Shown one piece after another: positions 1 through 64,000 of a stretch of 64,000 nt of DNA. The stretch's first letter is position 1. The number at the start of each line of letters is the position of its first letter. The notes under the pieces were generated by a model. The model did no database searches. It saw only the letters and a program-made list of their open reading frames with translations, and had not been told where the DNA came from. The stretch covers positions 496,001 through 560,000 of the forward strand of contig FNSS01000001.1 in the NCBI GenBank assembly GCA_900104855.1. Reading direction: 5' to 3'. Source of the stretch: Rhizobiales bacterium GAS188 (GTDB lineage: Bacteria > Pseudomonadota > Alphaproteobacteria > Rhizobiales > Beijerinckiaceae). A program made the position numbers and the translations under genes.

Positions 1-5
1 CCGAA

Positions 6-95
6 GGCCAGCGCTCGCAGGGACGGTCAATGATGGCCGCAGGCCACCGCCGCAGGCGGCGCGAAGCGTCATTGACGGTCCCGAGACCGCTGGCC
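6..95. repeat. Imperfect inverted repeat at window edge
   Basis: Arms at 6-33 and 69-95 are imperfect reverse complements: both outer ends read GGCCAGCG towards the centre and both inner ends read GTCAATGA. The 35 bases between them hold a second short GC-rich hairpin. No open frame uses the segment. It could be a palindromic intergenic repeat or the end of a small mobile element; only the left edge of the context is visible. Confidence 0.5.
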
Positions 96-161
96 CAATG
101 ACATAATCGGGAGCCCAAAATCACAGTTGCTCACCCGATCCTCGCCTGGGGGCTCGGATCG

Positions 162-194
162 ACCTCTCCCACAAGGTCCCACAAGGGGAGAGGT
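162..194 (-). terminator. Hairpin downstream of the lacI-type gene
   Basis: ACCTCTCCC (162-170) pairs with GGGGAGAGGT (185-194) around a 14-base loop, 15 bases beyond the stop codon of the minus-strand repressor gene. There is no clear T-run, so it may be a 3'-end stabilising hairpin rather than a classical intrinsic terminator. Confidence 0.45.
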
Positions 195-209
195 AAGGCC
201 AAGCGCAAC

Positions 210-1232
210 TCAGACTCCGCGTCTTGCCGTGCTCTCTCGCACGACGAGCTCGGCCGGAAGCCTGACCTCGCGCTCGGCCGCCGTCCTGCCCTCCACGAGC
301 TCCAAGAGGACGCTGGCTGCCCGCTCGCCGATCTGTCGCCGCGCCTGGCGTACGGTGGTGATGGCGGGGTTGTAGGCTTCGGCAAACTCGATGTCGTCGA
401 AGCCGGCGACGGATACATCGCGCGGGACCGCAATCCCCGCCGCGAACAGACGGCGGATCAAGCCCATCGCCATCGCGTCGTTGCAGGCGAAAATCGCGTC
501 CGGAAGCTTCGCGCCGGCGAGATAGGTCTCGGCGGCGGCCTCTCCCGACGCCAAGGTGAAGTCTCCCTCGGTCACGAGCGCGGCATCGAATCCGAGACCG
601 GCCTGGCGCAAGGCGTCCTTATAGCCTGAGAAGCGCTCATGCTCGAGCACATTGGTCCGCGGACCTCGGACATATCCGATCCGTCGATGGCCGAGCGAGG
701 CCAGATACGACGTCGCAATTTGAGCCGCCTTGCGATTTTCGGTCTCGACATGGGGGAAAGGCGCGCCCGGAATGCGCTCGCACAGGCTGACCATGGGCAT
801 CGTCGAATGACGCGTGTCGCGAGGCGCGAAGAGCCGCCGCCCGTTGAGGAGCAGCACCCCATCGACGCGGCCGGCCGCGATGAACTGCGCACATTGCTCT
901 TCGCGCGCCGCTTCATTGTGGGTATCGGCGATGATGAGACTATAGCCTCGCGCGGCGAGCGTGTCGGAAATGCCGCGCAGCACCAGCGAGAAGAACACGT
1001 TGCCGAAATCCGGGAGGACGGCGAGAATTGTTCTCGTCTTGTTGGTCCGCAGGTTCCTCGCGGCGAGATTGGGAACGTAGCCGATCTCCCGCACGGCCTT
1101 GACGACGGCTTCGCGCGTGGCCAGCGTCACCTTCTCGGGCGTCGCGAGCGCCCGGCTGACTGTCGCGGTCGAAACGCCGGCCGAGCGAGCGACGTCGCTG
1201 ATCCTCGGCTTGCGGCTCACCCGTTGATCCAT
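210..1232 (-). CDS. LacI-family transcriptional repressor
   Basis: A 340-residue LacI/GalR-type regulator. Residues 10-57 form the N-terminal helix-turn-helix and hinge (ISDVARSAGVSTATVSRAL, then YVPNLAARNLR), and about residues 66-330 form the periplasmic-binding-protein-like sensor domain (ILAVLPDFGN, HRRIGYVRGP, DAIFACNDAMAMGL, VSVAGFDD). The ATG at 1232 puts the HTH at the usual distance from the N-terminus; an upstream in-frame start at 1328 would add 32 residues that look non-homologous. It is transcribed away from the sugar ABC operon, and a perfect LacI-type operator lies in the shared upstream region, so it very likely represses that operon and perhaps itself. The effector is probably a sugar or sugar derivative imported by the neighbour transporter, which is inference. 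Confidence 0.93.
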   Translation of the reverse strand: MDQRVSRKPRISDVARSAGVSTATVSRALATPEKVTLATREAVVKAVREIGYVPNLAARNLRTNKTRTILAVLPDFGNVFFSLVLRGISDTLAARGYSLIIADTHNEAAREEQCAQFIAAGRVDGVLLLNGRRLFAPRDTRHSTMPMVSLCERIPGAPFPHVETENRKAAQIATSYLASLGHRRIGYVRGPRTNVLEHERFSGYKDALRQAGLGFDAALVTEGDFTLASGEAAAETYLAGAKLPDAIFACNDAMAMGLIRRLFAAGIAVPRDVSVAGFDDIEFAEAYNPAITTVRQARRQIGERAASVLLELVEGRTAAEREVRLPAELVVRESTARRGV

Positions 1233-1303
1233 GCGTTTATCCAGATTGCGGTGACGCTCACTTGATCGGAGCCGGTCGACCACCACTGCCGACCACTCCT
1301 GAC

Positions 1304-1331
1304 TTGACTCTCTCCAGCCGGCCGACAATAT
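1304..1331 (+). promoter_or_regulatory. Candidate sigma70 promoter of the sugar operon
   Basis: TTGACT (1304-1309) and CAATAT (1326-1331) are separated by 16 bases. Transcription would begin near 1338, immediately before the operator at 1341-1354. The spacing and placement are good; the hexamers are moderate matches to consensus. Confidence 0.5.
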
Positions 1332-1340
1332 TGATCGGGA

Positions 1341-1354
1341 TGTAATCGATTACA
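1341..1354. promoter_or_regulatory. LacI-type operator palindrome
   Basis: TGTAATCGATTACA is a perfect 14-bp palindrome with the central CG step typical of LacI/GalR-family operators. It lies about 10 bases after the predicted -10 box, where a bound repressor would block initiation, and between the divergent repressor and binding-protein genes. The Shine-Dalgarno GGAGGA (1374-1379) of the next gene follows. Confidence 0.75.
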
Positions 1355-1383
1355 AGAGCGCGAAGCTCATATGGGAGGAAGCG

Positions 1384-2628
1384 ATGATGCGCAGGACAGC
1401 TGCTGCCGTGGCGCTCCTTTGGTCTCTCGGCGCCACCACCCAAGACGTGAAGGCCCAGGAGATGAAGGCGGAGGTGATCCATTGGTGGACCTCCGGCGGC
1501 GAATCGGCGGCCGTGAAGGTCATCGCGGATCAGTTCAAGAAGGCTGGCGGCGTTTGGATCGATAACGCCATCGCAGGAGGCGTCAACGCCCGTGCGTCGG
1601 CGATCAACCGGACGATCGGCGGGGATCCTCCAACAGCAATGCAGTTCAACACCGGCAAGCAGTTCGACGAGCTCGTCGAGGGCAATCTGCTCGTCGATGT
1701 CGACGCCATGGCCGATGAAGGCCGCTGGCGCAGCGTCATCCCTGAGGCGATCATCAAGGCCACGACGCGTGGCGGCAAGATGTACGCCGTCCCGATCAAT
1801 ATTCATGGCCAGAACTGGCTCTTCTACAACAAGGCGGTGCTGGAAAAAGCCGGTGCGACCGAGCCCACCAACTGGACGGACGTGTTTGCGGCGCTCGACA
1901 AGATCAAGGCGGCGGGGCTCATTCCGCTGGCGTTCAGCGGCACGAAGACCTGGGAACGCAACCTGTTCAATGCGGTCCTCGCCGGCCAAGGCGGGGCGGC
2001 CATGTTCGAAGGCATCTATGGTTCGCGCAACGCGGCAATCGCTGCCAGCCCGGACTTCAAAGCGGTCGCCGAGACCTATGCCAAGCTCCGGAGCTATGTC
2101 GATGTCGGTTCGCCCGGTCGCAACTGGAACGACGCGACGAACCTCGTCATCCAAGGCAAGGCCGGAATGCAGGTAATGGGCGATTGGGCCAAGGGCGAAT
2201 TCGTCGCGGCCGGGCAGACGGCCGGCAAGGAGTTCGGCTGCACCGTGCTCTCCAACAAAGGCGGCGGCTATGTGATGGGCGGCGACGTCTTCGCCTTTCC
2301 CAAGCTCAAGGACCCGGCTGGTGCCAAGGCGCAACTCATGCTGGCGAAGATCATGCTCGACCCGCAGACCCAGATCCAGTTCGCGCAGAAGAAGGGCTCG
2401 ATCCCTGTGCGCCTCGACCTGGATGTGAGCTCGCTCGACCTCTGCGCCCAGAAGGCCGTGAAATGGCTCGCCGATAAGAGCCAGCAGATTCCAGCCCAAG
2501 AGATGCTGTCGCCGCCGGATCTGACCGGCGCCATGGAGGATGCGATCTCGCAATATTGGAATACGCCGTCGATGACCGCAGATGCTTTCACCGCGAAAGT
2601 GGCGGGCATTCTGAAGGCGGTTTACTGA
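1384..2628 (+). CDS. Sugar ABC transporter substrate-binding protein
   Basis: A 414-residue family-1 extracellular solute-binding protein. Residues 1-24 form a signal peptide (RRTAAAVALLWSLGATTQDVKA followed by QE), and the mature part starts with the hallmark EVIHWWTSGGESAA. It would bind a sugar in the periplasm and deliver it to the permease pair encoded next. The ATG at 1384 (a second ATG follows at once) is 4 bases after GGAGGA. First gene of an operon with two MalF/MalG-type permeases, an MsmX/UgpC-type ATPase and two sugar-modifying enzymes. The substrate cannot be read from sequence; the downstream enzymes suggest a polyol or glucoside that is oxidised after uptake. Confidence 0.93.
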   Translation: MMRRTAAAVALLWSLGATTQDVKAQEMKAEVIHWWTSGGESAAVKVIADQFKKAGGVWIDNAIAGGVNARASAINRTIGGDPPTAMQFNTGKQFDELVEGNLLVDVDAMADEGRWRSVIPEAIIKATTRGGKMYAVPINIHGQNWLFYNKAVLEKAGATEPTNWTDVFAALDKIKAAGLIPLAFSGTKTWERNLFNAVLAGQGGAAMFEGIYGSRNAAIAASPDFKAVAETYAKLRSYVDVGSPGRNWNDATNLVIQGKAGMQVMGDWAKGEFVAAGQTAGKEFGCTVLSNKGGGYVMGGDVFAFPKLKDPAGAKAQLMLAKIMLDPQTQIQFAQKKGSIPVRLDLDVSSLDLCAQKAVKWLADKSQQIPAQEMLSPPDLTGAMEDAISQYWNTPSMTADAFTAKVAGILKAVY

Positions 2629-2632
2629 AGGC

Positions 2633-2747
2633 GAGTAGAGAGTAGCGAGTAGCGAATAGAGAGTGGCAAGCAGGGAATAGGAACGGGTTTCCGCAGTGTC
2701 AGTGCGTTCGCAGCTCACTACTCGCTATTCGCTATTCGCCACTCTCC
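2633..2747. repeat. Inverted array of 7-bp repeats between transporter genes
   Basis: Five tandem heptamers of the type GAGTAGC or GAATAGA run from 2633 to 2667, and about four reverse-complement copies (CTACTCG, CTATTCG, CTATTCG, CCACTCT) run from 2718 to 2747. Aligned as a stem (2638-2666 with 2718-2746) the arms match at about 25 of 29 positions with a 51-base loop. The second array falls inside the N-terminal codons of the first permease, and the loop contains its GTG start. Confidence 0.75.
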
Positions 2748-3631
2748 TTTCGCTGCGCTTGCCCTCTCGCTTTGCCGCCTTGCTGGCGCTCACCCCGGCC
2801 TTCGCGGTGTTGATCGTCGTCTATATCGGCGCGACGGGCTGGACGATCTGGGTCTCGCTGACGAATTCGCGCATGCTCCCGAGCTCGGTTTTCGTGGGCC
2901 TGCGCCAATACGAAACGCTCTTCACCAATGAGCGCTGGCAGGTCTCGGTCCACAACCTTTTCATCTTCGGCACATTATTCGTGCTGGCGAGCATCGGGCT
3001 CGGATTTCTTCTGGCGGTCGCCATCGACCAGCGCGTCCGGGCCGAAAGCCTGTTGCGCTCGGTATACCTCTATCCCTTTTCGATGTCGTTCGTGGTCACC
3101 GGCCTGGTCTGGCAATGGCTCCTCAATCCGACGCTCGGCATCGAGAAATTGGTGCGCGGCTGGGGCTTCGACAGCTTCCGGTTCGACTGGATCGTGCAGC
3201 AGGACATGGTGGTCTACACGCTGGTGATCGCCGCCGTCTGGCACGCAGCGGGACTTTCCATGGCGATCATGCTCGCGGGCTTGCGCGGCATCGACGAGGA
3301 TATCTGGAAGGCCGCCAGGGTCGACGGCCTCAAGACATGGCGCATCTACATCTCGATCATCGCACCGATGCTCGGCGCGAGTTTCGCTACTGCCGCAGTG
3401 CTGCTCTCGACGTCCGTCGTGCGCCTCTACGATCTCGTCGTCGCCATGACCAATGGCGGGCCGGGCCTCGCCTCGGAGGTCCCGGCGAAGTTCGTCATGG
3501 ACCATCTGTTCGAGCGCCAGAATCTTGGCCTCGCGACCGCGGCCGCGACCTCGATGCTCGTCACCGTCGCTGCCGTCGCGGCGCCATTCCTCTACTGGCA
3601 AAGCAGGCGCCGACGCCTGGCGGCCCGATGA
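2696..3631 (+). CDS. Sugar ABC transporter permease (MalF/UgpA type)
   Basis: A 311-residue inner-membrane permease with about six hydrophobic segments and the cytoplasmic EAA loop EDIWKAARVDGLKTWRIY near residues 200-220 that docks the ATPase. The family core begins about residue 25 (FAALLALTPAFAVLIVVYIG). The GTG at 2696 is the first in-frame start; residues 8-21 are encoded by the 7-bp repeat array and are probably dispensable, so the true start is uncertain. It overlaps the next permease by ATGA. Confidence 0.9.
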   Translation: MSVRSQLTTRYSLFATLLSLRLPSRFAALLALTPAFAVLIVVYIGATGWTIWVSLTNSRMLPSSVFVGLRQYETLFTNERWQVSVHNLFIFGTLFVLASIGLGFLLAVAIDQRVRAESLLRSVYLYPFSMSFVVTGLVWQWLLNPTLGIEKLVRGWGFDSFRFDWIVQQDMVVYTLVIAAVWHAAGLSMAIMLAGLRGIDEDIWKAARVDGLKTWRIYISIIAPMLGASFATAAVLLSTSVVRLYDLVVAMTNGGPGLASEVPAKFVMDHLFERQNLGLATAAATSMLVTVAAVAAPFLYWQSRRRRLAAR

Positions 3632-4521
3632 CGCAGGGCGCCGCAATCGAGCCTCAGGGACGCAAGCCGCGCGGCGTGACGCCGGCGCGGATCGGCATCT
3701 ATACTTTTCTCGTGATGACGGCCCTGTTCTTCGCGATCCCGCTCTATGTGATGATCGCCACATCCCTGAAGACGATGGAGGAGATCCGGCTGGGCCAGAT
3801 CCTCAGCCTCCCGGTCCACCCGAGCTTCGATGCCTGGCTCAAAGCCTGGTCGAGCGCCTGCACGGGCCTCAATTGCAACGGTATCCAGGTCGGCTTCTTC
3901 AATTCGGTGAAGATCCTCGTCCTCTCCGTTCCGGCCTCGATCCTGATCGGCTCGCTGACCGGATATGCACTCTCCTTTTGGCGCGTGCGCGGCGCGGCCA
4001 TCCTGTTCGGGGCGATGATGGTCGTCGCCTTCATCCCCTATCAGCTGTTCATCTATCCGCTGGTCCGCGTGTTTTCCGTGCTCGGCATCAATAATTCGCT
4101 CATCGGCATCGTCGTGGTGCATACGATCTTCGGCCTGCCCACGATGACATTGCTGTTCCGGAATTATTTCGCCTCGCTGCCGACCGAGCTCTTCAAGGCC
4201 GCGCGCGTCGACGGGGCCGGCTTCTTCCGGATCTTCTGGTCCATCATGATGCCGATGGCGACGCCAATCCTCATTGTGGCGATGATCTTGCAAGTCACCG
4301 GCATCTGGAACGACTTCATCCTGGGCTTGGTGTTTGCCGGACGCGAAAACCTCCCGATGACAGTACAGCTCAACAATATCGTCAATTCGACCCAGGGCGA
4401 GCGCGCCTATAATGTCGACATGGCGGCGACCATGCTGACGGCGCTGGTGCCGCTCATCCTCTATTTCGGCTCGGGCCGATGGTTCGTGCGCGGCATCGCC
4501 GCGGGCGCGGTCAAGGGCTGA
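3628..4521 (+). CDS. Sugar ABC transporter permease (MalG/UgpE type)
   Basis: A 297-residue partner permease. An N-terminal membrane helix (IGIYTFLVMTALFFAIPLYV) is followed by the cluster of helices and the EAA motif PTELFKAARVDGAGFFRIFW in the last third. The ATG at 3628 overlaps the upstream stop in the sequence ATGA, which fixes the start by translational coupling. A loop with two cysteines (SACTGLNC) sits between helices 1 and 2. It forms the heterodimeric channel with the preceding permease. Confidence 0.92.
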   Translation: MTQGAAIEPQGRKPRGVTPARIGIYTFLVMTALFFAIPLYVMIATSLKTMEEIRLGQILSLPVHPSFDAWLKAWSSACTGLNCNGIQVGFFNSVKILVLSVPASILIGSLTGYALSFWRVRGAAILFGAMMVVAFIPYQLFIYPLVRVFSVLGINNSLIGIVVVHTIFGLPTMTLLFRNYFASLPTELFKAARVDGAGFFRIFWSIMMPMATPILIVAMILQVTGIWNDFILGLVFAGRENLPMTVQLNNIVNSTQGERAYNVDMAATMLTALVPLILYFGSGRWFVRGIAAGAVKG

Positions 4522-4525
4522 TCTC

Positions 4526-5605
4526 ATGCGCGCAGGCAGCGATGTCGATGTCAGAGGCGTAGAGATCGGCTACGGCACGCTCAAAGTGCTCGAGAAGCTC
4601 GACCTCCACATCGCGGCGTCGGAGTTCGTCGTGCTGCTCGGCCCGTCCGGTTGCGGCAAGTCGACGTTGCTCAACGCCATTGCGGGCTTGATCGACATCC
4701 AGGCCGGCCAGATCTGGATCGGCGGGCGGAACGCCACCTGGGACGAGCCGAAGGATCGCGGCATCGCGATGGTGTTCCAATCCTATGCGCTCTACCCGCG
4801 CATGACGACGCGCGGCAACATGTCCTTCGGCCTGAAGGTCGCGGGCATGCCGCAGCCGGAGATTGGCCGCCGCGTGCAGGACGTGGCCCAGATGCTGCAG
4901 ATCACCGAGCTGTTGGATCGTCGACCATCCGAATTGTCCGGCGGCCAGCGGCAGCGCGTCGCGATCGGCCGCGCCCTCGTCCGCGAAGCCGGCGTCTATC
5001 TCTTCGACGAACCGCTCTCCAATCTCGATGCGCAATTGCGCGCCGAGCTGCGCGTCGAGATCAAGCGGCTGCATCAACGCCTGAAGGCGACCATGATCTA
5101 TGTCACTCACGATCAGATCGAAGCCTTGACCTTGGCTGATCGCATCGCGGTGATGAAGGACCGGATCATCCAGCAGCTCGGCACGCCCCAGGAGATTTAC
5201 CAGCGCCCGGCGAACCGCTTCGTCGCGTCGTTCGTCGGGTCGCCGGCGATGAATTTCGTGCCCGGAGCGATAAGGCTGAGCGCCGGCGGCGCCACATTCG
5301 AAGCGGAGGGTTTTGGCCTCCCGATGGCGGGCTATCGCTTCGCCACCGCGCCGAAGGACGGCGCCAAGGTCGAGCTCGGCGTGCGTCCCGAGCATGTCGA
5401 AATGGCTTCCAACGGCTTGCAGGCCGTCATCGAGATGATCGAGCCGATGGGCAGCGATCAGCTGGCCTGGACGCGCCTCGGCGGCGCACCCGCTTCGCTG
5501 CGCCTTCCGGCGGAATCGGCGGTTCGAGCCGGCGATCGCGTCTCGATCTCGATTTCACCCGCCAAAGCTAGTCTCTTCGACTTCACCTCCGGTCAACGTC
5601 TGTAA
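4526..5605 (+). CDS. Sugar ABC transporter ATP-binding protein (UgpC/MsmX type)
   Basis: A 359-residue ATPase of the CUT1 group. It shows Walker A GPSGCGKSTLLNAIAGL (about 38-54), signature LSGGQRQRVAIGRALV (about 138), Walker B VYLFDEPLSNLDAQLR and the H-loop YVTHDQIEAL. The C-terminal 110 residues form the regulatory OB-type domain of MalK-like proteins (LGVRPEHVEM). It energises the two permeases. It begins 4 bases after the upstream permease stop and its TAA overlaps the next ATG (TAATG), so the operon is tightly coupled. Confidence 0.94.
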   Translation: MRAGSDVDVRGVEIGYGTLKVLEKLDLHIAASEFVVLLGPSGCGKSTLLNAIAGLIDIQAGQIWIGGRNATWDEPKDRGIAMVFQSYALYPRMTTRGNMSFGLKVAGMPQPEIGRRVQDVAQMLQITELLDRRPSELSGGQRQRVAIGRALVREAGVYLFDEPLSNLDAQLRAELRVEIKRLHQRLKATMIYVTHDQIEALTLADRIAVMKDRIIQQLGTPQEIYQRPANRFVASFVGSPAMNFVPGAIRLSAGGATFEAEGFGLPMAGYRFATAPKDGAKVELGVRPEHVEMASNGLQAVIEMIEPMGSDQLAWTRLGGAPASLRLPAESAVRAGDRVSISISPAKASLFDFTSGQRL

Positions 5606-5628
5606 TGCCCTCCGACAAGGAACATCTC

Positions 5629-6387
5629 ATGAGGCCGCTCGACGGATTGTCATTCCAACTCTACTCGGCGCGCAAGCTCGAGCCGCTCGAAAGTCAATTC
5701 GAGCTGCTGGCGGGCCTCGGCTATAAGCGGGTCGAGCCGTTCGGAGGGCTGCTCGGCGATCCGGCCCGCCTGAAGACGCTCCTCGACCGGCATGGGATGA
5801 CGGCGCCCAGCTGTCATGTCGGCATGGATCGCCTGCGGGCCGACGTCAAAGCGGCCGTCAAGATCTGCAAGGATCTCGGCGTTGCGACGATCTTCGCCCC
5901 GGCGCCGTTGATCGGTGAGCGCGATGGCGGCGAAGCCGAATGGCGCGCGCTCGGCAAGGAGCTCGCCGGCATCGGCAAGGCCGTGAATGCCGAAGGCCTC
6001 GTCTTCGGCTGGCATAATCATCACTGGGAATACGGCAAGGCCGCCGACGGCAGGACCTATCTCGACGTGATGTTCGCCGAAGCTCCCGACCTTGCCTGGC
6101 AGGCCGACCTCGCTTGGATCAAACGGGGCGGCGGCGATCCCGCAGACGAGCTCAAGCGTCACAAGAACCGCGTCATCTCCTGCCACATCAAGGATATTGC
6201 ACCTGCGGGACAATGCCTCGATGAAGACGGATGGGCAGATCCCGGCCATGGCGTGCTCGACTGGACGGCGCTCCTCCCCGTCATGAAGGAGGTCGGCGTC
6301 AAGCTGTTCGTCGCCGAGCATGACAATCCGAACGACGTTGCGCGTTTTGCGCGCCGCGCCGCCGAAACCATCTCGCATTGGGCTTGA
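5629..6387 (+). CDS. Sugar phosphate isomerase/epimerase (TIM barrel)
   Basis: A 252-residue AP-endonuclease-2/xylose-isomerase-like TIM barrel protein. Characteristic stretches are LSFQLYSAR at the N-terminus, the metal/substrate segment FGWHNHHWEY in the middle, ISCHIKDIAP, and FVAEHDNPND near the end. The ATG at 5629 is preceded by AAGGAA at a good distance; an ATG at 5605 overlapping the ATPase stop would add eight residues. It probably isomerises or epimerises the imported sugar, or its 3-keto form, together with the downstream dehydrogenase; the exact reaction is unknown. Confidence 0.85.
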   Translation: MRPLDGLSFQLYSARKLEPLESQFELLAGLGYKRVEPFGGLLGDPARLKTLLDRHGMTAPSCHVGMDRLRADVKAAVKICKDLGVATIFAPAPLIGERDGGEAEWRALGKELAGIGKAVNAEGLVFGWHNHHWEYGKAADGRTYLDVMFAEAPDLAWQADLAWIKRGGGDPADELKRHKNRVISCHIKDIAPAGQCLDEDGWADPGHGVLDWTALLPVMKEVGVKLFVAEHDNPNDVARFARRAAETISHWA

Positions 6388-6401
6388 GCGGGACGAGATC
6401 G

Positions 6402-6461
6402 ATGACAACAGATTCGATGAGAACAGATTCGATGACGACAGATTCGATGGCAACACTTGGC
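6402..6461 (+). repeat. 15-bp tandem repeat giving four in-frame ATGs
   Basis: Three 15-bp units beginning ATGACAACAGATTCG (6402-6416), with variants at 6417-6431 and 6432-6446, are followed by a degenerate fourth unit starting ATGGCAACA at 6447. Each unit supplies an in-frame ATG at the start of the Gfo/Idh/MocA gene and would add the pentapeptide MTTDS or MRTDS. The unit length is a multiple of three, so copy-number change would not shift the frame. Confidence 0.85.
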
Positions 6462-7595
6462 GTCGGCATCATCGGATGCGGTGTCATATCCGACATCTAC
6501 ATGAAAAACATGGGCAAGTTTCAAGGGCTGAAGCTCGTCGCCTGCGCCGATATCCGCGAGGACGCGGCGCGGTTCGCGGCGGAAAGGCATGGCATTGCGG
6601 CGCGCAGCATCGATGCCGTGCTCGCGAGCCGGGACATCGACATCGTCGTGAACCTGACAGTTCCCGCCGCGCATTTCGAGGTGAGCCAAGCGGCGCTCCT
6701 CGCCGGCAAGCATGTATTCGGAGAAAAGCCGCTTTGCGTCGAGCCTGAGCAGGGGCGAAGCCTGGTCGCGCAAGCCGCGCACCGCGGCCTCAAGCTCGGC
6801 TGCGCACCCGACACCTTTCTCGGAGCAGGCGGGCGTCTCGCGCGCGAGATCGTCGATTCCGGAAAGATCGGCACAATCCTCTCCGGCACTTGCTTCCTCA
6901 TGTCGCACGGCATGGAGCATTGGCACCCGGATCCGGAGTTCTTCTTCAAGCGAGGCGGCGGACCCATTCTTGACATGGCCCCATATTACCTCGCGGCGCT
7001 GGTCAACCTGATCGGGCCCGTGGCCAGCGTCCAGGCGAGCACATCGGCCGGCTTCGCAGAGCGCATCGTGACGGCCGAAGGACCGCGCAAGGGTCATGCG
7101 ATCAAGGTCGAGACGCCGACCACCGTCATGGCGTTGGTGCGCTTCGCGAACGGGGCCGACATCACATTCGTCATGAGCTGGGACGTGTGGAAGCATGGCC
7201 ACCCCGCGATCGAGCTCTACGGAACGCTGGGCTCCTTGCGGGTACCGGACCCGAATTTCTTCGGCGGCGCCGTGGAATACAGCGAGCGTGGTGGCGACTG
7301 GATCAGCGTCGATTCCAGCGACAAGCCCTTCGGCAAGGCCAATTGGCGTTCTCCCAACTGGGCCCCGGCGATGCCGGATCGCGCCAATTACCGCTGTCTC
7401 GGCGTTGCCGAGCTCGCGAGCGCGGCTGTCCGCAACACGCCGCACCGATCATCGGGAGCGCTCGCGAGCCATGTGCTCGACGCGATGCATGCCATCCTGG
7501 GCGCCGGCGCGCATGGCGGAACGGTCGAAGTGGGCTCGCGCATCGAACGTCCCGCGGCGCTGAGCGACGCGGACGCCGCCAGCCTCGCCCATTGA
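6402..7595 (+). CDS. Gfo/Idh/MocA family NAD(P)-dependent oxidoreductase
   Basis: A 397-residue dehydrogenase if started at 6402. The Rossmann motif GVGIIGCGVISDIY follows a repeat-encoded N-terminus, and the EKP motif (GEKPLCVEP) typical of the family lies near residue 108. The C-terminal beta-sheet dimerisation domain includes ILDMAPYYLAALVNL. Such enzymes oxidise sugars or inositols, often to 3-keto products. The ATG at 6402 has a weak GGGACGAG upstream; ATGs at 6417, 6432 and 6447 are alternatives and only the last lacks repeat residues. It is the last gene of the sugar operon, 14 bases after the isomerase. Confidence 0.9.
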   Translation: MTTDSMRTDSMTTDSMATLGVGIIGCGVISDIYMKNMGKFQGLKLVACADIREDAARFAAERHGIAARSIDAVLASRDIDIVVNLTVPAAHFEVSQAALLAGKHVFGEKPLCVEPEQGRSLVAQAAHRGLKLGCAPDTFLGAGGRLAREIVDSGKIGTILSGTCFLMSHGMEHWHPDPEFFFKRGGGPILDMAPYYLAALVNLIGPVASVQASTSAGFAERIVTAEGPRKGHAIKVETPTTVMALVRFANGADITFVMSWDVWKHGHPAIELYGTLGSLRVPDPNFFGGAVEYSERGGDWISVDSSDKPFGKANWRSPNWAPAMPDRANYRCLGVAELASAAVRNTPHRSSGALASHVLDAMHAILGAGAHGGTVEVGSRIERPAALSDADAASLAH

Positions 7596-7897
7596 TCGCT
7601 GGGCTGTCCGCGGGAAGGAAACTGATTGCATTTGGGCCAGCTGCTCAACTCCAGATGGCCGGAATTCGCAGCGGACAGGCGTGGATGGCCGGGCCAAGCC
7701 CGGCCAGGACGTGGATGGGTCCATTCGCCTGGGCAAAATGACCACCGGATCTTGATTGCGCTCGCCATAGCAACTGCGTCTTGGCCGGGCTTGGCCCGGC
7801 CATCCACGCCTATGCTACGTTCGATACTTTCCCCGGATAGCCCTGCCTCGCGGGAGAGGTGGGCGCTGGCGATAGCGGTCGTGCAACTGCCCGTCGC
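7596..7897. repeat. Convergent intergenic region with two inverted 33-bp palindromic repeats
   Basis: Copy one (7679-7711) and copy two (7777-7809, opposite orientation) are 33 bp each and differ at one position when aligned as reverse complements. Each contains the hairpin GGCCGGGC-CAA-GCCCGGCC. They sit between the convergent sugar operon and the AroE-like operon, so they may act as bidirectional transcription terminators, and the two copies can also pair with each other. No gene is seen here. Confidence 0.75.
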
Positions 7898-8698
7898 TCA
7901 ACGCGTGCCGCGCGCCAAGCCGAAGAACTCCATCATCATCTGCAACTGCCCGTCGAGCATATGACGCCCCGGCTGCACCTCGCACCCTTTCGCACTGGCC
8001 GCGGTCAGCAATGGCGTCATCTCATGTGCCATCACCACTTCGGCGACCAGCGTCGCGGGAGCCACCGAGGCAAGGCTGAAGGGCAGCTCGTCCTCGGCCC
8101 GCATGCCGAGCGCAGTGGCATTGACGGCGATGTCATGGCCTGACGCATCCTCGTCGCCCTGGGCCACGGTCAGGCGCGGATAGGCCGCTGCCAGGCGGGC
8201 GACGAGATCGGCTGCTTTCGCGGGGTTGCGGTTATGGATGGTGAGGGCGCTGGCTCCGATCGCTGCGAGCGCGAAAGCGAGCGCCTGCCCCGCCCCTCCG
8301 GCGCCTGCGATGAAGATGCGCTTGCCGGCGGGATCATGGCCCTTGGCTCGTAGGCCGGCGACGAAGCCGCAGCCGTCGAGCAGCGTGCCGGTGAAGCTGC
8401 CGTCTTGTTCCCGCCGTACCGTGTTGACGACGCCGACATGCGCGGCATCGCCCGCGAGCCTGTCGCTCAAGCGCTTCGCCTCCCCCTTATGGGGCATGGT
8501 GACGATGAAGCCGTCGAGATTGGCCATGGCCGCAAATCCGCCCCAGGCATCGTCGAGCCGCCCCTCCTTGACCTCGATCGCGAAACAGGCCGCGTCGATG
8601 CTGTGGCGCGCGAAATAGTCGTTGAAGACCATGGGCACCCGCACATGGGTGATGGGATCGCCGATGATGGCGTAAAGCCTTGTGGTTCCGCTGATCAT
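7898..8698 (-). CDS. Shikimate/quinate dehydrogenase-like protein (AroE family)
   Basis: A 266-residue AroE-fold protein. The catalytic Lys is present (VTMPHKG, Lys71), as are the Asn and Asp of the substrate site (VNTVRR; TLLDGCGF, Asp108) and the nucleotide motif AGAGGAGQALAFAL. The usual HS-x-SP element that holds the shikimate carboxylate reads HVRVP here, so both serines are replaced by valines (19 and 21). It is therefore unlikely to be the housekeeping AroE and more likely acts on a related catabolic substrate. It is the last gene of a four-gene minus-strand operon behind an ABC importer, six bases after the ATPase. Confidence 0.85.
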   Translation of the reverse strand: MISGTTRLYAIIGDPITHVRVPMVFNDYFARHSIDAACFAIEVKEGRLDDAWGGFAAMANLDGFIVTMPHKGEAKRLSDRLAGDAAHVGVVNTVRREQDGSFTGTLLDGCGFVAGLRAKGHDPAGKRIFIAGAGGAGQALAFALAAIGASALTIHNRNPAKAADLVARLAAAYPRLTVAQGDEDASGHDIAVNATALGMRAEDELPFSLASVAPATLVAEVVMAHEMTPLLTAASAKGCEVQPGRHMLDGQLQMMMEFFGLARGTR

Positions 8699-8704
8699 CT
8701 CGCC

Positions 8705-9529
8705 TCAATCGACCGCGCCGTCCGTGAAGAAATGGTGGCGGATCTTCTCGGTGATCTCGGTGAATTCCGGCTTCGCCATCAGGCTGAGGGGGCGAGGACG
8801 CGGGAGGCCGACATCATAGACCGCCTCGATCGAGCCCGGGCGCTGGCTCATCACCACCACGCGATCGGCGAGGAACACGGCTTCGGCGATCGAATGGGTG
8901 ATCAGCACCACGGTCTTGCGGGTCTCGAGCCAGATGCGTTGCAAACCGGCATTCATCTTCTCGCGCGTCATGGCGTCGAGCGCCCCGAAGGGCTCGTCCA
9001 TCAGGAGCAAGGACGGATCATGCACCAGCGCCCGGCAAATGGCGGCGCGCTGCTGCATGCCGCCCGAAAGCTGCCACGGATATTTGTCCTCGAAGCCTTC
9101 GAGGCCCGACGTCTTGATCAGGGCCTTGGCGCGCTCGACATAGGCGGCCTGGCGCAAGCCGCGCATCTCGATCTGCAACATGATGTTCGACATCACGCTG
9201 CGCCAGGCGAGCAGGACCGGCGTCTGGAAGACGATGCCGATATCGTCGGGCGGGCCGCGGACGCGCTTGCCTTCGAGCACGATCTCGCCGGCGCTCGGAG
9301 CCAAGAGGCCGGCGATCAGCTTGAGAAGCGTGCTCTTGCCGCAGCCCGACGGGCCGACGATGACGATGAACTCGCCCGCCTTGACGGTGAGATCGATGGG
9401 GTTGAGCGACCTCAGCGACCCATAGCTCTTCTCGACCGCGCGCAGCTCGATCAGGTTGCGCGGTCGCACCGGCATAGTCACGACGGTCGCGGCGGCAGAG
9501 ACGTCGTCACGCAGCCTCGCTGCCGTCAA
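8705..9529 (-). CDS. ABC transporter ATP-binding protein (SsuB/TauB type)
   Basis: A 274-residue nitrate/sulfonate/taurine-type ATPase. It has Walker A GPSGCGKSTLLKLIAGL, signature LSGGMQQRAAICRAL, Walker B LLLMDEPFGALDAMTRE and the switch ITHSIAEAV. Its first codons overlap the end of the binding-protein gene by 4 bases. The family core begins at LIELRAVEKSYG, so the first 25 residues are an extension. It works with the permease at 10530-11339. Confidence 0.92.
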   Translation of the reverse strand: MTAARLRDDVSAAATVVTMPVRPRNLIELRAVEKSYGSLRSLNPIDLTVKAGEFIVIVGPSGCGKSTLLKLIAGLLAPSAGEIVLEGKRVRGPPDDIGIVFQTPVLLAWRSVMSNIMLQIEMRGLRQAAYVERAKALIKTSGLEGFEDKYPWQLSGGMQQRAAICRALVHDPSLLLMDEPFGALDAMTREKMNAGLQRIWLETRKTVVLITHSIAEAVFLADRVVVMSQRPGSIEAVYDVGLPRPRPLSLMAKPEFTEITEKIRHHFFTDGAVD

Positions 9530-10503
9530 GGCAGGAACTCGTTGGTGTAGTATTTGTCGACCTCGCTCGTCTTGACCTCGACCCCACCATATTTCGCCAT
9601 GACGTCCATGGTCTCGGCGACATCCTCCTTGCTGGCGTGGAAGGGGCGGTCGCTCAGGGTGCGCTTGGTGTGCAGGAGCGGCATCGTCACCGCCCAGCTC
9701 GCGCTGACGGTCTCGACCTTGCCGGCCTTGGGCGCCGCCTTGAGCAGCGCCGCAACTGCCGCCGCCGGATCCTTCTGGGCGGCTTCGGCGGCGAGCGTCG
9801 AAGCGAGCATGAAGCGTTTGACGAGATCGGGCTTAGCGGTGATCGTATCCGTATTGGCGAACAGGCCGCCATTCACGGTGTTCACGCCGAAATCGCTGAA
9901 CAGCACCGCCTTGATCGGCTTGCCGGTCACCTCCTCGATGGTCGGCTTCTGATCGTTGATGTTGCCGAGCAGCAGATCGGCCTGGCCGTTCACCACGGCG
10001 TTGCGCTTGGTGGCGGCGTCGCCGGAGAGGATCTTGATCTCTCCCTCCGGGATGTTGTTCAGCTTCAGCAACACCGGCCAGATCTGCGAGAAGGAATCGC
10101 CCGGTGTCAGCACCACGGTCTTGCCGGGGAAATCCTTCGGCGCCTCGATGCCCTTGGCAGCAAAACCCATCGCCGACATGGGGCTCGTCTGCAACAGGAT
10201 GCCGACCGCCTTGACCGGAGTGCCCTTGGAGGCGGCCTTGATCATGGTGCCGATATCGGCATAGCCGAAGGTCGCGGAGCCGGCGCCGACCGCCTGCACG
10301 GTCACGCCCGAGCCTCGCCCCTCCTGGATCTCGAGCTCGATCCCCTGTTTGGCATAGATGCCGTCGGCGAGGCCGAGATAGAACGGGGCGTGCTCGCCAT
10401 AGGTGTACCAGTTCAAGAGCAGCGTCACCTTGTCGGCCGCGAGCGCATTGCCGGCGACCGACAAGAGGAGCCCCATCGCCAATAGGATCGATGTCCTGCG
10501 CAT
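9526..10503 (-). CDS. ABC transporter substrate-binding protein (NMT1/THI5-like)
   Basis: A 325-residue periplasmic protein. It has a signal peptide of about 22 residues (RRTSILLAMGLLLSVAGNALA, then AD) and the NMT1/SsuA-like start VTLLLNWYTYGEHAPFYLGLADGIY. In this superfamily the ligands include sulfonates, pyrimidine precursors and aromatic acids. The genes around it (AroE-like protein, ring-cleavage dioxygenase) suggest an aromatic or cyclohexane carboxylic acid, which is inference. Confidence 0.9.
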   Translation of the reverse strand: MRRTSILLAMGLLLSVAGNALAADKVTLLLNWYTYGEHAPFYLGLADGIYAKQGIELEIQEGRGSGVTVQAVGAGSATFGYADIGTMIKAASKGTPVKAVGILLQTSPMSAMGFAAKGIEAPKDFPGKTVVLTPGDSFSQIWPVLLKLNNIPEGEIKILSGDAATKRNAVVNGQADLLLGNINDQKPTIEEVTGKPIKAVLFSDFGVNTVNGGLFANTDTITAKPDLVKRFMLASTLAAEAAQKDPAAAVAALLKAAPKAGKVETVSASWAVTMPLLHTKRTLSDRPFHASKEDVAETMDVMAKYGGVEVKTSEVDKYYTNEFLP

Positions 10504-10529
10504 CTCACTCCCCGTTTGTTGTTCTGGTG

Positions 10530-11339
10530 TCAGAGCGTCAATGCCGCGAGCCTATCGGATCGCTGCGAGGCGTGCCAGGGAATGGCCAGCCGCTCGGCGA
10601 TGTCGATCAAGGTGAACAGCAAGACGCCGAGCATCGAGAGCAGGAACAGCGCCGCGAACATCAAGGGCAGATCGAAATTGCCGTTGGCGATCTGCAGCAG
10701 GTAGCCGATGCCGGAATTCGAGCCCACGAATTCGCCGACGACCGCACCCACGACGCAGAGCGTGATCGAGACTTTCAGGCCCCCGAATATGCTCGGCAAG
10801 GCGCTGGGCAGCCTGATCTTCACGAAGGCCGCGAGCGCCGAGGCTTTCATGGAGCGCGCGAGATCCAGCACTTCGGGCTCGATCGATTTCAGCCCGATGA
10901 CGGTCGCGACCACGATCGGGAAGAAGCCGAGCAAGAAGGCGACCACCACCTTGGGCAAAATGCCGAAACCGAACCAGACGACGAAGAGCGGCGCCACCGC
11001 GACTTTCGGAACGCTCTGGGAGAAGACCAGGATCGGATAGACGAGGCTCTCGACGAGCCGCGAGGACACGACCGCGACGCCGAGCGGCACGCCGAAGAGG
11101 ACGCTGAGCGCGAAGCCGCCGAGCGTCGCATAGGTGGTCACCAGCGTCTCGCGCCACAGGCGCGGCCATTCGCTGACGAGCTGGCCTGCGACGGAGGATG
11201 GCGTCGGCAAGAGATAGGGCGGGATCTTGAACAGCGACACGCTGAGCTGCCAGAGGATGAAGACGACAACGATGACGAATACCGGGCGCAGCGGATCGGA
11301 ACTCAGGAACGCCATGATCCTGGCGCGGCCACCGCTCAT
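10530..11339 (-). CDS. ABC transporter permease (SsuC/TauC type)
   Basis: A 269-residue permease with about six membrane helices. The cytoplasmic loop MKASALAAFVKIRLPSALPS corresponds to the EAA motif. The ATG at 11339 is preceded by a strong GGAGGG (11343-11348); an earlier in-frame ATG at 11366 lacks such a site. First gene of the minus-strand operon permease, binding protein, ATPase, AroE-like protein. Confidence 0.9.
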   Translation of the reverse strand: MSGGRARIMAFLSSDPLRPVFVIVVVFILWQLSVSLFKIPPYLLPTPSSVAGQLVSEWPRLWRETLVTTYATLGGFALSVLFGVPLGVAVVSSRLVESLVYPILVFSQSVPKVAVAPLFVVWFGFGILPKVVVAFLLGFFPIVVATVIGLKSIEPEVLDLARSMKASALAAFVKIRLPSALPSIFGGLKVSITLCVVGAVVGEFVGSNSGIGYLLQIANGNFDLPLMFAALFLLSMLGVLLFTLIDIAERLAIPWHASQRSDRLAALTL

Positions 11340-11432
11340 CGTTCCCTCCGCCAAAATGCGTCGCACCGAGCGCCTCGGCGTTTTGCCCCAAGCTCCTCCG
11401 CGTCGGTCTCCCCGGCGATGTCCGGGTTGTCA

Positions 11433-11450
11433 TGTAACCATATAGTTACA
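11433..11450. promoter_or_regulatory. 18-bp dyad, candidate operator of importer operon
   Basis: TGTAACCATATAGTTACA has perfect 6-bp arms (TGTAAC and GTTACA) and a nearly symmetric AT-rich centre. It lies about 94 bases upstream of the permease start. The form fits GntR- or TetR-family operators. No matching regulator is encoded next to it. Confidence 0.5.
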
Positions 11451-11700
11451 GCCGCTCAGGTGATTGTCAAACACGCCCGAGCGCGGGTAATCGCCGCTTT
11501 TTCAGGCACACTCGGTGTCATGAGCCGGTCTCTCTTCGCGTCCTTTGGCGTCGTCCGACCGAAGCCCGAAGCCGCCCGCGCAGGGCCATGGTTCGCGATC
11601 GGACGCGATCCGAGACCTCTGCGGAACTTAACCTTCGCTGTCGTACGGAGCGAAAGAATGACGCGAAGGTCTCGCAGCACCGCGAACTGCCCGCTGGCAT

Positions 11701-11729
11701 TTGACAAATCCGCTCTCGGATCCTAATTT
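11701..11729 (+). promoter_or_regulatory. Consensus-like sigma70 promoter of dioxygenase gene
   Basis: TTGACA (11701-11706) is a perfect -35 hexamer, followed after 17 bases by TAATTT (11724-11729). Predicted transcription starts near 11736, inside the adjoining LacI-type dyad. Confidence 0.65.
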
Positions 11730-11730
11730 A

Positions 11731-11744
11731 TGCAAACGATTGCA
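11731..11744. promoter_or_regulatory. LacI-type operator at the dioxygenase promoter
   Basis: TGCAAACGATTGCA has 5-bp arms TGCAA/TTGCA around a CG-containing centre. It overlaps the predicted transcription start just downstream of the -10 box, an ideal repression position. It matches the operator at 1341-1354 at 11 of 14 positions. Confidence 0.6.
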
Positions 11745-11754
11745 GGAACCGACT

Positions 11755-12645
11755 ATGATCATCGACAACGAAGCTTCCGTCACGCCGGCAGTACTCGAGG
11801 CCATGGCGCAGGCGCCCGATGCGCGGCTGCGCGAGATCATGGCGTCGCTGGTGCGGCATCTGCATGATTTTGCACGCGAGGTCCGCCTGACCGAGGAGGA
11901 ATGGGACATCGGCATGGATGCGCTCAACCGCATCGGCAAGGCGACGAACGACACGCATAATGAGGGTATCTTGTTCTCGGACGCGATCGGCTTCTCGACC
12001 TTGGTGTGCCTGCTCAACAACGGGCAGAATGGCGCGACGGAGACGGCCTCGGCGCTGCTCGGCCCCTTCTGGCGCAAGAACTCGCCGCGCACCGAGAATG
12101 GCGGCTCGATCCTGCGTTCGCAAACGCCGGGCCCTGCCCTCTTCGCTTCGTGCCGCATCCGCGATCCGCAGGGGCGCCCGCTCGCCGGCGTCGAGGTCGA
12201 TGTCTGGCAATCCTCGCCGGTCGGCCTCTACGAGAACCAGGACCCGCAGCAGGCCGACATGAACCTGCGCGGCAAGTTCACCACCGACGCCGAGGGCCGC
12301 TTCTGGTTCCGCTCGGTCAAGCCGGCCGGCTATCCGGTGCCGACCGGCGGCCCGGTCGGCGACATGCTGCGCGCCCAGCGCCGCCACGAGTTCCGCCCGG
12401 CCCATCTGCATTTCCTGGCTTTCAAGCAAGGCTTCAAGACGCTGATCACCCAGGTCTTCGTCGACGACGATGAGCGCCTCGAGACCGATGTCGTGTTCGG
12501 CGTGACCCAACATCTGATCGGCGATTATCGCCGCCATGACGAAGCAGCGGCGGCCGCGGACGTCACGCCGCCTTGGTACAGCCTCGACTACGAGTTCGTG
12601 ATGGAACCGGGCGAAGCAAAGCTCCCCAACCCGCCGATCAAGTGA
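11755..12645 (+). CDS. Intradiol ring-cleavage dioxygenase (hydroxyquinol/catechol 1,2-type)
   Basis: A 296-residue non-haem Fe(III) dioxygenase. Residues 20-95 form the helical N-terminal dioxygenase domain and 125-270 the beta-sandwich catalytic domain. The four expected iron ligands are visible: Tyr159 (GLYENQD), Tyr193 (AGYPVPTGG), His217 and His219 (RPAHLHF). The N-terminal domain (HDFAREVRLTEEEW) most resembles hydroxyquinol or chlorocatechol 1,2-dioxygenases. It would open a catechol-type ring between the hydroxyls in the cytoplasm. The ATG at 11755 follows AGGA and its own promoter. No maleylacetate reductase or muconate cycloisomerase is nearby. Confidence 0.9.
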   Translation: MIIDNEASVTPAVLEAMAQAPDARLREIMASLVRHLHDFAREVRLTEEEWDIGMDALNRIGKATNDTHNEGILFSDAIGFSTLVCLLNNGQNGATETASALLGPFWRKNSPRTENGGSILRSQTPGPALFASCRIRDPQGRPLAGVEVDVWQSSPVGLYENQDPQQADMNLRGKFTTDAEGRFWFRSVKPAGYPVPTGGPVGDMLRAQRRHEFRPAHLHFLAFKQGFKTLITQVFVDDDERLETDVVFGVTQHLIGDYRRHDEAAAAADVTPPWYSLDYEFVMEPGEAKLPNPPIK

Positions 12646-12663
12646 CGATCATTGCTCGTCGTC

Positions 12664-12720
12664 TTTTGATATCGCATCATTTGCTCCGAAAGACGGAAGA
12701 CCGCTCTTCGAGAATGACGC
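12664..12720. repeat. Palindromic intergenic repeat, copy A
   Basis: This 57-bp element starts TTTTGATATCGCATCATTT and ends with a degenerate hairpin (CCGAAAGACGG through CTCTTCGAGAATGACGC). It is clearly related to the 56-bp element at 17475-17530. Both resemble the palindromic intergenic elements (RIME-like) scattered in rhizobial genomes, by recollection. Confidence 0.7.
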
Positions 12721-12745
12721 CGGGACTCACGCCACAGGATTGCCA

Positions 12746-13507
12746 ATGACCTATCCCCGTTCGCTTACCGGCAAGGCGGCGCTCGTCATCGGCGGCGCGG
12801 GTGGCATCGGGGCCGCGACCGCGCGGCTGCTGGCCGAAGCCGGCGCCAGGACCGCCATCACGCATCGCCAGGGCAGCGGCAAGGCCGAGGCGGCCCATGC
12901 GATCCTCGCCGGCCTGCCGGGCGAGGGCCATAAGGCCTTCCCGGCCGATGTCGCGGACACCGCCTCGCTTCTCGCATTGCGCGACGAGATCCAGGCCGCG
13001 TTCGGCAGGCTCGACATCCTGGTCAATACTTCAGGCTTCACCAAGCCGATCCCGCATGACGATCTCGAGGCGCTGGACGACGCCTTCATCGACCGCATGT
13101 TCGAGGTCAATTGGCGCGGCCAATTCGCGGCGATCCGCACCTTCGTGCCCATGCTGAAGGCCACGGGCGACGGGCTGATCGTCTCGGTCTCCTCGATCTC
13201 CGGCATCACCGGCAGCGGCTCGAACATCGCCTATTGCGCCACCAAGGCTGGCATCGACGTGATGACGAAATCGCTGGCGCGCGTGCTGGCGCCGCAAGTG
13301 CGCGTGCTCGGCGTCGCACCCGGCGCCGTCGATACCAGCTTCGTGCCGGGGCGCGGCGCCGAGTTCAACGCCAAGGCGGCCGCGACCACGCCCATGAAGC
13401 GCATTGCGCTCGCAGAGGATGTGGCGGCCGCGATCCTCGCCTGCGCCACTCATCTCGGCTTCGCCACCGGCACCACGATTCTGGTCGATGGCGGCCGTTC
13501 GCTCTGA
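12746..13507 (+). CDS. SDR-family NAD(P)-dependent oxidoreductase
   Basis: A 253-residue short-chain dehydrogenase. It has the cofactor motif GGAGGIGAATARLLAEAG, the NTSG element in place of NNAG, catalytic Ser in SVSSISGITG, the YCATK active-site Tyr/Lys, and the C-terminal ILVDGGRSL. The ATG at 12746 is used; an in-frame TTG lies six bases upstream. Next to a beta-keto-acid cleavage enzyme, it may oxidise a beta-hydroxy acid to the beta-keto substrate of that enzyme, which is inference. Confidence 0.9.
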   Translation: MTYPRSLTGKAALVIGGAGGIGAATARLLAEAGARTAITHRQGSGKAEAAHAILAGLPGEGHKAFPADVADTASLLALRDEIQAAFGRLDILVNTSGFTKPIPHDDLEALDDAFIDRMFEVNWRGQFAAIRTFVPMLKATGDGLIVSVSSISGITGSGSNIAYCATKAGIDVMTKSLARVLAPQVRVLGVAPGAVDTSFVPGRGAEFNAKAAATTPMKRIALAEDVAAAILACATHLGFATGTTILVDGGRSL

Positions 13508-13535
13508 GCCGATCGCAACAGAGAGGATCGCAGCC

Positions 13536-14447
13536 ATGCGCAGACCGCTCGAGAAAGTCATCATCACTTGCGCGGTGACCGGCAACCTGACGACGCCGGA
13601 TCAGACGCCGCATCTGCCGATCACACCTCAAGAGATCGCCGATGCCTGTCTCGGCGCAGCCGAGGCCGGCGCCGCCATCACGCATATCCATGTGCGCGAG
13701 CCTGCGACCGGCAAGCCGTCGATGGAGATCGGCTATTACCGCGAAGTGGTCGAGCGCATCCGCGCCCGGAACACGCAGCTGATCCTCAACCTGACGACGG
13801 GGCCGGGCGGACGTTTCGTGCCGTCACCCGACGATCCCAAGATAGCGGCGCCCGGCACCACGCTGATCACGCCCGAGAAGCGCGTCGAGCATATCGCGTT
13901 GCTGAAGCCCGAGATCTGCACGCTCGACCTCAACACCATGAATTCCGGCGGGCAGGTGGTCATCAACACGCCGGGCAATGTGCGGCGCATGGCCAAGGTG
14001 ATCCGCGCGGCGGGCGTCAAGCCGGAGATCGAGTTGTTCGATTCCGGCGACATCGCGCTGATGCAGGATCTTCTCAAGGACGGCACTCTATCCGGGCCGG
14101 TGCTCTGCTCCTTCGTGCTCGGCGTCGCCTATGGCTTCCAGCCGAGCCCGGAAACGGTTCTCTATGCCCGCAATCTGCTGCCGCCGGACGCCGCCTTCAC
14201 GACCATCGGCATCGGCCGCTCGGCCTTCACCATGGTGGCGCAATCCTATCTCGCCGGCGGCCATGTCAGGGTCGGCCTCGAGGACGCGGTCTACCTCGCC
14301 AAGGGCATGCTCGCTGCGTCGAACGCCGTGATGGTCGAAAAGGCGCGCCGCATCGTCGAGGATCTCGGCGGCCAGATCGCCACGCCCCGCGAAGCCCGCG
14401 AGATCATCGGGCTGCCCGCCCGTCTCGCCGGCTCCAAGGCCGCCTGA
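13536..14447 (+). CDS. Beta-keto acid cleavage enzyme (BKACE, DUF849)
   Basis: A 303-residue TIM-barrel enzyme of the BKACE family, which condenses a beta-keto acid with acetyl-CoA and splits it into acetoacetate and a new CoA ester. The N-terminal KVIITCAVTGNLTTP, the metal-binding THIHVREP, LNLTTGPGG and the C-terminal IGIGRSAFTMVAQSYLAGGHVRVGLEDAVYL are all diagnostic. The ATG at 13536 has GAGAGGA eight bases upstream. The substrate cannot be assigned; the SDR upstream and reductase downstream look like pathway partners. Confidence 0.92.
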   Translation: MRRPLEKVIITCAVTGNLTTPDQTPHLPITPQEIADACLGAAEAGAAITHIHVREPATGKPSMEIGYYREVVERIRARNTQLILNLTTGPGGRFVPSPDDPKIAAPGTTLITPEKRVEHIALLKPEICTLDLNTMNSGGQVVINTPGNVRRMAKVIRAAGVKPEIELFDSGDIALMQDLLKDGTLSGPVLCSFVLGVAYGFQPSPETVLYARNLLPPDAAFTTIGIGRSAFTMVAQSYLAGGHVRVGLEDAVYLAKGMLAASNAVMVEKARRIVEDLGGQIATPREAREIIGLPARLAGSKAA

Positions 14448-14463
14448 GCGCGAAGCGGAGAGG

Positions 14464-15498
14464 ATGATGACGCTTGCCGAACGCCAGACGCAGCTGCCGG
14501 CCGATGCCGTCGAGGCGAGCTGCGTCCGCCTCGACGCCAAGGCGAGCGAGGTCGCGGCCATCGATGCGCGCCTGGAGCGGCTGCACCTCGCGCGGGCCGA
14601 GCCGGCCGATGCGCTGGTCGAGATCGGCGCGGCGGCTGTCAATCCTTCCGATGTCAAGGCCGCGATCGGCATGATGCCTTATGCGGTGTTCCCGCGCACG
14701 CCGGGCCGAGATTTCGCCGGCACCGTGATCGCGGGGCCAAGCGAGCTCCTGGGCGTCGAAGTGTTCGGCTCCTCGGGCGATCTCGGCATCAGGCGCGACG
14801 GCACGCATGCGACGCATCTCGTGGTGGAGGCGCAAGCCCTGGTGCGCAAGCCCGCCAATATCGGCCTCGCGGAAGCTGCCGGCATCGGCGTGCCCTTCGT
14901 CACCGCGCTCGAAGGCTATCGGCGGGCCGGCATGCCCAAGCCCGGCGAGATCGTGCTGGTCATGGGGCTCAACGGCAAGGTCGGCCAGGCGGCAGCCCAG
15001 ATCGCAGCCTGGCGCGGCGCGACCGTCATCGGCGTGGTGCGCAAGGCCGAACCCTATGCGGGCCATGCGAATGCACCCGTCGCCGTCATCGACGCCTCGG
15101 CAGGCGATGTCGCCGCGCGGCTGCGTGAGATCACCGGCGGCAAGGGGGCGGACATCGTCTTCAACACCGTCGGCGATCCCTATTTCCAGGACGCGCATCG
15201 CTCGCTCGCGGTGCTCGGCCGCCAGATCCTGATCGCCGCCGTCGACAAGCTGGTGCAGTTCAACATCTTCGAGTTCTATCGCGGGCGCCACACTTATGTC
15301 GGCGTCGACACGCTCGCTTTGTCCTCGGTCGCGGCCGCCGATATCCTGCGCGAGCTCGCGCCCGGCTTCGCCAGCGGCGAACTCAAGCCCTTCCCGATCG
15401 AGAAGAAGGCTGTCTTTGCCCTCGCTGAGGCGAAGCAAGCCTATGAGGCGGTGATGGCCTCCTCGCGCGACCGCGTCATCCTCGACCCGAAACGATGA
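14464..15498 (+). CDS. Zinc-independent MDR-family oxidoreductase (quinone oxidoreductase-like)
   Basis: A 344-residue medium-chain dehydrogenase/reductase. The GroES-like N-terminal half contains VNPSDVKAAIGMMPYAVFPRTPGRDFAGTV; the nucleotide-binding half has VMGLNGKVGQAAAQIAAWRGA. The cysteine/histidine zinc ligands of true alcohol dehydrogenases are absent, which points to an enoyl/quinone reductase with NADPH. It starts with ATGATG 17 bases after the BKACE stop, behind GGAGAGG, and belongs to the same operon. Confidence 0.88.
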   Translation: MMTLAERQTQLPADAVEASCVRLDAKASEVAAIDARLERLHLARAEPADALVEIGAAAVNPSDVKAAIGMMPYAVFPRTPGRDFAGTVIAGPSELLGVEVFGSSGDLGIRRDGTHATHLVVEAQALVRKPANIGLAEAAGIGVPFVTALEGYRRAGMPKPGEIVLVMGLNGKVGQAAAQIAAWRGATVIGVVRKAEPYAGHANAPVAVIDASAGDVAARLREITGGKGADIVFNTVGDPYFQDAHRSLAVLGRQILIAAVDKLVQFNIFEFYRGRHTYVGVDTLALSSVAAADILRELAPGFASGELKPFPIEKKAVFALAEAKQAYEAVMASSRDRVILDPKR

Positions 15499-15560
15499 AA
15501 TAGCACCGCGCGGCCGGCCACGCCGAGGCCGAGCCATAAGAGCGAAGGGAGGGGCCTGCC

Positions 15561-16571
15561 ATGTCGAGGACCATCTTCACCAGGCTCTGCATCCTTGCCG
15601 CCCTCCTCTGCGCCGCATCGCAGGCGCAGGGCCAGGCCCAGGCCGAAGTGAAGATCGGCATCGGCTTCGGGGTCGGTTTCCTGCCGATGTTCATCCTCGA
15701 CCGCGACAAGCTGGTCGAGAAGCACGCCAAGGAAGCCGGGCTCGACGTCAAGGCGAGCTATCAGCGCTTCTCCGGTTCCTCGGCCATGCAGGACGCGATC
15801 CTGTCGGGCTCGGTCGATATGGGCGTCTATGGCGTGCCGGCGATGCTGATCGCCTGGGACAAGGCGCGCAACACGCCCCAGCAGATCTTCGGCATCGCCG
15901 GGGTGAATTCGACGCCGCTGATCTTGATCACCAACAGGCCGGAGGCCCGCCGGCTCACCGATCTCGGGCCGCAGGACAAGATCGCCATGCCGGCGCTCGT
16001 CTCTCCGCAGATGTATGCGCTCGAGATGCTGGCCGAGAAGCAATTCGGCATCGGCGAGCAGGATCGCCTGAAGCCGCAAGTGGTGGCCCTGCCCCATCCC
16101 GAGGCGCTCAACGCCATCCTGACGGGCGCAACCGAGGTGAAGGCCTATTTCTCCTCGCCGCCCTTCACGCAGATCGCCATCGCCAGCGGCAAGACGCACG
16201 CCATCGCCTCCTCGGCGGATGCCTTCGGCGGCAGGTCCTCCTTCCTGGTGCTCGGCGCCACCAGACGCTATCTCGACGCCAACCCGAAGCTCGCACAGAT
16301 CATGGTCGACGCCATCGCCGAAGCGACCTCGATCATCCGCTCGGATCCGCGCCGGGCGGCCGAGATCTATCTCATCGTGGAGCCCTCGAAGGCCATGGAT
16401 GCGACAGCCGTCGAAGCCATGCTCAAAGCGATGCCCGAGGATTTCGGCGTGGAAGTCCATGGGCTGAAGGCGCTCGCTGATTTCATGGGGCGCATCAAGG
16501 CGCTCAAGAGCGTTCCGGCGAGCTTCAAGGACGTCTTCCTGCCGCCAATTCACCAGACGCAGAGCAACTGA
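15561..16571 (+). CDS. ABC transporter substrate-binding protein (SsuA/NMT1-like)
   Basis: A 336-residue periplasmic binding protein with a signal peptide of about 28 residues (TIFTRLCILAALLCAASQAQG then QAQA). The mature start EVKIGIGFGVGFLPMFILDRDKLVEKHAKE is typical of the family. With the ATPase and permease downstream it forms a second importer of the sulfonate/taurine/aromatic acid class. It follows the oxidoreductase by 62 bases, so uptake and catabolism are probably co-transcribed. Confidence 0.9.
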   Translation: MSRTIFTRLCILAALLCAASQAQGQAQAEVKIGIGFGVGFLPMFILDRDKLVEKHAKEAGLDVKASYQRFSGSSAMQDAILSGSVDMGVYGVPAMLIAWDKARNTPQQIFGIAGVNSTPLILITNRPEARRLTDLGPQDKIAMPALVSPQMYALEMLAEKQFGIGEQDRLKPQVVALPHPEALNAILTGATEVKAYFSSPPFTQIAIASGKTHAIASSADAFGGRSSFLVLGATRRYLDANPKLAQIMVDAIAEATSIIRSDPRRAAEIYLIVEPSKAMDATAVEAMLKAMPEDFGVEVHGLKALADFMGRIKALKSVPASFKDVFLPPIHQTQSN

Positions 16572-16620
16572 TACTCTCGCGCGATCTGCGCTCGTTGGGG
16601 CGCAGCCCTGCCGAGGTGCA

Positions 16621-17433
16621 ATGATGCATGATGTCCAGGCGGCGAAAGCTGCGGTGAGCCCCGTCATCGACAGCCCGCTGCTGCGCGTCGACGGCGTCAC
16701 GCTCCAGTACAAGACACCCGAGCATCTCGTCACCGCGACCTATCGGGTCAGCATCGACATCCATCGCACCGACCGCCTGGTGCTGCTCGGCCCCTCGGGT
16801 TGCGGCAAATCGACATTGCTGAAGGCGATCGCGGGTTTCCTGCGGCCTGTCGAAGGCTCGATCAGGCTGAAGGACCGGCCGGTGACCGGACCAGGCCCCG
16901 ACCGCATGATGGTGTTCCAGGAATTCGATCAGCTCCTTCCCTGGAAGACGGTCGCCGGCAATGTGATGTATCCGATGACCGTCAACGGCGTGGCGGCGGG
17001 CGAGGCGCGGGCGCGGGCGCTCGACGCCATCGCCAAGGTCAATCTCACGCAATTTACCGATGTCTATCCGCATATGCTGTCTGGCGGCATGAAGCAGCGC
17101 GTCGCCATCGCCCGCGCCATGGCCATGAAGCCCGATGTGCTGTTGATGGACGAGCCTTACGCGGCGCTCGACGCGCTGACGCGGCGCAAGATGCAAGACG
17201 AGCTGCTGCAGCTCTGGCAGGATATCCGCTTCACCCTCGTCTTCGTCACCCATTCGATCGAAGAGGCGGTGGTGATCGGCTCGCGCATCGTGGTGCTCTC
17301 CCCCCATCCCGGCCAGGTGCGCGCCGAGCTCAACAGCACGCTCGCCCAGAGCGACCGCGACGGACCGGAATTCCAGCGCCTGACCGCCCGCATCTCGCAT
17401 ATGCTCTTCGACGGCCAGAGCGTGGCGCATTAA
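16621..17433 (+). CDS. ABC transporter ATP-binding protein (SsuB/TauB type)
   Basis: A 270-residue ATPase. It has Walker A GPSGCGKSTLLKAIAGF, a Q-loop in FQEFDQLLPWKT, signature [16 protein letters not shown], Walker B VLLMDEPYAALDALTRR and VTHSIEEAV. A 25-residue N-terminal extension precedes the core. It is separated from its permease by 110 bases that contain a palindromic repeat. Confidence 0.92.
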   Translation: MMHDVQAAKAAVSPVIDSPLLRVDGVTLQYKTPEHLVTATYRVSIDIHRTDRLVLLGPSGCGKSTLLKAIAGFLRPVEGSIRLKDRPVTGPGPDRMMVFQEFDQLLPWKTVAGNVMYPMTVNGVAAGEARARALDAIAKVNLTQFTDVYPHMLSGGMKQRVAIARAMAMKPDVLLMDEPYAALDALTRRKMQDELLQLWQDIRFTLVFVTHSIEEAVVIGSRIVVLSPHPGQVRAELNSTLAQSDRDGPEFQRLTARISHMLFDGQSVAH

Positions 17434-17474
17434 GCACAGATGCGTGGATCATCACGCACGTCGTGGTTCGCAAT

Positions 17475-17530
17475 TTTTGATATCGCATCATTTATTCCGA
17501 AAAGCAGAAGACCACTTTTCGGAATGATGC
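17475..17530. repeat. Palindromic intergenic repeat, copy B
   Basis: This 56-bp element lies between the ATPase and permease genes. Its first 19 bases equal those of copy A at 12664. It folds well: GCATCATTTATTCCGAAAAG is complementary to CTTTTCGGAATGATGC with an AGAAGACCA-type loop. It ends 13 bases before the permease ATG, so it would form a strong hairpin in the mRNA close to the ribosome-binding region. Confidence 0.75.
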
Positions 17531-17543
17531 TTGGGAGCCGATC

Positions 17544-18431
17544 ATGAGCGACGCCGCAGCAACCATGCTCCCACCCTCCCGCCCGGAATTCGAGCGTGAG
17601 GTGACCGCCCCGATCGGCCTCGGCGATGTGGCAAAGCCGCTCTCGCTTGCCGAGAAGCTCTCCGGCAACACCGCCTTGCGGCGCGGGCTGATCCTGATCG
17701 GCATCGCGCTCGTCTGGGAGCTCTATGCGCGCTGGCTCGGAAACCCCCTCACCTTCCCGACCTTCCTCGAGACGCTCGAAGCGCTGCGCGATGGCATCCT
17801 CTCGGGTGTGATCCCGCAGCGTCTCGCTGTGACGCTCGAAACGCTCGTCATCGGCTACGCCATCGGCCTCGTCGTCGCGGCGCTCCTGACCACAGTCGCC
17901 GTGACCACGCGCGTCGGCACCGATCTGCTCGCGACCTTCACGGCGATGTTCAACCCGCTGCCGGCGATCGCGCTCTTGCCGCTGGCGCTCCTGTGGTTCG
18001 GGCTCGGGCGGCCCTCTCTGGTCTTCGTCATCGTGCATTCGGTGCTGTGGGCGGTGGCGCTCAACATGCATTCGGGCTTCCTCGCCGTGTCCGAGACTTT
18101 GCGCATGGCGGGGCGCACCTTCGGGCTCGGGGGCTTGCGCCTGGTGTTCGGCATCCTGATCCCGGCGGCCTTCCCGGCCATTCTTGCCGGGCTCAAGATC
18201 GGCTGGGCCTTCGCCTGGCGCACCCTGATTGCGGCCGAGCTCGTCTTCGGCGTCTCCTCCGGCCAGGGCGGGCTCGGCTGGTACATCTTCGAGAACCGCA
18301 ACACGCTCGACACCGCCTCGGTCTTCGCCGGGCTGTTGACCGTGATGGCGGTCGGCCTCCTCGTCGAAGGCGTCATCTTCCGCGCCATCGAGGCACGCAC
18401 GGTGCGCCGCTGGGGCATGCAGAGCGGCTGA
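17544..18431 (+). CDS. ABC transporter permease (SsuC/TauC type)
   Basis: A 295-residue permease with a 55-residue cytoplasmic N-terminus and about six membrane helices beginning at GLILIGIALVWELYARWL. The EAA-type loop is SETLRMAGRTFGLGGLRLVF. It completes the importer whose binding protein and ATPase lie upstream. A good terminator follows. Confidence 0.9.
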   Translation: MSDAAATMLPPSRPEFEREVTAPIGLGDVAKPLSLAEKLSGNTALRRGLILIGIALVWELYARWLGNPLTFPTFLETLEALRDGILSGVIPQRLAVTLETLVIGYAIGLVVAALLTTVAVTTRVGTDLLATFTAMFNPLPAIALLPLALLWFGLGRPSLVFVIVHSVLWAVALNMHSGFLAVSETLRMAGRTFGLGGLRLVFGILIPAAFPAILAGLKIGWAFAWRTLIAAELVFGVSSGQGGLGWYIFENRNTLDTASVFAGLLTVMAVGLLVEGVIFRAIEARTVRRWGMQSG

Positions 18432-18440
18432 GGGGCGCTC

Positions 18441-18466
18441 CTTCTCCCGCTCGTTTGCGGGAGAAG
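18441..18466. terminator. Terminator hairpin between convergent genes
   Basis: CTTCTCCCGC (18441-18450) pairs perfectly with GCGGGAGAAG (18457-18466) around a TCGTTT loop. It lies 9 bases after the permease stop and 30 bases from the convergent HdeD-like gene. A long T-run is absent on either side. Confidence 0.6.
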
Positions 18467-18496
18467 GGGAGTGCCCAATCCCCCGCAAGAGGCCCT

Positions 18497-19084
18497 TCAC
18501 ATTTCCAGATCCCTGTGCTTCCGCAGCCGGAGCGAGAAGGCGATCGTGAGGATGCCGAACACGATCGCATAGGAGGCGATCAGCCAGATGAGGGCCAGCG
18601 CGCCGGCGCCCGGCATGAGGAACAGCACGACGCCGAACGCGATCGACAGCGCGCCGCTCAGGATCAGCAGCCACTCATTGTCGATATGCTTACGCAGTTG
18701 GATCGCGCCGACGATCTGGAACACACCGCTCGCGATCGACCATCCGGCGATGAAAATCAAAAGGATCAGCGCTATCAGGCCCGGCCAGATGAACGTCACG
18801 ACTCCGGCAACGATGCCGAGAATGCCGATCACCGCGAGCCACCAGCGCGGCGTCGGCGAAACCTTGCCCATGATGGCGGCCAGCAGCGCAGAAGCTCCGT
18901 CGACGAGCGCAAAAGCCCCATAGAGGAGCACCAGGGTGACGAGCGTCAGCCCGGGCCAGGCAAAGCTCAGCACGCCGAAGACGACGGCGGCGATGCCGCG
19001 GATCAGGAATAACCACCAATTCTTGGCCAAACCATGCAGCAGCAGCGGCACGACCGGCGTCGGTACAGCACCTTGGATGGACAT
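18497..19084 (-). CDS. HdeD-like (DUF308) membrane protein
   Basis: A 195-residue integral membrane protein with six hydrophobic helices in three similar hairpins, each carrying the DUF308 element (FGVLSFAWPGLTLVTLVLLYG, AGVVTFIWPGLIALILLIF, FGVVLFLMPGAGALALIWLI). HdeD in enteric bacteria is linked to acid resistance; the biochemical role is not known. It stands alone, convergent with the ABC permease. Confidence 0.88.
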   Translation of the reverse strand: MSIQGAVPTPVVPLLLHGLAKNWWLFLIRGIAAVVFGVLSFAWPGLTLVTLVLLYGAFALVDGASALLAAIMGKVSPTPRWWLAVIGILGIVAGVVTFIWPGLIALILLIFIAGWSIASGVFQIVGAIQLRKHIDNEWLLILSGALSIAFGVVLFLMPGAGALALIWLIASYAIVFGILTIAFSLRLRKHRDLEM

Positions 19085-19701
19085 CGCTGTTCACTCCCAT
19101 GGCCCGTCGCGTGACCGGCAAGCGACGGCAGATATTGCGCTTCACAGTGAGGGCCGGACAAGTAAAATCCCAAATTGTCTCGCCTCGATGCCCTATGGGC
19201 TCACCAATGACTCGACGACCGGCGCCATTGCAAACATTGAATCGTTGGATCAATGGCTTACTTGTCGACCTGATCCAGCGACGGATATCTGCCGCGCCGT
19301 CCGAAGCCGCGATGAGCCGGCATTCGCACCCGTCTTCCTCAACTGGTCCGTGATCTGAGCTATGGCCTCCCCCCGTTTGGCGACCGCTCGGCATGGACCC
19401 GAACGCAGCCGGTATTCTTCCACGGGGCGGGATCATGTCATCAACGAATTCGGCAAGGAGTTGATTTGCAGGTCTTTATCCGCCGCATCGATGATGATGG
19501 TATTGGTGGTGATTCCGAGTTGGTCGGGCTTCTTGGGGAGCGGCTCGTTGGTCCATGGAAATTGCGCTCAGGGCGCGAATGGGTGTCGCCTTTGGTTAAG
19601 CGCGGCATTGAGGCAGACATGGCCCGTCGCATGATCCGCGATCTGTCGGGCAGTAGCGGCATGCGCCGCGGGCGAAACAAACAGATGGGGCGCCCTGCGG
19701 C
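19085..19701. other. 617-base region without a recognised gene
   Basis: This region lies between the divergent HdeD-like gene and the adenylate cyclase. Short open frames exist on both strands but none shows a family motif or convincing codon structure. It should contain the promoters of both flanking genes. The part around 19466-19620 on the plus strand is open and slightly gene-like (MQVFIRRIDDDGIGG), without a recognisable product. Confidence 0.5.
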
Positions 19702-21705
19702 GTGGCGCGCAATTCCTCAGCAACGATGCTGCGATCGGAATGCGTCGTGACCTCGAGCGACCAGACCCATGACGGCGCCGCCCGTTGGGTGAGACCGCTG
19801 CGATTCCATCTCAGTGTCATCGTGGTCACGCTGCTCGTCGCCATAGCGGCGGCCCTCATCGGCTTGAATTTCTACCAGGGCCGGAAGGCGGCGATCGCCT
19901 CCGCGAGCCAGGAGATGCGGATCTTTTCCGAGCGGATCGTCGAGCGCTATCGGACAGTCTTCGGTGCCGCCGCCTTGACGGTCGATCTCGCAAGCGGCGC
20001 CGAGATCGTCCGGCGACCCGAGGCCGAGGACCAGGCGAAACTCGGGCGCTTCCTGCAAAGGGTTCTGCGCAGCTCCGAATATGTCGATAGCGCCTATGTC
20101 GGATATCCCAGCGGCGCTTTCGTGCAGGCGATCAGCCTCAAGAACAACCCGCTTTGGAGCAGAGCGCTCTCGGCGCCGGAGCGTGCGGCATTCGCGACGC
20201 GCATCATCGCCGTCGACGATCAGGGGCGGCGCATGGCGCGTTGGGAGTTTCTCGCCGCGGACGACAGCTGGCTTGCGACCACGGATCCGCAGCCGACCGA
20301 TTACGATCCGCGCGAACGGCCCTGGTACCTGTCGGCGGTGCAACAACCGGCGCTGATCTCGACAGCCCCCTACCGCATGGCGACCACAGATGCGCCAGGC
20401 ATCACGCTCGCGCGCCGCCATTCCGCTTATGGCACGATCGTCATCGGCGTCGACGTTCTTCTCGGGGCGATCGATGCGTTTCTCGCGACGCAGTTGATCA
20501 CGCCGAGCTCCAGGGTCCTGATCTTCGACGCGGGAGATCGCCTGATCGCGAGGTCCGATCAAAGCTCCGTGGCGGAACCGCGCTGCCCCCCGAATTGCGG
20601 GCCCTCTCAAGGGGAGCCCGGCTTGCTCGTCGAGCGTGCCAGAAGCGTGGTCGCCGGCATGGAGCGCGGAGACGGCGGAACCTGGACCCTCACAGTCAAC
20701 GGTCAAGACTACCTGCTCGTGGTCTCATCCATTTCCTCGACGCCCCTGCTCGAGGGAGGGCATGTCGCCGCGCTGACGCCGGTCAGGGGCCTCACACGGG
20801 CGAGCGAGCGCCTGCTCAATCAAGGGCTCATCCTGTCGGCCTGCGTGCTGGCGCTCGGCATCATCTGCGCCTTCCTGGCCGCGAACGGCATGAGCCGCTC
20901 GCTCCGCGCCCTCACGGCCCAGGCCCAAGGGCTGACGCGCCTCGAGTTCGGGGCGCCCGCCAAGGTGAGATCGCGCATCCTGGAAATATCTCAGCTCGCG
21001 GCGGCGATGCGGGCGGCACGCAGCACGATTTCCGCCTTCGGCCTCTATGTCCCGAAGGAGCTGGTGCGGCGCATCATCGGATCGCGCGAGTTCACCGGCC
21101 GCAGCGGGGAGCGGCAAAACGTGACCGCGCTATTCAGCGACATCCGGGATTTCACCACCATTTGCGAGCAGCACTCGGCGGAAGACGTGGTGTCGATGCT
21201 CTCCGATTATTTCGACCTGTTCAGCGAGGCCGTGCAGCGCCATCGCGGCGTCATCATCCAGTTCTCCGGCGATGCCGTCTTCGCCTTGTGGAACGCGCCG
21301 CACCCGGACGACCTGCATATCGACCGCGCCTGCCTGTGCGCCTTGGAGCTGCAATCGCTGATCGCGGAGTTCAATGCGCGCCAGAGGCAAAGCGGCACGC
21401 CTGAGCTCTATACCCGCTTCGGCATTCACACGGGCCCGGTCGTCGTCGGCAGCGTCGGCGCCAAGGATCGTTTCCAATATACCGCGATGGGGGATGCGGT
21501 GAATGTCGCCGCGAGGCTCGAAGGCCTCAACAAGGAGTTCGGGACGACGATCCTGGTCAGCGCGGCCGTCGCCGCCGGAGCGCGGACGAGCTTTCGCTTC
21601 CGCAAGCTCGGTCCGGCCCATGTCAAAGGGCGGGAGGAGCCGGTCGAGGTCCTCGAGCTCTGTGCCAGCGCGCAGGATGTCGGGACGTCGGTTTCACAAA
21701 GCTGA
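19702..21705 (+). CDS. Membrane adenylate/guanylate cyclase with Cache sensor and HAMP
   Basis: A 667-residue class III nucleotidyl cyclase. A first membrane helix lies near residues 33-56, a large extracytoplasmic double-Cache-like domain spans about 60-365 (ERPWYLSAVQQ, TTDAPGITLARR), and a second helix (LILSACVLALGIICAFLAANG) and HAMP segment follow. The catalytic domain has the metal aspartates (TALFSDIRDFTTI and FSGDAVFALWN), FGIHTGPVVVGSVG and AMGDAVNVAARLEG. It would make cAMP in response to a periplasmic ligand. The start is uncertain: GTG at 19702 or ATG at 19726. Confidence 0.9.
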   Translation: MARNSSATMLRSECVVTSSDQTHDGAARWVRPLRFHLSVIVVTLLVAIAAALIGLNFYQGRKAAIASASQEMRIFSERIVERYRTVFGAAALTVDLASGAEIVRRPEAEDQAKLGRFLQRVLRSSEYVDSAYVGYPSGAFVQAISLKNNPLWSRALSAPERAAFATRIIAVDDQGRRMARWEFLAADDSWLATTDPQPTDYDPRERPWYLSAVQQPALISTAPYRMATTDAPGITLARRHSAYGTIVIGVDVLLGAIDAFLATQLITPSSRVLIFDAGDRLIARSDQSSVAEPRCPPNCGPSQGEPGLLVERARSVVAGMERGDGGTWTLTVNGQDYLLVVSSISSTPLLEGGHVAALTPVRGLTRASERLLNQGLILSACVLALGIICAFLAANGMSRSLRALTAQAQGLTRLEFGAPAKVRSRILEISQLAAAMRAARSTISAFGLYVPKELVRRIIGSREFTGRSGERQNVTALFSDIRDFTTICEQHSAEDVVSMLSDYFDLFSEAVQRHRGVIIQFSGDAVFALWNAPHPDDLHIDRACLCALELQSLIAEFNARQRQSGTPELYTRFGIHTGPVVVGSVGAKDRFQYTAMGDAVNVAARLEGLNKEFGTTILVSAAVAAGARTSFRFRKLGPAHVKGREEPVEVLELCASAQDVGTSVSQS

Positions 21706-21748
21706 GGCTCCGCGGGAATGGCCCGCCGCCCCGAGAATCGGCGAAGTG

Positions 21749-22699
21749 TCAGAGCTGGCCGGCGCAGGCCTTCATCAAGCCGGCAAAGCCGGCGAGCGAT
21801 CCATAATGATGTTCGGCGAGCCAAGCTGCGACGCGTCGGCCGATGTTGTCGCCGGAATAGGGCCGCTCGAGCTTGTAGGAGGCGCTACCGGGCACGATCG
21901 CAACGATCACTTGCCGCGATCCCGTATCGAGCTGCTTCGCCTCGGCATAATTCGTCGGCTGGTTCGTCCTTTGGAGGAGCGCCATGTTCAGCGCCACCGA
22001 GCCTTCCCCCAGATTATCGGGAGGCCCTTGATCGCCGACAACCGCTGCCTCGACGACGCCGTTTTCCGGATTGACCGCAAGCACGAGATCGCCGATCGCC
22101 ACCTGGAAATGCTTCAGCGGGTTGCTGCCGCCGGCGATCACGAGTGCCGGGATGAATCGCTCATCGAGCTGGTTGGCGACCTCGCATTCCCCCGCAGCGG
22201 CACCGGATAATCCGTTTTTCAACGCGGTGAGCGAACCAAAATAACCCTTATGGTCACCGGCCGTGAAGACACAGGGGATGCTGCCATTCCCCGCATCGCG
22301 AGCAGCGAGGACGTTTTGCCAAGTGATTTTGTAACCGCCTGGCACAGTCCAGTTATTGTCCCGGAAATCTCCGAATACCTTGATCGTCTGCGCGTAGCCG
22401 ACGCCTTTGCCGCCCCTGGTCACGGCCACACCGTTGGCGATGTTGTTGATCGCCTTGGTCGAACCCTTCAGATCGTCGGGATGATACGAGTTCGGCGCTC
22501 CATCCGTATTCACACGAAGCTGCGACCGGAACAGGACGAATTGGTCGCCCGCCTGGGCACCTGCCGCAGTCGCCAGCACGACCCGTTTGCCTTGGGGCTG
22601 GAAGACCTCCTGGCGTTGAATTCTGCAAGCGGATTGCCCGAAGGCGGAACCGGAAATCGCCACCGCGGCGGCGAAGCTCAGTATCGCCAATAGCTTCAT
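21749..22699 (-). CDS. Secreted GH75-type chitosanase-like protein
   Basis: A 316-residue exported protein with a signal peptide ending near residue 23 (KLLAILSFAAAVAISGSAFG). The segment GDLVLAVNPENGVVEAAVVG followed by DQGPPDNLGEGSVALN strongly resembles the fungal chitosanase (GH75) catalytic core, with candidate acid residues Asp223 and Glu232. Elsewhere the similarity is not obvious, so activity on chitosan is not certain. The ATG at 22699 follows GGGGGAA. It lies with other envelope-protein genes on the same strand. Confidence 0.65.
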   Translation of the reverse strand: MKLLAILSFAAAVAISGSAFGQSACRIQRQEVFQPQGKRVVLATAAGAQAGDQFVLFRSQLRVNTDGAPNSYHPDDLKGSTKAINNIANGVAVTRGGKGVGYAQTIKVFGDFRDNNWTVPGGYKITWQNVLAARDAGNGSIPCVFTAGDHKGYFGSLTALKNGLSGAAAGECEVANQLDERFIPALVIAGGSNPLKHFQVAIGDLVLAVNPENGVVEAAVVGDQGPPDNLGEGSVALNMALLQRTNQPTNYAEAKQLDTGSRQVIVAIVPGSASYKLERPYSGDNIGRRVAAWLAEHHYGSLAGFAGLMKACAGQL

Positions 22700-22789
22700 G
22701 GTCAATTCCCCCAATTGATGCCCGATGCCCGAAGACAACCGACCTCGTCTGCACGCATCAGCCAAAACGAGACAAAGGTGCAGGCTCGC

Positions 22790-23083
22790 TCAACAGCCCT
22801 TCACTCTCTCCCAATATTGCAACTCCTGCACTCGCTGCGCTTCATATCCGAAGAGGTGGCCAAAGGGAGGGAAGCACCCCCGTCCGAACGCCGATATCGC
22901 CTGCTGCGTGCGGAAGCAGTAGCCGTTGCGCGCATAGATGGCGTTGCGCGCATACCAGAGTTCCTGGCAGCCCATCGAGGCGGCATCTTGCGCGCCTGCC
23001 GGCGCGACCTCGCCAAGCGTAGCGGCCGAGAGCCCCAGCGCCGCCACGAGACAGGTTTTTCCAGAACGAATGAGCCTATCCAC
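22790..23083 (-). CDS. Small secreted YARHG-domain protein
   Basis: A 97-residue protein. The GTG at 23083 is preceded by GGGAGG and gives a signal peptide (DRLIRSGKTCLVAALGLSAA, cleavage after AGAQ). The mature part is a YARHG-type domain: CQELWYARNAIYARNGYCF, then cysteine-containing FGRGCFPPFG and a final VKGC. Such domains occur in bacterial extracellular proteins and may bind peptidoglycan or calcium; the function is unproven. Longer in-frame starts upstream read through the neighbouring repeat region and are unlikely. Confidence 0.7.
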   Translation of the reverse strand: MDRLIRSGKTCLVAALGLSAATLGEVAPAGAQDAASMGCQELWYARNAIYARNGYCFRTQQAISAFGRGCFPPFGHLFGYEAQRVQELQYWERVKGC

Positions 23084-23153
23084 GATCACCTCCCAGCTGG
23101 CGATTGAGACGCCCTCGACCGACAAACAGGTAATCTCGCCTGAGCGATGTTCA

Positions 23154-24035
23154 CTACGAAGCCCCGGCCATGTCGAGCAATTCGGGCCGGTATTCGAAAT
23201 GCATGGTGTCGTAATGACCCCATCGCCCTCCCCAAATGAAACCATACCGCTCGAAGATGTCAACGATCTCGAAGGGCATGCGGTTGGCATAGGTGAAGGA
23301 TTTGGCTTGGGCGAAGGATTTGGGATGGGCGACGAATTTGGGATGGGCGACGGACTTCGCCCCGCCCTGTCGCCACAGCCAGTAATCTGCATATTTCACG
23401 TTGAGGTCGATCGCCGCCCCATAGCCATGCATGCTGCGCGAGCCGTTATCGGCGACGGGGCGGCAATTATAGGTTCCGGCGCTCGGATAGGCATAGGCAC
23501 GCAAGAGCGGCGGCAGCTTTTCGAGCTCGGCCGACACCTCCCGCAGGCGTGCCGCGACAGCGTTGACCGAAGTGACGCGCAAAGGCTTGCCCCAGGAGCC
23601 CGGCATCCAGATCACGGTTTCGAGCCGGGGCTCGACTTTTTGTTTCGAGCAGTCGCCATAGATCTTGTCGAAGAAGGCCTGATTGCGAAAGCGGCCGGGA
23701 TCATCCTCCTCGCGGGCCGGCGCGGATCGCGAGCCTTTGGGATAGTGAAGCCGCATCTGGTCGAGGATGGAGGCTGAGCGCAGCGTCTCCTCGAAGCTCT
23801 TGCGCGGCCTTCCATCGTCGACGGGCATGCGCGTGCCGTCGCGCCAGATCAGGGCGGTGTCGTCATGGCCGGTGAGCTCGTCCGGATAGGCGCGCACCAA
23901 GGCATCGAGCACGGCAGCGACGCTCGCTTCCGCGGCACCGGCTGGTCCCGCGCTCCCCTGCATCGCCCCGATCGCCAGGGTCAGCGCCACGCCCGGCACG
24001 GGCAGCGAGCAGCGACACCGGGCGCTGCTAGCCAT
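23154..24035 (-). CDS. M15-family D-alanyl-D-alanine carboxypeptidase-like protein
   Basis: A 293-residue exported zinc peptidase (VanY/DdpX-like, M15). Residues 1-35 look like a signal peptide. The zinc ligands are His203 and Asp210 in SMHGYGAAIDLN and His279 in DTMHFEYRPEL. Between them lies a repeat-encoded stretch VAHPKFVAHPKSFAQAKS (about 229-246). It would trim peptidoglycan stem peptides. Its ATG overlaps the last 8 bases of the upstream dioxygenase gene, implying coupling. Confidence 0.87.
   Translation of the reverse strand: MASSARCRCSLPVPGVALTLAIGAMQGSAGPAGAAEASVAAVLDALVRAYPDELTGHDDTALIWRDGTRMPVDDGRPRKSFEETLRSASILDQMRLHYPKGSRSAPAREEDDPGRFRNQAFFDKIYGDCSKQKVEPRLETVIWMPGSWGKPLRVTSVNAVAARLREVSAELEKLPPLLRAYAYPSAGTYNCRPVADNGSRSMHGYGAAIDLNVKYADYWLWRQGGAKSVAHPKFVAHPKSFAQAKSFTYANRMPFEIVDIFERYGFIWGGRWGHYDTMHFEYRPELLDMAGAS
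23296..23349. repeat. 18-bp tandem repeat inside the M15 peptidase gene
   Basis: Three 18-bp units (23296-23313, 23314-23331, 23332-23349) share the core GATTTGGGATGGGCG with few differences. They encode three related hexapeptides (VAHPKF, VAHPKS, FAQAKS) in an external loop of the peptidase, keeping the frame. Confidence 0.85.
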
Positions 24036-25008
24036 GCGTGTCGCCCGCCTTGCCCGTCTCGACGGGCGGGGTTCCATGGGTGTGGAAGGATTCGATCGTC
24101 TTCAGCCCCCAGGCCTGCCCCTTCTTGCGCTCAGCCTCGGTCCAGGTGATGGGCTTCCAATCCGGTGCCAGGACGAGGCGCGCGCCGGCGTTGGCGACCT
24201 CGACGCGATTGCCGCCCGGCTCGTAGACATAGAGGAAGAAGGTCTGCTGCACGGCGTGCTTATGCGGCCCCGTCTCGATGAACACACCGTTCTCGAGAAA
24301 GATGTCGGCGGCGCGCAAGATCTCCTCGCGGCTGTCGAGCGCATAAGTAATGTGATGGAAACGTCCGCGCGTCCCGGTATGGTCGCGCGTATAGGCGAAG
24401 TCGTAGCTCTTATTGGTGCAGGTCATCCACATCCCGGCCTCGGTGCCGTCATCGAGCACGATCTGCTCGGTCAGGCGAAAACCGAGATACTCCTCAAAGA
24501 ACACCCGACACGCCTTGATGTCGACGGCAAGCCCGTTGAAATGATCGAGCCGCCGGACATTGACGCCGCGTGCGGGAAAACGCTGCGCCTGATTCTTGAG
24601 CGCCGGCCGCAGGGCCTGCGGCGCCTCGAACCATTCGGTCTCGTAATAGATCTCGATCAGATGCCCGTCCGGATCGTGGAACCGGTAGGCGGGACCATGT
24701 CCGAGCTCGCCTTCATGCCAGCCGAGCTCATGGCCCGAGCCCTGCAATGCGGCGACGCGCCGCCGCAGCGCTTGCGGGCTGCGCGCCCGGAAGGCCGCAT
24801 GGCCGAGCCCCGAAGTCTTGGACGCGCTGAGCTGCAGGCTGTAGCGCTCATAATCGTCCCAGGCGCGCAGATAGACCGAATCGCCGCGCCGGCCGCTCTC
24901 CGTCATGCCCAGCACATCGACGAAGAAACGCAAGCTCTCCTCGGGCTTGGGCGTGAGCACCTCCAAATGGCCGAGATGCGCAATGTCCATGATCGGCTCG
25001 TCATGCAT
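24028..25008 (-). CDS. VOC-family extradiol dioxygenase (catechol 2,3-type)
   Basis: A 326-residue protein with two vicinal-oxygen-chelate modules: residues 8-130 (GHLEVLTPKPEESLRFFVDVLG) and 150-285. The Fe(II) ligands of type I extradiol dioxygenases are visible in the second module: His in RRLDHFNGL, His in GRFHHITYALD, and Glu in PGGNRVEVANAG. It would cleave a catechol ring next to the hydroxyls; the natural substrate is unknown and the gene is not beside other meta-pathway genes. A tail of about 40 residues follows the domain. Confidence 0.85.
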   Translation of the reverse strand: MHDEPIMDIAHLGHLEVLTPKPEESLRFFVDVLGMTESGRRGDSVYLRAWDDYERYSLQLSASKTSGLGHAAFRARSPQALRRRVAALQGSGHELGWHEGELGHGPAYRFHDPDGHLIEIYYETEWFEAPQALRPALKNQAQRFPARGVNVRRLDHFNGLAVDIKACRVFFEEYLGFRLTEQIVLDDGTEAGMWMTCTNKSYDFAYTRDHTGTRGRFHHITYALDSREEILRAADIFLENGVFIETGPHKHAVQQTFFLYVYEPGGNRVEVANAGARLVLAPDWKPITWTEAERKKGQAWGLKTIESFHTHGTPPVETGKAGDTHG

Positions 25009-25269
25009 CGAGGCGCTCCCAGATCCGATATCGCCGGCGGCTCCTCACTATGCCGCATTCGTGGGCGTGTTGCACATCGCTGGCCAGCTCGGAACGACCG
25101 GCGCCAAGGTCAGGCCGGCTCGGCTGGCGCGAGCCAGTCGATAGGCGATCTGGATACGGCCGCATCTTCGAGCAGCGTGAGGCTGACCCAAACCAGCGCA
25201 CCGGCCCCGGCATCATCGGGTCATATCACTGGCCTTGGTGTCCTTGGCAAAGGTGCAGAGGGCTTCGTC

Positions 25270-25713
25270 TCACAAGCCCATTGCGTCAGCCGGTTCGGGC
25301 CCATGCTTCTTCGCCACTCGGAAATCGAGTTCAGCGCCTAGCGCGAAAAGCAGATCCGAAACTTGGTCCACGCCGCGTCCGCTCCGGCCTTTCAGCCTCA
25401 TCATTCTCATCACCTTGCGCGATGTCGTCTCCAACCGCATCGCAATATCGTCAATGGTGACGCTCGATTCCTGCTGGATGAAGGCATCCGCAATGGAATG
25501 CACGACTGCCGCGCGCGCCTTCAGGCGATTCGCATGCAAGGTGTCGGCATGGATCGGAGCTTGCGCCGTCATGGGAAGTCCATTGGCCGCTCGATAGCGG
25601 TCAAGCGCGAGAATAGCTGCTTCCATGGCTGCCACTTCGTCGTCGTGTCTCTCCAGCGCGTCCCGGAAAGCTTGGAGTGCGATAGCCGCCACCGTTTCTT
25701 CAACTCTCGGCAT
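25270..25713 (-). CDS. Putative Xre/antitoxin-like DNA-binding protein
   Basis: A 147-residue protein not firmly recognised. The ATG at 25713 has GGAGAAG upstream. The N-terminal half is helical and acidic (ETVAAIALQAFRDALERHDDEVAAMEAAI). The C-terminal part, SVTIDDIAMRLETTSRKVMRMM then VDQVSDLLFALGAELDFRV, has the layout of an Xre-type helix-turn-helix with the ALGAELDFRV ending common in HigA-like antitoxins. No toxin gene is visible next to it. Confidence 0.55.
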   Translation of the reverse strand: MPRVEETVAAIALQAFRDALERHDDEVAAMEAAILALDRYRAANGLPMTAQAPIHADTLHANRLKARAAVVHSIADAFIQQESSVTIDDIAMRLETTSRKVMRMMRLKGRSGRGVDQVSDLLFALGAELDFRVAKKHGPEPADAMGL

Positions 25714-26161
25714 TACGCTTCTCCGCGGAGGGCATTGGCGCAGTAACGATAGCGCGGATGCTACGATGAGCAAGGGTTGCTCAGACACTACCGAGCTGAG
25801 AATTCGCACGAGCCGGTGCGACGACACGGGTTCAAGATGCAAAGTTTCAAGTCGCGCGGCTCAGCTCGGCGCTCCTATCCGTTCGTGCGCCGCTCACTCC
25901 ATCTTCAACACCGAACGCCACCTCATCTCAGGGCGTTGGGAGTAATCCAAAAGAGCTGTGAATAACACGGTGCCCCTGTGCCTATAGCCCCCTGGGAGCT
26001 ATCAGGGTGCTGGCATGCGCATTACTGCATCCGCTAACGCCTATACGTTCGATGCAATGGTTCTGTGATGATATTGAAGATATTCCACAATATTATATGG
26101 CAACAAACATAGATAATCTGCTAGAGCAAGATGATTTTTGGGCCCGATCAAGCTCGCCGGC
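25714..26161. other. Gene-free region with an AT-rich patch
   Basis: No convincing gene lies in this 448-base gap. From about 25945 to 26145 the composition turns clearly AT-rich compared with its surroundings (for example TTCCACAATATTATATGGCA), and contains a short open stretch (QWFCDDIEDIPQYYMATNID) that runs out into the ppx gene's antisense strand. It could be a promoter region or residue of transferred DNA. Confidence 0.5.
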
Positions 26162-27652
26162 CTATCCGGGCAGCACCCTGAAGAGCGGCTCGCGCCCCAG
26201 CAATCGCCCGAGCGTCTTCATGCGGCTCATCAGCCTTTCGCCGGCCAGCGTGCTGAGCGGAGCCGGCAAGGTCAGCACCAGGCGTCCGCCCTCCAGCGTC
26301 AGCGGCGTCCTGCCGAGCACGCCGCGCATGCCGGCTGCGATCAGCGAGGCGACGCGGAAGGCGGCGCCGAGCACGCGCGCCCGGTCGAGGCCCCGCGCAC
26401 TGGCGAGCTCGCGGATGCTCGGCGTGCCGCGCGCATCCGAGGAGAAGCCGGCATGCCGGAAATACACCGCGAGCGCGAGATAGGCCCGGCTCTGATGATC
26501 GACGCCGAACAGCGGCGCGTAAGCGATCGTGTTGAGGCTCTGCTCGCCGCGATGATCCGGATGGGCGCGCCAGCTGATATCGCTCAACAGGCAGGCGGCG
26601 TGGCGCAGCCGCGCCTCGGCCGGGGTTTCGTCGAAGGGCAGCGTGGCGAAGAAGCCATCGCTCCAGTCGATGAGGTCGAACGCATGCCCCGGGTCGCGGG
26701 CGCGGCCCTCATTCAGCTCCTCGGCCGCGACGATCAGCGGGTCGAGGCCGCGCTCCTCAGGCGGGAGCTGCTCATGGACCAGCCCCTCGCGCACCCCGGT
26801 CGCCGAGATCACCACCTCCTTCGGCTTGCCGATGCGGATGATCTCGTCGAGCACCAGCGCCCCATAGGCCAGGAGAGGACGCCGCGCCACATTCACGGAG
26901 GCGATCGAATCGAGCGTGTCGGCGTTGACGCGCTCGACGAGCTTCACGAACTCCACGGCGTCGCGCACCGGTATGACATAGCCATGCATGACCTGCAGCG
27001 GATAGGCGCGCTGGCCGATATGCAGCCGCGCCAGGGCCCGGAAGGTGCCTCCGACCGCATAGAAGGGCCGGCCCTTGACGAAGCGCATCACGGCGCAGGC
27101 CTCGAGCGTGTCGCGCACGATCTTCTCGGCCTTCTTGAGCGAGCCGCCGGCCTCGTCCATCAGCGCAAGCCCGCCTAGCTTCAGCGAGGCGCCCTCCCCG
27201 ATATCGTCCTTCTTGAGCGAGACGAGCTCGAGCGAGCCGCCGCCGAGATCCCCGGCGACGCCATCGGGGTCGTGCAGCCCGCAGATCACGCCGAGCGCCG
27301 AGAGCTGCGCCTCGCGCTCGCCCGAGAGCAATTCGGGCTTCACCCCCATCAGGTCGTGGACGCGCGCCAGGAATTCGGGGCCGTTCTGCGCGTCGCGCGC
27401 AGCCGCGGTCGCGACGACCCTCGCCTGCTTCACCTGCATCTGGTCGCACAAGGTGCGGAAGCGCGCGATCGAGCTCAGGGCCTTGGCGACCGAATCGTCC
27501 GCGAGCCGCCCCGTCGAGCGCACGGCGCGCCCCAGGCCGCAAAGGGCCTTCTCGTTGAATTGCACGAAAGGCGCGCGCGACACCTTCTCGAAGACGACGA
27601 GGCGCACCGAGTTCGAGCCGATATCGACGACCGCGAAGCGCTCAGCCGGCAT
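26162..27652 (-). CDS. ppx: Ppx/GppA family exopolyphosphatase
   Basis: A 496-residue phosphatase that removes terminal phosphate from polyphosphate, or hydrolyses pppGpp. It has the ASKHA phosphate-1 motif VVDIGSNSVRLVVFE, ARVVATAAARDAQNG, phosphate-2 GDLGGGSLELVSL and ATGVREGLVHEQL. The C-terminal third carries the HD-like helical region (HAACLLSDISWRAHPDHRGE). The ATG at 27652 sits just before the conserved start; a GTG at 27745 would add 31 residues and overlap ppk by 62 bases. It follows ppk on the same strand, so synthesis and degradation of polyphosphate are co-encoded. Confidence 0.9.
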   Translation of the reverse strand: MPAERFAVVDIGSNSVRLVVFEKVSRAPFVQFNEKALCGLGRAVRSTGRLADDSVAKALSSIARFRTLCDQMQVKQARVVATAAARDAQNGPEFLARVHDLMGVKPELLSGEREAQLSALGVICGLHDPDGVAGDLGGGSLELVSLKKDDIGEGASLKLGGLALMDEAGGSLKKAEKIVRDTLEACAVMRFVKGRPFYAVGGTFRALARLHIGQRAYPLQVMHGYVIPVRDAVEFVKLVERVNADTLDSIASVNVARRPLLAYGALVLDEIIRIGKPKEVVISATGVREGLVHEQLPPEERGLDPLIVAAEELNEGRARDPGHAFDLIDWSDGFFATLPFDETPAEARLRHAACLLSDISWRAHPDHRGEQSLNTIAYAPLFGVDHQSRAYLALAVYFRHAGFSSDARGTPSIRELASARGLDRARVLGAAFRVASLIAAGMRGVLGRTPLTLEGGRLVLTLPAPLSTLAGERLMSRMKTLGRLLGREPLFRVLPG

Positions 27653-27683
27653 CGGCCGCCCCAAGGCAGCCGCCGCCGGCCGC

Positions 27684-30050
27684 TCAGCGCTTGCCGGTTT
27701 TTTCGAAAAGGCGCTTCGGCCCTGATTCACGTAAAGATCGTCCACGTCCTGACAAGCTCGGATTGGTCATGAAGTAATGGTGGGCGTTGAATGGCGTCTC
27801 CTCCGGCTTCGGCACGACGCGCACGCTCGTGCCTTCCGGGGTGACACGCCAGCTCTGCTGGTTGTCGCGCAGATTGGCGACCATGATCTGCCCGAGGATC
27901 TGCTCGTGCACGGTCGGGTTGTCGATCGGCAGCATGGCCTCGACCCGCCGGTCGAGATTGCGCGTCATCAGATCCGCCGACGAGATATAGACATGGGCCT
28001 TCTCATGAGGGAGCCCGTAGCCGCCGCCGAAGCAATAGATGCGGCCATGCTCGAGGAAACGTCCGACGATCGATTTCACCCGGATGTTCTCGGACAAGCC
28101 CGGCACCCCAGGTCGCAGGCAGCAGATGCCGCGCACGATCAGCTCGATGCCGACGCCCGCCTGGCTCGCCCGGTAGAGCGCATCGATGATCTGCGGATCG
28201 ACCAGCGAATTGCATTTGACCCAGATGGCCGCCGGCCTTCCGGCTTTGGCATGGGCGATCTCCTCCTCGATATGGTCGAAGAGGCGCTTTCTCATCGTCA
28301 CCGGCGACACGGCCATACGCTCGAGCTCGGCAGGCTCGGCATAGCCGGTGATGAAATTGAAGATGCGGGCCACATCGCGGGCGATCACCGGATTGGCGGT
28401 GAAATAGGACAGATCCGTATAGATCTTGGCGGTGGTCGGGTGGTAGTTGCCGGTGCCGATATGGCAATAGCTGGCGAGCTGGCTACCCTCGCGGCGCACC
28501 ACCTGCGACAGCTTGGCATGGGTCTTCAGCTCCACGAAGCCGAACACGACCTGGGCGCCTGCCCGCTCGAGATCGCGCGCCCAGCGGATATTGGCCTCCT
28601 CGTCGAAGCGCGCCTTGAGCTCGACGAGCGCCGTGACCGATTTTCCGACCTCGGCAGCCTCGGCGAGCGTCTTCACGATCGGTGAGTCCGACGAGGTGCG
28701 GTAAAGCGTCTGCTTGATGGCGATGACGTTGGGATCGCGGGCCGCCTGCTGCAGGAACTGCACCACCACATCGAAGGATTCGTAGGGGTGATGCACCACG
28801 AAATCCTTCTGGCGGATCGCCGCGAAGCAATCTCCGCCATGCTCGCGCACCCGCTCGGGAAAGCGCGGCGTATAGGGCTTGAATTTGAGGTCGGGCCGGT
28901 CATCGCCGATGAGCTGCGACAATTCGTTCAAGGCCAGCATGCCTTCGACCACGAAAGTCTCGTCCACCGTCACGTCGAGCTCCTCGGCGAGGAAGGTGCG
29001 CAATGGCTCGGGCATGCGGGCCTCGACCTCGAGCCTGATCACGTCGCCGCGACGGCGGCGCTTCAGCAGCGTCTCGAACATGCGCAGCAGATCCTCGGCC
29101 TCCTCCTCGATCTCGAGATCGCTGTCGCGGATGACACGGAAGCCGCCAAGCCCCTTCACCACATGGCCCGGGAAGAGCTTGTCGATGAAGGCCCCGATGG
29201 TCTGCTCCAGCGCCACGAAGCGCGTGCGCCCCGTCTGGCCGAGATCGGGCAGGCGCACGAAGCGCGCGATCTTCTGCGGCACGCGCACCAGCGCGTTGAG
29301 CACGCGTCCATCGGCCGCGCGGGCGAGCTGCACGCCGAGCGAGAAGGCGAGATTGGGGATGAAGGGAAAGGGATGGGCCGGGTCGATGGCGAGCGGGGTG
29401 AGGACCGGGAAGATATATTCGAGGAAATGCCCTTCGAGCCAATTGCGCTCGAGCGCCGATAATTCGGCCGCATCGGCGATGACGATGCCCTGATCGGCCA
29501 TCTCGGCGCGCAATTCGCGCAAGCGCTGCTGCTGGTCGCTCGCCAGCGCCGCGACCTCGACCCCGATCTTTTCGAGCTGCTCGGCCGGCGTCAGCCCGTC
29601 CTGCGACCTGACCACGACCTTGGCATGCACTTGCTCGCGCAGGCCCGAGACACGCACCATGAAGAATTCGTCGAGGTTGTTCGCCGAGATCGACAGGAAG
29701 CGCAGTTGCTCGAGGAGCGGATGGTTGCGGTTCGAGGCCTCCTCCATGACCCGCCTGTTGAAGCGCAGCCAGGACAATTCGCGATTGACGAAGCGCCCGG
29801 GCGAAGCCGCAATGTCGGGTGCCGACGGCACCGAGGGCTTGTTGGCGGCCTCCGGCGGAGTGTGCGCGACCTGCGCGGGCTTGCTCGCGGCCTCTGGCGG
29901 CGCTTTCACGGCCTCCCCAGGGGCCGCCTCAGGCAGGGGTGCCCGCTCGACGGCTTTTGCGGCGCTGACAGCTTTCGCCACGTTGCTCTCCGATCCTGGC
30001 TGCTCAGCCGCTGATATGGCTCCTGTTGATGACCTTACCACGACGGCCAT
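27684..30050 (-). CDS. ppk: Polyphosphate kinase 1
   Basis: A 788-residue PPK1 that transfers the gamma-phosphate of ATP to polyphosphate. After an Ala/Pro-rich disordered extension (about residues 1-85, with [20 protein letters not shown]) come the N-domain ([19 protein letters not shown]), head domain, and two phospholipase-D-like C-domains. The phosphorylated His is in [11 protein letters not shown] and the second site is in [24 protein letters not shown]. The ATG at 30050 follows GGGAG; an earlier ATG at 30110 would add 20 residues. Confidence 0.94.
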
Positions 30051-30184
30051 GCAATGGGCTCCCTTTCCGGATGGCCGAGATGGCCCTGCACGAAGATTGC
30101 GGGAAGCCAACAGCGAAGCCGAGCCAAAAGATGCCGTCTAAGGTGCCCGAACGAGCGGACCATCTGCCTGAGCCGAGTTAGGCA

Positions 30185-30754
30185 TCAGGGCTCGAGCTCG
30201 GCATCCCAATAGAGATAGTCCATCCAGCTCTCATGCAGATAGTTTGGAGGGAATTGCCGCCCGTTCTGATGGAGGTCGTGGACCGTCGGCTGGTAGGGCT
30301 TCTGGCGCGGCCACATGCCGGATTCGACAGGCAGCCAATCGCCCTTCAGGAGGTTGCAGGGTGCGCAGGCCGCGACCACGTTCGACCACATGGTCTGCCC
30401 GCCCTTGGAGCGCGGCACCACATGGTCGAAGGTCAAATCCTCGCGGCAGCCGCAATATTGGCAGGTGAAGCGGTCGCGCAGGAACACATTGAAGCGCGTG
30501 AAGGCCGGATGGCGCGGCGGCTTGATATAGGTCTTGAGCGAGACGACGGAAGGCAGCCGCATCTCGAAGCTCGGCGAGCGCACCAGCCGGTCATATTCGG
30601 AGACGATGTTCACCCGCTCCATGAACACGGCCTTGATGGCGTCCTGCCAGCACCAGAGCGAGAGCGGGTAATAGCTCAGCGGCCGGTAATCGGCGTTGAG
30701 CACCAGGGCCGGACAGGCTTCCGGCGAGACAGGGGGCCGCACATGGACGGTCAA
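30185..30754 (-). CDS. HNH endonuclease
   Basis: A 189-residue protein with an HNH_5-type nuclease core at about residues 100-145. Zinc-binding CQYC and CAPCN flank the catalytic DHVVPRSKGG and WSNVV. The N-terminal half (ALVLNADYRPLSYYPLSLW) is the conserved leader of this widespread bacterial subfamily, whose role is not established. The TTG at 30754 has AGAGG just upstream. It stands alone upstream of ppk. Confidence 0.88.
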   Translation of the reverse strand: MTVHVRPPVSPEACPALVLNADYRPLSYYPLSLWCWQDAIKAVFMERVNIVSEYDRLVRSPSFEMRLPSVVSLKTYIKPPRHPAFTRFNVFLRDRFTCQYCGCREDLTFDHVVPRSKGGQTMWSNVVAACAPCNLLKGDWLPVESGMWPRQKPYQPTVHDLHQNGRQFPPNYLHESWMDYLYWDAELEP

Positions 30755-30934
30755 GCCACCTCTCCGTAGTGAGCGAGGCAGATTCGCCTTAACCCCTTTA
30801 ATCTAGCGGGACAATGACGCCCTTGTGAAGGCTTGGCCGCGAAATAGCGGCGCAAACCAGCTCGAACCAAGGCCGATATTGCCTCGCGGCGCGCCTGAAA
30901 GGGCTGATTCCGAGCGAATTATGGACCGATCCCG

Positions 30935-32302
30935 TCACCGTGCCAGGCCTTTCTCAGCCTGCCGCTGCATCTGCCCGAGAACGCGATCCTTGTTCTGCCG
31001 AACAATCCAACGCGCCAGCGGCAGCCAATAGACGGCCGGTTGCAGGTCGAGTTCGTGCGCGGTGGTCAAAGTCAGGCGAGTGCGGCCCCAAGCGATCTCA
31101 GCCATGTCGATGCGCGCCTGCGTCGAGCGGAAGTAGCCGTTCACATGTGGTGCGTGCACATATTGGTAGGGGCTGAGCTCCCGCAGGCTTGGTGGTTCGC
31201 TCAAGATCACAAAGGCGAGCGCTTCGCCAGGTGCCCATTCGGTGATCCGCTCCTCCGCGACGCCGGTCGAGAAATAGCCGCGACGCATCGCCCCGACGCC
31301 CTCGCCGATCACCTCGCCCCTGATCGGATAGGCGACACCGAGGCTGAAGGGGATGGATGGCGCCTCGGTGATCGTGTCCATATGCAGCACAGCCTGCCAG
31401 ACGACATCAGGGGTCGCCGCGACCTCGATCGACACGACATCGGTGAAAGCGCTCGTCCGCGGCAAAACCTGCTCGGAGGCGAAGAGCAGCGGGATGATCG
31501 CGACGCTCAGCATCGGATGCGTGCCGCGGGTTCGCCTCGACAGCGCCATGGTGCGTCCGATCAGTGCACCGATCAGAGCCATCACCCAGGCGAGCGGCGC
31601 CGCCATGACGATGCAAACGGCGCCTTCGAACGCCGCTCCGACCAAGGCGAGCCCGCCGAGAGCAAGCGCGGTCGTCATGATCCAGACGGTCGACCCCACG
31701 CCCACATCGCCGTGGCGATTCGCCAAATACGCGGTGGTCAGGCCGATCACCACGGGCGAGAGGGCAAACATGGAAAAGCCATAGGAGCCGAAGATCAGGG
31801 CCCCCACCACGATGGTGAGCAGCGTCAGCCCGATGGCGGCCAAGAGGCCCTGCAGGCTCGCATTCCAAGGCCGCTGCGCAATCACAGGCAGCGAGGCGTG
31901 CGGCGGCTCGGCGCCGACGCGGCTCGGCAATGCCGCGAGCACGATAATTGCCGGGAATTGCAGCACGGGCGCTATGCTGAGCGCAGCGAGCCATCCGCTC
32001 ACCCCGGCATCGTTCGCGCGCCGGACCGCCAAGGCGGCGAGAATCCAGGAACAGATAACGGTCAACGCAAGGCCGCCGGCCAGCAGCGCTGGATGGCCTG
32101 GCGCAAACTCCAGCAGGGGATCGAGGGTGAGCAGCACCCATCTCAGGGGCGCGAGCACGAACCAGACGTCCAGCGGCGGCCGCTGATGCTGGGCGGCGTA
32201 GACGGCAAGGATGATCAGATGCGGCAGGAACAGCGCCGCGGCGGAGGCGGCCGCATAGGCGGGTCGCCGCATCTTCCCGCTGAAGGAAAAGAGCCAGCCC
32301 AT
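30935..32302 (-). CDS. DUF805-like membrane protein fused to an SRPBCC domain
   Basis: A 455-residue protein. The N-terminal half starts like DUF805 (MGWLFSFSGKMRRPAY) and has about seven membrane helices up to residue 275. From about residue 295 a soluble SRPBCC/START-like hydrophobic-ligand-binding domain follows (DVVSIEVAATPDVVWQAVLHMD, ending DRVLGQMQRQAEKG). The ATG at 32302 is preceded by GGGGGG. The combination suggests membrane-associated binding of a lipid-like ligand; no specific function is known. Confidence 0.75.
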   Translation of the reverse strand: MGWLFSFSGKMRRPAYAAASAAALFLPHLIILAVYAAQHQRPPLDVWFVLAPLRWVLLTLDPLLEFAPGHPALLAGGLALTVICSWILAALAVRRANDAGVSGWLAALSIAPVLQFPAIIVLAALPSRVGAEPPHASLPVIAQRPWNASLQGLLAAIGLTLLTIVVGALIFGSYGFSMFALSPVVIGLTTAYLANRHGDVGVGSTVWIMTTALALGGLALVGAAFEGAVCIVMAAPLAWVMALIGALIGRTMALSRRTRGTHPMLSVAIIPLLFASEQVLPRTSAFTDVVSIEVAATPDVVWQAVLHMDTITEAPSIPFSLGVAYPIRGEVIGEGVGAMRRGYFSTGVAEERITEWAPGEALAFVILSEPPSLRELSPYQYVHAPHVNGYFRSTQARIDMAEIAWGRTRLTLTTAHELDLQPAVYWLPLARWIVRQNKDRVLGQMQRQAEKGLAR

Positions 32303-32465
32303 ATGCCCCCCAAGGCTTGCCAAACGTTAGATCAGCATGCAGCAACGCGCTCTTGCAATCGCCGCATGCGCATCGCGGCGCCCGACGCGGCTGGGCCGAA
32401 ATGTCTCAGGGTCGTCGCGGTCACTACCGGGACAGGCCACCGTCGACGGCCTCCCCTGGTCGCGC

Positions 32466-33344
32466 TCATCGGGTCGGCACAGGCTTCTCGCCGCGATAAT
32501 CGTAAAAGCCGCGCTTGACCTTTTTGCCGAGCCAGCCCGCCTCGACATATTTCACGAGCAAGGGGCATGGCCGGTATTTCGAATCCGCCAGCCCCTCATA
32601 GAGCACCTGCATGATCGACAGACAGGTATCGAGACCGATGAAATCGGCGAGCTGCAGCGGCCCCAACGGATGGTTGGCGCCGAGCCGCATGGAGGTATCG
32701 ATGGCGTCGACGGAGCCAACGCCTTCATAGAGCGTGTAGATCGCCTCGTTGATCATCGGCAGGAGGATGCGGTTGACGATGAAGGCGGGGAAATCCTCCG
32801 ACACCGTCACCGTCTTGCCGAGCTTGCCGCAGAATTCCTTCGCCGCCTCAAAAGTCTCGTCATTGGTGGCGATGCCGCGGATCAGCTCGACGAGCTGCAT
32901 CACCGGCACCGGGTTCATGAAATGAATGCCGATGAAGCGCTCGGGATTGCCGCTGATCGCCGCGAGCCGCGTGATCGAGATCGAGGACGTGTTCGAGGCG
33001 ACGATCGCGTCCGGCTTGAGATTCGACTTCAGGTTCTCGAAGATCTGGCGCTTGGCAGCCTCGTTCTCGATCGCCGCCTCGATGACGAGATCGCAACCGG
33101 ACATGGCGTCGAGGCTCGCAGCCGGCACGATGCGCTCCAGCGCCGCCTTGCGCTCAGCATCGGTGATCATGCCCTTGGAGATCTGGCGAGCCATGTGGCC
33201 ATTGATGGTGGCAAGCGCGCTCTGGGTGCGCTCCAACGTCACATCGGTCACCACGATGTGGTAGCCGGCAAGCGACGCGACATGGGCGATGCCGGCCCCC
33301 ATCTGACCCGCGCCGATCACGCCGACGGTCTTGATCTCAACCAT
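32466..33344 (-). CDS. 3-hydroxybutyryl-CoA dehydrogenase
   Basis: A 292-residue enzyme oxidising 3-hydroxyacyl-CoA to the 3-keto form with NAD. It has Rossmann motif VGVIGAGQMGAGIAHVAS, catalytic His in FIGIHFMNPVPVMQLVE, the conserved DFPAFIVNRILLPMINEA, and HPLGPLQLADFIGLD. It is the last gene of a minus-strand block with etfB and etfA, consistent with electron flow from acyl-CoA dehydrogenases and hydroxyacyl-CoA oxidation. Confidence 0.94.
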   Translation of the reverse strand: MVEIKTVGVIGAGQMGAGIAHVASLAGYHIVVTDVTLERTQSALATINGHMARQISKGMITDAERKAALERIVPAASLDAMSGCDLVIEAAIENEAAKRQIFENLKSNLKPDAIVASNTSSISITRLAAISGNPERFIGIHFMNPVPVMQLVELIRGIATNDETFEAAKEFCGKLGKTVTVSEDFPAFIVNRILLPMINEAIYTLYEGVGSVDAIDTSMRLGANHPLGPLQLADFIGLDTCLSIMQVLYEGLADSKYRPCPLLVKYVEAGWLGKKVKRGFYDYRGEKPVPTR

Positions 33345-33452
33345 ACCTCGTCACCTACTCGGGCTCGAATCGTCTAGCATCGCGTAGAGGCCTCGTCCGA
33401 CATCTGCAGCCCCAATGTCGGGCTTCGTGTGTCGGGCTTGGCCCTTTGTGCA

Positions 33453-34400
33453 TTATTTTCCGATCTTGCCGAGCTCGGCGGCGAATTCGGGCACCGCCGT
33501 GAACAGATCGGCGACCAGCCCGTAATCGGCCACCTGGAAGATCGGAGCCTCCTCATCCTTGTTGATCGCCACGATCACCTTGGAGTCCTTCATACCCGCC
33601 AGGTGCTGAATGGCGCCTGAAATGCCGACCGCCACATAGAGGTCGGGCGCCACCACCTTGCCGGTCTGGCCGACTTGCCAGTCATTGGGCGCATAGCCCG
33701 CATCGACCGCGGCGCGCGAGGCGCCCATGGCGGCGCCGAGCTTGTCGGCGAGCGGCGTGATCACCTCGCGGAACTTCTCCGCCGAGCCGAGAGCCCGTCC
33801 GCCCGAGACGATGATCTTCGCCGAGGCCAGCTCCGGGCGATCGGATTTCGCGACCTCCTCGCCCTTGAAGACCGACAGGCCTGGATCGGCGGGAGAAGCG
33901 ATCGCCTCGATCGGCGCCGTGGCGGCACCATCGCCCGTCGCCTGGAAGGAGGCGGCGCGCACGGTGATCACCTTCTTGGCGTCCGTCACCTGCACGGTCT
34001 GGATGGCGTTGCCGGCATAGATCGGGCGTTCGAAGGTGTCGGGCGCCAGGACCTTGATGACCTCCGAGACCTGCATGACGTCGAGCAGCGCGGCGAGGCG
34101 CGGCATGACGTTCTTGCCGGTGGTGGTCGCGGCCGCGACGAGCGCGTCATAATGCGGCGCGAGCGAGACGAGGAGCGCCGCCAGCGGCTCTGCGAGACGG
34201 TGCTCATAGAGGGGCGCGTCGGCGAGCAGCACCTTCTCGACCCCGTCGAGCTTGGCCGCCTGCTCGGCGACCGGGCGGGCCCCGTGACCGGCCACGACCA
34301 CATGCACGGGAGCTCCCAGCGCCTTGGCGGCGGTGAGCGCCTTGCGGGTCGCCTCGTTCAGCGTCTTGTTGTCGTGCTTGGCGAAGAGCAGCGTCGTCAT
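33453..34400 (-). CDS. etfA: Electron transfer flavoprotein subunit alpha
   Basis: A 315-residue FAD-binding subunit. The C-terminal FAD domain contains GGRALGSAEKF, GASRAAVDAGYAPNDWQVGQTGKVV, LYVAVGISGAIQHLAGM and INKDEEAPIFQVADYGLVAD. With the beta subunit it accepts electrons from acyl-CoA dehydrogenases and passes them to ETF-ubiquinone oxidoreductase. It begins one base after the etfB stop. Confidence 0.96.
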   Translation of the reverse strand: MTTLLFAKHDNKTLNEATRKALTAAKALGAPVHVVVAGHGARPVAEQAAKLDGVEKVLLADAPLYEHRLAEPLAALLVSLAPHYDALVAAATTTGKNVMPRLAALLDVMQVSEVIKVLAPDTFERPIYAGNAIQTVQVTDAKKVITVRAASFQATGDGAATAPIEAIASPADPGLSVFKGEEVAKSDRPELASAKIIVSGGRALGSAEKFREVITPLADKLGAAMGASRAAVDAGYAPNDWQVGQTGKVVAPDLYVAVGISGAIQHLAGMKDSKVIVAINKDEEAPIFQVADYGLVADLFTAVPEFAAELGKIGK

Positions 34401-34401
34401 C

Positions 34402-35151
34402 TCAGATCACTCCGGCTTCGTCCTTGAGCTTCGCGACGAGCTCGGCCACAGATTTCACCTTGGCGCCGGCCTTGCGGCCCGGCGGCTCCACGGTCTTGAG
34501 CACTTTGAGCCGCGGCGAGGCGTCGACGCCGAGCGCTTCCGGCGTCGTCTCGTCGATCGGCTTCTTCTTGGCCTTCATGATGTTCGGCAAAGAGGCGTAG
34601 CGCGGCTCGTTGAGGCGCAGATCCGTGGTCACGATCGCCGGCATCTTCAACGTCAGCGTCTGCAGGCCGCCATCGACCTCGCGCGTCACGTCGAGCGAGC
34701 CTTCCCCGATCACGACCTTGGAGGCGAAGGTGCCTTGCGGCCAGCCGAGCAGCGCCGCCAGCATCTGACCCGTCTGGTTGCAGTCGTCATCGATCGCCTG
34801 CTTGCCCAGGATGACCAGGCCCGGCTCCTCCTTGGCGATCACCGCCTTGAGCAATTTGGCGACGGCGAGCGGCTCCGGCGGCTGATCGGTCTTCACCAGG
34901 ATGCCACGATCGGCGCCCATGGCGAGGCCGGCCCGGATGGTCTCGGCGGATTGCTGCGGCCCGATCGAGACGCAGATCACCTCGGTCGCCTTGCCGGCCT
35001 CCTTGAGGCGCAAGGCTTCTTCGACCGCGATCTCGTCGAAGGGGTTCATCGACATCTTCACATTGGCAAGCTCGACGCCGCTGCCGTCAGACCGCACCCG
35101 AATCTTGACGTTGTAATCGACCACCCGTTTCACGGGGACGAGAATTTTCAT
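34402..35151 (-). CDS. etfB: Electron transfer flavoprotein subunit beta
   Basis: A 249-residue AMP-binding subunit. It begins [19 protein letters not shown] and carries the ETF-beta signature [20 protein letters not shown], including the recognition loop that contacts dehydrogenases. First gene of the etfB-etfA-dehydrogenase operon; the 167 bases upstream should hold its promoter. Confidence 0.96.
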
Positions 35152-35318
35152 ATCCGCGACCTTCTACTCGGATCCGTGGCCGGCGCTATTGGTCATCGAT
35201 CGTGACGTATCGCCGCCGCCACTCCGCCCAATGGGTAAATCGCGGCCTTGCTTACATGTCAACGGCGCAGTGTTGCAACGCCGCAAATCTTGGCTGTCGG
35301 CAGCAATTGCGGCAGCGA

Positions 35319-35915
35319 TCAGCGGTTCTGGCCCGGCGTCCACAGGACATCCTTGCTGCCTGCGTCATTTGCGAAGCGTGCCGCGACGAAGAGGAAATCC
35401 GACAGGCGATTGATGAACTTGATGGCATCGGCGCCGACGATCTCGCCCTCCTTCTGGGCGAGCGCGACCATGACGCGCTCGGCGCGGCGGCAGACCGTGC
35501 GGGCCAGATGCAGCGCCGCCGCGGCTGCAGATCCGCCCGGCAGCACGAAGGAGGTGAGCGGCGACAGGTCGGCGTTCAAAGCGTCGATCTCGCTTTCGAG
35601 CCGCGTCACCTGGGTCTCCAGGATGCGCAAAGCCGTGCGGGCTGGCTTCCGGCCCGGCTCGGGTGTGGCAGGTTCTTCTGGGGTCGCAAGATCGGCGCCG
35701 AGATCGAACAGGTCGTTCTGGATGCGCGCCAGCATGGCATCGAGGCGTTGATCGACCCCCGTATGCTGCCGCACCAGCCCGATGCAGGCATTGGTCTCGT
35801 CGACCGCGCCATAGGCTTCCACGCGCAGATCGCATTTGAGGCGCGGCGCCCCGGTCGCCAGCCGCGTCGTGCCTTTGTCGCCGCTACGCGTGTAGATGCG
35901 GTTGAGCACTACCAT
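35319..35915 (-). CDS. Cob(I)alamin adenosyltransferase (PduO type)
   Basis: A 198-residue ATP:cob(I)alamin adenosyltransferase making adenosylcobalamin. It shows the N-terminal ATP site NRIYTRSGDKGTTRLATG, the YGAVDETNACIG helix, and the C-terminal RRAERVMVALAQ and FINRLSDFLFVAARF. The ATG at 35915 gives the conserved length; a TTG nine bases upstream is an alternative. A proline-rich insert (PEEPATPEPGRKPAR) is present in the middle. Position next to etfBA is common in Hyphomicrobiales, from memory. Confidence 0.9.
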   Translation of the reverse strand: MVVLNRIYTRSGDKGTTRLATGAPRLKCDLRVEAYGAVDETNACIGLVRQHTGVDQRLDAMLARIQNDLFDLGADLATPEEPATPEPGRKPARTALRILETQVTRLESEIDALNADLSPLTSFVLPGGSAAAAALHLARTVCRRAERVMVALAQKEGEIVGADAIKFINRLSDFLFVAARFANDAGSKDVLWTPGQNR

Positions 35916-35933
35916 CGGCTTCAATTCCCGAAC

Positions 35934-35958
35934 AAAAAAGCGCCCGCGAAGGGCGCTT
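35934..35958 (-). terminator. Rho-independent terminator of pagL-like gene
   Basis: Read on the minus strand, AAGCGCCC, loop TTCGC and GGGCGCTT are followed by a T-run (the plus strand has AAAAAA at 35934-35939). It begins 18 bases after the stop of the PagL-like gene and is the best intrinsic terminator in the window. Confidence 0.85.
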
Positions 35959-35975
35959 CGGCATCGGCCTCCGCC

Positions 35976-36590
35976 TCAGAAGCTGTAGCCGATGCGCGCG
36001 CCGTAATTCGTCAGGCCGCGGTTCTGAGTGCACAGACCGGAATTCGACATATGCTCGATCGTGCCCATCAGGCTCCAATTGGCGTTGAATCTATAGCCGA
36101 TTGAGGCTGATTCGCGAAAGGAGACGTTACAACCCAGGGCACTGCGCCCGACCGGCACTATCAGGCCCGTCTTGCCGTTGTTGACCGAGCCGCCGAAACT
36201 GCCCTCGACGAAGATCGATTTGGTGATGTCGTAGGTCCAGGTGAGCCCGGCATAGCCCTGGCTCGTCTTGCCGGCGACGTTGATCGTCGCCCCGATGCTG
36301 GGGCGAGGCAACAGGAAGTCCCAAGCGCTGCCCGGCAGGGAGAAGGGCTTGGCGAACAGAATTTCGCCGTTCACGTCGACGCTGCCCTTTTCCGGGCTCA
36401 GCGGATCATGCGCGAATGTCCCGAGCCGCACTTCGGAGAGGAAGAAGGCACGCTGGGTGATCGGCGCGGCCGGAGCGCCGAAAGAGGACGGATAACTCAG
36501 ATCAGCCGCAGCTGCGCCTTGCGCGGCGGGCCAAGTTCCGGCGAGGCAAATAGCGGCGAGCCCCCCAAGAAGCGCAGTCGTCAGGCGCAT
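35976..36590 (-). CDS. PagL-like lipid A 3-O-deacylase
   Basis: A 204-residue outer-membrane beta-barrel protein with a signal peptide (LLGGLAAICLAGTWPAAQGAAA). The C-terminal pattern SIGYRFNANWSLMGTIEHMS and final aromatic YSF are typical of the acyloxyacyl-hydrolase/PagL family, with candidate catalytic His180 and Ser182 in EHMSNSG. The Glu of the PagL triad was not identified. It would remove an ester-linked acyl chain from lipid A. Confidence 0.8.
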   Translation of the reverse strand: MRLTTALLGGLAAICLAGTWPAAQGAAAADLSYPSSFGAPAAPITQRAFFLSEVRLGTFAHDPLSPEKGSVDVNGEILFAKPFSLPGSAWDFLLPRPSIGATINVAGKTSQGYAGLTWTYDITKSIFVEGSFGGSVNNGKTGLIVPVGRSALGCNVSFRESASIGYRFNANWSLMGTIEHMSNSGLCTQNRGLTNYGARIGYSF

Positions 36591-36830
36591 CGGCCCACCC
36601 GCATATCATGCCGAAATCTTAGCATCCGCACGGCCCCTGCTTCATGCCCAATTGTCGCCACGATCCGCCGCCGCGTCAACGCCTATAGCGGGCGGTTGCC
36701 ATACTCGCAACCGGACTGCGACAAAATTGCAGCGCAATTCGCTCGGCAGCGGCCTCTCGTCACGGTTATACCCCAAATATTGCGCGGAGCTGGCCAGTCC
36801 TCCTGCTTTCGTGATCGATTGACCACGCCG

Positions 36831-37019
36831 CTAATGGCCGCGCCACCACAAGACGAGCACGATCAGCAAAATCGCGACAGCCTGCAGCACGACGCGCAAC
36901 CGCATCAGGTTCTGCGAGCGGTTGGGGCTGCCTCCGCGCAGCATATTGATCAGGCCGAGCACGAGCACCACGGCAACGGCTCCGGTTGCGATGCTGATGA
37001 GAAGTGAACCCGAACCCAT
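36831..37019 (-). CDS. Twin-transmembrane (HIG1-like) small protein
   Basis: A 62-residue protein with two hydrophobic helices (LLISIATGAVAVVLVLGLIN and LRVVLQAVAILLIVLVLWW) joined by a basic loop MLRGGSPNRSQNLMRLR. This two-helix layout is typical of small HIG1-like proteins found near cobalamin adenosyltransferase genes in alphaproteobacteria. The ATG at 37019 is chosen because the helices then start at residue 5; an ATG at 37079 would add 20 residues. Confidence 0.8.
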   Translation of the reverse strand: MGSGSLLISIATGAVAVVLVLGLINMLRGGSPNRSQNLMRLRVVLQAVAILLIVLVLWWRGH

Positions 37020-37270
37020 GCGACGGCCGTCCCTTGCGACGTCGCGCCGGCAGCGCGACTCGCCGGACAGTAGAGGCATTCAAGGTCCGATGGAATCGGT
37101 GCAAAAGTCGCGGCCGCCATTTCCTTGGTTAGCAGTCGACACCCCACTCGCGGAGGCGGCGGGGTCGGGCGCAAGTCCAGCCTCGAAAAAGGCTGATGTG
37201 ATAAAGCCTGGCCTCTAGGATTTCGCCTGATTCGCAAGGAATCGCGCGATCACGCACCGGAGCACCGGGA

Positions 37271-38476
37271 TTGTCGATCGAGCCGGACGATCTCCACAAG
37301 CCGCTCGGGCTCTCGACCGGCCGCAGCGGGCACGGCTTCAAGGCGGGAGCCCGCTCGCTCGCGGCCGCCGCGCTCGTCGGTGCCGGGATCGGCGCGCTCA
37401 GCTTCCTCGCAAGGGAGGCCGACCATGCGGGGGAACCCTATGCCATGGCCGAGATCGCGCCGGCGGCACCCAAGAGCGTCGGTACCATCGCCAAGACTAC
37501 GCCCGACAAGGCCGCACCCGAGGAGGCTGCTGGGCCTGCACGGCGTCTGTCCTCCAACGGCGCGGAAATCGAGAGCGATAGCGGCGTCACCGTGATTCGC
37601 CCGGGCGGCGCCAGCGCCCCGGACGCTCTGGTGATTCGCGTTCCGGATGCCTTCGGCCCCATCCGGCTCGCCGCGGCTCCCGATCCGCGCCTCGTGGAAC
37701 GCGGCGAGTTCGGGCCCTTGCCGCGCATCGGCCCGGATGGAGCGCGCCCGGCGCAGATCTATGCCCGCCCGGCGCCGGCAGCCGCGACGAAGGGGCGCCC
37801 GCGCATCGCCCTGATTGTCGGCGGGCTCGGCTTGAACGAGCAGACGACGGCGGCCGCAATGACCAAGCTGCCCGGCGAAGTCTCCCTCGCCTTCGCGCCC
37901 TACGGCGCCAACCTGAAGGCGCAGGCCATGAAGGCGCGCGAGATCGGCCATGAGATCTTGTTGCAGATGCCGATGGAGCCCTTCGACTACCCGCAGAACA
38001 ATCCGGGTCCGCAGACGCTCACCACCGAAGCCGGCGCGGCGCAGAATCTGGAACGCCTGCATTGGGCGATGGCGCGCGCCGCCGGCTTTGTCGGCATCGA
38101 GAACTTCCTCGGGGCGCGCTTCACGGCCGATGAGGCGGCCGTGACCCCGATCCTCAAGGACCTCGCGGCGCGCGGCCTGATCTTCATCGATGACGGCTCC
38201 TCGGCCCGCTCCATCGCTCCGGCGATCGCGGCCTCTCTCAATCTCGGAGTGCGGCGCGCCGACATCGTCATCGACGCTGCGCCCAATGCGGCCATGATCG
38301 ATGCGGCGCTCAGCCGGCTCGAGGCGCTTTCTCGCGACAGGGGCCTCGCCTGCGCCTCCGCCAGCGCCTTGCCGATCACCATCGAGCGCCTATCCGCCTG
38401 GGCCGCAAGCCTCGGCGAGCGCGGCATCGACCTCGTCCCCGTCACCGCGACCCTCAGCCTCAAGGGCAGGAGTTGA
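37271..38476 (+). CDS. Divergent polysaccharide deacetylase family protein
   Basis: A 401-residue protein of the divergent polysaccharide deacetylase (YibQ/DUF610) family. A single N-terminal membrane helix ([19 protein letters not shown]) and a 120-residue low-complexity linker precede the NodB-like domain from about residue 175: [45 protein letters not shown]. The start is a TTG at 37271. The neighbour is rppH, as in many relatives (recollection). The substrate is unknown, presumably in the envelope. Confidence 0.87.
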
Positions 38477-38603
38477 CTCAAAGCCGGGAGTTGAGCGCGG
38501 CTCGAACGGCCTGCCCCGCGGGCTTGCAGCTGGCCAAGCACTTGACAACGGACAGCCGAGCGGCGTCACTTTCACACATGGCTTCTGGGGTTCCGGCGTA
38601 ATC

Positions 38604-39155
38604 ATGGACCAAACGACCTTGCCCTATCGGCGATGCGTCGGCATCGCCCTGTTCAACCGGGCGGGTCGCGTATTCGTGGCCAGGCGCCACGGGGACGCAG
38701 GTCCGGAGCATGTGCGCGGCCCCTATCGCTGGCAGATGCCGCAAGGCGGGATCGATCCGGGCGAAGAGCCGCTCGCGGCCGCGGTGCGCGAGATGTACGA
38801 GGAAACCAATGTGCGCAGCGCGACGCTGATCGCGGAGGCGCCGGAATGGTTCACCTACGACTTGCCGCGCGAGATGCTGCAGCGCTCCTGGCGCGGCGGC
38901 TATCGCGGCCAGACGCAGCGCTGGTTCGCCTTCCGCTTCACCGGCGAGGACAGCGAGATCAATGTGAAGCGGCCCGGCGGCGGCACTCACGCCGCCGAAT
39001 TCGACGAATGGCGCTGGGAGGATTTCTCGCTGACGCCGGAATTGATCATCCCCTTCAAGCGTCCCGTCTACGAAAAGGTGGTCGAGGCTTTCGCCCGCAT
39101 CGCGACCGTTCCCGAGGTGGAGGCGGCGCCCGTTAGCGCACCAGGATCGCCCTGA
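38604..39155 (+). CDS. rppH: RNA pyrophosphohydrolase (Nudix)
   Basis: A 183-residue Nudix hydrolase removing pyrophosphate from 5'-triphosphorylated RNA, which starts mRNA decay. The N-terminus ([19 protein letters not shown]), WQMPQGGID and the Nudix box from [20 protein letters not shown] are complete, and [21 protein letters not shown] are RppH-specific. The ATG at 38604 fits the family. Its last 23 bases overlap the 3' end of the convergent racemase-kinase gene. Confidence 0.93.
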
Positions 39156-41565
39156 AATCATTGACATTGGTGAGCGTCGGGCCGGTGACCACGAGCCGGT
39201 CGAGCGCGGCGAAGAACGAATAGGCGTCGTGGCGGGCGAGATAGGCCGCCGCGTCGATGCCCTTCTCTCCGGCTTGCGCCAGCACGCCTGAATCGATCCA
39301 GGCGCCGGCATTATCCTCCGTGCCGTCAATGCCATCGGTGTCGCCGGCAATCGCCGACACCCGGGTGAGCCCGCCGAGCCTGACGGCGAGCGCCAGCAGG
39401 AATTCCGCATTGCGCCCGCCGCGCCCGCCCCGCCCGGTCACGGTGACGGTCGTCTCGCCGCCGGAGAGCAAGACGCAAGGGCGCCGCGCCGGCTCGCCAT
39501 GGCGCGCCACGCTTTCCGCGATGCCGGCGAGCACGGTCGCGACCTCGCGCGCCTCCCCTTCGAGGGCGTCGCCAAGGATCAGAGGGGCGATGCCCATGTG
39601 GCGCGCCGTCGCGGCGGCCGCGTCAAGCGCCATTTTCGGCGTGGCGAGCATATGCAGCTCATGGCCCGGGAAGGTCTGGTTGGGTGCGGAATTCGCCAGC
39701 ATCGCCGCTTCGATCTCGGGCGCAACCTCGATCGCGTAACGCTTCAGGATGGCGAGCGCGGCCTTGGGATCGGCGCCGCCAGGCACGGTCGGGCCTGAGC
39801 CGATGATCGCCGGATCGTCTCCCGGCACATCGGAGATCAGATAGGTGACGCAACGCGCTCGCTTGGCCGCGGCCGCGAGGCGCCCGCCCTTGATGGCGGA
39901 GAGCGCCTTGCGCACCGTGTTCATCTCGCCGATCGGAGCGCCCGAGCGCAGCAGCGCCCGGTTCAGCGCCTGCTTCGCCTCGAGGGTGATGCCGGGCGCC
40001 GGCAAGGTCAGCAGGGCCGAGGCGCCGCCCGACATCAGGCAGATGACCAGATCGTCCGGGCCGGCCGATGCCGCGAGCGCCAGGATGCGCGCCGCGGCCT
40101 TCGCGCCCGCTTCGTCCGGGACGGGATGGGCCGCTTCCACCACCTCGATGCGGCGCGTCTTCGCCCCGTGACCGTAGCGCGTCACCACGAGGCCCTCGCA
40201 TTCACTCCCCCCTTTCGTCCCCTTCCCCCCTTTCGTCCCCGTCCCCCCTTCTCTTGCCTTCCCCCAGACGGCCTCGAATTCGCGTGCCATGCTGGCGGCC
40301 GCCTTGCCGGCGCCGATCACGATGGTGCGGCCTTTGGGGCGGGCAGGCAGGCGCCCGGTGAACTGCCCCTCCGGCCGCGCGGCCGCGAGCGCCGCCTCGA
40401 ACAGGGCAAGCAGGATCGCCTTGTCGCTCGCCTCCGCCTGCACGGAGCCTGAGGCTCGTTCGCCTGCTTGCGAAGCAGCGAGCGTCGGTGCCTTGCGGGG
40501 CGCCTGCCTGTCGGCGCGGAAGGCCTGGACCACCGGCACCGGCAAGGCCGGGATCTCGGCGCCCGCCTCATTCTCGAGCCGGTGCGCCAGGAGGCCGCGT
40601 GCCGCGACATGCGGATCAGCGATCGTTTCGCGCAGCTCCTGCAGCAGGCTGCAGCAGCAATCGACCTTGGCGAAGACCTCCCGCCAATGGCCGGAAGGAT
40701 GCGCCGCGACGAGCTGGCGCACGCGGCGGAGCGTGCCTTGCGGATCGCGCCGGTCGTCGCGCCATTCAGCTTCGAGGCCGATCGCCCCGCAGAACGCCTC
40801 CCAGAATTGCGGCTCCAGGGCGCCGACCGCCAGCATCTTTCCATCGGCCGTGGCGTAAAGCTGGTAGCGCGGGCTGCCGCCCATCAGCAGGCCTTCGCCA
40901 TTCGCGGGCCAGCGATCGGCCGCGAAGCCGGAGGCGAGCGCCAACGGCATGAAGGGGAAGACATTATCCGTCATGGCGATATCGAGATGGCAGCCGCGTC
41001 CCGTCGCCTCGCGGGCGCGCAGCCCCATGAGGATGTTCATCACTGCCGGATAGCTGCCGCCGCCGATATCGGCGATCAGGCCGGGCGGAACCACCGGCGC
41101 CTGCGGCGAGCCGAACGACAGGGACAATAGCCCCGCGTCGCCGATATAGTTGATGTCGTGGCCGGCCCGGTCGCGCTTGGGGCCGCTCTGCCCATAGCCG
41201 GTGATCGAGCAATAGACGAGGCGCGGATTGAGCGCCGCCACGGCGTCATATCCGAGCCCCAGCCTCTCCATGACGCCCGGGCGGAACTGCTCGACCAGCA
41301 CATCCGCCTGGCGCACCAGATCAAGGATGCGCGCCCGGTCGGCCTCGTTTTTCAAGTCGGCGACGAGGCTCTCCTTGCCGCGATTGAGAAGCGCGAACAT
41401 GGCGCCGTCCTGCCCCCAGCGCGGCGGGTAATGGCGCATATCCTCCCCGCCCGGCTTCTCGACCTTGATGATGCGGGCGCCGGCCTCGGCCAGGATCAGC
41501 GTCGCCAGCGGCCCCGGCAGCAAGGTCGAGAAATCGAGAACCGTGATCCCGGCGAGCGGCTGCAT
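39133..41565 (-). CDS. Fusion: alpha-methylacyl-CoA racemase-like domain plus glycerate 2-kinase domain
   Basis: An uninterrupted 810-residue frame with two complete enzyme families. Residues 1-360 are a class III CoA-transferase/AMACR protein ([20 protein letters not shown]) keeping His136 (AGHDINY), Asp166 (LIADIGGGS) and Glu251 (VGALEPQFW), the spacing of the mycobacterial racemase MCR as I recall it. Residues 380-810 are a MOFRL-type glycerate 2-kinase ([67 protein letters not shown]). A short linker joins them without a start site. The glycine/lysine repeat [13 protein letters not shown] lies in the kinase half. No common pathway is known to me. Confidence 0.85.
40207..40250. repeat. 18-bp C-rich tandem repeat in the fusion gene
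   Basis: Two full 18-bp units of the form CCCCCCTTTCGTCCCCTT (40207-40224 and 40225-40242) are followed by a partial third. On the coding (minus) strand they encode glycine, lysine and threonine repeats in the kinase domain. Unit length preserves the frame. Confidence 0.8.
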
Positions 41566-41650
41566 CCTATCGTCCTCCGGTCAGGCCGCATGGCGGGCCG
41601 CTGTCGGCGCGCCGGCACGAGCGTACAAGCCTTGCCTCAAGCGGCTACCA

Positions 41651-41869
41651 TCACTCTCTTGTCTTCAGCGAGATGTCGAGGGGAGTCGGATCGGGGATTT
41701 CGAGCCCTTCTTCGGCCATCAAGCCGATATGGCCGGCGAGCGCCTCGGCGGCCATGGCGGCGGCCTCCTCCAGGGTCGAGCCAGCGCTCACGCAGCCGGG
41801 AAAATCGGGGAAGGACACGCCGAAGTCGCTCTTCGGGTCCTTATGGATCAAGGCGATGTAGTGTCGCAT
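41651..41869 (-). CDS. HicB-family antitoxin-like protein, no HicA partner
   Basis: A 72-residue protein with the HicB_lk partial RNase H fold: YIALIHKDPKSDFGVSFPDFPGCVSAGSTLEEA, then AAEALAGHIGLMAEEGLEIPDPT. The ATG at 41869 is preceded by GAGGTGA; a GTG nine bases further upstream is possible. The DNA-binding ribbon-helix-helix tail of larger HicB proteins is missing, and no double-stranded-RNA-binding HicA toxin frame lies on either side. Confidence 0.85.
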   Translation of the reverse strand: MRHYIALIHKDPKSDFGVSFPDFPGCVSAGSTLEEAAAMAAEALAGHIGLMAEEGLEIPDPTPLDISLKTRE

Positions 41870-41885
41870 TGCGGTCACCTCGGCT

Positions 41886-42671
41886 CTACCCGGCGTCCGC
41901 CATGTCCCCGATGGTGATCGTCACACGGTGAGAGGCGAAGCATCCGACATAGTAGGAGATGACGTCGCCGGTCGCGACCTCGATGTCGGTCGCCATGTAG
42001 GCGAGCACCGGTTGCACCCGCGGCTGGCAGAGGAGCCTTGCCTCTTCGGGGCTCGGCAGGCGTGCGGTGATCTCCGTCGATGCGCGACGATAGTCCACGA
42101 CCCCGAACTCCTGCAGGGCCCGTGTGATCGAGCCCTTGCGCTCGAACGCCTCCGCCAGGCCACGAAAGCGCTTTGCCGCGCAATGGCGCACCCCGAGCGA
42201 GATCGGCAGTTCGTCCGCATAGGCAGCCATCTGCAATTCCAGGACCGGTTCACCCGGCACAATGCCGAGGTGATGAGCGACGTCGCGGCCTGCCTTGGCT
42301 TCCCGAGTGCCGAGGACGCGACGATGCACCTTCTCGACCTCGCCGACGACGACGAGATTCTGGTTGAAGCGGACCCGATTGCCGCCGAGGCGATAATGGA
42401 CCAGCGCTTCGTCGCTGACGAAAGTGCCGTTGCCGTGCTCGATCCGCAAAAGCCCGTCCTGCTCCAGCGCCGCGAGCGCGCGTCGCGCCGTGACCCGGCT
42501 CGCCCCATAGTCGGACGCGATCTGCCTGTCCGGCGGAAGCTTCGAGCCGGGCGCATGGCGCCCCTCGACGATCGCGCTGCGCAGCGACTGCTCGATGCGC
42601 CGCCACAGCGGATCGATGCCGCCTGCGCTCTGCGGCGCGAGCTGGTGGTCGTGTTGGCGCTTCATCTTCAT
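41886..42671 (-). CDS. phnF: GntR/HutC-family regulator PhnF
   Basis: A 261-residue regulator. The winged helix spans about residues 20-85 (RSAIVEGRHAPGSKLPPDRQ, SRVTARRALAALEQDGLLRI, GNGTFVS), and the UTRA ligand domain follows (VLGTREAKAGRDVAHHLGI to the C-terminus). It is divergent from phnG and should repress the C-P lyase operon. The start is uncertain: ATG at 42671 (preceded by GAGG) is preferred over 42698 and 42776, which overlap the operator region more. Confidence 0.9.
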   Translation of the reverse strand: MKMKRQHDHQLAPQSAGGIDPLWRRIEQSLRSAIVEGRHAPGSKLPPDRQIASDYGASRVTARRALAALEQDGLLRIEHGNGTFVSDEALVHYRLGGNRVRFNQNLVVVGEVEKVHRRVLGTREAKAGRDVAHHLGIVPGEPVLELQMAAYADELPISLGVRHCAAKRFRGLAEAFERKGSITRALQEFGVVDYRRASTEITARLPSPEEARLLCQPRVQPVLAYMATDIEVATGDVISYYVGCFASHRVTITIGDMADAG

Positions 42672-42711
42672 TCCATCGGCCTCGGCGCATGATGACATTT
42701 TTTCGGGAAAG

Positions 42712-42723
42712 AGGTCTAGACCT
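42712..42723. promoter_or_regulatory. Second palindrome upstream of phnF
   Basis: AGGTCTAGACCT is a perfect 12-bp palindrome sharing the half-site GGT-CTAGACC with the adjacent PhnF-type operator. It lies closer to phnF and may be a second, autoregulatory site. Confidence 0.5.
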
Positions 42724-42733
42724 TTCCAGAACC

Positions 42734-42753
42734 GCAGTGGTATAGACCACTGC
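42734..42753. promoter_or_regulatory. PhnF operator
   Basis: GCAGTGGTATAGACCACTGC is a 20-bp dyad with 8-bp perfect arms around ATAG. Its core TGGTATAGACCA (42738-42749) equals, from memory, the site bound by PhnF in Mycobacterium smegmatis. It lies between divergent phnF and phnG. Confidence 0.8.
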
Positions 42754-42922
42754 GCGGCCGGCAGGCCGCAGCACACGGACCAAAGACTCGTCGGCTATGG
42801 GCGACGGCTCTGTGGCCGGCACCCTGACTTCGAACGAACCTATCAGCCGGCCGTCATCGCTCTGTTGCATGACGGCGCTACCGAGCCACTTTACCGCACG
42901 AGTCTTCATGCCAACCCCATCG

Positions 42923-43420
42923 ATGCCCGAGGTTTCCCGCGCTCAAAATCCCGCGGATCTGAAGCGACCAGGCTCCGAGCGGTTTCGGCGAATGACGATG
43001 TCGATCCTGGTCGAAGCGACGGCGGCGGAGCTCGCGGAGGCCGAAGGCGCCATCGGGCCCTTGCCCGGCTTTCGCCATCTGCGCAGCCCCGAAGCCGGCC
43101 TCGTCATGTTGCGCGGCCGGGTCGGCGGCGCGGGCGCGAGCTTCAATATCGGCGAAGCGACAGTGACGCGCTGCCTCGTCGTTACCGAAGCCGGCACCGA
43201 AGGCGCCGCCTATCATCTGGGCAGGGACCTGGCGAGAGCCGAAAAGGCCGCCCTGTTCGAAGCGCTGTCGCGCGACGCCGACTGGCGCGACAAGGTCGAG
43301 GCGGCTCTCCTCGCTCCGGTGCGCGAGCGCCTCGCCGGCGAGCGCGAGGCCGCGGCCGCAAAGACGGCCGGCACCCGGGTCGAGTTCTTCACCATGGTGC
43401 GCGGGGAGGATCAGCGATGA
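42923..43420 (+). CDS. phnG: C-P lyase core subunit PhnG
   Basis: A 165-residue subunit of the PhnGHIJ core, which with PhnI and PhnH transfers methylphosphonate onto ribose. The conserved part begins about residue 24 (MTMSILVEATAAELAEAE), continuing LRSPEAGLVMLRGRVGGAGASF, NIGEATVTRCLV and YHLGRDLARAEKAALFEAL. No good ribosome-binding site marks a start; 42923 gives near-typical length, 42992 would be slightly short and 42797 too long. It overlaps phnH by ATGA. Confidence 0.85.
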   Translation: MPEVSRAQNPADLKRPGSERFRRMTMSILVEATAAELAEAEGAIGPLPGFRHLRSPEAGLVMLRGRVGGAGASFNIGEATVTRCLVVTEAGTEGAAYHLGRDLARAEKAALFEALSRDADWRDKVEAALLAPVRERLAGEREAAAAKTAGTRVEFFTMVRGEDQR

Positions 43421-44022
43421 CGATCGCGACGGAGCTGCCGCGCTTCTCAGGCTTTGCGGAACGGGTCTTCGATGCCCAGACCTCCTTCCGGGCCATCATG
43501 GACGGGCTCGCCAATCCGGGCCGGATCGAGCTGATTTCGGTCGCGCCGGACGCGCCTGCGGGCCTCGCGCCGGCGCTCGCCTGCGCCGCACTGGCGCTCA
43601 TCGATCACGACACGCCGGTCTTTCTCGATCGCGTCTTCGCCAAGGATCGCGAGATCGCAGCCTATCTCGGTTTCCACACCGGCTGCCGCTTCGTCGAGGA
43701 TCCCTCGCTCGCCGCATTCGCGCTGATCGGCGATCCGGCGCATTGCCCTGACCTCAAGAGCTTCGCCCAAGGCACGCTCGAATATCCGGATCGCTCGACG
43801 ACGTTGATCCTGCAGGTCGCGAGCCTCGAGGAAAAGGGCGGGCTTTGCCTCTCCGGCCCCGGCATCAAGGATAATCGCAGCCTTGGCGTCGCGCCCTTGC
43901 CGGCGGGTTTCGCCGACCAGCTGCGCGCCAATCGCGAGCGCTTCCCGCAAGGTGTCGACCTCCTGTTCTGCGAGCGCGATCGCCTTGTCGGGCTGTCGCG
44001 CTCGACACGGATCGAAGGATAG
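43417..44022 (+). CDS. phnH: C-P lyase core subunit PhnH
   Basis: A 201-residue PhnH with the family start FAERVFDAQTSFRAIMDGLANPGRI, the middle LALIDHDTPVFL and the end DLLFCERDRLVGLSRSTRI. PhnH is required for coupling phosphonate to ATP ribose together with PhnG, PhnI and PhnL. The start overlaps the phnG stop; phnI starts 8 bases after its end. Confidence 0.93.
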   Translation: MTIATELPRFSGFAERVFDAQTSFRAIMDGLANPGRIELISVAPDAPAGLAPALACAALALIDHDTPVFLDRVFAKDREIAAYLGFHTGCRFVEDPSLAAFALIGDPAHCPDLKSFAQGTLEYPDRSTTLILQVASLEEKGGLCLSGPGIKDNRSLGVAPLPAGFADQLRANRERFPQGVDLLFCERDRLVGLSRSTRIEG

Positions 44023-44030
44023 GCATCGCC

Positions 44031-45197
44031 ATGTATGTCGCAGTCAAAGGCGGTGAGAAGGCAATCGAGGCGGCCCATGAGCTGCTGGCTCAGGCACGCA
44101 GGGGCGACCCCGCTATTGCCGAGATCGAGCTGACGCAGATCAGCGAGCAGCTGGCGCTCGCCGTGGCGCGCGTCATGAGCGAGGCCTCGCTCTACGACAC
44201 CGAGCTCGCCGCGCTCGCCATCAAGCAAGCACGCGGCGACCTGATCGAAGCGATCTTCCTGGCACGGGCTTATCGCACCACCCTGCCCCGCTTCGGCGAG
44301 AGCCTGCCGCTCGAGACGGCCCGGATGACCATCGAGCGTCGGATCTCGGCCTGCTTCAAGGACATGCCGGGCGGCCAGGTGCTCGGCCCCACTTTCGACT
44401 ATACGCACCGCCTGCTCGGCGAGATGGGCAAGGCCGAAGAGCTCTCCAAAAAGCCGGGCGATAAGGCGGTCGCGACATCCGCTGCCGCACCGGCAGAACC
44501 CCCGCAACCCGCCAGCTATCCGCGCGTCGCCGACCTGCTCGGCGCGCAGGCGCTGATCGAGCCGGATCCGCCCCCGTCATCCGCGCCGCCAGGCGATATC
44601 ACGCGCGAGCCGCTCGAATTCCCGGCCGGGCGCGATCTGCGGCTGCAGGCGCTGGCGCGCGGCGATGAAGGCTTCCTGCTCGGATTGGCCTATTCGACCC
44701 AGCGCGGTTTCGGCCGCACCCATCCCTTCGCCGGCGAGATCCGCTTCGGCACAGTCGAGGTCGAGTTCGACGCGCCCGAGCTCGGCTTCGCAGTGCCGCT
44801 GGGTCGGGTCGAGGTGACCGAATGCGACATGGTCAACCAGTTCCGCGGCACGGCCGACACCCCGCCGCAATTCACGCGCGGCTACGGCCTCGTCTTCGGC
44901 CAGTCGGAGCGCAAGGCGATGTCGATGGCCCTCGTCGACCGGGCGCTGAGGGCGCGCGAATTCGGCGAGGAGGCGACGGCGCCGGCCCAGGACGAGGAGT
45001 TCGTGCTGTCGCATGCCGACAACGTCCAGGCGACCGGCTTCGTCGAACATCTCAAGCTGCCCCATTACGTCGATTTCCAGGCCGAGCTGGTGCTGCTGCG
45101 CCAATTGCGGCGCGAATGGGAGGAGCGCCACGCCGAGTCAGACAAGAAGGACTCCAATGAGGCCTCGGTGAGCGCGCAGCGGAAGGCCGCCGAATGA
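44031..45197 (+). CDS. phnI: C-P lyase core subunit PhnI
   Basis: A 388-residue PhnI, the nucleosidase-like subunit that exchanges the adenine of ATP for phosphonate. It begins MYVAVKGGEKAIEAAHELLA and contains EASLYDTELAALAIKQARGDLIEAIFLARAYRTTLPR and, near the end, VLSHADNVQATGFVEHLKLPHYVDFQAELVLLRQLR. An Ala/Pro-rich stretch (about 145-185) and a charged tail after residue 370 look like lineage insertions. It overlaps phnJ by ATGA. Confidence 0.95.
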   Translation: MYVAVKGGEKAIEAAHELLAQARRGDPAIAEIELTQISEQLALAVARVMSEASLYDTELAALAIKQARGDLIEAIFLARAYRTTLPRFGESLPLETARMTIERRISACFKDMPGGQVLGPTFDYTHRLLGEMGKAEELSKKPGDKAVATSAAAPAEPPQPASYPRVADLLGAQALIEPDPPPSSAPPGDITREPLEFPAGRDLRLQALARGDEGFLLGLAYSTQRGFGRTHPFAGEIRFGTVEVEFDAPELGFAVPLGRVEVTECDMVNQFRGTADTPPQFTRGYGLVFGQSERKAMSMALVDRALRAREFGEEATAPAQDEEFVLSHADNVQATGFVEHLKLPHYVDFQAELVLLRQLRREWEERHAESDKKDSNEASVSAQRKAAE

Positions 45198-46096
45198 GCA
45201 CGCCCACTTACAATTTCGCCTATCTCGATGAGCAGACGAAGCGGATGATCCGCCGCGCCATCCTCAAGGCCATCGCCATTCCGGGCTACCAGGTGCCCTT
45301 CGCCAGCCGCGAAATGCCCATGCCTTATGGCTGGGGTACAGGCGGCGTGCAGGTAACGGCGTCGATCATCGGGCCGAAAGATGTGCTCAAGGTCATCGAC
45401 CAGGGCTCGGACGACACCACCAATGCCGTGTCGATCCGCGCCTTCTTCGCCAAGGTGGCGCGGGTCGCGGTCACGACCCGCACCAGCGAGGCGAGCATCA
45501 TCCAGACCCGCCATCGCATCCCGGAGACCGAGCTCGAAGCCGGGCAGATCATCGTCTTCCAGGTACCGATCCCCGAGCCTTTGCGCTTCCTCGAACCGCG
45601 AGAGACAGAGACCCGGCTGATGCATGCGCTCGAGGATTACGGCCCGATGCATGTGAAGCTTTATGAGGATATCGCGCGCCACGGCCATATCGCCACCACC
45701 TATGCGTATCCGGTGCGCGTGGCGGGGCGCTATCTGATGGACCCTTCGCCGACGCCGAAATTCGACAATCCGAAGATGCAGATGTCCGAGGCGCTGCAGC
45801 TATTCGGGGCCGGGCGCGAGAAGCGCATCTATGCGATCCCGCCCCATACCGAGGTGGTCTCGCTCGATTTCGAGGACCATCCCTTCGAGGTGCAGCGCTT
45901 CGAGCGTCCTTGCGCGCTGTGCGGCGCCGAAGGCGTCTATCTCGACGAGGTGATCACCGATGATCGCGGCGGGCGCCTGTTCGTCTGCTCCGACACCGAT
46001 CACTGCGAGAGCCGGCGCGCCGCCGGCCATGTGGGGACCGAGGGCGTTGCTGAGGCTGCGCCGACCCTGATGGAGGCACCCCATGGAGGCGAGTGA
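45194..46096 (+). CDS. phnJ: C-P lyase catalytic radical SAM enzyme PhnJ
   Basis: A 300-residue enzyme that cleaves the C-P bond of ribosyl-1-alkylphosphonate 5-phosphate using S-adenosylmethionine. The four conserved cysteines are Cys240, Cys243, Cys265 and Cys271 (RPCALCGAEG and FVCSDTDHCESR), giving the expected CX2CX21CX5C spacing; three ligate the 4Fe-4S cluster and one is the thiyl-radical residue. The start MSTPTYNFAYLDEQTKRMIRR is typical. phnK starts 14 bases before its end. Confidence 0.97.
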   Translation: MSTPTYNFAYLDEQTKRMIRRAILKAIAIPGYQVPFASREMPMPYGWGTGGVQVTASIIGPKDVLKVIDQGSDDTTNAVSIRAFFAKVARVAVTTRTSEASIIQTRHRIPETELEAGQIIVFQVPIPEPLRFLEPRETETRLMHALEDYGPMHVKLYEDIARHGHIATTYAYPVRVAGRYLMDPSPTPKFDNPKMQMSEALQLFGAGREKRIYAIPPHTEVVSLDFEDHPFEVQRFERPCALCGAEGVYLDEVITDDRGGRLFVCSDTDHCESRRAAGHVGTEGVAEAAPTLMEAPHGGE

Positions 46097-46862
46097 GGCT
46101 CCCCTTCTTGTCGCCGAGGGCGTCACGAAATATTACGGCGAGCGGCTCGGCTGCCGCGACGTGTCCTTCGAGATCCATCCGGGCGAGGTGATCGCCGTGG
46201 TGGGCGAATCGGGTTCGGGCAAGTCCACCTTGCTCGCTCTGTTGTCGCAGCGCCTGGATCTCACGAGCGGGCGCGTCTCCTATCGCCAGAACGGCCATCT
46301 CACCGATCTCGGGGAGCTGACCGAGGCGGAGCGCCGCCGTCTGCAGCGCACCGATTGGGGCTTCGTGCACCAGGATCCGCGCGAGGGGCTGCGCATGAAT
46401 GTCTCGGCCGGCGCCAATGTCGGCGAGCGCCTGATGGCGACCGGGTGGCGCCATTACGGACGCATCCGCGACACGGCGAGCGACTGGCTGTCGCGCGTCG
46501 AGATCGACATCGACCGCATCGACGATGCGCCGAAGAGCTTTTCGGGCGGCATGCGCCAGCGGCTGCAGATCGCCAAGAACCTCGTCACCCATCCGCGCCT
46601 CGTCTTCATGGACGAGCCGACGGGCGGGCTCGACGTGTCGGTGCAGGCAAGGCTCCTCGACCTCATCCGGGCACTCGTCGCCGATCTTGGCCTTGCGGCC
46701 GTCATCGTGACCCATGATCTCGCCGTGGCGCGCCTGCTCTCGCACCGCATCCTCGTCATGAAGGACGGCGAGGTGATCGAGACCGGGCTGACCGACCGGG
46801 TGCTCGACGATCCGGCGCAGGCCTATACTCAGCTCCTCGTGTCGTCGGTGCTCGACGCATGA
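46083..46862 (+). CDS. phnK: C-P lyase complex ATPase PhnK
   Basis: A 259-residue ABC-type ATPase that docks on the PhnGHIJ core rather than on a permease. It has Walker A GESGSGKSTLLALLS, the Q-loop region WGFVHQDPREGLRM, signature FSGGMRQRLQIAKNLV, Walker B LVFMDEPTGGLD and VTHDLAVARLL. The ATG at 46083 lies inside the end of phnJ. Confidence 0.94.
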   Translation: MEASEAPLLVAEGVTKYYGERLGCRDVSFEIHPGEVIAVVGESGSGKSTLLALLSQRLDLTSGRVSYRQNGHLTDLGELTEAERRRLQRTDWGFVHQDPREGLRMNVSAGANVGERLMATGWRHYGRIRDTASDWLSRVEIDIDRIDDAPKSFSGGMRQRLQIAKNLVTHPRLVFMDEPTGGLDVSVQARLLDLIRALVADLGLAAVIVTHDLAVARLLSHRILVMKDGEVIETGLTDRVLDDPAQAYTQLLVSSVLDA

Positions 46863-47611
46863 GCCCGCAAGCCCCTTTGATCGAAGTCGAAGCCCTGGGG
46901 AAGAGCTTCACCTTGCATCTGCGCGGTGGACTCGTCCTGCCGGTCGTCGCCGGCGTGAGCTTCGCGGTGCGGAAAGGCGAGTGCGTGGCGCTCGGAGGCC
47001 CCTCCGGCATCGGCAAGTCGTCGATCCTGAAGGCGGTGTTCGGCAATTATGCTGCCGACCAGGGCTGCATCTGGATCCGCGACGGCGACAGGCGCGTCGA
47101 TCTCGCGGTGGCCGAGCCGCGCCAGGTGATCGCGCTGCGCCGCCGCGTCATCGGCTATGTCAGCCAGTTCCTGCGCGTCATTCCGCGCGTCTCGGCGCGC
47201 GACGTGGTGGCGGCGGCGGCCCGCGAAGGCGGCGCCGACGAGAACGAGGCGCAGCGGACGGCCGAAGGATTGCTGCGGCGCCTCAACTTGCCGGAGCGGC
47301 TCTGGTCGCTGCCCCCCTCGACCTTCTCGGGCGGCGAGCAGCAGCGCGTCAACATCGCGCGCGGCCTCGCCGGGCGTCACGCCATCCTGCTCCTCGACGA
47401 GCCGACCGCCTCGCTCGACGCGCAAAACAGCGCCGCCGTCGTCGCCTTGATCCAGGAGCGCAAGCGCGCCGGCGCCGCGATCCTCGGCATCTTCCATGAT
47501 GCGCCGGTGCGCGAAGCGCTCGCCGACCGCATCGTCGACATCAGCGCCTTCGCGATCGGAGGCCAAGGCAAGGAGGATGCCACCGAGGCTACCGCCGAGG
47601 TCGCCGCATGA
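46859..47611 (+). CDS. phnL: C-P lyase ATPase-like protein PhnL
   Basis: A 250-residue ABC ATPase homologue needed for transfer of phosphonate to ribose. It has Walker A GGPSGIGKSSILKAVFG, signature FSGGEQQRVNIARGLA, Walker B ILLLDEPTASLD and the PhnL-typical IGYVSQFLRVIPRVSA. It overlaps phnK and phnN by ATGA at both ends. Confidence 0.94.
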   Translation: MSPQAPLIEVEALGKSFTLHLRGGLVLPVVAGVSFAVRKGECVALGGPSGIGKSSILKAVFGNYAADQGCIWIRDGDRRVDLAVAEPRQVIALRRRVIGYVSQFLRVIPRVSARDVVAAAAREGGADENEAQRTAEGLLRRLNLPERLWSLPPSTFSGGEQQRVNIARGLAGRHAILLLDEPTASLDAQNSAAVVALIQERKRAGAAILGIFHDAPVREALADRIVDISAFAIGGQGKEDATEATAEVAA

Positions 47612-48255
47612 ACGGCGTGCTGGTCCTGGTCGCCGGCCCCTCGGGCGCCGGCAAGGATACGCTGATCCGCCTCGCCCGGGAGCGGTTGCACCAGGATCCG
47701 CGCTTCGTCTTCGTGCGGCGCGTGATCACGAGGCCGGGCGATGCGGGCGGCGAGGACCATGAGTCAGCGACGCCTGAGGAATTCGCGCGGCAAACGGCAG
47801 CCGGCGCCTTCGTGCTCTCCTGGGACGCGCATGGGCTGCGCTACGGCGTGCCGAGCTCCGTCGAGACGGATCTTGCGGAGGGGCGCATCGCCGTCGTCAA
47901 TGTGTCGCGCGGCGTGATCGCCGAGGCGACGCAGCTTTATCCGAATTCTCGCGTGGTCATCATCACGGCACCGGTCGAGATGCTGGCCGCAAGGCTCGCG
48001 GCGCGCGGGCGGGAACCCGCTTCCGAGCATCAGGCGCGGCTCGCCCGCCCGGACGCCGTGTTGACGGCGCAGAGCCGCCCCATCCATGTCAGCAATGACG
48101 GCAGGCCCGAGGCCGGCGCCGAAGCGCTCATCGCCATCCTGCGCCAATGCCTGCCGCAAGAACCCAAATTCCCGCCAGAAACTCAGTCAAGAACTCAGTC
48201 AACCTTGTCGGCCGCTTCCGGCGGCCCATCCCCGAAGGTCGAGACGACAACATGA
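47608..48255 (+). CDS. phnN: Ribose 1,5-bisphosphate phosphokinase PhnN
   Basis: A 215-residue kinase that makes PRPP from ribose 1,5-bisphosphate at the end of the C-P lyase pathway. It has P-loop VLVAGPSGAGKDTLIRLA and the guanylate-kinase-like RVITRPGDAGGEDHESATPEEFAR, LSWDAHGLRYGVP. The last 30 residues, after ALIAILRQCLP, are low complexity (ETQSRTQSTLSAASGG). It precedes phnM here and overlaps it by ATGA. Confidence 0.93.
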   Translation: MNGVLVLVAGPSGAGKDTLIRLARERLHQDPRFVFVRRVITRPGDAGGEDHESATPEEFARQTAAGAFVLSWDAHGLRYGVPSSVETDLAEGRIAVVNVSRGVIAEATQLYPNSRVVIITAPVEMLAARLAARGREPASEHQARLARPDAVLTAQSRPIHVSNDGRPEAGAEALIAILRQCLPQEPKFPPETQSRTQSTLSAASGGPSPKVETTT

Positions 48256-49436
48256 ACGCGCCTGTGATCCACCGCCCCGCCCACTCCTTGGCTGCGGCCG
48301 AGACGGTCCTGACCAATGCCAGGCTCATCCTCGAGAATGAGGAGATCTTCGGCACGCTGAGCTTCGACGAGACCGGCGTGAGGGCCATCGATCATGGCCG
48401 TTCCTCGCTGCCGGGCGCCATCGATTGCGAGGGCGACCTGATCGCGCCGGGCCTCGTCGAGATGCATACCGATAACCTCGAGAAGCATCTCCTGCCGCGC
48501 CCCAGGGTGCGCTGGCCCAACGCGCTCGCGGCCGCCATCGCCAATGATGCCCAGATGGCGGCGTCCGGCATCACAACCGTGTTCGATGCCGTCTGCGCCG
48601 GCACCTACGAAAACTCGGCCGGCCAGCGCAAGGAGATCTTCGCCGAGGAGATCGATGCGATCGAGCTTGCGGCCGAGCAGAAGCTGTTCCGCATCAATCA
48701 TTTCCTGCATCTGCGCTGCGAGCTCACCGATCCCGATTTGCCCACGCTGATCGAAGCGCAGGTCGGCAAGACAATCTTGCGCCTCGTATCGCTGATGGAC
48801 CACACACCGGGGCACCGGCAATGGCGCAATATCGACGATCTGCGCAGTTTCATGACCGGCACCGGGCGCAGCGCCGCCGAGATCGACATGGCGATTGGGG
48901 AGCGGACCGAGCGCGGCCTGCGCTCGGTCATGCGCAATTGGGAGCTGGTCGTCGAGATGTTCCGCAACCCGGGCATCGTGCTCGCGAGCCATGACGACAC
49001 GACCGAAGGCCAGGTCGAGGAAGCCGCGGCTTCGGGGTGCACGATCAGCGAGTTTCCGACGACGCGCGAAGCGGCCGTCAAGGCCAAGGAGTTGGGGCTG
49101 AAGACAATCGGCGGCGCGCCGAACATCGTGCGCGGCGGCTCGCATTCAGGAGGCGTGGCGATGCGCGAGCTGGTGGCGGCCGGCGTGCTCGACGGGCTGT
49201 CCTCCGATTATGTGCCGGCAAGCCTGTTGCAGGCCGTGCGGCTTTTGACGCGCGATGCCGGCCTTGCCCAGCATCAGGCCTTCGCGCTCGTCACCTTCCA
49301 TGTGGCCGACATGGTAGGCCTGAGCGATCGCGGCCGCCTGGCGCCGGGTCAGCGGGCCGATCTCCAGCGCTTGCGCTTCATCGACGAGACGCCGCTCGTG
49401 CGCCGCGTCTGGTGCGGCGGCGCGATCGTATTCTGA
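48252..49436 (+). CDS. phnM: Ribosyl methylphosphonate triphosphate diphosphatase PhnM
   Basis: A 394-residue amidohydrolase-fold enzyme removing pyrophosphate from alpha-D-ribose 1-methylphosphonate 5-triphosphate. Metal-binding features are LVEMHTDNLEKHLLPRPRVRW near residue 75, FRINHFLHLRCEL, LMDHTPGHRQW, LASHDDTTEGQVEEA and LSSDYVPASLLQAV. The ATG at 48252 overlaps the phnN stop. Confidence 0.95.
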   Translation: MNAPVIHRPAHSLAAAETVLTNARLILENEEIFGTLSFDETGVRAIDHGRSSLPGAIDCEGDLIAPGLVEMHTDNLEKHLLPRPRVRWPNALAAAIANDAQMAASGITTVFDAVCAGTYENSAGQRKEIFAEEIDAIELAAEQKLFRINHFLHLRCELTDPDLPTLIEAQVGKTILRLVSLMDHTPGHRQWRNIDDLRSFMTGTGRSAAEIDMAIGERTERGLRSVMRNWELVVEMFRNPGIVLASHDDTTEGQVEEAAASGCTISEFPTTREAAVKAKELGLKTIGGAPNIVRGGSHSGGVAMRELVAAGVLDGLSSDYVPASLLQAVRLLTRDAGLAQHQAFALVTFHVADMVGLSDRGRLAPGQRADLQRLRFIDETPLVRRVWCGGAIVF

Positions 49437-49443
49437 CGTCGCC

Positions 49444-50160
49444 ATGCTGATGGAAGATGGCCGTGTGGCGCTCTATGCGGCGCCCGAGACCCATGATCCG
49501 CTCTGGGCCTTCGGCTCGCGGACGATCGGCTATGACGCGGTAACCGGCGCGACACTCAGCGCGCCGCCACCGCTCGGCCTGACGCAAGAGCTGTGGGACG
49601 GGCTCACCGCCGAGCCGCGCCGCTACGGCTTCCACGCGACCTTGAAGGCGCCGTTCCGCCTGTCCGACTCGCACGGCCTCGCGACGCTGCGTCCGGCGCT
49701 ACGCGGCTATTGCGAGACGAACCGGGCGCTTGCGCCCTTCCGGCTCGAGGTCAGCGCCATCGGCGAGTTCCTGGCGCTGATCCCTTCCCCGGCGCCACCC
49801 GAGCTTTCGCCCTTCGCGGCCTCGGTCGTCACCTCCTTCGACGGATTCCGCGCGCCGCTCTCGCCCGCCGAGCGCGAGAGGAGGCTCGCCGCAAGGCTCA
49901 GCGAGCGCCAGACGCAGCATCTCGAACGCTACGGCTATCCTTATGTGCTCGAGGATTTCCGCTTCCACATGTCGCTGACCGGCAAGGTGCCGGATGCGTC
50001 ATTGCGCCAAGAGCTGCGCGGCGCGCTCTCCGAGGCCCTGCGGCGCGAGGTCGGCAACGCGACATTCGGGCTCGATGCATTGGTGCTCTTCGTCCAACAC
50101 GAGCCCGGCGCGTCCTTCCGCATCCATGACCGCCACGCGCTTCTCGGAGCGCCCGAATGA
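49444..50160 (+). CDS. DUF1045 2H-phosphoesterase-like phosphonate operon protein
   Basis: A 238-residue member of the DUF1045 family found in phosphonate operons. It carries two HxT/S motifs of the 2H phosphoesterase superfamily: His64-x-Thr66 ([12 protein letters not shown]) and His175-x-Ser177 ([12 protein letters not shown]). 2H enzymes open cyclic phosphodiesters. Because no PhnP is encoded in this locus, the protein is a candidate for hydrolysing 5-phosphoribosyl 1,2-cyclic phosphate, which is inference. It starts 7 bases after phnM and overlaps the next gene. Confidence 0.87.
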
Positions 50161-50771
50161 CCAAGCTCGGCGTCGAACCGCTGATCGACGCGACCGCGCA
50201 GGTCAGGGCCTCGACGCTCGGGCGCTACACGCAGGTCGGGCCGCGCACCAAGATCCTGGAAAGCGTGCTGGGCGACTATTCCTACATCGTCAATGACGGC
50301 GACATGGCCTACACGACGGCCGGCAAATTTTGCTCGATCGCCGCGATGACGCGCATCAATCCCGGCAATCACCCGATGTGGCGGGCCTCGCAGGCGCATT
50401 TCAGCTATCGCGCCTCCGCCTATTTCGAGGGCGAGGCGGATGAGCCTGAGTTCTTCGACTGGCGACGCGCCCATCGCGTCGAGCTCGGCCATGATGTCTG
50501 GATCGGCCATGGCGCGATCCTGCTGCCCGGCCGCAGCGTCGGCACGGGCGCCGTGGTCGCGGCCGGCGCCGTCGTCACCAAGGATGTCGCCCCCTACACC
50601 ATCGTCGGCGGCAACCCTGCGCGCTTCATCAAGCGGCGCTTCCCGGAGGCTGTAGCCTTGCGCCTTGCCGCCCTCGCCTGGTGGGATTGGAGCCATGAGG
50701 CCTTGCATCTCGCGCTGCCTGATTTTCGGGCACTGTCGATCGAGGCCTTCCTGGAAAAATACGGGCCCTGA
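50157..50771 (+). CDS. Hexapeptide-repeat acyltransferase of phosphonate operons
   Basis: A 204-residue left-handed beta-helix transferase of the kind attached to phn operons (chloramphenicol-acetyltransferase-like). Hexapeptide repeats run from about residue 10, and [37 protein letters not shown]-type turns precede the typical [16 protein letters not shown]. It may acetylate aminoalkylphosphonates, a role played by the unrelated PhnO in enteric bacteria; this is inference. ATGA overlap with the preceding gene. Confidence 0.88.
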
Positions 50772-50777
50772 GCGGGG

Positions 50778-50795
50778 CTGTCATAGAGGCTTCAC
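50778..50795 (+). promoter_or_regulatory. Possible Pho box upstream of phnC
   Basis: CTGTCATAGAGGCTTCAC has a perfect first PhoB half-site (CTGTCAT), a 4-base spacer and a poor second half-site. It lies 37 bases before phnC, in the first gap of more than 50 bases within the locus, so a separate phosphate-controlled promoter for phnCDEE is plausible. Confidence 0.4.
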
Positions 50796-50809
50796 CGAGG
50801 ACAGTTAGC

Positions 50810-50826
50810 TCCCTTTATCAAAGGGA
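50810..50826 (+). promoter_or_regulatory. Hairpin enclosing the phnC ribosome-binding site
   Basis: TCCCTTT-ATC-AAAGGGA forms a 7-bp stem with a 3-base loop. The 3' arm is the Shine-Dalgarno sequence (AAAGGGAAG) of phnC, whose ATG is at 50832. Folding would hide the site from ribosomes. Confidence 0.5.
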
Positions 50827-50831
50827 AGCGC

Positions 50832-51632
50832 ATGCTCGAAGTCCAAAGTCTCAGCAAGCAGTTCGGCGCCAAATTCGCGGTCGCGAATGTGTCGCTCACG
50901 GTCCGTGAAGGCGCCTTCATCGGCGTCATCGGGCGCTCCGGGGCCGGCAAGTCGACCTTGCTGCGCGCCATCAACCGCCTCAGCGACGCGACCAGCGGGC
51001 GCGTGCTCTGGAAGGGCGAGGACGTCACGACGCTGAAGGGGCGAAAGCTCGACGCCTGGCGCTCGCGCTGCGCCATGATCTTCCAGCAATTCAATCTCGT
51101 CGGAAGGCTCGACGTCCTAACCAATGTGCTGATGGGACGCTTGAACCACACGCCGAGCTGGCGCGCCGTCAGCAATCTGTGGACAGCCCGCGACCGCTCG
51201 ATCGCGCTCTCGGCGCTGGCGCAATTCGACATGGCGACGCTCGCGACGCAGCGCGCCGAAGAGCTGTCGGGCGGCCAACAGCAGCGCGTCGCCATCGCGC
51301 GCGCCTTGGTGCAGGAGCCGGAGCTGATCCTCGCCGACGAGCCGATCGCCTCACTCGATCCGCGCAACACCAAGGTGGTGATGGACGCGCTGCAGCGCAT
51401 CAACCGGCATTTCGGGCTGACCGTGCTGTGCAACCTGCATTCGCTCGATCTCGCACGCGGCTATTGCGACCGCCTCATCGGCATGGCGCAAGGCCGCATC
51501 GTCTTCGACGGGGCGCCCGGCGAGCTGACCGAGGCGGCTGCACGCGAGCTCTACGGGATCGAGGCCAATGAAGTCCTGGAAGCGGGCGAAGCGCCAGCCA
51601 TGGCAGGCGAAGCCACGCCTGCCCTTGCCTGA
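50832..51632 (+). CDS. phnC: Phosphonate ABC transporter ATP-binding protein PhnC
   Basis: A 266-residue ATPase. It has Walker [18 protein letters not shown], PhnC-specific [21 protein letters not shown], signature [16 protein letters not shown], Walker [14 protein letters not shown] and [20 protein letters not shown]. It energises phosphonate uptake through the two PhnE proteins encoded downstream. Confidence 0.95.
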
Positions 51633-51725
51633 TCGAGGCGGCCGACCAGGGCTTACCCGCCTCGCTCTAGCGTCCGGCGCGCTGCCGGACGGATGCGCCC
51701 ATACGCAAAACCAACGGAGGCATGA

Positions 51726-52646
51726 ATGACCACTCGTCGAACGACCCTCGCCGCCATCGCGGCGACCTGTGTACTGAGCGGCGCAAGTCTTGCTGTAGAC
51801 ACGAGCCATGCCGAGGATTGGCATGCGAAATATCCCGAGCTCGTCTTCGCCGTCGTGCCCGCCGAGAACGCCTCCGGGGTGGTCGACCGCTGGACGCCCT
51901 TCGTGAGCTATTTGTCGAAGGAGCTCGGCACCAAGGTGACCTTGCGCGTCGCCAACGACTATGCGGCGGTGATCGAGGGCCAGCGCGCCGGCAATATCCA
52001 GATCGGCTATTACGGCCCGGCCTCCTATTCACGCGCCACCATCGTCGGCGCCAAGATCGAGCCCTTCGCCATCGACGTGAACAGCGACGGCACCAAGGGC
52101 TATTATTCGGTGTTCTATGTGAAGGCGAACTCGCCCTACCAGAAGATCGAGGAGCTGAAGGGCAAGAATCTCGGCCTCGTCGATCCGAACTCGACCTCGG
52201 GCAACAACATGCCGCGCTTCGCCCTGCACAATATGGGCATCGAGGCCGACACCTATTTCGGTCACGTGGTCTATGCCGGCAGCCATGAGAATGCGCTGAC
52301 CGCGCTGCAGCAGGGCACCGTCGACGTGGCGGCCAATTGGTGGAACGCCGACGATGATTCCAACCTGACCCGCATGGTCAACAAGGGCATGCTGAAGAAG
52401 GAAGATTTCCGCATCATCTTCAAGTCGCCGCTGATCATCAACTCGCCTTACGCCTATCTCTCCGACCTGCCGCCGGAGCTCAAGGAGGCGATCCGCAAGG
52501 CCTTCTTCGAAGCGGCGACCAAGGACAAGGCGGCCTATGACAAGCTCTCGGACGGCAAGAACCGCCCTTGGGAGCCGATCACCCATCAGGACTACTTGCC
52601 GACCATCGACATGGTGAAGTTCGTCGATTCGCTGCGCAAGAGCTGA
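51726..52646 (+). CDS. phnD: Phosphonate ABC transporter substrate-binding protein PhnD
   Basis: A 306-residue periplasmic protein with a signal peptide (TLAAIAATCVLSGASLAVDTSHA). The mature part shows FAVVPAENASGVVDRWTPFVSYLSKELG, GYYGPASYSRA, LGLVDPNSTSGNNMPRF and VDVAANWWNADDDSNLTRM, all typical of PhnD. The ATG at 51726 is 5 bases after GGAGG (51716-51720). Confidence 0.95.
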   Translation: MTTRRTTLAAIAATCVLSGASLAVDTSHAEDWHAKYPELVFAVVPAENASGVVDRWTPFVSYLSKELGTKVTLRVANDYAAVIEGQRAGNIQIGYYGPASYSRATIVGAKIEPFAIDVNSDGTKGYYSVFYVKANSPYQKIEELKGKNLGLVDPNSTSGNNMPRFALHNMGIEADTYFGHVVYAGSHENALTALQQGTVDVAANWWNADDDSNLTRMVNKGMLKKEDFRIIFKSPLIINSPYAYLSDLPPELKEAIRKAFFEAATKDKAAYDKLSDGKNRPWEPITHQDYLPTIDMVKFVDSLRKS

Positions 52647-52666
52647 GCATGCCTCAGTGCGCCTTT

Positions 52667-52694
52667 CCTTCTCCCGCCAAAGGGCGGGAGAAGG
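52667..52694. terminator. Strong hairpin between phnD and phnE
   Basis: CCTTCTCCCGCC (52667-52678) pairs perfectly with GGCGGGAGAAGG (52683-52694) around a 4-base loop. It lies 21 bases after the phnD stop. Without a T-run it is more likely an mRNA-stabilising or attenuating element that keeps the binding protein in excess over the permeases. The stem resembles the hairpin at 18441-18466. Confidence 0.6.
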
Positions 52695-52718
52695 AGACGT
52701 CGGCAAGGACCTAGCCTC

Positions 52719-53600
52719 GTGGCCAGCCACCAGATCCTGCTGCCGCCCGGGCAGCTCGCCCCGCTCGAGGCGGATTATGCCAAGGCGCGCTCGGCCAAGC
52801 GTTTCGCCGCTGTCCTCGTCCTCGTCGGCCTGGCGATCGCGATGCTGGGCGCAGGCCATGTCTCCGAGATCGATCTCGCCAAGCTGTGGACCCATCGCGG
52901 CGAATTCGGCGACTATTTCAACCGGATCTTCACGCTCGACACTGGCGGCCGGACCTGGAGCGATCCGGTCGAATGGTTCTGGAACCTGAAGCGCTGGTCG
53001 GTGCTGCTCGTCGAGACCGTCGTCATGTCCTATGTGGGCACGGCGCTCGGCTTCATCGTCGGCCTGCCGCTGTGCTTTGCGGCCAGCGCCAATCTGTCGT
53101 CGAACCCTTGGGTCAGGGGCATCGCCAAGCGCCTGCTCGAATTGCTGCGCACCGTGCCCGATCTCGTCTTCGCGTTGATCTTCGTCGAGGCCTTCGGGCT
53201 CGGCCCGCTCGCCGGCGTGCTGGCGCTGGCGCTGCATTCGACCGGAGCGCTCGGCAAGCTGTTCAGCGAATTCGTCGAGAATGTCGACATGAAGCCGGTC
53301 GAAGGCGTCATCGCCTCGGGCGGCGGCAAGCTCGCGGCGATCCGTTTCGGTGTGCTGCCGCAAGTGCTGTCGGGATTTGCGAGCTACACGCTGCTGCGCT
53401 TCGAGATCAATGTGCGCGAGGCGGCCGTGCTCGGCTATGTGGGCGCCGGCGGCATCGGCGAAAAGCTGATCGAGGCGATCCGCAAATTCTACTACACCGA
53501 CGTCTCGGCCATCCTGATCCTCCTGATCGCGACGGTGTTCCTCATCGATATGGGCACCGACCGCCTGCGCGCCGGCCTGTCGAGGGCGATCGTCAAATGA
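52719..53600 (+). CDS. phnE: Phosphonate ABC transporter permease PhnE (first)
   Basis: A 293-residue permease with about five or six membrane helices. It contains LLVETVVMSYVGTALGFIVGLPLCFAA, ELLRTVPDLVFALIFVEAFGLGPLAGVLALALHSTGALGKLF, the EAA-like loop VDMKPVEGVIASGGGKLAAI and VLGYVGAGGIGEKLIEAI. The GTG at 52719 follows AAGGA. It overlaps the second permease by ATGA. Confidence 0.94.
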   Translation: MASHQILLPPGQLAPLEADYAKARSAKRFAAVLVLVGLAIAMLGAGHVSEIDLAKLWTHRGEFGDYFNRIFTLDTGGRTWSDPVEWFWNLKRWSVLLVETVVMSYVGTALGFIVGLPLCFAASANLSSNPWVRGIAKRLLELLRTVPDLVFALIFVEAFGLGPLAGVLALALHSTGALGKLFSEFVENVDMKPVEGVIASGGGKLAAIRFGVLPQVLSGFASYTLLRFEINVREAAVLGYVGAGGIGEKLIEAIRKFYYTDVSAILILLIATVFLIDMGTDRLRAGLSRAIVK

Positions 53601-54472
53601 GCACGGCACGCCCCGGCTTCGGCGATCTCGGCCGCATCGCCGAGGAACATGCCGACCTCATCCGCGGCGCCGAACGCAAAGCGTGGCGCCAGCTCTCGAC
53701 CGGCTTCGCGCTTTTGGCGCTCCTGGCGCTCGGGCTGTGGTGGATCGATTTCGGCGTCTTGCGCATGCTGACCGGGCTCGCGCGCTTCGGCCAGATCCTG
53801 ATCCGCATGCTGCCGCCTTCGCCCGGCGATTTCGCCCGCTTCCTGATCTATGGGCAGGCGCTCATCGAGACGCTTGGGCTTGCGCTCATCGGCACGCTTG
53901 CCGCCGCCGTCATCGCCTTGCCGCTCGGCCTGCTGGCGGCCCGCAACGTCACGGGCAGCGCCGTCCTGCATTTTGTCCTGCGGCGCGGCTTCGACATCAT
54001 TCGCGGCATCGACCGCTTCGTCTGGGCGCTGATCTTTGTGCGCGTCGTTGGCCTCGGGCCCTTCGCGGGCGCGCTTGCCATCGCGGTGTCGAATATCGGC
54101 TCCTTCGGCAAGCTCTTCTCGGAAACCTTCGAGAGCGCCGATCGCCGGCCCGTCGAAGGCGTGCTCTCGACCGGCGGGGGCAGTCTGCATGCCGTCAGAT
54201 TCGCCATTCTGCCGGAGGTCGCGCCGGTCATCCTCAGCCAGATCCTCTATTACTTCGAATCCGACACCCGCTCGGCGACCGTGATCGGCATTGTCGGGGC
54301 CGGCGGCATCGGCCTCTTTCTCTATGAGGAGATCCGCGTCCTCGAATGGACGCATGTCGCCTTCCTGATCCTGATGATCCTGGTGACCGTGGCGCTGATC
54401 GACGCCCTCTCCGGCATCCTCAGGCGCTGGTTCATCGGCAAGCGACCGCAGGCAAAGCCCGCTCGCGCCTGA
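53597..54472 (+). CDS. phnE: Phosphonate ABC transporter permease PhnE (second)
   Basis: A 291-residue paralogue of the preceding permease. Shared blocks are LIETLGLALIGTLAAAVIALPLGLLAARN, IDRFVWALIFVRVVGLGPFAGALAIAVSNIGSFGKLFSE, RRPVEGVLSTGGG and IGIVGAGGIGLFLYEEI. Two different PhnE chains probably form a heterodimeric channel. The ATG at 53597 overlaps the first phnE stop. Confidence 0.94.
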   Translation: MSTARPGFGDLGRIAEEHADLIRGAERKAWRQLSTGFALLALLALGLWWIDFGVLRMLTGLARFGQILIRMLPPSPGDFARFLIYGQALIETLGLALIGTLAAAVIALPLGLLAARNVTGSAVLHFVLRRGFDIIRGIDRFVWALIFVRVVGLGPFAGALAIAVSNIGSFGKLFSETFESADRRPVEGVLSTGGGSLHAVRFAILPEVAPVILSQILYYFESDTRSATVIGIVGAGGIGLFLYEEIRVLEWTHVAFLILMILVTVALIDALSGILRRWFIGKRPQAKPARA

Positions 54473-54859
54473 CGAGTGATCGCCTCCAGTGGCGATGCTG
54501 CACTGCGATACCCGTTCCGCTGCTACCGCTGTTAAAAACAGGGAAATAACAGCCAAGAGTTAATGCCGCACCGCAGCATTGCCGCGCATCCGACGCTTGG
54601 CCATTATGGCAGCGCGCCCGTCGCGACCGCAAGGCCCTCGTGAGCTTGCTTCCTCCGCAAGAGTCATGACGAGTCAATCGATGCCTCGGCGAGAGAAGCC
54701 CTGGCTCCGGCACACGCTTCCAAGCACTCGATTCGGTTTGCTGGGAAAACCGAACCCGCACGCCGGCATCACCTCGTGGGAGGCCGCACAACCGTTCAAG
54801 CCGGCCCCTCCCCTCCTGCTGTAGGGTCGTTCTCGTCGCACCAGCCTACAGGAAATCCA
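54473..54859. other. Intergenic region after the phosphonate locus
   Basis: These 387 bases hold no recognised gene. A 7-bp inverted repeat, GCTGTTA (54528-54534) with TAACAGC (54547-54553), may end transcription from phnE. The rest should include the promoter of the LysE-like gene, which is preceded by AGGAAA. Confidence 0.5.
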
Positions 54860-55486
54860 ATGGCCGCCGAGGTCGCATTCATGCCCGGGATCTGGCGCCC
54901 TCTCGCGGCGCTGATCCTGGCGTCGGTGGTCGTCATGGGCAGTCCGGGTCCCTCGACGATCAGCGTCACCGCCGTCGGCGCCGCCTTTGGGGTTCGACGC
55001 TCGCTCAACTATGCCTGCGGCCTCATCGCCGGCACGATCGCGGTGCTCCTGGCGGTATCGCTGGGCGTCGTTGCCCTCCTGCTTTCGATACCCCAGGGCG
55101 CCCGCCTGCTCGGCGCCGTCTCCGCGGCTTATATTCTGTACCTGGCGTTCAAGATCGCCACCGCCCCGCCGCTTGAAAGCCGGAGCGGGCAGATGGCGGC
55201 CCCTGCTTTCGTCAGCGGCTTCCTTTTGGCCATCGCCAATCCCAAAGCCTATCTCGCAATCGCTGCCGTGTTTGCGGGCACGACCGTCATCGTCGAGGAT
55301 CATGGCCTGGACGCTGTTGTCAAAACCGCAGTGCTCAGCATGATGATCGTGATCATCCACATGTGCTGGCTATTGGCGGGTGCCTCCTTGTCCCGCATCC
55401 TTCATGATCCGGTGAGCTCGCGCCTGGTCAATGTCTCGCTGGCGGTGCTCCTCGTGGGGATGACATTGCTCGCCTTCATCAGCTGA
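54860..55486 (+). CDS. LysE/RhtB-family translocator
   Basis: A 208-residue exporter-like membrane protein with about six helices. The family signature is VVMGSPGPSTISVTAVGAAFGVRRSLNYACG at residues 28-58, and the second half has FLLAIANPKAYLAIAAVFAG. Members export amino acids or related metabolites. The ATG at 54860 follows AGGAAA. No regulator is adjacent, so the substrate is unknown. Confidence 0.9.
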   Translation: MAAEVAFMPGIWRPLAALILASVVVMGSPGPSTISVTAVGAAFGVRRSLNYACGLIAGTIAVLLAVSLGVVALLLSIPQGARLLGAVSAAYILYLAFKIATAPPLESRSGQMAAPAFVSGFLLAIANPKAYLAIAAVFAGTTVIVEDHGLDAVVKTAVLSMMIVIIHMCWLLAGASLSRILHDPVSSRLVNVSLAVLLVGMTLLAFIS

Positions 55487-55713
55487 GGTATCGCGTGCAA
55501 ACGGCCTGCCGCATGTAGGTGAGTGTAATCAGCCACCCTCGCGCCGTGCAAAATCGGTATGTTTGAAACGGCAGCAACGGGCGGGAGCGCTCATGCATGG
55601 GCTCAGGGGAGACCGGAAATCCCAGCAGCCGCTTGGGTGGCAGAGTGGCCGGATCGCGCTCTTGCTGACGAACCGCCCTGCATCGGCTAAGCTGATGCAG
55701 GCAGAGGGGCGTC

Positions 55714-56403
55714 ATGATCACTCTCTATTCCTACCCTGAGCTCTTCGGCGTCGCCGACAATAACGGCTATGGGCTCAAGGTCTTTGCCTTCCTCAAGCTT
55801 GCCGGCGTGCCGTTCGTCCATCAGCACATCTTCGACGCCTCGGCGGCTCCGCGTGGGCAGCTTCCCTACATCGTCGACGATGGCGAGGCGATCGGTCACA
55901 GCGACACGATCATCGCGCATCTCATCCACCGCTATGGGCTGACCATCGACGACGGGCTCACCCCTATGCGGCGCGACACCGGCCATCTCGTCACCCGCAT
56001 GCTCGACGATCTCTACTGGGTCATGTCCTATTCGCGCTGGAAGGACGAGGCGTTCTGGCCGGCCTTTCACAATGCGCTGGCCCGCGAGCATCCGAGCCTG
56101 ACCGAGGAAGCGCTCGCGAAGGCGCGGGAATTCAACGCCAAGCGCTACCACTACCAGGGCATCGGCCGCTACGCTCCGCCGGCCGCCTATGCGCGCGGCC
56201 TCGCGGATCTGCGGGTGCTGGCCAACCTCGTCCCGGCGCAGGCCTACCTGTTCGGCCCGAAGCCGACCAGCACCGACGCTGCCATCTACGGCTTCCTCGC
56301 CAATATCTACTTCTATCCGATCGAGACGCCGCTCCGGCAGTTCGTCGTCTCGCAGGCCAATCTCGTCCGCCACTGCACCGCGATCCATGCGGCCGTCGGT
56401 TAA
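55714..56403 (+). CDS. Glutathione S-transferase family protein
   Basis: A 229-residue protein. The thioredoxin-like N-terminal domain (residues 1-75: YSYPELFGVADNNGYGLKVFAFLKLAGVPF, GQLPYIVDDGEAIGHSDTIIAHL) contains the cis-Pro and the glutathione-binding Asp/Ser turn. The helical C-terminal domain includes YLFGPKPTSTDAAIYGFLAN, a pattern of the metaxin/Tom37-like GST subgroup. The substrate is not known. Confidence 0.88.
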   Translation: MITLYSYPELFGVADNNGYGLKVFAFLKLAGVPFVHQHIFDASAAPRGQLPYIVDDGEAIGHSDTIIAHLIHRYGLTIDDGLTPMRRDTGHLVTRMLDDLYWVMSYSRWKDEAFWPAFHNALAREHPSLTEEALAKAREFNAKRYHYQGIGRYAPPAAYARGLADLRVLANLVPAQAYLFGPKPTSTDAAIYGFLANIYFYPIETPLRQFVVSQANLVRHCTAIHAAVG

Positions 56404-56542
56404 AGTGCCCGGCCCGAGGGGCCGGCATCCGGCGCGGGGCTCTCCGCTCTGCCCGAAGGGAAGTAGAGACTTCAACGGATAAGGCGCCGCCTTTGAACGA
56501 CTAAGGACCTCGGCGAGCCGGCTGGCGAAGTCGGCTGGGGCC

Positions 56543-58225
56543 TTATCCATCCCTCAATCCGATCGGCACAACGAACTGGAACAGCGTCCCGTTCTTGCCA
56601 TCCGACGATGCAGTAAGCTGGCCGGCATGATCCTCAATAATCATGCGGCAAATCGCCAAGCCCAATCCCATTCCATGTGTCTTCGTCGTTACAAACGCCG
56701 TAAATATGTTGTCCAACTGTTTCGGATCAACTCCCGGTCCTGAGTCCTCCACGGCGACGACAACCGCATCGCGACCACGGCGCTCAGTCCCGATCCGCAG
56801 CACCCGACTGCGATCGCTCGTGGCGTCCATGGCCTCGAGCGCGTTCTGGACCAGATTGATGATAACCTCCTGCAATTGCCCCGCATGGCCGTCGACAAGC
56901 GGGAGTCCCGACGTCAGCTCGGGGCGCGTCTCGACGTCATGATCCTTCAGCTCTCCGCGCATCGAGTGTAGTGCCCTGAGAATAACCTCGTTTAGGTCGA
57001 TCGGCTGCCGCCCCTGATCGACCTTTCCGAACAAGGTGCGAATGCTGTCGAATACTTCGCTGACGCGACGATTTGCACCGATCACGTCAGTGAGTGCTGC
57101 CCGTATTTCTTCGAGATCTGGGGGCGCCCTGCTTAGAAAGTTCATTGCTGCATTGCTGTTTGCCTGGATGACTCCCAAAGGCTGTCTCACCTGATGCGCG
57201 ATCGCAGCCGTAAGCGCCTGCATGTTCATGAGCTTATTGTCGCGTTCGCGCTGCAACATCGTGTTCGAGCGAGTGAGGCGCGCCTCGCTCTCCCTCCGCC
57301 CGGCAAACAGCGCGGCAAGAACCAGCGCGAAGAGCGCCACAATCACAATGACCGCCTGAGCTTGCAGGATACGGTCCTCGATCGGAATACGGGCATCTCC
57401 AAAATGACCAATGCCGAAGATCGTCGTCAAAACAACCGTGAACGAAACCATGAAGGCGCCCGCCGAGGCCATGACCGGTCGATAACGGGCGGCAAGCAAT
57501 AGCAACATTGGAAAGAGCAGTGCGCCTGGCACCACCGTCGCCCAAGGCTCCGGCGGCAGCGAAATGATGATCATGGTCACTAGCGCCAGCCCCACGAGGG
57601 CCGCGGCGCCTTCAAGGAGCTCACTGCCTGGCAGCGGCTCCCGCAGGGCAGCGGTGAGCCCAATCACGAGCGGCGCAACGATGACGACGCCGATAACATC
57701 AGATGCGAACCAGGCCTGCCAGGTCGTCAGGAACGGCGCCCCCCGCCACAGCCCATAGGTAATGGCTCCCCCGACCCCGGAGACGACGGTCCCCGCGACC
57801 GCTGCCGCGAGCAGGCCAAGGACGTGGCGCAGCCGTTCGAGGCTGAAGCCATCGCCGAAGTAGCGCGTAATCAATCCAGCCACGATCAAGGCTTCCGCCG
57901 CGTTGCAGAGGCCGAGGGCGGCACCCACCGGGAGCGGGTCACCCTGGATAAGATGCATCGCGAGGGTTCCGACTGTCACCCCAGCCGCCACCGGCCAACG
58001 TGCAAGGGACCCAACGGCAATCAGGATACCGGACGAAATACCGGCCGCGGGCCAGAACACGGCCACGCCTTCGGGAACCACAAGCAAACCGCTGACATAC
58101 GCTACCAGGGAATAGGCCGAGCCGATCGCCGCAGCGAACCCGATGCCAGACGCCCATCGCCGTGTCAGATCATCGGCCGCCGTAGATCGCTGGCGCTGGC
58201 CGTATCCGAGTAGATTATCGAGCAT
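56543..58225 (-). CDS. MASE1-domain sensor histidine kinase
   Basis: A 560-residue kinase. Residues 25-310 form the MASE1 membrane sensor of about eight helices (PEGVAVFWPAAGISSGILIA). Residues 330-400 form the dimerisation domain with phosphoaccepting His344 (AIAHQVRQPLGVIQANSNAA). The ATPase domain follows: N-box INLVQNALEAM, G1 VEDSGPGVDPKQLDNIF, G2 HGMGLGLAICRMI and GTLFQFVVP. No response regulator is encoded beside it, so its partner is elsewhere. The ATG at 58225 is the first in frame. Confidence 0.93.
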   Translation of the reverse strand: MLDNLLGYGQRQRSTAADDLTRRWASGIGFAAAIGSAYSLVAYVSGLLVVPEGVAVFWPAAGISSGILIAVGSLARWPVAAGVTVGTLAMHLIQGDPLPVGAALGLCNAAEALIVAGLITRYFGDGFSLERLRHVLGLLAAAVAGTVVSGVGGAITYGLWRGAPFLTTWQAWFASDVIGVVIVAPLVIGLTAALREPLPGSELLEGAAALVGLALVTMIIISLPPEPWATVVPGALLFPMLLLLAARYRPVMASAGAFMVSFTVVLTTIFGIGHFGDARIPIEDRILQAQAVIVIVALFALVLAALFAGRRESEARLTRSNTMLQRERDNKLMNMQALTAAIAHQVRQPLGVIQANSNAAMNFLSRAPPDLEEIRAALTDVIGANRRVSEVFDSIRTLFGKVDQGRQPIDLNEVILRALHSMRGELKDHDVETRPELTSGLPLVDGHAGQLQEVIINLVQNALEAMDATSDRSRVLRIGTERRGRDAVVVAVEDSGPGVDPKQLDNIFTAFVTTKTHGMGLGLAICRMIIEDHAGQLTASSDGKNGTLFQFVVPIGLRDG

Positions 58226-58463
58226 GCCGTCGATACTCCCGCATGCCGCCGATACTTAAGCATACTCTCATCAGGTTCCGAAATCGAGCCTGCCACAATC
58301 TGCCGCGCAGCGAAGGCAGACCGATGCATGCTGTCCAGTCGTGGGTTGCCCGCCGCTGCGTGCTGACGTGGCGAGCGAATGGACGAGCAATGTCCGCTTC
58401 TGGCGCCGCGCAACCTTGAGGCGCCGAGCAACCTTGAGGGCGATGCGACTGACGGTCCGCTAA

Positions 58464-58516
58464 GGGTCGACTCCGGCGGTTCAATTGTGGCCAAGCTCGA
58501 ATGTCGCCACAGAGTG
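58464..58516 (+). repeat. Direct repeat, copy 1
   Basis: This 53-bp segment begins GGGTCGACTCC and ends GCTCGAATGTCGCCACAGAG. It matches the 49-bp segment at 59337-59385, with the outer parts almost identical and the centre differing by small gaps. The pair brackets the DUF1330 gene in direct orientation. Confidence 0.7.
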
Positions 58517-58759
58517 GATTGCGGACCTTCATGCCTGACGCCCAGTCCCGCCAGGGCACGGGAATTGTCCCAAGGCAGCGGCGCATAGTCATTCGGGGAA
58601 ACCTGCCTTGCGCGGGCCGTCGAGGAACGCCTCAAGGTCGAAGCTGGAGACGGCTTGGCGCTGGGCCTCAATGCCGAGGCCAGAACGGCCCTTCTCGCGA
58701 GTCCTCCCCCGGAAATAGGCGATAAGCATAGCGACGTCCCGGAATTCAACCTCGTCGAA

Positions 58760-58822
58760 TTGACACCGCAGCAGACGCTCGAGATGCTGACCTGGGAGGG
58801 TGCCGCCGAGCGCTACCCCGAA
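58760..58822 (+). pseudogene. Possible DnaE2-like gene fragment
   Basis: The frame reads LTPQQTLEMLTWEGAAERYP, which recalls a conserved segment of error-prone DNA polymerase III alpha subunits (LTWEGAAxRYP). Only about 20 residues are recognisable, the frame then runs into the ribosome-binding site of the DUF1330 gene. This is a weak, memory-based match and could be chance. Confidence 0.25.
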
Positions 58823-58837
58823 GTGGAGGAGGAAACT

Positions 58838-59131
58838 ATGGCCAAGGGATACTGGATCCCCTTCTATCGTTCGATTTCTGATCCCACTGCATTGGCGGCG
58901 TACGCTAAGCTCGCCGGTCCGGCCGTGACGGCCAATGGCGGTCGCTTTCTTGCTCGCGGCGGCACGGTCAAGACATACGAGCAGGGCATCGCCCAGCGCA
59001 CAATTGCGATCGAGTTCGATAGCGTCGAACAGGCCATCGCCGCGCACGACAGCCCCGCCTATCAGGAAGCGCTCGCGGCGCTGGGCAACACGTGCGAACG
59101 CGATATGCGCATTGTCGAAGGCGTAGACTGA
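58838..59131 (+). CDS. DUF1330 family protein
   Basis: A 97-residue single-domain protein of the DUF1330 ferredoxin-like dimeric barrel fold. It has AKGYWIPFYRSISDPTALAAYAKLAGPAV, GGRFLARGGTVKTYE and AIEFDSVEQAIAAHDSPAYQEAL. The ATG at 58838 is preceded by GGAGGAGGAAACT, an excellent ribosome-binding site; the frame is open further upstream but that part is not family-like. Function unknown. Confidence 0.9.
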   Translation: MAKGYWIPFYRSISDPTALAAYAKLAGPAVTANGGRFLARGGTVKTYEQGIAQRTIAIEFDSVEQAIAAHDSPAYQEALAALGNTCERDMRIVEGVD

Positions 59132-59820
59132 ATAACCCGACTCAGCCGACGAGACGCTTGATGAGCTTGCGAAGCACCTGCGGGACGCTCTCCCTCAGCC
59201 GATGGCGGGCCGAACGATCTGGCAGACGCCTAGCATATTGCCCGGGCGGCGTGTGAATGGGATCGCTTCCGGAATGGCTAGGCCATTCTTTGCGCATGGA
59301 AGGCAACTACAGCGCCCCGACTCCAACGGCTGCTATGGGTCGACTCCTGCCGCTCAAGGGCAGGCTCGAATGTCGCCACAGGGTGTTGTGTCACGAGCAT
59401 CGCCGGTCCACACGGGGATGCGCAACTGTACGAGAGATGAAGGAGGGCCCTTCGAGGTCGGCAATCAGGTGTTGATCTCAAGCCACCGCAAGCTGCTGTT
59501 CTCAAAAGCGATGGTGCTGATCGCTCGATTTCGGACGCCGCCGGCGTTCGCATGAGAGACGCGGAACAGCCGTGGGAGGGGCCGGCGGGCGACGTGCGTC
59601 ATGAGACCGGCGCTGTTGCAGTTTTTCGTGGCTCGGGAGCCGCCGGGACTGGCCGTCTGCATATTTACCGACCGCCTGCAGCCCATTCGCCGTCCCAAGC
59701 GGGCATACCGATTGCCGATCCGCCCGGAATTCGTGATCCTCAGACCTTTCCGGGTCGGCCATCCGGGGGATCTCGGCCGTATATCTCGCCAACAAGCCAT
59801 CGCTGCGTCAGAGTCAGTCC
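59132..59820. other. Gene-poor region before the TauE-like gene
   Basis: These 689 bases contain the second direct repeat (59337-59385) and several short open frames on both strands, none with a recognisable motif. The promoter of the TauE-like gene should lie near its right end, but no clear hexamers were found. Confidence 0.5.
59337..59385 (+). repeat. Direct repeat, copy 2
   Basis: This 49-bp segment matches the repeat at 58464-58516: GGGTCGACTCC at the left and GCTCGAATGTCGCCACAG at the right are shared exactly. It lies in non-coding DNA about 200 bases after the DUF1330 gene. Confidence 0.7.
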
Positions 59821-60603
59821 ATGCTGAGCGCAACAGAGATGGGGTATGTCTTGTCTGGCCTGCTGGTCGGGCTACTCGTCGGCCAGACGGGGGTGGGCGG
59901 CGGTTCTCTTATGACGCCGCTGCTCGTTCTTCTTTTCGGTATTCATCCCGCGACGGCCGTGGGTACGGATCTCCTCTACGCCTCCGTCACAAAGACGGTC
60001 GGATCGACGGTCCACGGCTATAACAAGACTGTGGACTGGCGGATTGTCGGGAGGTTGGCCGCCGGCAGCCTGCCCGCGACCGCGGCAACCCTTTTCCTCG
60101 TCTCGAAATTCAATCTCGTGAGCCCCGGTGCATCGGCGGTCTTGTCCGTTATGCTTGGGGTGACGCTTGTCATTACGTCGCTCAGCCTGCTTGCTCGCGA
60201 TTGGATCCTTTCGCATTTTGAATCGATCCTCGCCGCGCTTTCACCGGGGCGCGTCGCCGCACTGACTATGGCGGCCGGGGCGGTGCTTGGCGTCGCCGTT
60301 TCGCTCACGTCGGTCGGTGCAGGCGCAATCGGGGTCGTTGCCCTGATCGCGCTTTATCCGCGCCTGCCGACGCGGACCATCGTCGGCTCCGACATCGCGC
60401 ATGCCGTCCCGCTCACGCTGCTGGCCGGCGTCGGGCATTTCATCATGGGCTCGGTCGACATGCATCTGCTCGGCACTTTGTTGATCGGCTCGATCCCAGG
60501 CGTTTTGATCGGCAGCCTCCTCGCCGCCCGGTTGCCGGAATGGGTGATCCGACCATTGCTCGCAATCGTGCTCGCGATCGTGGGGGTGAAGCTGGTGATT
60601 TGA
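59821..60603 (+). CDS. TauE/SafE (TSUP) family exporter
   Basis: A 260-residue membrane protein with seven or eight helices in two repeats. Repeat one has LLVGQTGVGGGSLMTPLLVLLFG and ATAVGTDLLYASVTKTVGS; repeat two has VSLTSVGAGAIGVVALIALYP and TIVGSDIAHAVPLTLLAG. Members move sulfite, sulfoacetate or other small anions. The ATG at 59821 lacks a strong ribosome-binding site; the second ATG, at 59839, is an alternative. Confidence 0.88.
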   Translation: MLSATEMGYVLSGLLVGLLVGQTGVGGGSLMTPLLVLLFGIHPATAVGTDLLYASVTKTVGSTVHGYNKTVDWRIVGRLAAGSLPATAATLFLVSKFNLVSPGASAVLSVMLGVTLVITSLSLLARDWILSHFESILAALSPGRVAALTMAAGAVLGVAVSLTSVGAGAIGVVALIALYPRLPTRTIVGSDIAHAVPLTLLAGVGHFIMGSVDMHLLGTLLIGSIPGVLIGSLLAARLPEWVIRPLLAIVLAIVGVKLVI

Positions 60604-61056
60604 GGTCGGCGCGGACGTAGTGACCGGAAGCTGCAATCAAGCCATGCCCCACTCCGGCACCTGGCGCACCGCCGTTGCGGTTTATGCGTTAAAAGTCCGT
60701 CGGTCTCCGCTTCGGTATCGTCGCAGTGTGAAATTGCACTTTCACACTGAGGCGCTGGTTTGGGTGGATTGCAGATATTCGAGCGCTGAGTGTTCTCAAC
60801 AAACGAAGGCAACGCAAGGCGGGATTGACGGTGGCGCCGCGCCGTTATCGCGTTATCGATCTGCGACCCGAATTGTAAAGAATCTAGGCCCACCTTTCCA
60901 CCCAGTCCACGGTTGAGCGCCGCATAGCGTTAGTCGCGTGGCGAGTGCGAGTGGAATTCAGTATTTGCCGCTGTTGCCAAATAAGCCTACAGGGAGAGGG
61001 CTCTCCGAGAGAAATCGTGCCTAGCTTGTATCTTGAGTCGACGAAGGCGTTCCAAC
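60604..61056. other. Intergenic region with a perfect inverted repeat
   Basis: No gene is recognised in these 453 bases. The most notable element is the 26-bp perfect inverted repeat at 60724-60749, listed separately. The remainder should contain the promoter of the radical SAM gene. Confidence 0.5.
60724..60749. repeat. 26-bp perfect inverted repeat
   Basis: CAGTGTGAAA (60724-60733) and TTTCACACTG (60740-60749) pair perfectly around TTGCAC. It may be an operator for the radical SAM gene or a terminator hairpin for the upstream TauE-like gene; there is no T-run. The 10-base spacing of the TGTGA/TCACA pair is too wide for a CRP site. Confidence 0.6.
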
Positions 61057-62868
61057 ATGGCGAGGCCAGAAGCCACTCCTGCGGGAGAGCTGTTCCATTT
61101 CGTGATGATCAAGCCGTCCCACTACGATGATGACGGCTATCCGATCCAGTGGGTCAGGTCGGCCATTCCATCGAACACGCTTGCTTGTCTCAACGGCCTC
61201 ACCGAGGACGGGCGCCAGCGCGAAGTGCTCGGATCCAACGTCGATCTGCGTCTGCACACCTATGACGAAACCAATCGGCGGGTACGCCCGGACAAGATCA
61301 TCCGCATGATCCGCAGGGAAGGTGGCAAGGCGCTCATCGGCCTCGTCGGAGTTCAGTCGAACCAGTTCCCGCGCGCTGTCGATCTCGCCAGGCCGTTCCT
61401 GGCTGCCCAGCTGCCCGTCGTGATTGGCGGCTTCCATGTTTCCGGCTGCCTCGCCATGCTACCTGAGATGCCGCAGGAGATACGCGACGCCCAGGCGCTT
61501 GGCGTCTCCATCTTCGCGGGCGAGGCAGAGGATGGTCGCCTTGGCGAGGTGCTGCGCGATGCCTATGCCGACAAATTGAAGCCACTCTACAATTATCTCA
61601 ACGATGCCCCGGCGCTCGAAGGTGAGCCCGCGCCCATTTTGCCGCGCAAGCACGTGCTGCGCACCTCCGGTTCGCTCTCGAGCATCGATCTCGGACGCGG
61701 CTGCCCGTATCAATGCTCCTTCTGCACTATTATCAATGTGCAGGGACGCAAGAGCCGCTACCGCACGCCAGACGATGTCGAAAAGACGATCCGTGATAAC
61801 CATGCGCAAGGCATCAAGCGCTTCTTCATCACCGACGACAATTTTGCCCGCAACCGCAATTGGGAGGTGCTGTTCGACCGGATCATTGAGATCCGCGAGC
61901 GCGAGGGCTGGAATCTTGGTTTCACCATTCAGGTCGACACGCTGTGCCATAAGATCCCGAACTTCATCGAGAAGGCGCAGAAGGCAGGGGTGCGCCGCGT
62001 ATTCATTGGACTTGAGAATATCAATCCCGACAATTTGATCACCGCCAAGAAACGTCAAAACAAGATCACCGAATACCGCGAGATGCTGCAGAAATGGCGC
62101 GATCACGGGGCTATCACCTATGCGGGTTATATTCTGGGCTTCCCTGCCGATACCAAGGAATCCATCCTACGCGACATGGAGATCATCAAACGCGAGCTAC
62201 CGCTCGACCTCGTTGAATTCTTCATGCTCACGCCACTACCCGGCTCCGAAGATCATAAGCTCCTCTTGCAGAAGGGCGTGTGGATGGATGGGGATCTCAA
62301 CAAATACGATCTTGACCATCGCGTGTGCCACCACGGCAAAATGTCGGATAAAGAGTGGGAGGAGGCCTACCGCGCCGCCTGGGACGCATTTTACACGCCC
62401 GAGCATGTGCGCACCGTCCTCAAACGCAGTGCCGCAAGCAAGATCGGGCGGCCGAAGACGACGCTCTCGACCATCATGTGGTTTCGTCTCATGACACTCT
62501 ACGAGGATGTGCATCCGCTCGAGGGCGGCGGGCTCCGCCTGAAGTTCCGGCGCGATCGCCGCCATGGCATGCCGATCGAAAGCCCTTTAGTCTTCTATCC
62601 GCGCTATTTCGGCGAAACGCTCGTCAAGGCTTGGCGCTATTGGCGCTATTACCGCCAATGCATGGGCACCCTCAAGGAGGTGCTCGCCGCCCCCGACCGC
62701 TATAGCTACACGGATCTTGCCATCGAGAAGCCCGATATGCAGGAATTCGAGCGCCTCGGCCTTTATCACGAGACGCGTGGGGGCGAGGAGGCAGTGCGGC
62801 GGAAGCGGCGCGACGACGCGAACCGGGCTCGCGATGCGCGGCCCGCGGCTGTCATGGCCGGGCAGTAG
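61057..62868 (+). CDS. Radical SAM protein, B12-binding-like N-terminus
   Basis: A 603-residue protein. Residues 80-180 resemble the Rossmann-like B12-binding module seen in BchE/HpnP-type enzymes (GLVGVQSNQFPRAVDLARPF, PVVIGGFHVSG, SIFAGEAEDGRLGEVLRDAY), but the DxHxxG cobalamin His loop was not found. The 4Fe-4S site is Cys216-x3-Cys220-x2-Cys223 (RGCPYQCSFCTI). FFITDDNFARN, FTIQVDT, FIGLENINPDNL and GYILGFPADTKESI are core strands of the radical SAM barrel. The C-terminal 200 residues are not recognised. The start 61057 is preferred to a TTG at 61033. Substrate unknown. Confidence 0.85.
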   Translation: MARPEATPAGELFHFVMIKPSHYDDDGYPIQWVRSAIPSNTLACLNGLTEDGRQREVLGSNVDLRLHTYDETNRRVRPDKIIRMIRREGGKALIGLVGVQSNQFPRAVDLARPFLAAQLPVVIGGFHVSGCLAMLPEMPQEIRDAQALGVSIFAGEAEDGRLGEVLRDAYADKLKPLYNYLNDAPALEGEPAPILPRKHVLRTSGSLSSIDLGRGCPYQCSFCTIINVQGRKSRYRTPDDVEKTIRDNHAQGIKRFFITDDNFARNRNWEVLFDRIIEIREREGWNLGFTIQVDTLCHKIPNFIEKAQKAGVRRVFIGLENINPDNLITAKKRQNKITEYREMLQKWRDHGAITYAGYILGFPADTKESILRDMEIIKRELPLDLVEFFMLTPLPGSEDHKLLLQKGVWMDGDLNKYDLDHRVCHHGKMSDKEWEEAYRAAWDAFYTPEHVRTVLKRSAASKIGRPKTTLSTIMWFRLMTLYEDVHPLEGGGLRLKFRRDRRHGMPIESPLVFYPRYFGETLVKAWRYWRYYRQCMGTLKEVLAAPDRYSYTDLAIEKPDMQEFERLGLYHETRGGEEAVRRKRRDDANRARDARPAAVMAGQ

Positions 62869-63190
62869 GCGGTCTTTCAGTGCTGGACGGATGCCGCGCG
62901 GCGACCAAAAAAGAGGCGCTTCCATGATATGCGTCTTGTTCGCGTCGCGACCGCCGGCGGTATGGGAACCGACCTTCCGGCTGGAACGCGTAGGTCGCGC
63001 TTTCGTTCTCGCCGGCTGAACCGATGCCGGCGCCGACAACACCAATCTTCAAAAAATTCTGATCGACCTGAGGGACTGCTTTGGGTCGAGACCAGCCATT
63101 CATCAGCGGCCAGCAAGTCCCTGACCTTGTCCGTTAGCTACCCTGGCGAATGGGCCGCCGCCCTCCGCCTCGCGCGACGGCACTGCGCCA
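62869..63190. other. Convergent intergenic region
   Basis: These 322 bases lie between the converging radical SAM and TauA-like genes. No gene is recognised; a weak GCCGGC-containing hairpin near 63010-63030 could help end transcription. Confidence 0.4.
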
Positions 63191-64000
63191 CTAATGGCAC
63201 CCGCCGGCAATCGCCTTCTGCGCGTATTGCGTGTCGATATGGGCGACGATCACCTCCATGCTCGGCGGATTTTCCAGGCGGCCTTGCGCCTTGAGCCAGG
63301 CGCCGGTGTTCAGATAGGCCTTGGCGACCTCGCTCTCGGCCACATGTCCGGGCGCGCCGAGGCCGCGCTCGGTCAGCTCGTCCTCGGGCTTCCAGATCGG
63401 CCAGGCCGTGCCGACCTTGACGGCCTGGTCGGGGTCGGCCCCGACGAAGGCCGCGGCCTTGCGGAAGACCTCGTCCTTCTGCGGGCCGGTCATGAGCTTG
63501 TAGGCGCCGTATTGGGCGCAGACATAACCCTGCACCACATCGGGATGCTGCGTGGCGAACTCGGCATCGACGCTGACCACGTCGAGCGCCGGATAGCCGA
63601 GCGCGCCGATCTCGCGGGTCGAAGCGATGAGCTTACCGCCGGAGCCGACCATCTCGCTCATGCCTGGCTCGGAATTCAGGCCGCCGGCGATCGCCTTGGT
63701 CTTGAAGGCCGCCACCATCGCCTGCCGCTCGAGGCCGACGAGCTTGACCTTGTCGGCAAGCCCCTTGGAGACGAGCCAGCCATTGAAGGCGAAATCTTCC
63801 GACGAGCCCTGCAAGGTGCCGAAGGTCTTGCCCGCCATTTCGGCGGGTCCTGCGAGCGAAGCGTCGATGACGATGCCGGCGCTGTCGTAGAATTGCGCCC
63901 AGACCACTTTGAGGTTGACGCCGTTGGCGATGGCGGTCGTCACCGGCGGGTTGCCGACGCCGTTGACGATGTTGTAGGCGCCGCCCTTCATCCCGGCGAG
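63191..64000 (-). CDS. TauA-like ABC substrate-binding protein (5' end beyond window)
   Basis: The frame is open to the right edge, so the N-terminus and signal peptide are missing; 269 residues are visible. The sequence NPPVTTAIANGVNLKVVWAQ, AGKTFGTLQGSSEDFAFNGWL and VSVDAEFATQHPDVVQGYVCAQYGAY is typical of taurine/nitrate/sulfonate-binding proteins (TauA/SsuA). The visible part ends with QYAQKAIAGGCH. An ATPase and a permease probably lie outside the window. Confidence 0.87.
   Translation of the reverse strand, partial: LAGMKGGAYNIVNGVGNPPVTTAIANGVNLKVVWAQFYDSAGIVIDASLAGPAEMAGKTFGTLQGSSEDFAFNGWLVSKGLADKVKLVGLERQAMVAAFKTKAIAGGLNSEPGMSEMVGSGGKLIASTREIGALGYPALDVVSVDAEFATQHPDVVQGYVCAQYGAYKLMTGPQKDEVFRKAAAFVGADPDQAVKVGTAWPIWKPEDELTERGLGAPGHVAESEVAKAYLNTGAWLKAQGRLENPPSMEVIVAHIDTQYAQKAIAGGCH

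Follow-up and report, generated by a model that had tools for sequence, protein, structure and literature searches.

A stretch of DNA of 64,000 nucleotides (the window) carries a gene for a conserved two-enzyme protein whose component families were not found fused elsewhere in the searches made here. The gene raises a question for which it offers a clean case, namely whether a genus-limited domain fusion reports a metabolic link between its parts or only a lucky tether. It may also call for caution in annotation, since such a gene may be named for one of its halves, and the other half would then look missing.

A single frame joins two enzyme families

The gene lies at positions 39133..41565 of the window, on the minus strand, and consists of 810 codons plus a stop. 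The ORF reading showed an ATG start and no internal stop, confirming the uninterrupted 810-residue frame described by a sequence-only reading of this DNA. A Shine-Dalgarno-like GGAGG (41574..41578, minus strand) is present in the upstream sequence, 8 nt before the ATG. Residues 4-362 (40480..41556, minus strand) match the Pfam family CoA_transf_3 (PF02515) with 309.5 bits and, judging from solved-structure matches, correspond to an AMACR-type domain. The variable linker core, residues 363-384 (40414..40479, minus strand), lies in a region that is poorly conserved from approximately residue 346 and has pLDDT values below 50 at residues 297-375. The C-terminal half comprises DUF4147 (residues 385-621; 39703..40413, minus strand; 258.6 bits), which forms the N-terminal domain in class II glycerate kinases, and the MOFRL domain (residues 697-803; 39157..39477, minus strand; 125.4 bits), both of which exceed their gathering cut-offs (23 and 28.3 bits, respectively). 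By its domain content, the gene is a real fusion of an AMACR-type domain and a complete, putative class II (MOFRL) glycerate 2-kinase. Its 3' end overlaps by 23 bp a convergent NUDIX (RppH-like) gene (38604..39155, plus strand), which marks the conserved downstream synteny.

Distribution and origin of the fusion

The genus search covered four genomes: that of the window (G000), G001, G002 and G003. Full-length fusions were found in G002 (76% identical) and G003 (77%), and thus three of the four genomes carry the gene. A peptide-pattern scan of 84,980 species genomes yielded 54 loci, a single one of which (L031; JAFBAK010000283.1) matched residues 1-810. Since its fusion DNA is identical to that of G003, we consider it to be the same genome, and the independent genomes number three. 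That the frame could result from an error of sequencing or assembly, or from a read-through confined to this strain, is hardly credible, as two more assemblies contain it at full length with 76-77% identity, and one of these is additionally represented by the public contig above. The sequence-only reading had named a stop or frameshift near residues 360-385 and a fusion restricted to this strain as outcomes that would speak against it. The former, like a sequencing error at these residues, is untenable given the full-length fusions in G002 and G003, and the latter did not occur. Its alternative suggestion of a recent read-through of two adjacent genes is unlikely because of the divergence of the fused copies.

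No MOFRL match was obtained in G001, whose genome is 92% complete. The G001 contig that carries rppH stops 53 bp past the rppH stop codon, while ORF coordinates place the stop codon of the fusion 72 bp past that of rppH in G003 and 99 bp past it in G002. The contig thus ends nearer to rppH than the fusion stop would lie, and G001 cannot be taken to lack the gene at this locus.

Outside the genus, no match over residues 1-810 was found among the matches listed, from the best score downward, for a whole-protein query of 199 family and 397 order genomes. When 385 class and 398 phylum genomes were searched with the whole protein at E 1e-160, a threshold that a very diverged fusion could escape, the window's own genome was the only one matched; the family, order, class and phylum sets are overlapping samples. 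Among 72,556 plasmid records, 1,432 match the fusion protein, none of them over 80% of the query. Searches of 5.39 million open-access papers returned no report of such a fusion, in agreement with the sequence-only reading, which knew of no described example.

Trees were calculated from one best match per locus after short matches and contained duplicates had been dropped, leaving 52 of 69 rows for the N-terminal half and 84 of 108 for the C-terminal half. The three fusions form one clade (100/100) in both trees, with the same inner order in which G003 and G002 are sisters. The N-terminal half clusters with relatives from the same order, and the C-terminal half groups with kinases from Inquilinus, Kaistia and Microvirga and from several members of the family.

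We also searched 175 loci for matches to each half at E 1e-20; 77 of these loci span at least 9 kb, and 91 measure less than 5.5 kb and thus show near neighbours only. The two halves occur together exclusively in the fusion loci. The regions examined surround two fusions, 14 stand-alone kinases and 16 racemase relatives. Neither half was matched at E 1e-5 within approximately 8 kb downstream of rppH in nine genomes from other genera. An ancestral operon of the two halves was considered and rejected, co-occurrence among the 175 loci being confined to the fusions. The fusion looks natural, of single origin, limited to the genus and kept by selection in both halves.

The N-terminal half probably carries a racemase-type site

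The closest solved relatives of the N-terminal half are AMACR chains (best chains at E 4.8e-58 to 5e-58), among them MCR from M. tuberculosis (1x74; E 5e-58). The likeness extends from family membership by sequence to the GHDINY motif and to a triad at matching positions: His136 (41158..41160), Asp166 (41068..41070) and Glu251 (40813..40815), all on the minus strand, align with positions 126, 156 and 241 of the 1x74 chain. The intact triad of the sequence-only reading could thus be matched residue by residue to MCR His126, Asp156 and Glu241. Passages of PMC12246613 describe the His126/Glu241 dyad and Asp156 of MCR as postulated bases, an active site assembled from two subunits, and an interaction of Asn152 with Asp156. 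The N-terminal half should therefore need dimerization, as the triad of MCR comes from two subunits. It differs from AMACR/MCR in that the chain continues into a kinase and in that the position of Asn152, not known to be a required residue, is occupied by a glycine (Gly162) in the window fusion, and by Ala in G002 and G003. As a consequence of this replacement, its substrate or rate may differ from those of AMACR.

Each of the 27 rows with at least 54% identity, which comprise the three fusions and 24 further sequences, keeps the His/Asp/Glu triad, and it is also found in three more distant rows (L079, L081 and L002). The remaining 22 rows, genus paralogues in a separate distant clade that are presumably transferases, all lack both the His and the Glu. 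This pattern of conservation supports a racemase-type site. A second AMACR-like gene is present in the window's own genome (L002; G000:C1:812682-813728); it is 35% identical and keeps the His, Asp, Glu and Asn.

It is nevertheless worth considering that the N-terminal half could be a CoA transferase rather than a racemase, loading CoA onto an acid or unloading it. The fold is that of family III, and the only name that Pfam and NCBIfam give to this half is CoA-transferase family III. Their matches include no AMACR model, and the top NCBIfam matches are transferases. Every NCBIfam match to this half is below its cut-off, however, including all listed transferase models, the best two transferase equivalogs reaching 174.7 bits against a cut-off of 522 and 170 against 750. 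The replacement of the MCR Asn152 would be compatible with a transferase, and the Asp of the triad also serves as the transferase nucleophile. Against this stand the presence of His136 and Glu251 throughout the 27 closer rows and their absence from the 22 of the distant clade, as well as the best scores of AMACR chains among solved relatives. We thus regard a transferase as distinctly unlikely, and favour the racemase-type assignment. Structure prediction does not bear on this choice: 10-residue pLDDT means for the N-terminal half range from 23 to 78 and are mostly below 60, and the model is unusable because just three other aligned rows cover this half.

The surroundings of stand-alone relatives were examined in the 16 fetched regions. 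A 3-hydroxyacyl-CoA dehydrogenase-like gene is present in five of them (L157, L158, L159, L162 and L172), and the kinase of the fusion has no match in any, the 16.8 kb L162 region included. L162 encodes a stand-alone AMACR-like protein from a genome of the same order (G378) that is 57% identical to the N-terminal half and shares the triad; unlike the fusion, it is a separate 374-residue gene, located between 3HCDH-domain and zinc-dehydrogenase genes. A gene-by-gene scan identified as its neighbours a second family III CoA transferase, two enoyl-CoA hydratases (one near MenB/BadI), an acyl-CoA ligase, an acyl-CoA dehydrogenase, 3-hydroxyacyl-CoA dehydrogenase proteins and the zinc dehydrogenase. 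From these predicted products, the region is a beta-oxidation-like run. One scanned neighbour in L172 is an acyl-CoA dehydrogenase, and the sampled neighbours in L160 and L161 are unrelated. The nearest tree relative of the racemase half (support 92/85) is L170, a partial sequence cut by the end of a 3.8-kb contig that also holds another CoA transferase.

The C-terminal half resembles class II glycerate kinases

Residues 389-804 match T. maritima TM1585 (2b8n) with E 4.8e-69 and are also near P. horikoshii PH0495 (1x3l). Together with DUF4147 and MOFRL scores far over cut-off, this bears out the complete MOFRL glycerate kinase that had been read from the sequence. The class II motif given in passages of PMC2063504, D-X(0,2)-G-X(0,1)-D-[GP]-X(4)-[APS]-[ACDGST], is satisfied at residues 744-754 and kept among the fusions, and according to the same passages all class II kinases characterized up to that publication seem to make 2-phosphoglycerate. 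The two NCBIfam glycerate 2-kinase equivalogs scored below cut-off (NF041176, 228.8 versus 550; NF040791, 151.7 versus 670). In the predicted structure, pLDDT values of the kinase half are mostly above 85. Lys421, in this half, is an invariant position. What distinguishes this half from 2b8n and 1x3l, which it resembles in its two domains and its motif, is that it is joined to a CoA enzyme; no such joining was seen in the other genomes searched.

G000, G002 and G003 have no MOFRL gene besides the fusion, and a search for class I kinases (PF02595) was negative in all four genus genomes. No glycerate kinase of class I or II other than that of the fusion was thus found in the three genomes that carry it. 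Models for the canonical suppliers of glycerate, glyoxylate carboligase (Gcl) and tartronate semialdehyde reductase (TSR), also gave no match over cut-off in the four genomes (best scores 346 versus 711 bits and 226 versus 341 bits, respectively). The kinase half of G000 contains a Gly/Lys/Thr-rich insert at residues ~436-454 (window ~40204-40260) that is missing from G002 and G003, where a Ser/Asn-rich insert instead directly precedes the RGGRN motif.

Selection, linker and internal starts

Comparison of the three fusions, for which dS values are close to saturation, gave dN of 0.13-0.18 and dS of 0.90-1.13 for the N-terminal half (dN/dS about 0.15-0.18), and dN of 0.11-0.14 and dS of 1.02-1.39 for the C-terminal half (dN/dS about 0.08-0.13). 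These values suggest purifying selection on both halves. The linker showed dN of 0.55-0.89 and dS of 1.0-1.71; since its changes show no bias towards third codon positions, it seems to have no amino-acid constraint of its own. It is 38, 42 or 44 codons long in the three fusions, in frame and without a stop in all cases. Shuffling gave a chance of a stop-free linker of 0.53, 0.25 and 0.34 per genome, and a rough joint chance of 0.005 with frame agreement included; this value holds if the linkers are unconstrained and independent, and is optimistic, since the three genomes are related.

A linker of this kind leads to the question of whether the gene could yield two products, with the kinase made also, or only, from an internal start or through cleavage of the linker. 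The lack of linker conservation would agree with this, as would an in-frame ATG at codon 383 of G003, which follows a weak GAGAAG and lies near the position at which the stand-alone kinase of Inquilinus starts (MSASDRAVLEALF). G003 might thus make a separate kinase product. Alternative in-frame starts near the beginning of the kinase are GTG at codon 375 in G000, and in G002 GTG at codons 358 and 369 as well as TTG at 380. However, the three fusions share no internal start, whether by position or by codon, and the position of the G003 Met is occupied by Ala in G000 and Pro in G002. We therefore consider two products to be an unlikely reading, and expect that the gene would be translated as a single polypeptide.

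Proposed function

We think it probable that the gene encodes a natural bifunctional enzyme of single origin, limited to the genus, in which two independently working sites are carried on a flexible tether. At the rppH locus, a racemase-type gene and a glycerate kinase gene would have become one through a single fusion event within the genus. The N-terminal half is predicted to be an AMACR-type CoA-thioester 2-epimerase, in which the His136/Glu251 dyad on one face and Asp166 on the other would abstract the alpha proton and give it back. A flexible, fast-evolving linker of ~40 residues would carry the kinase half, a predicted class II D-glycerate 2-kinase that would convert D-glycerate and ATP to 2-phosphoglycerate. 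What the fusion adds would be joint expression and a common dimer, and not substrate channelling.

Gene neighbourhood and the case for a common pathway

The gene order downstream of the three fusions is the same: the rppH-like NUDIX gene, a divergent polysaccharide deacetylase, PagL and then cobalamin adenosyltransferase, followed by etfBA (two electron transfer flavoprotein subunits) and 3-hydroxyacyl-CoA dehydrogenase. The upstream side differs between G000 and G002/G003. In G000, a GntR/UTRA regulator (41886..42776, minus strand), which we take to be PhnF-like, is located upstream; it does not adjoin the fusion in G002 or G003. Beyond it (window ~41886-47611 and further) lies what is presumably a C-P lyase (phn)-type gene run, which is beside the fusion in G000 and not in G002 or G003. 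The promoter and terminator scan revealed one promoter-like site, on the strand opposite the fusion.

Upstream of the fusion in G002 and G003, and on its strand, are genes for a ThDP enzyme and an MFS transporter; in G003, two minus-strand oxidoreductase genes are located between the ThDP gene and the fusion. The ThDP enzyme shows a relationship to benzoylformate decarboxylase and a weaker one to 2-hydroxyacyl-CoA lyase. Its gene is present in all four genus genomes (L141:11211-12944, minus strand; G000:C1:571054-572784; G001:C448; G003:C169), the G002 protein being 80-87% identical to those of the other three. An MFS gene adjoins it in the three regions inspected (G000, G002 and G003), with transporters that are 71-85% identical. 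In G000 the ThDP gene, also beside its MFS gene, is ~33.5 kb from the fusion. Its proximity to the fusion may thus reflect locus history only, given that all four genomes carry it and that this distance separates the two in G000.

The sequence-only reading had proposed a pathway leading from a CoA thioester to a 2-phosphoglycerate-type product, and this proposal finds no support in the present data. In such a scheme both halves would serve one pathway, in which epimerization of a 2-hydroxyacyl- or glyceryl-CoA would be followed by release of the acid and by phosphorylation of D-glycerate to 2-phosphoglycerate. Conservation of both active sites across three diverged fusions would be in keeping with it, as would the upstream MFS transporter and ThDP enzyme genes of G002 and G003. 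Nevertheless, gene neighbours provide no support for a functional link of the halves among the 175 loci, where the two are never neighbours outside the fusion. The ThDP gene is distant from the fusion in G000, is split from it by the two minus-strand genes in G003, and is present in G001, where no MOFRL kinase was found. Racemase-relative regions are beta-oxidation-like (L162) or unrelated (L160, L161), and no step releasing glycerate from CoA was seen. A common pathway therefore seems quite improbable. A more specific form, which we regard as a long shot, would be an undescribed route of the genus in which the racemase half sets the stereochemistry of a 2-hydroxyacyl-CoA and the kinase traps released D-glycerate as 2-phosphoglycerate; as part of this conjecture, the ThDP lyase-family enzyme encoded beside the fusion in two genomes might make or cleave the hydroxyacyl-CoA (e.g. 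glyceryl-CoA). Two independent enzymes in one chain would be the simplest function, and it is most likely that the two sites work independently.

Two further features of this genome were recorded. The only Rfam match over gathering score in the window is a Group II intron domain (RF01999) at 59439-59551 on the plus strand, with 46 bits against a gathering score of 36. The G000 assembly comprises 9.09 Mb on three contigs and is thus nearly double the size of the genomes of G001, G002 and G003, which are drafts of 4.7-4.9 Mb.
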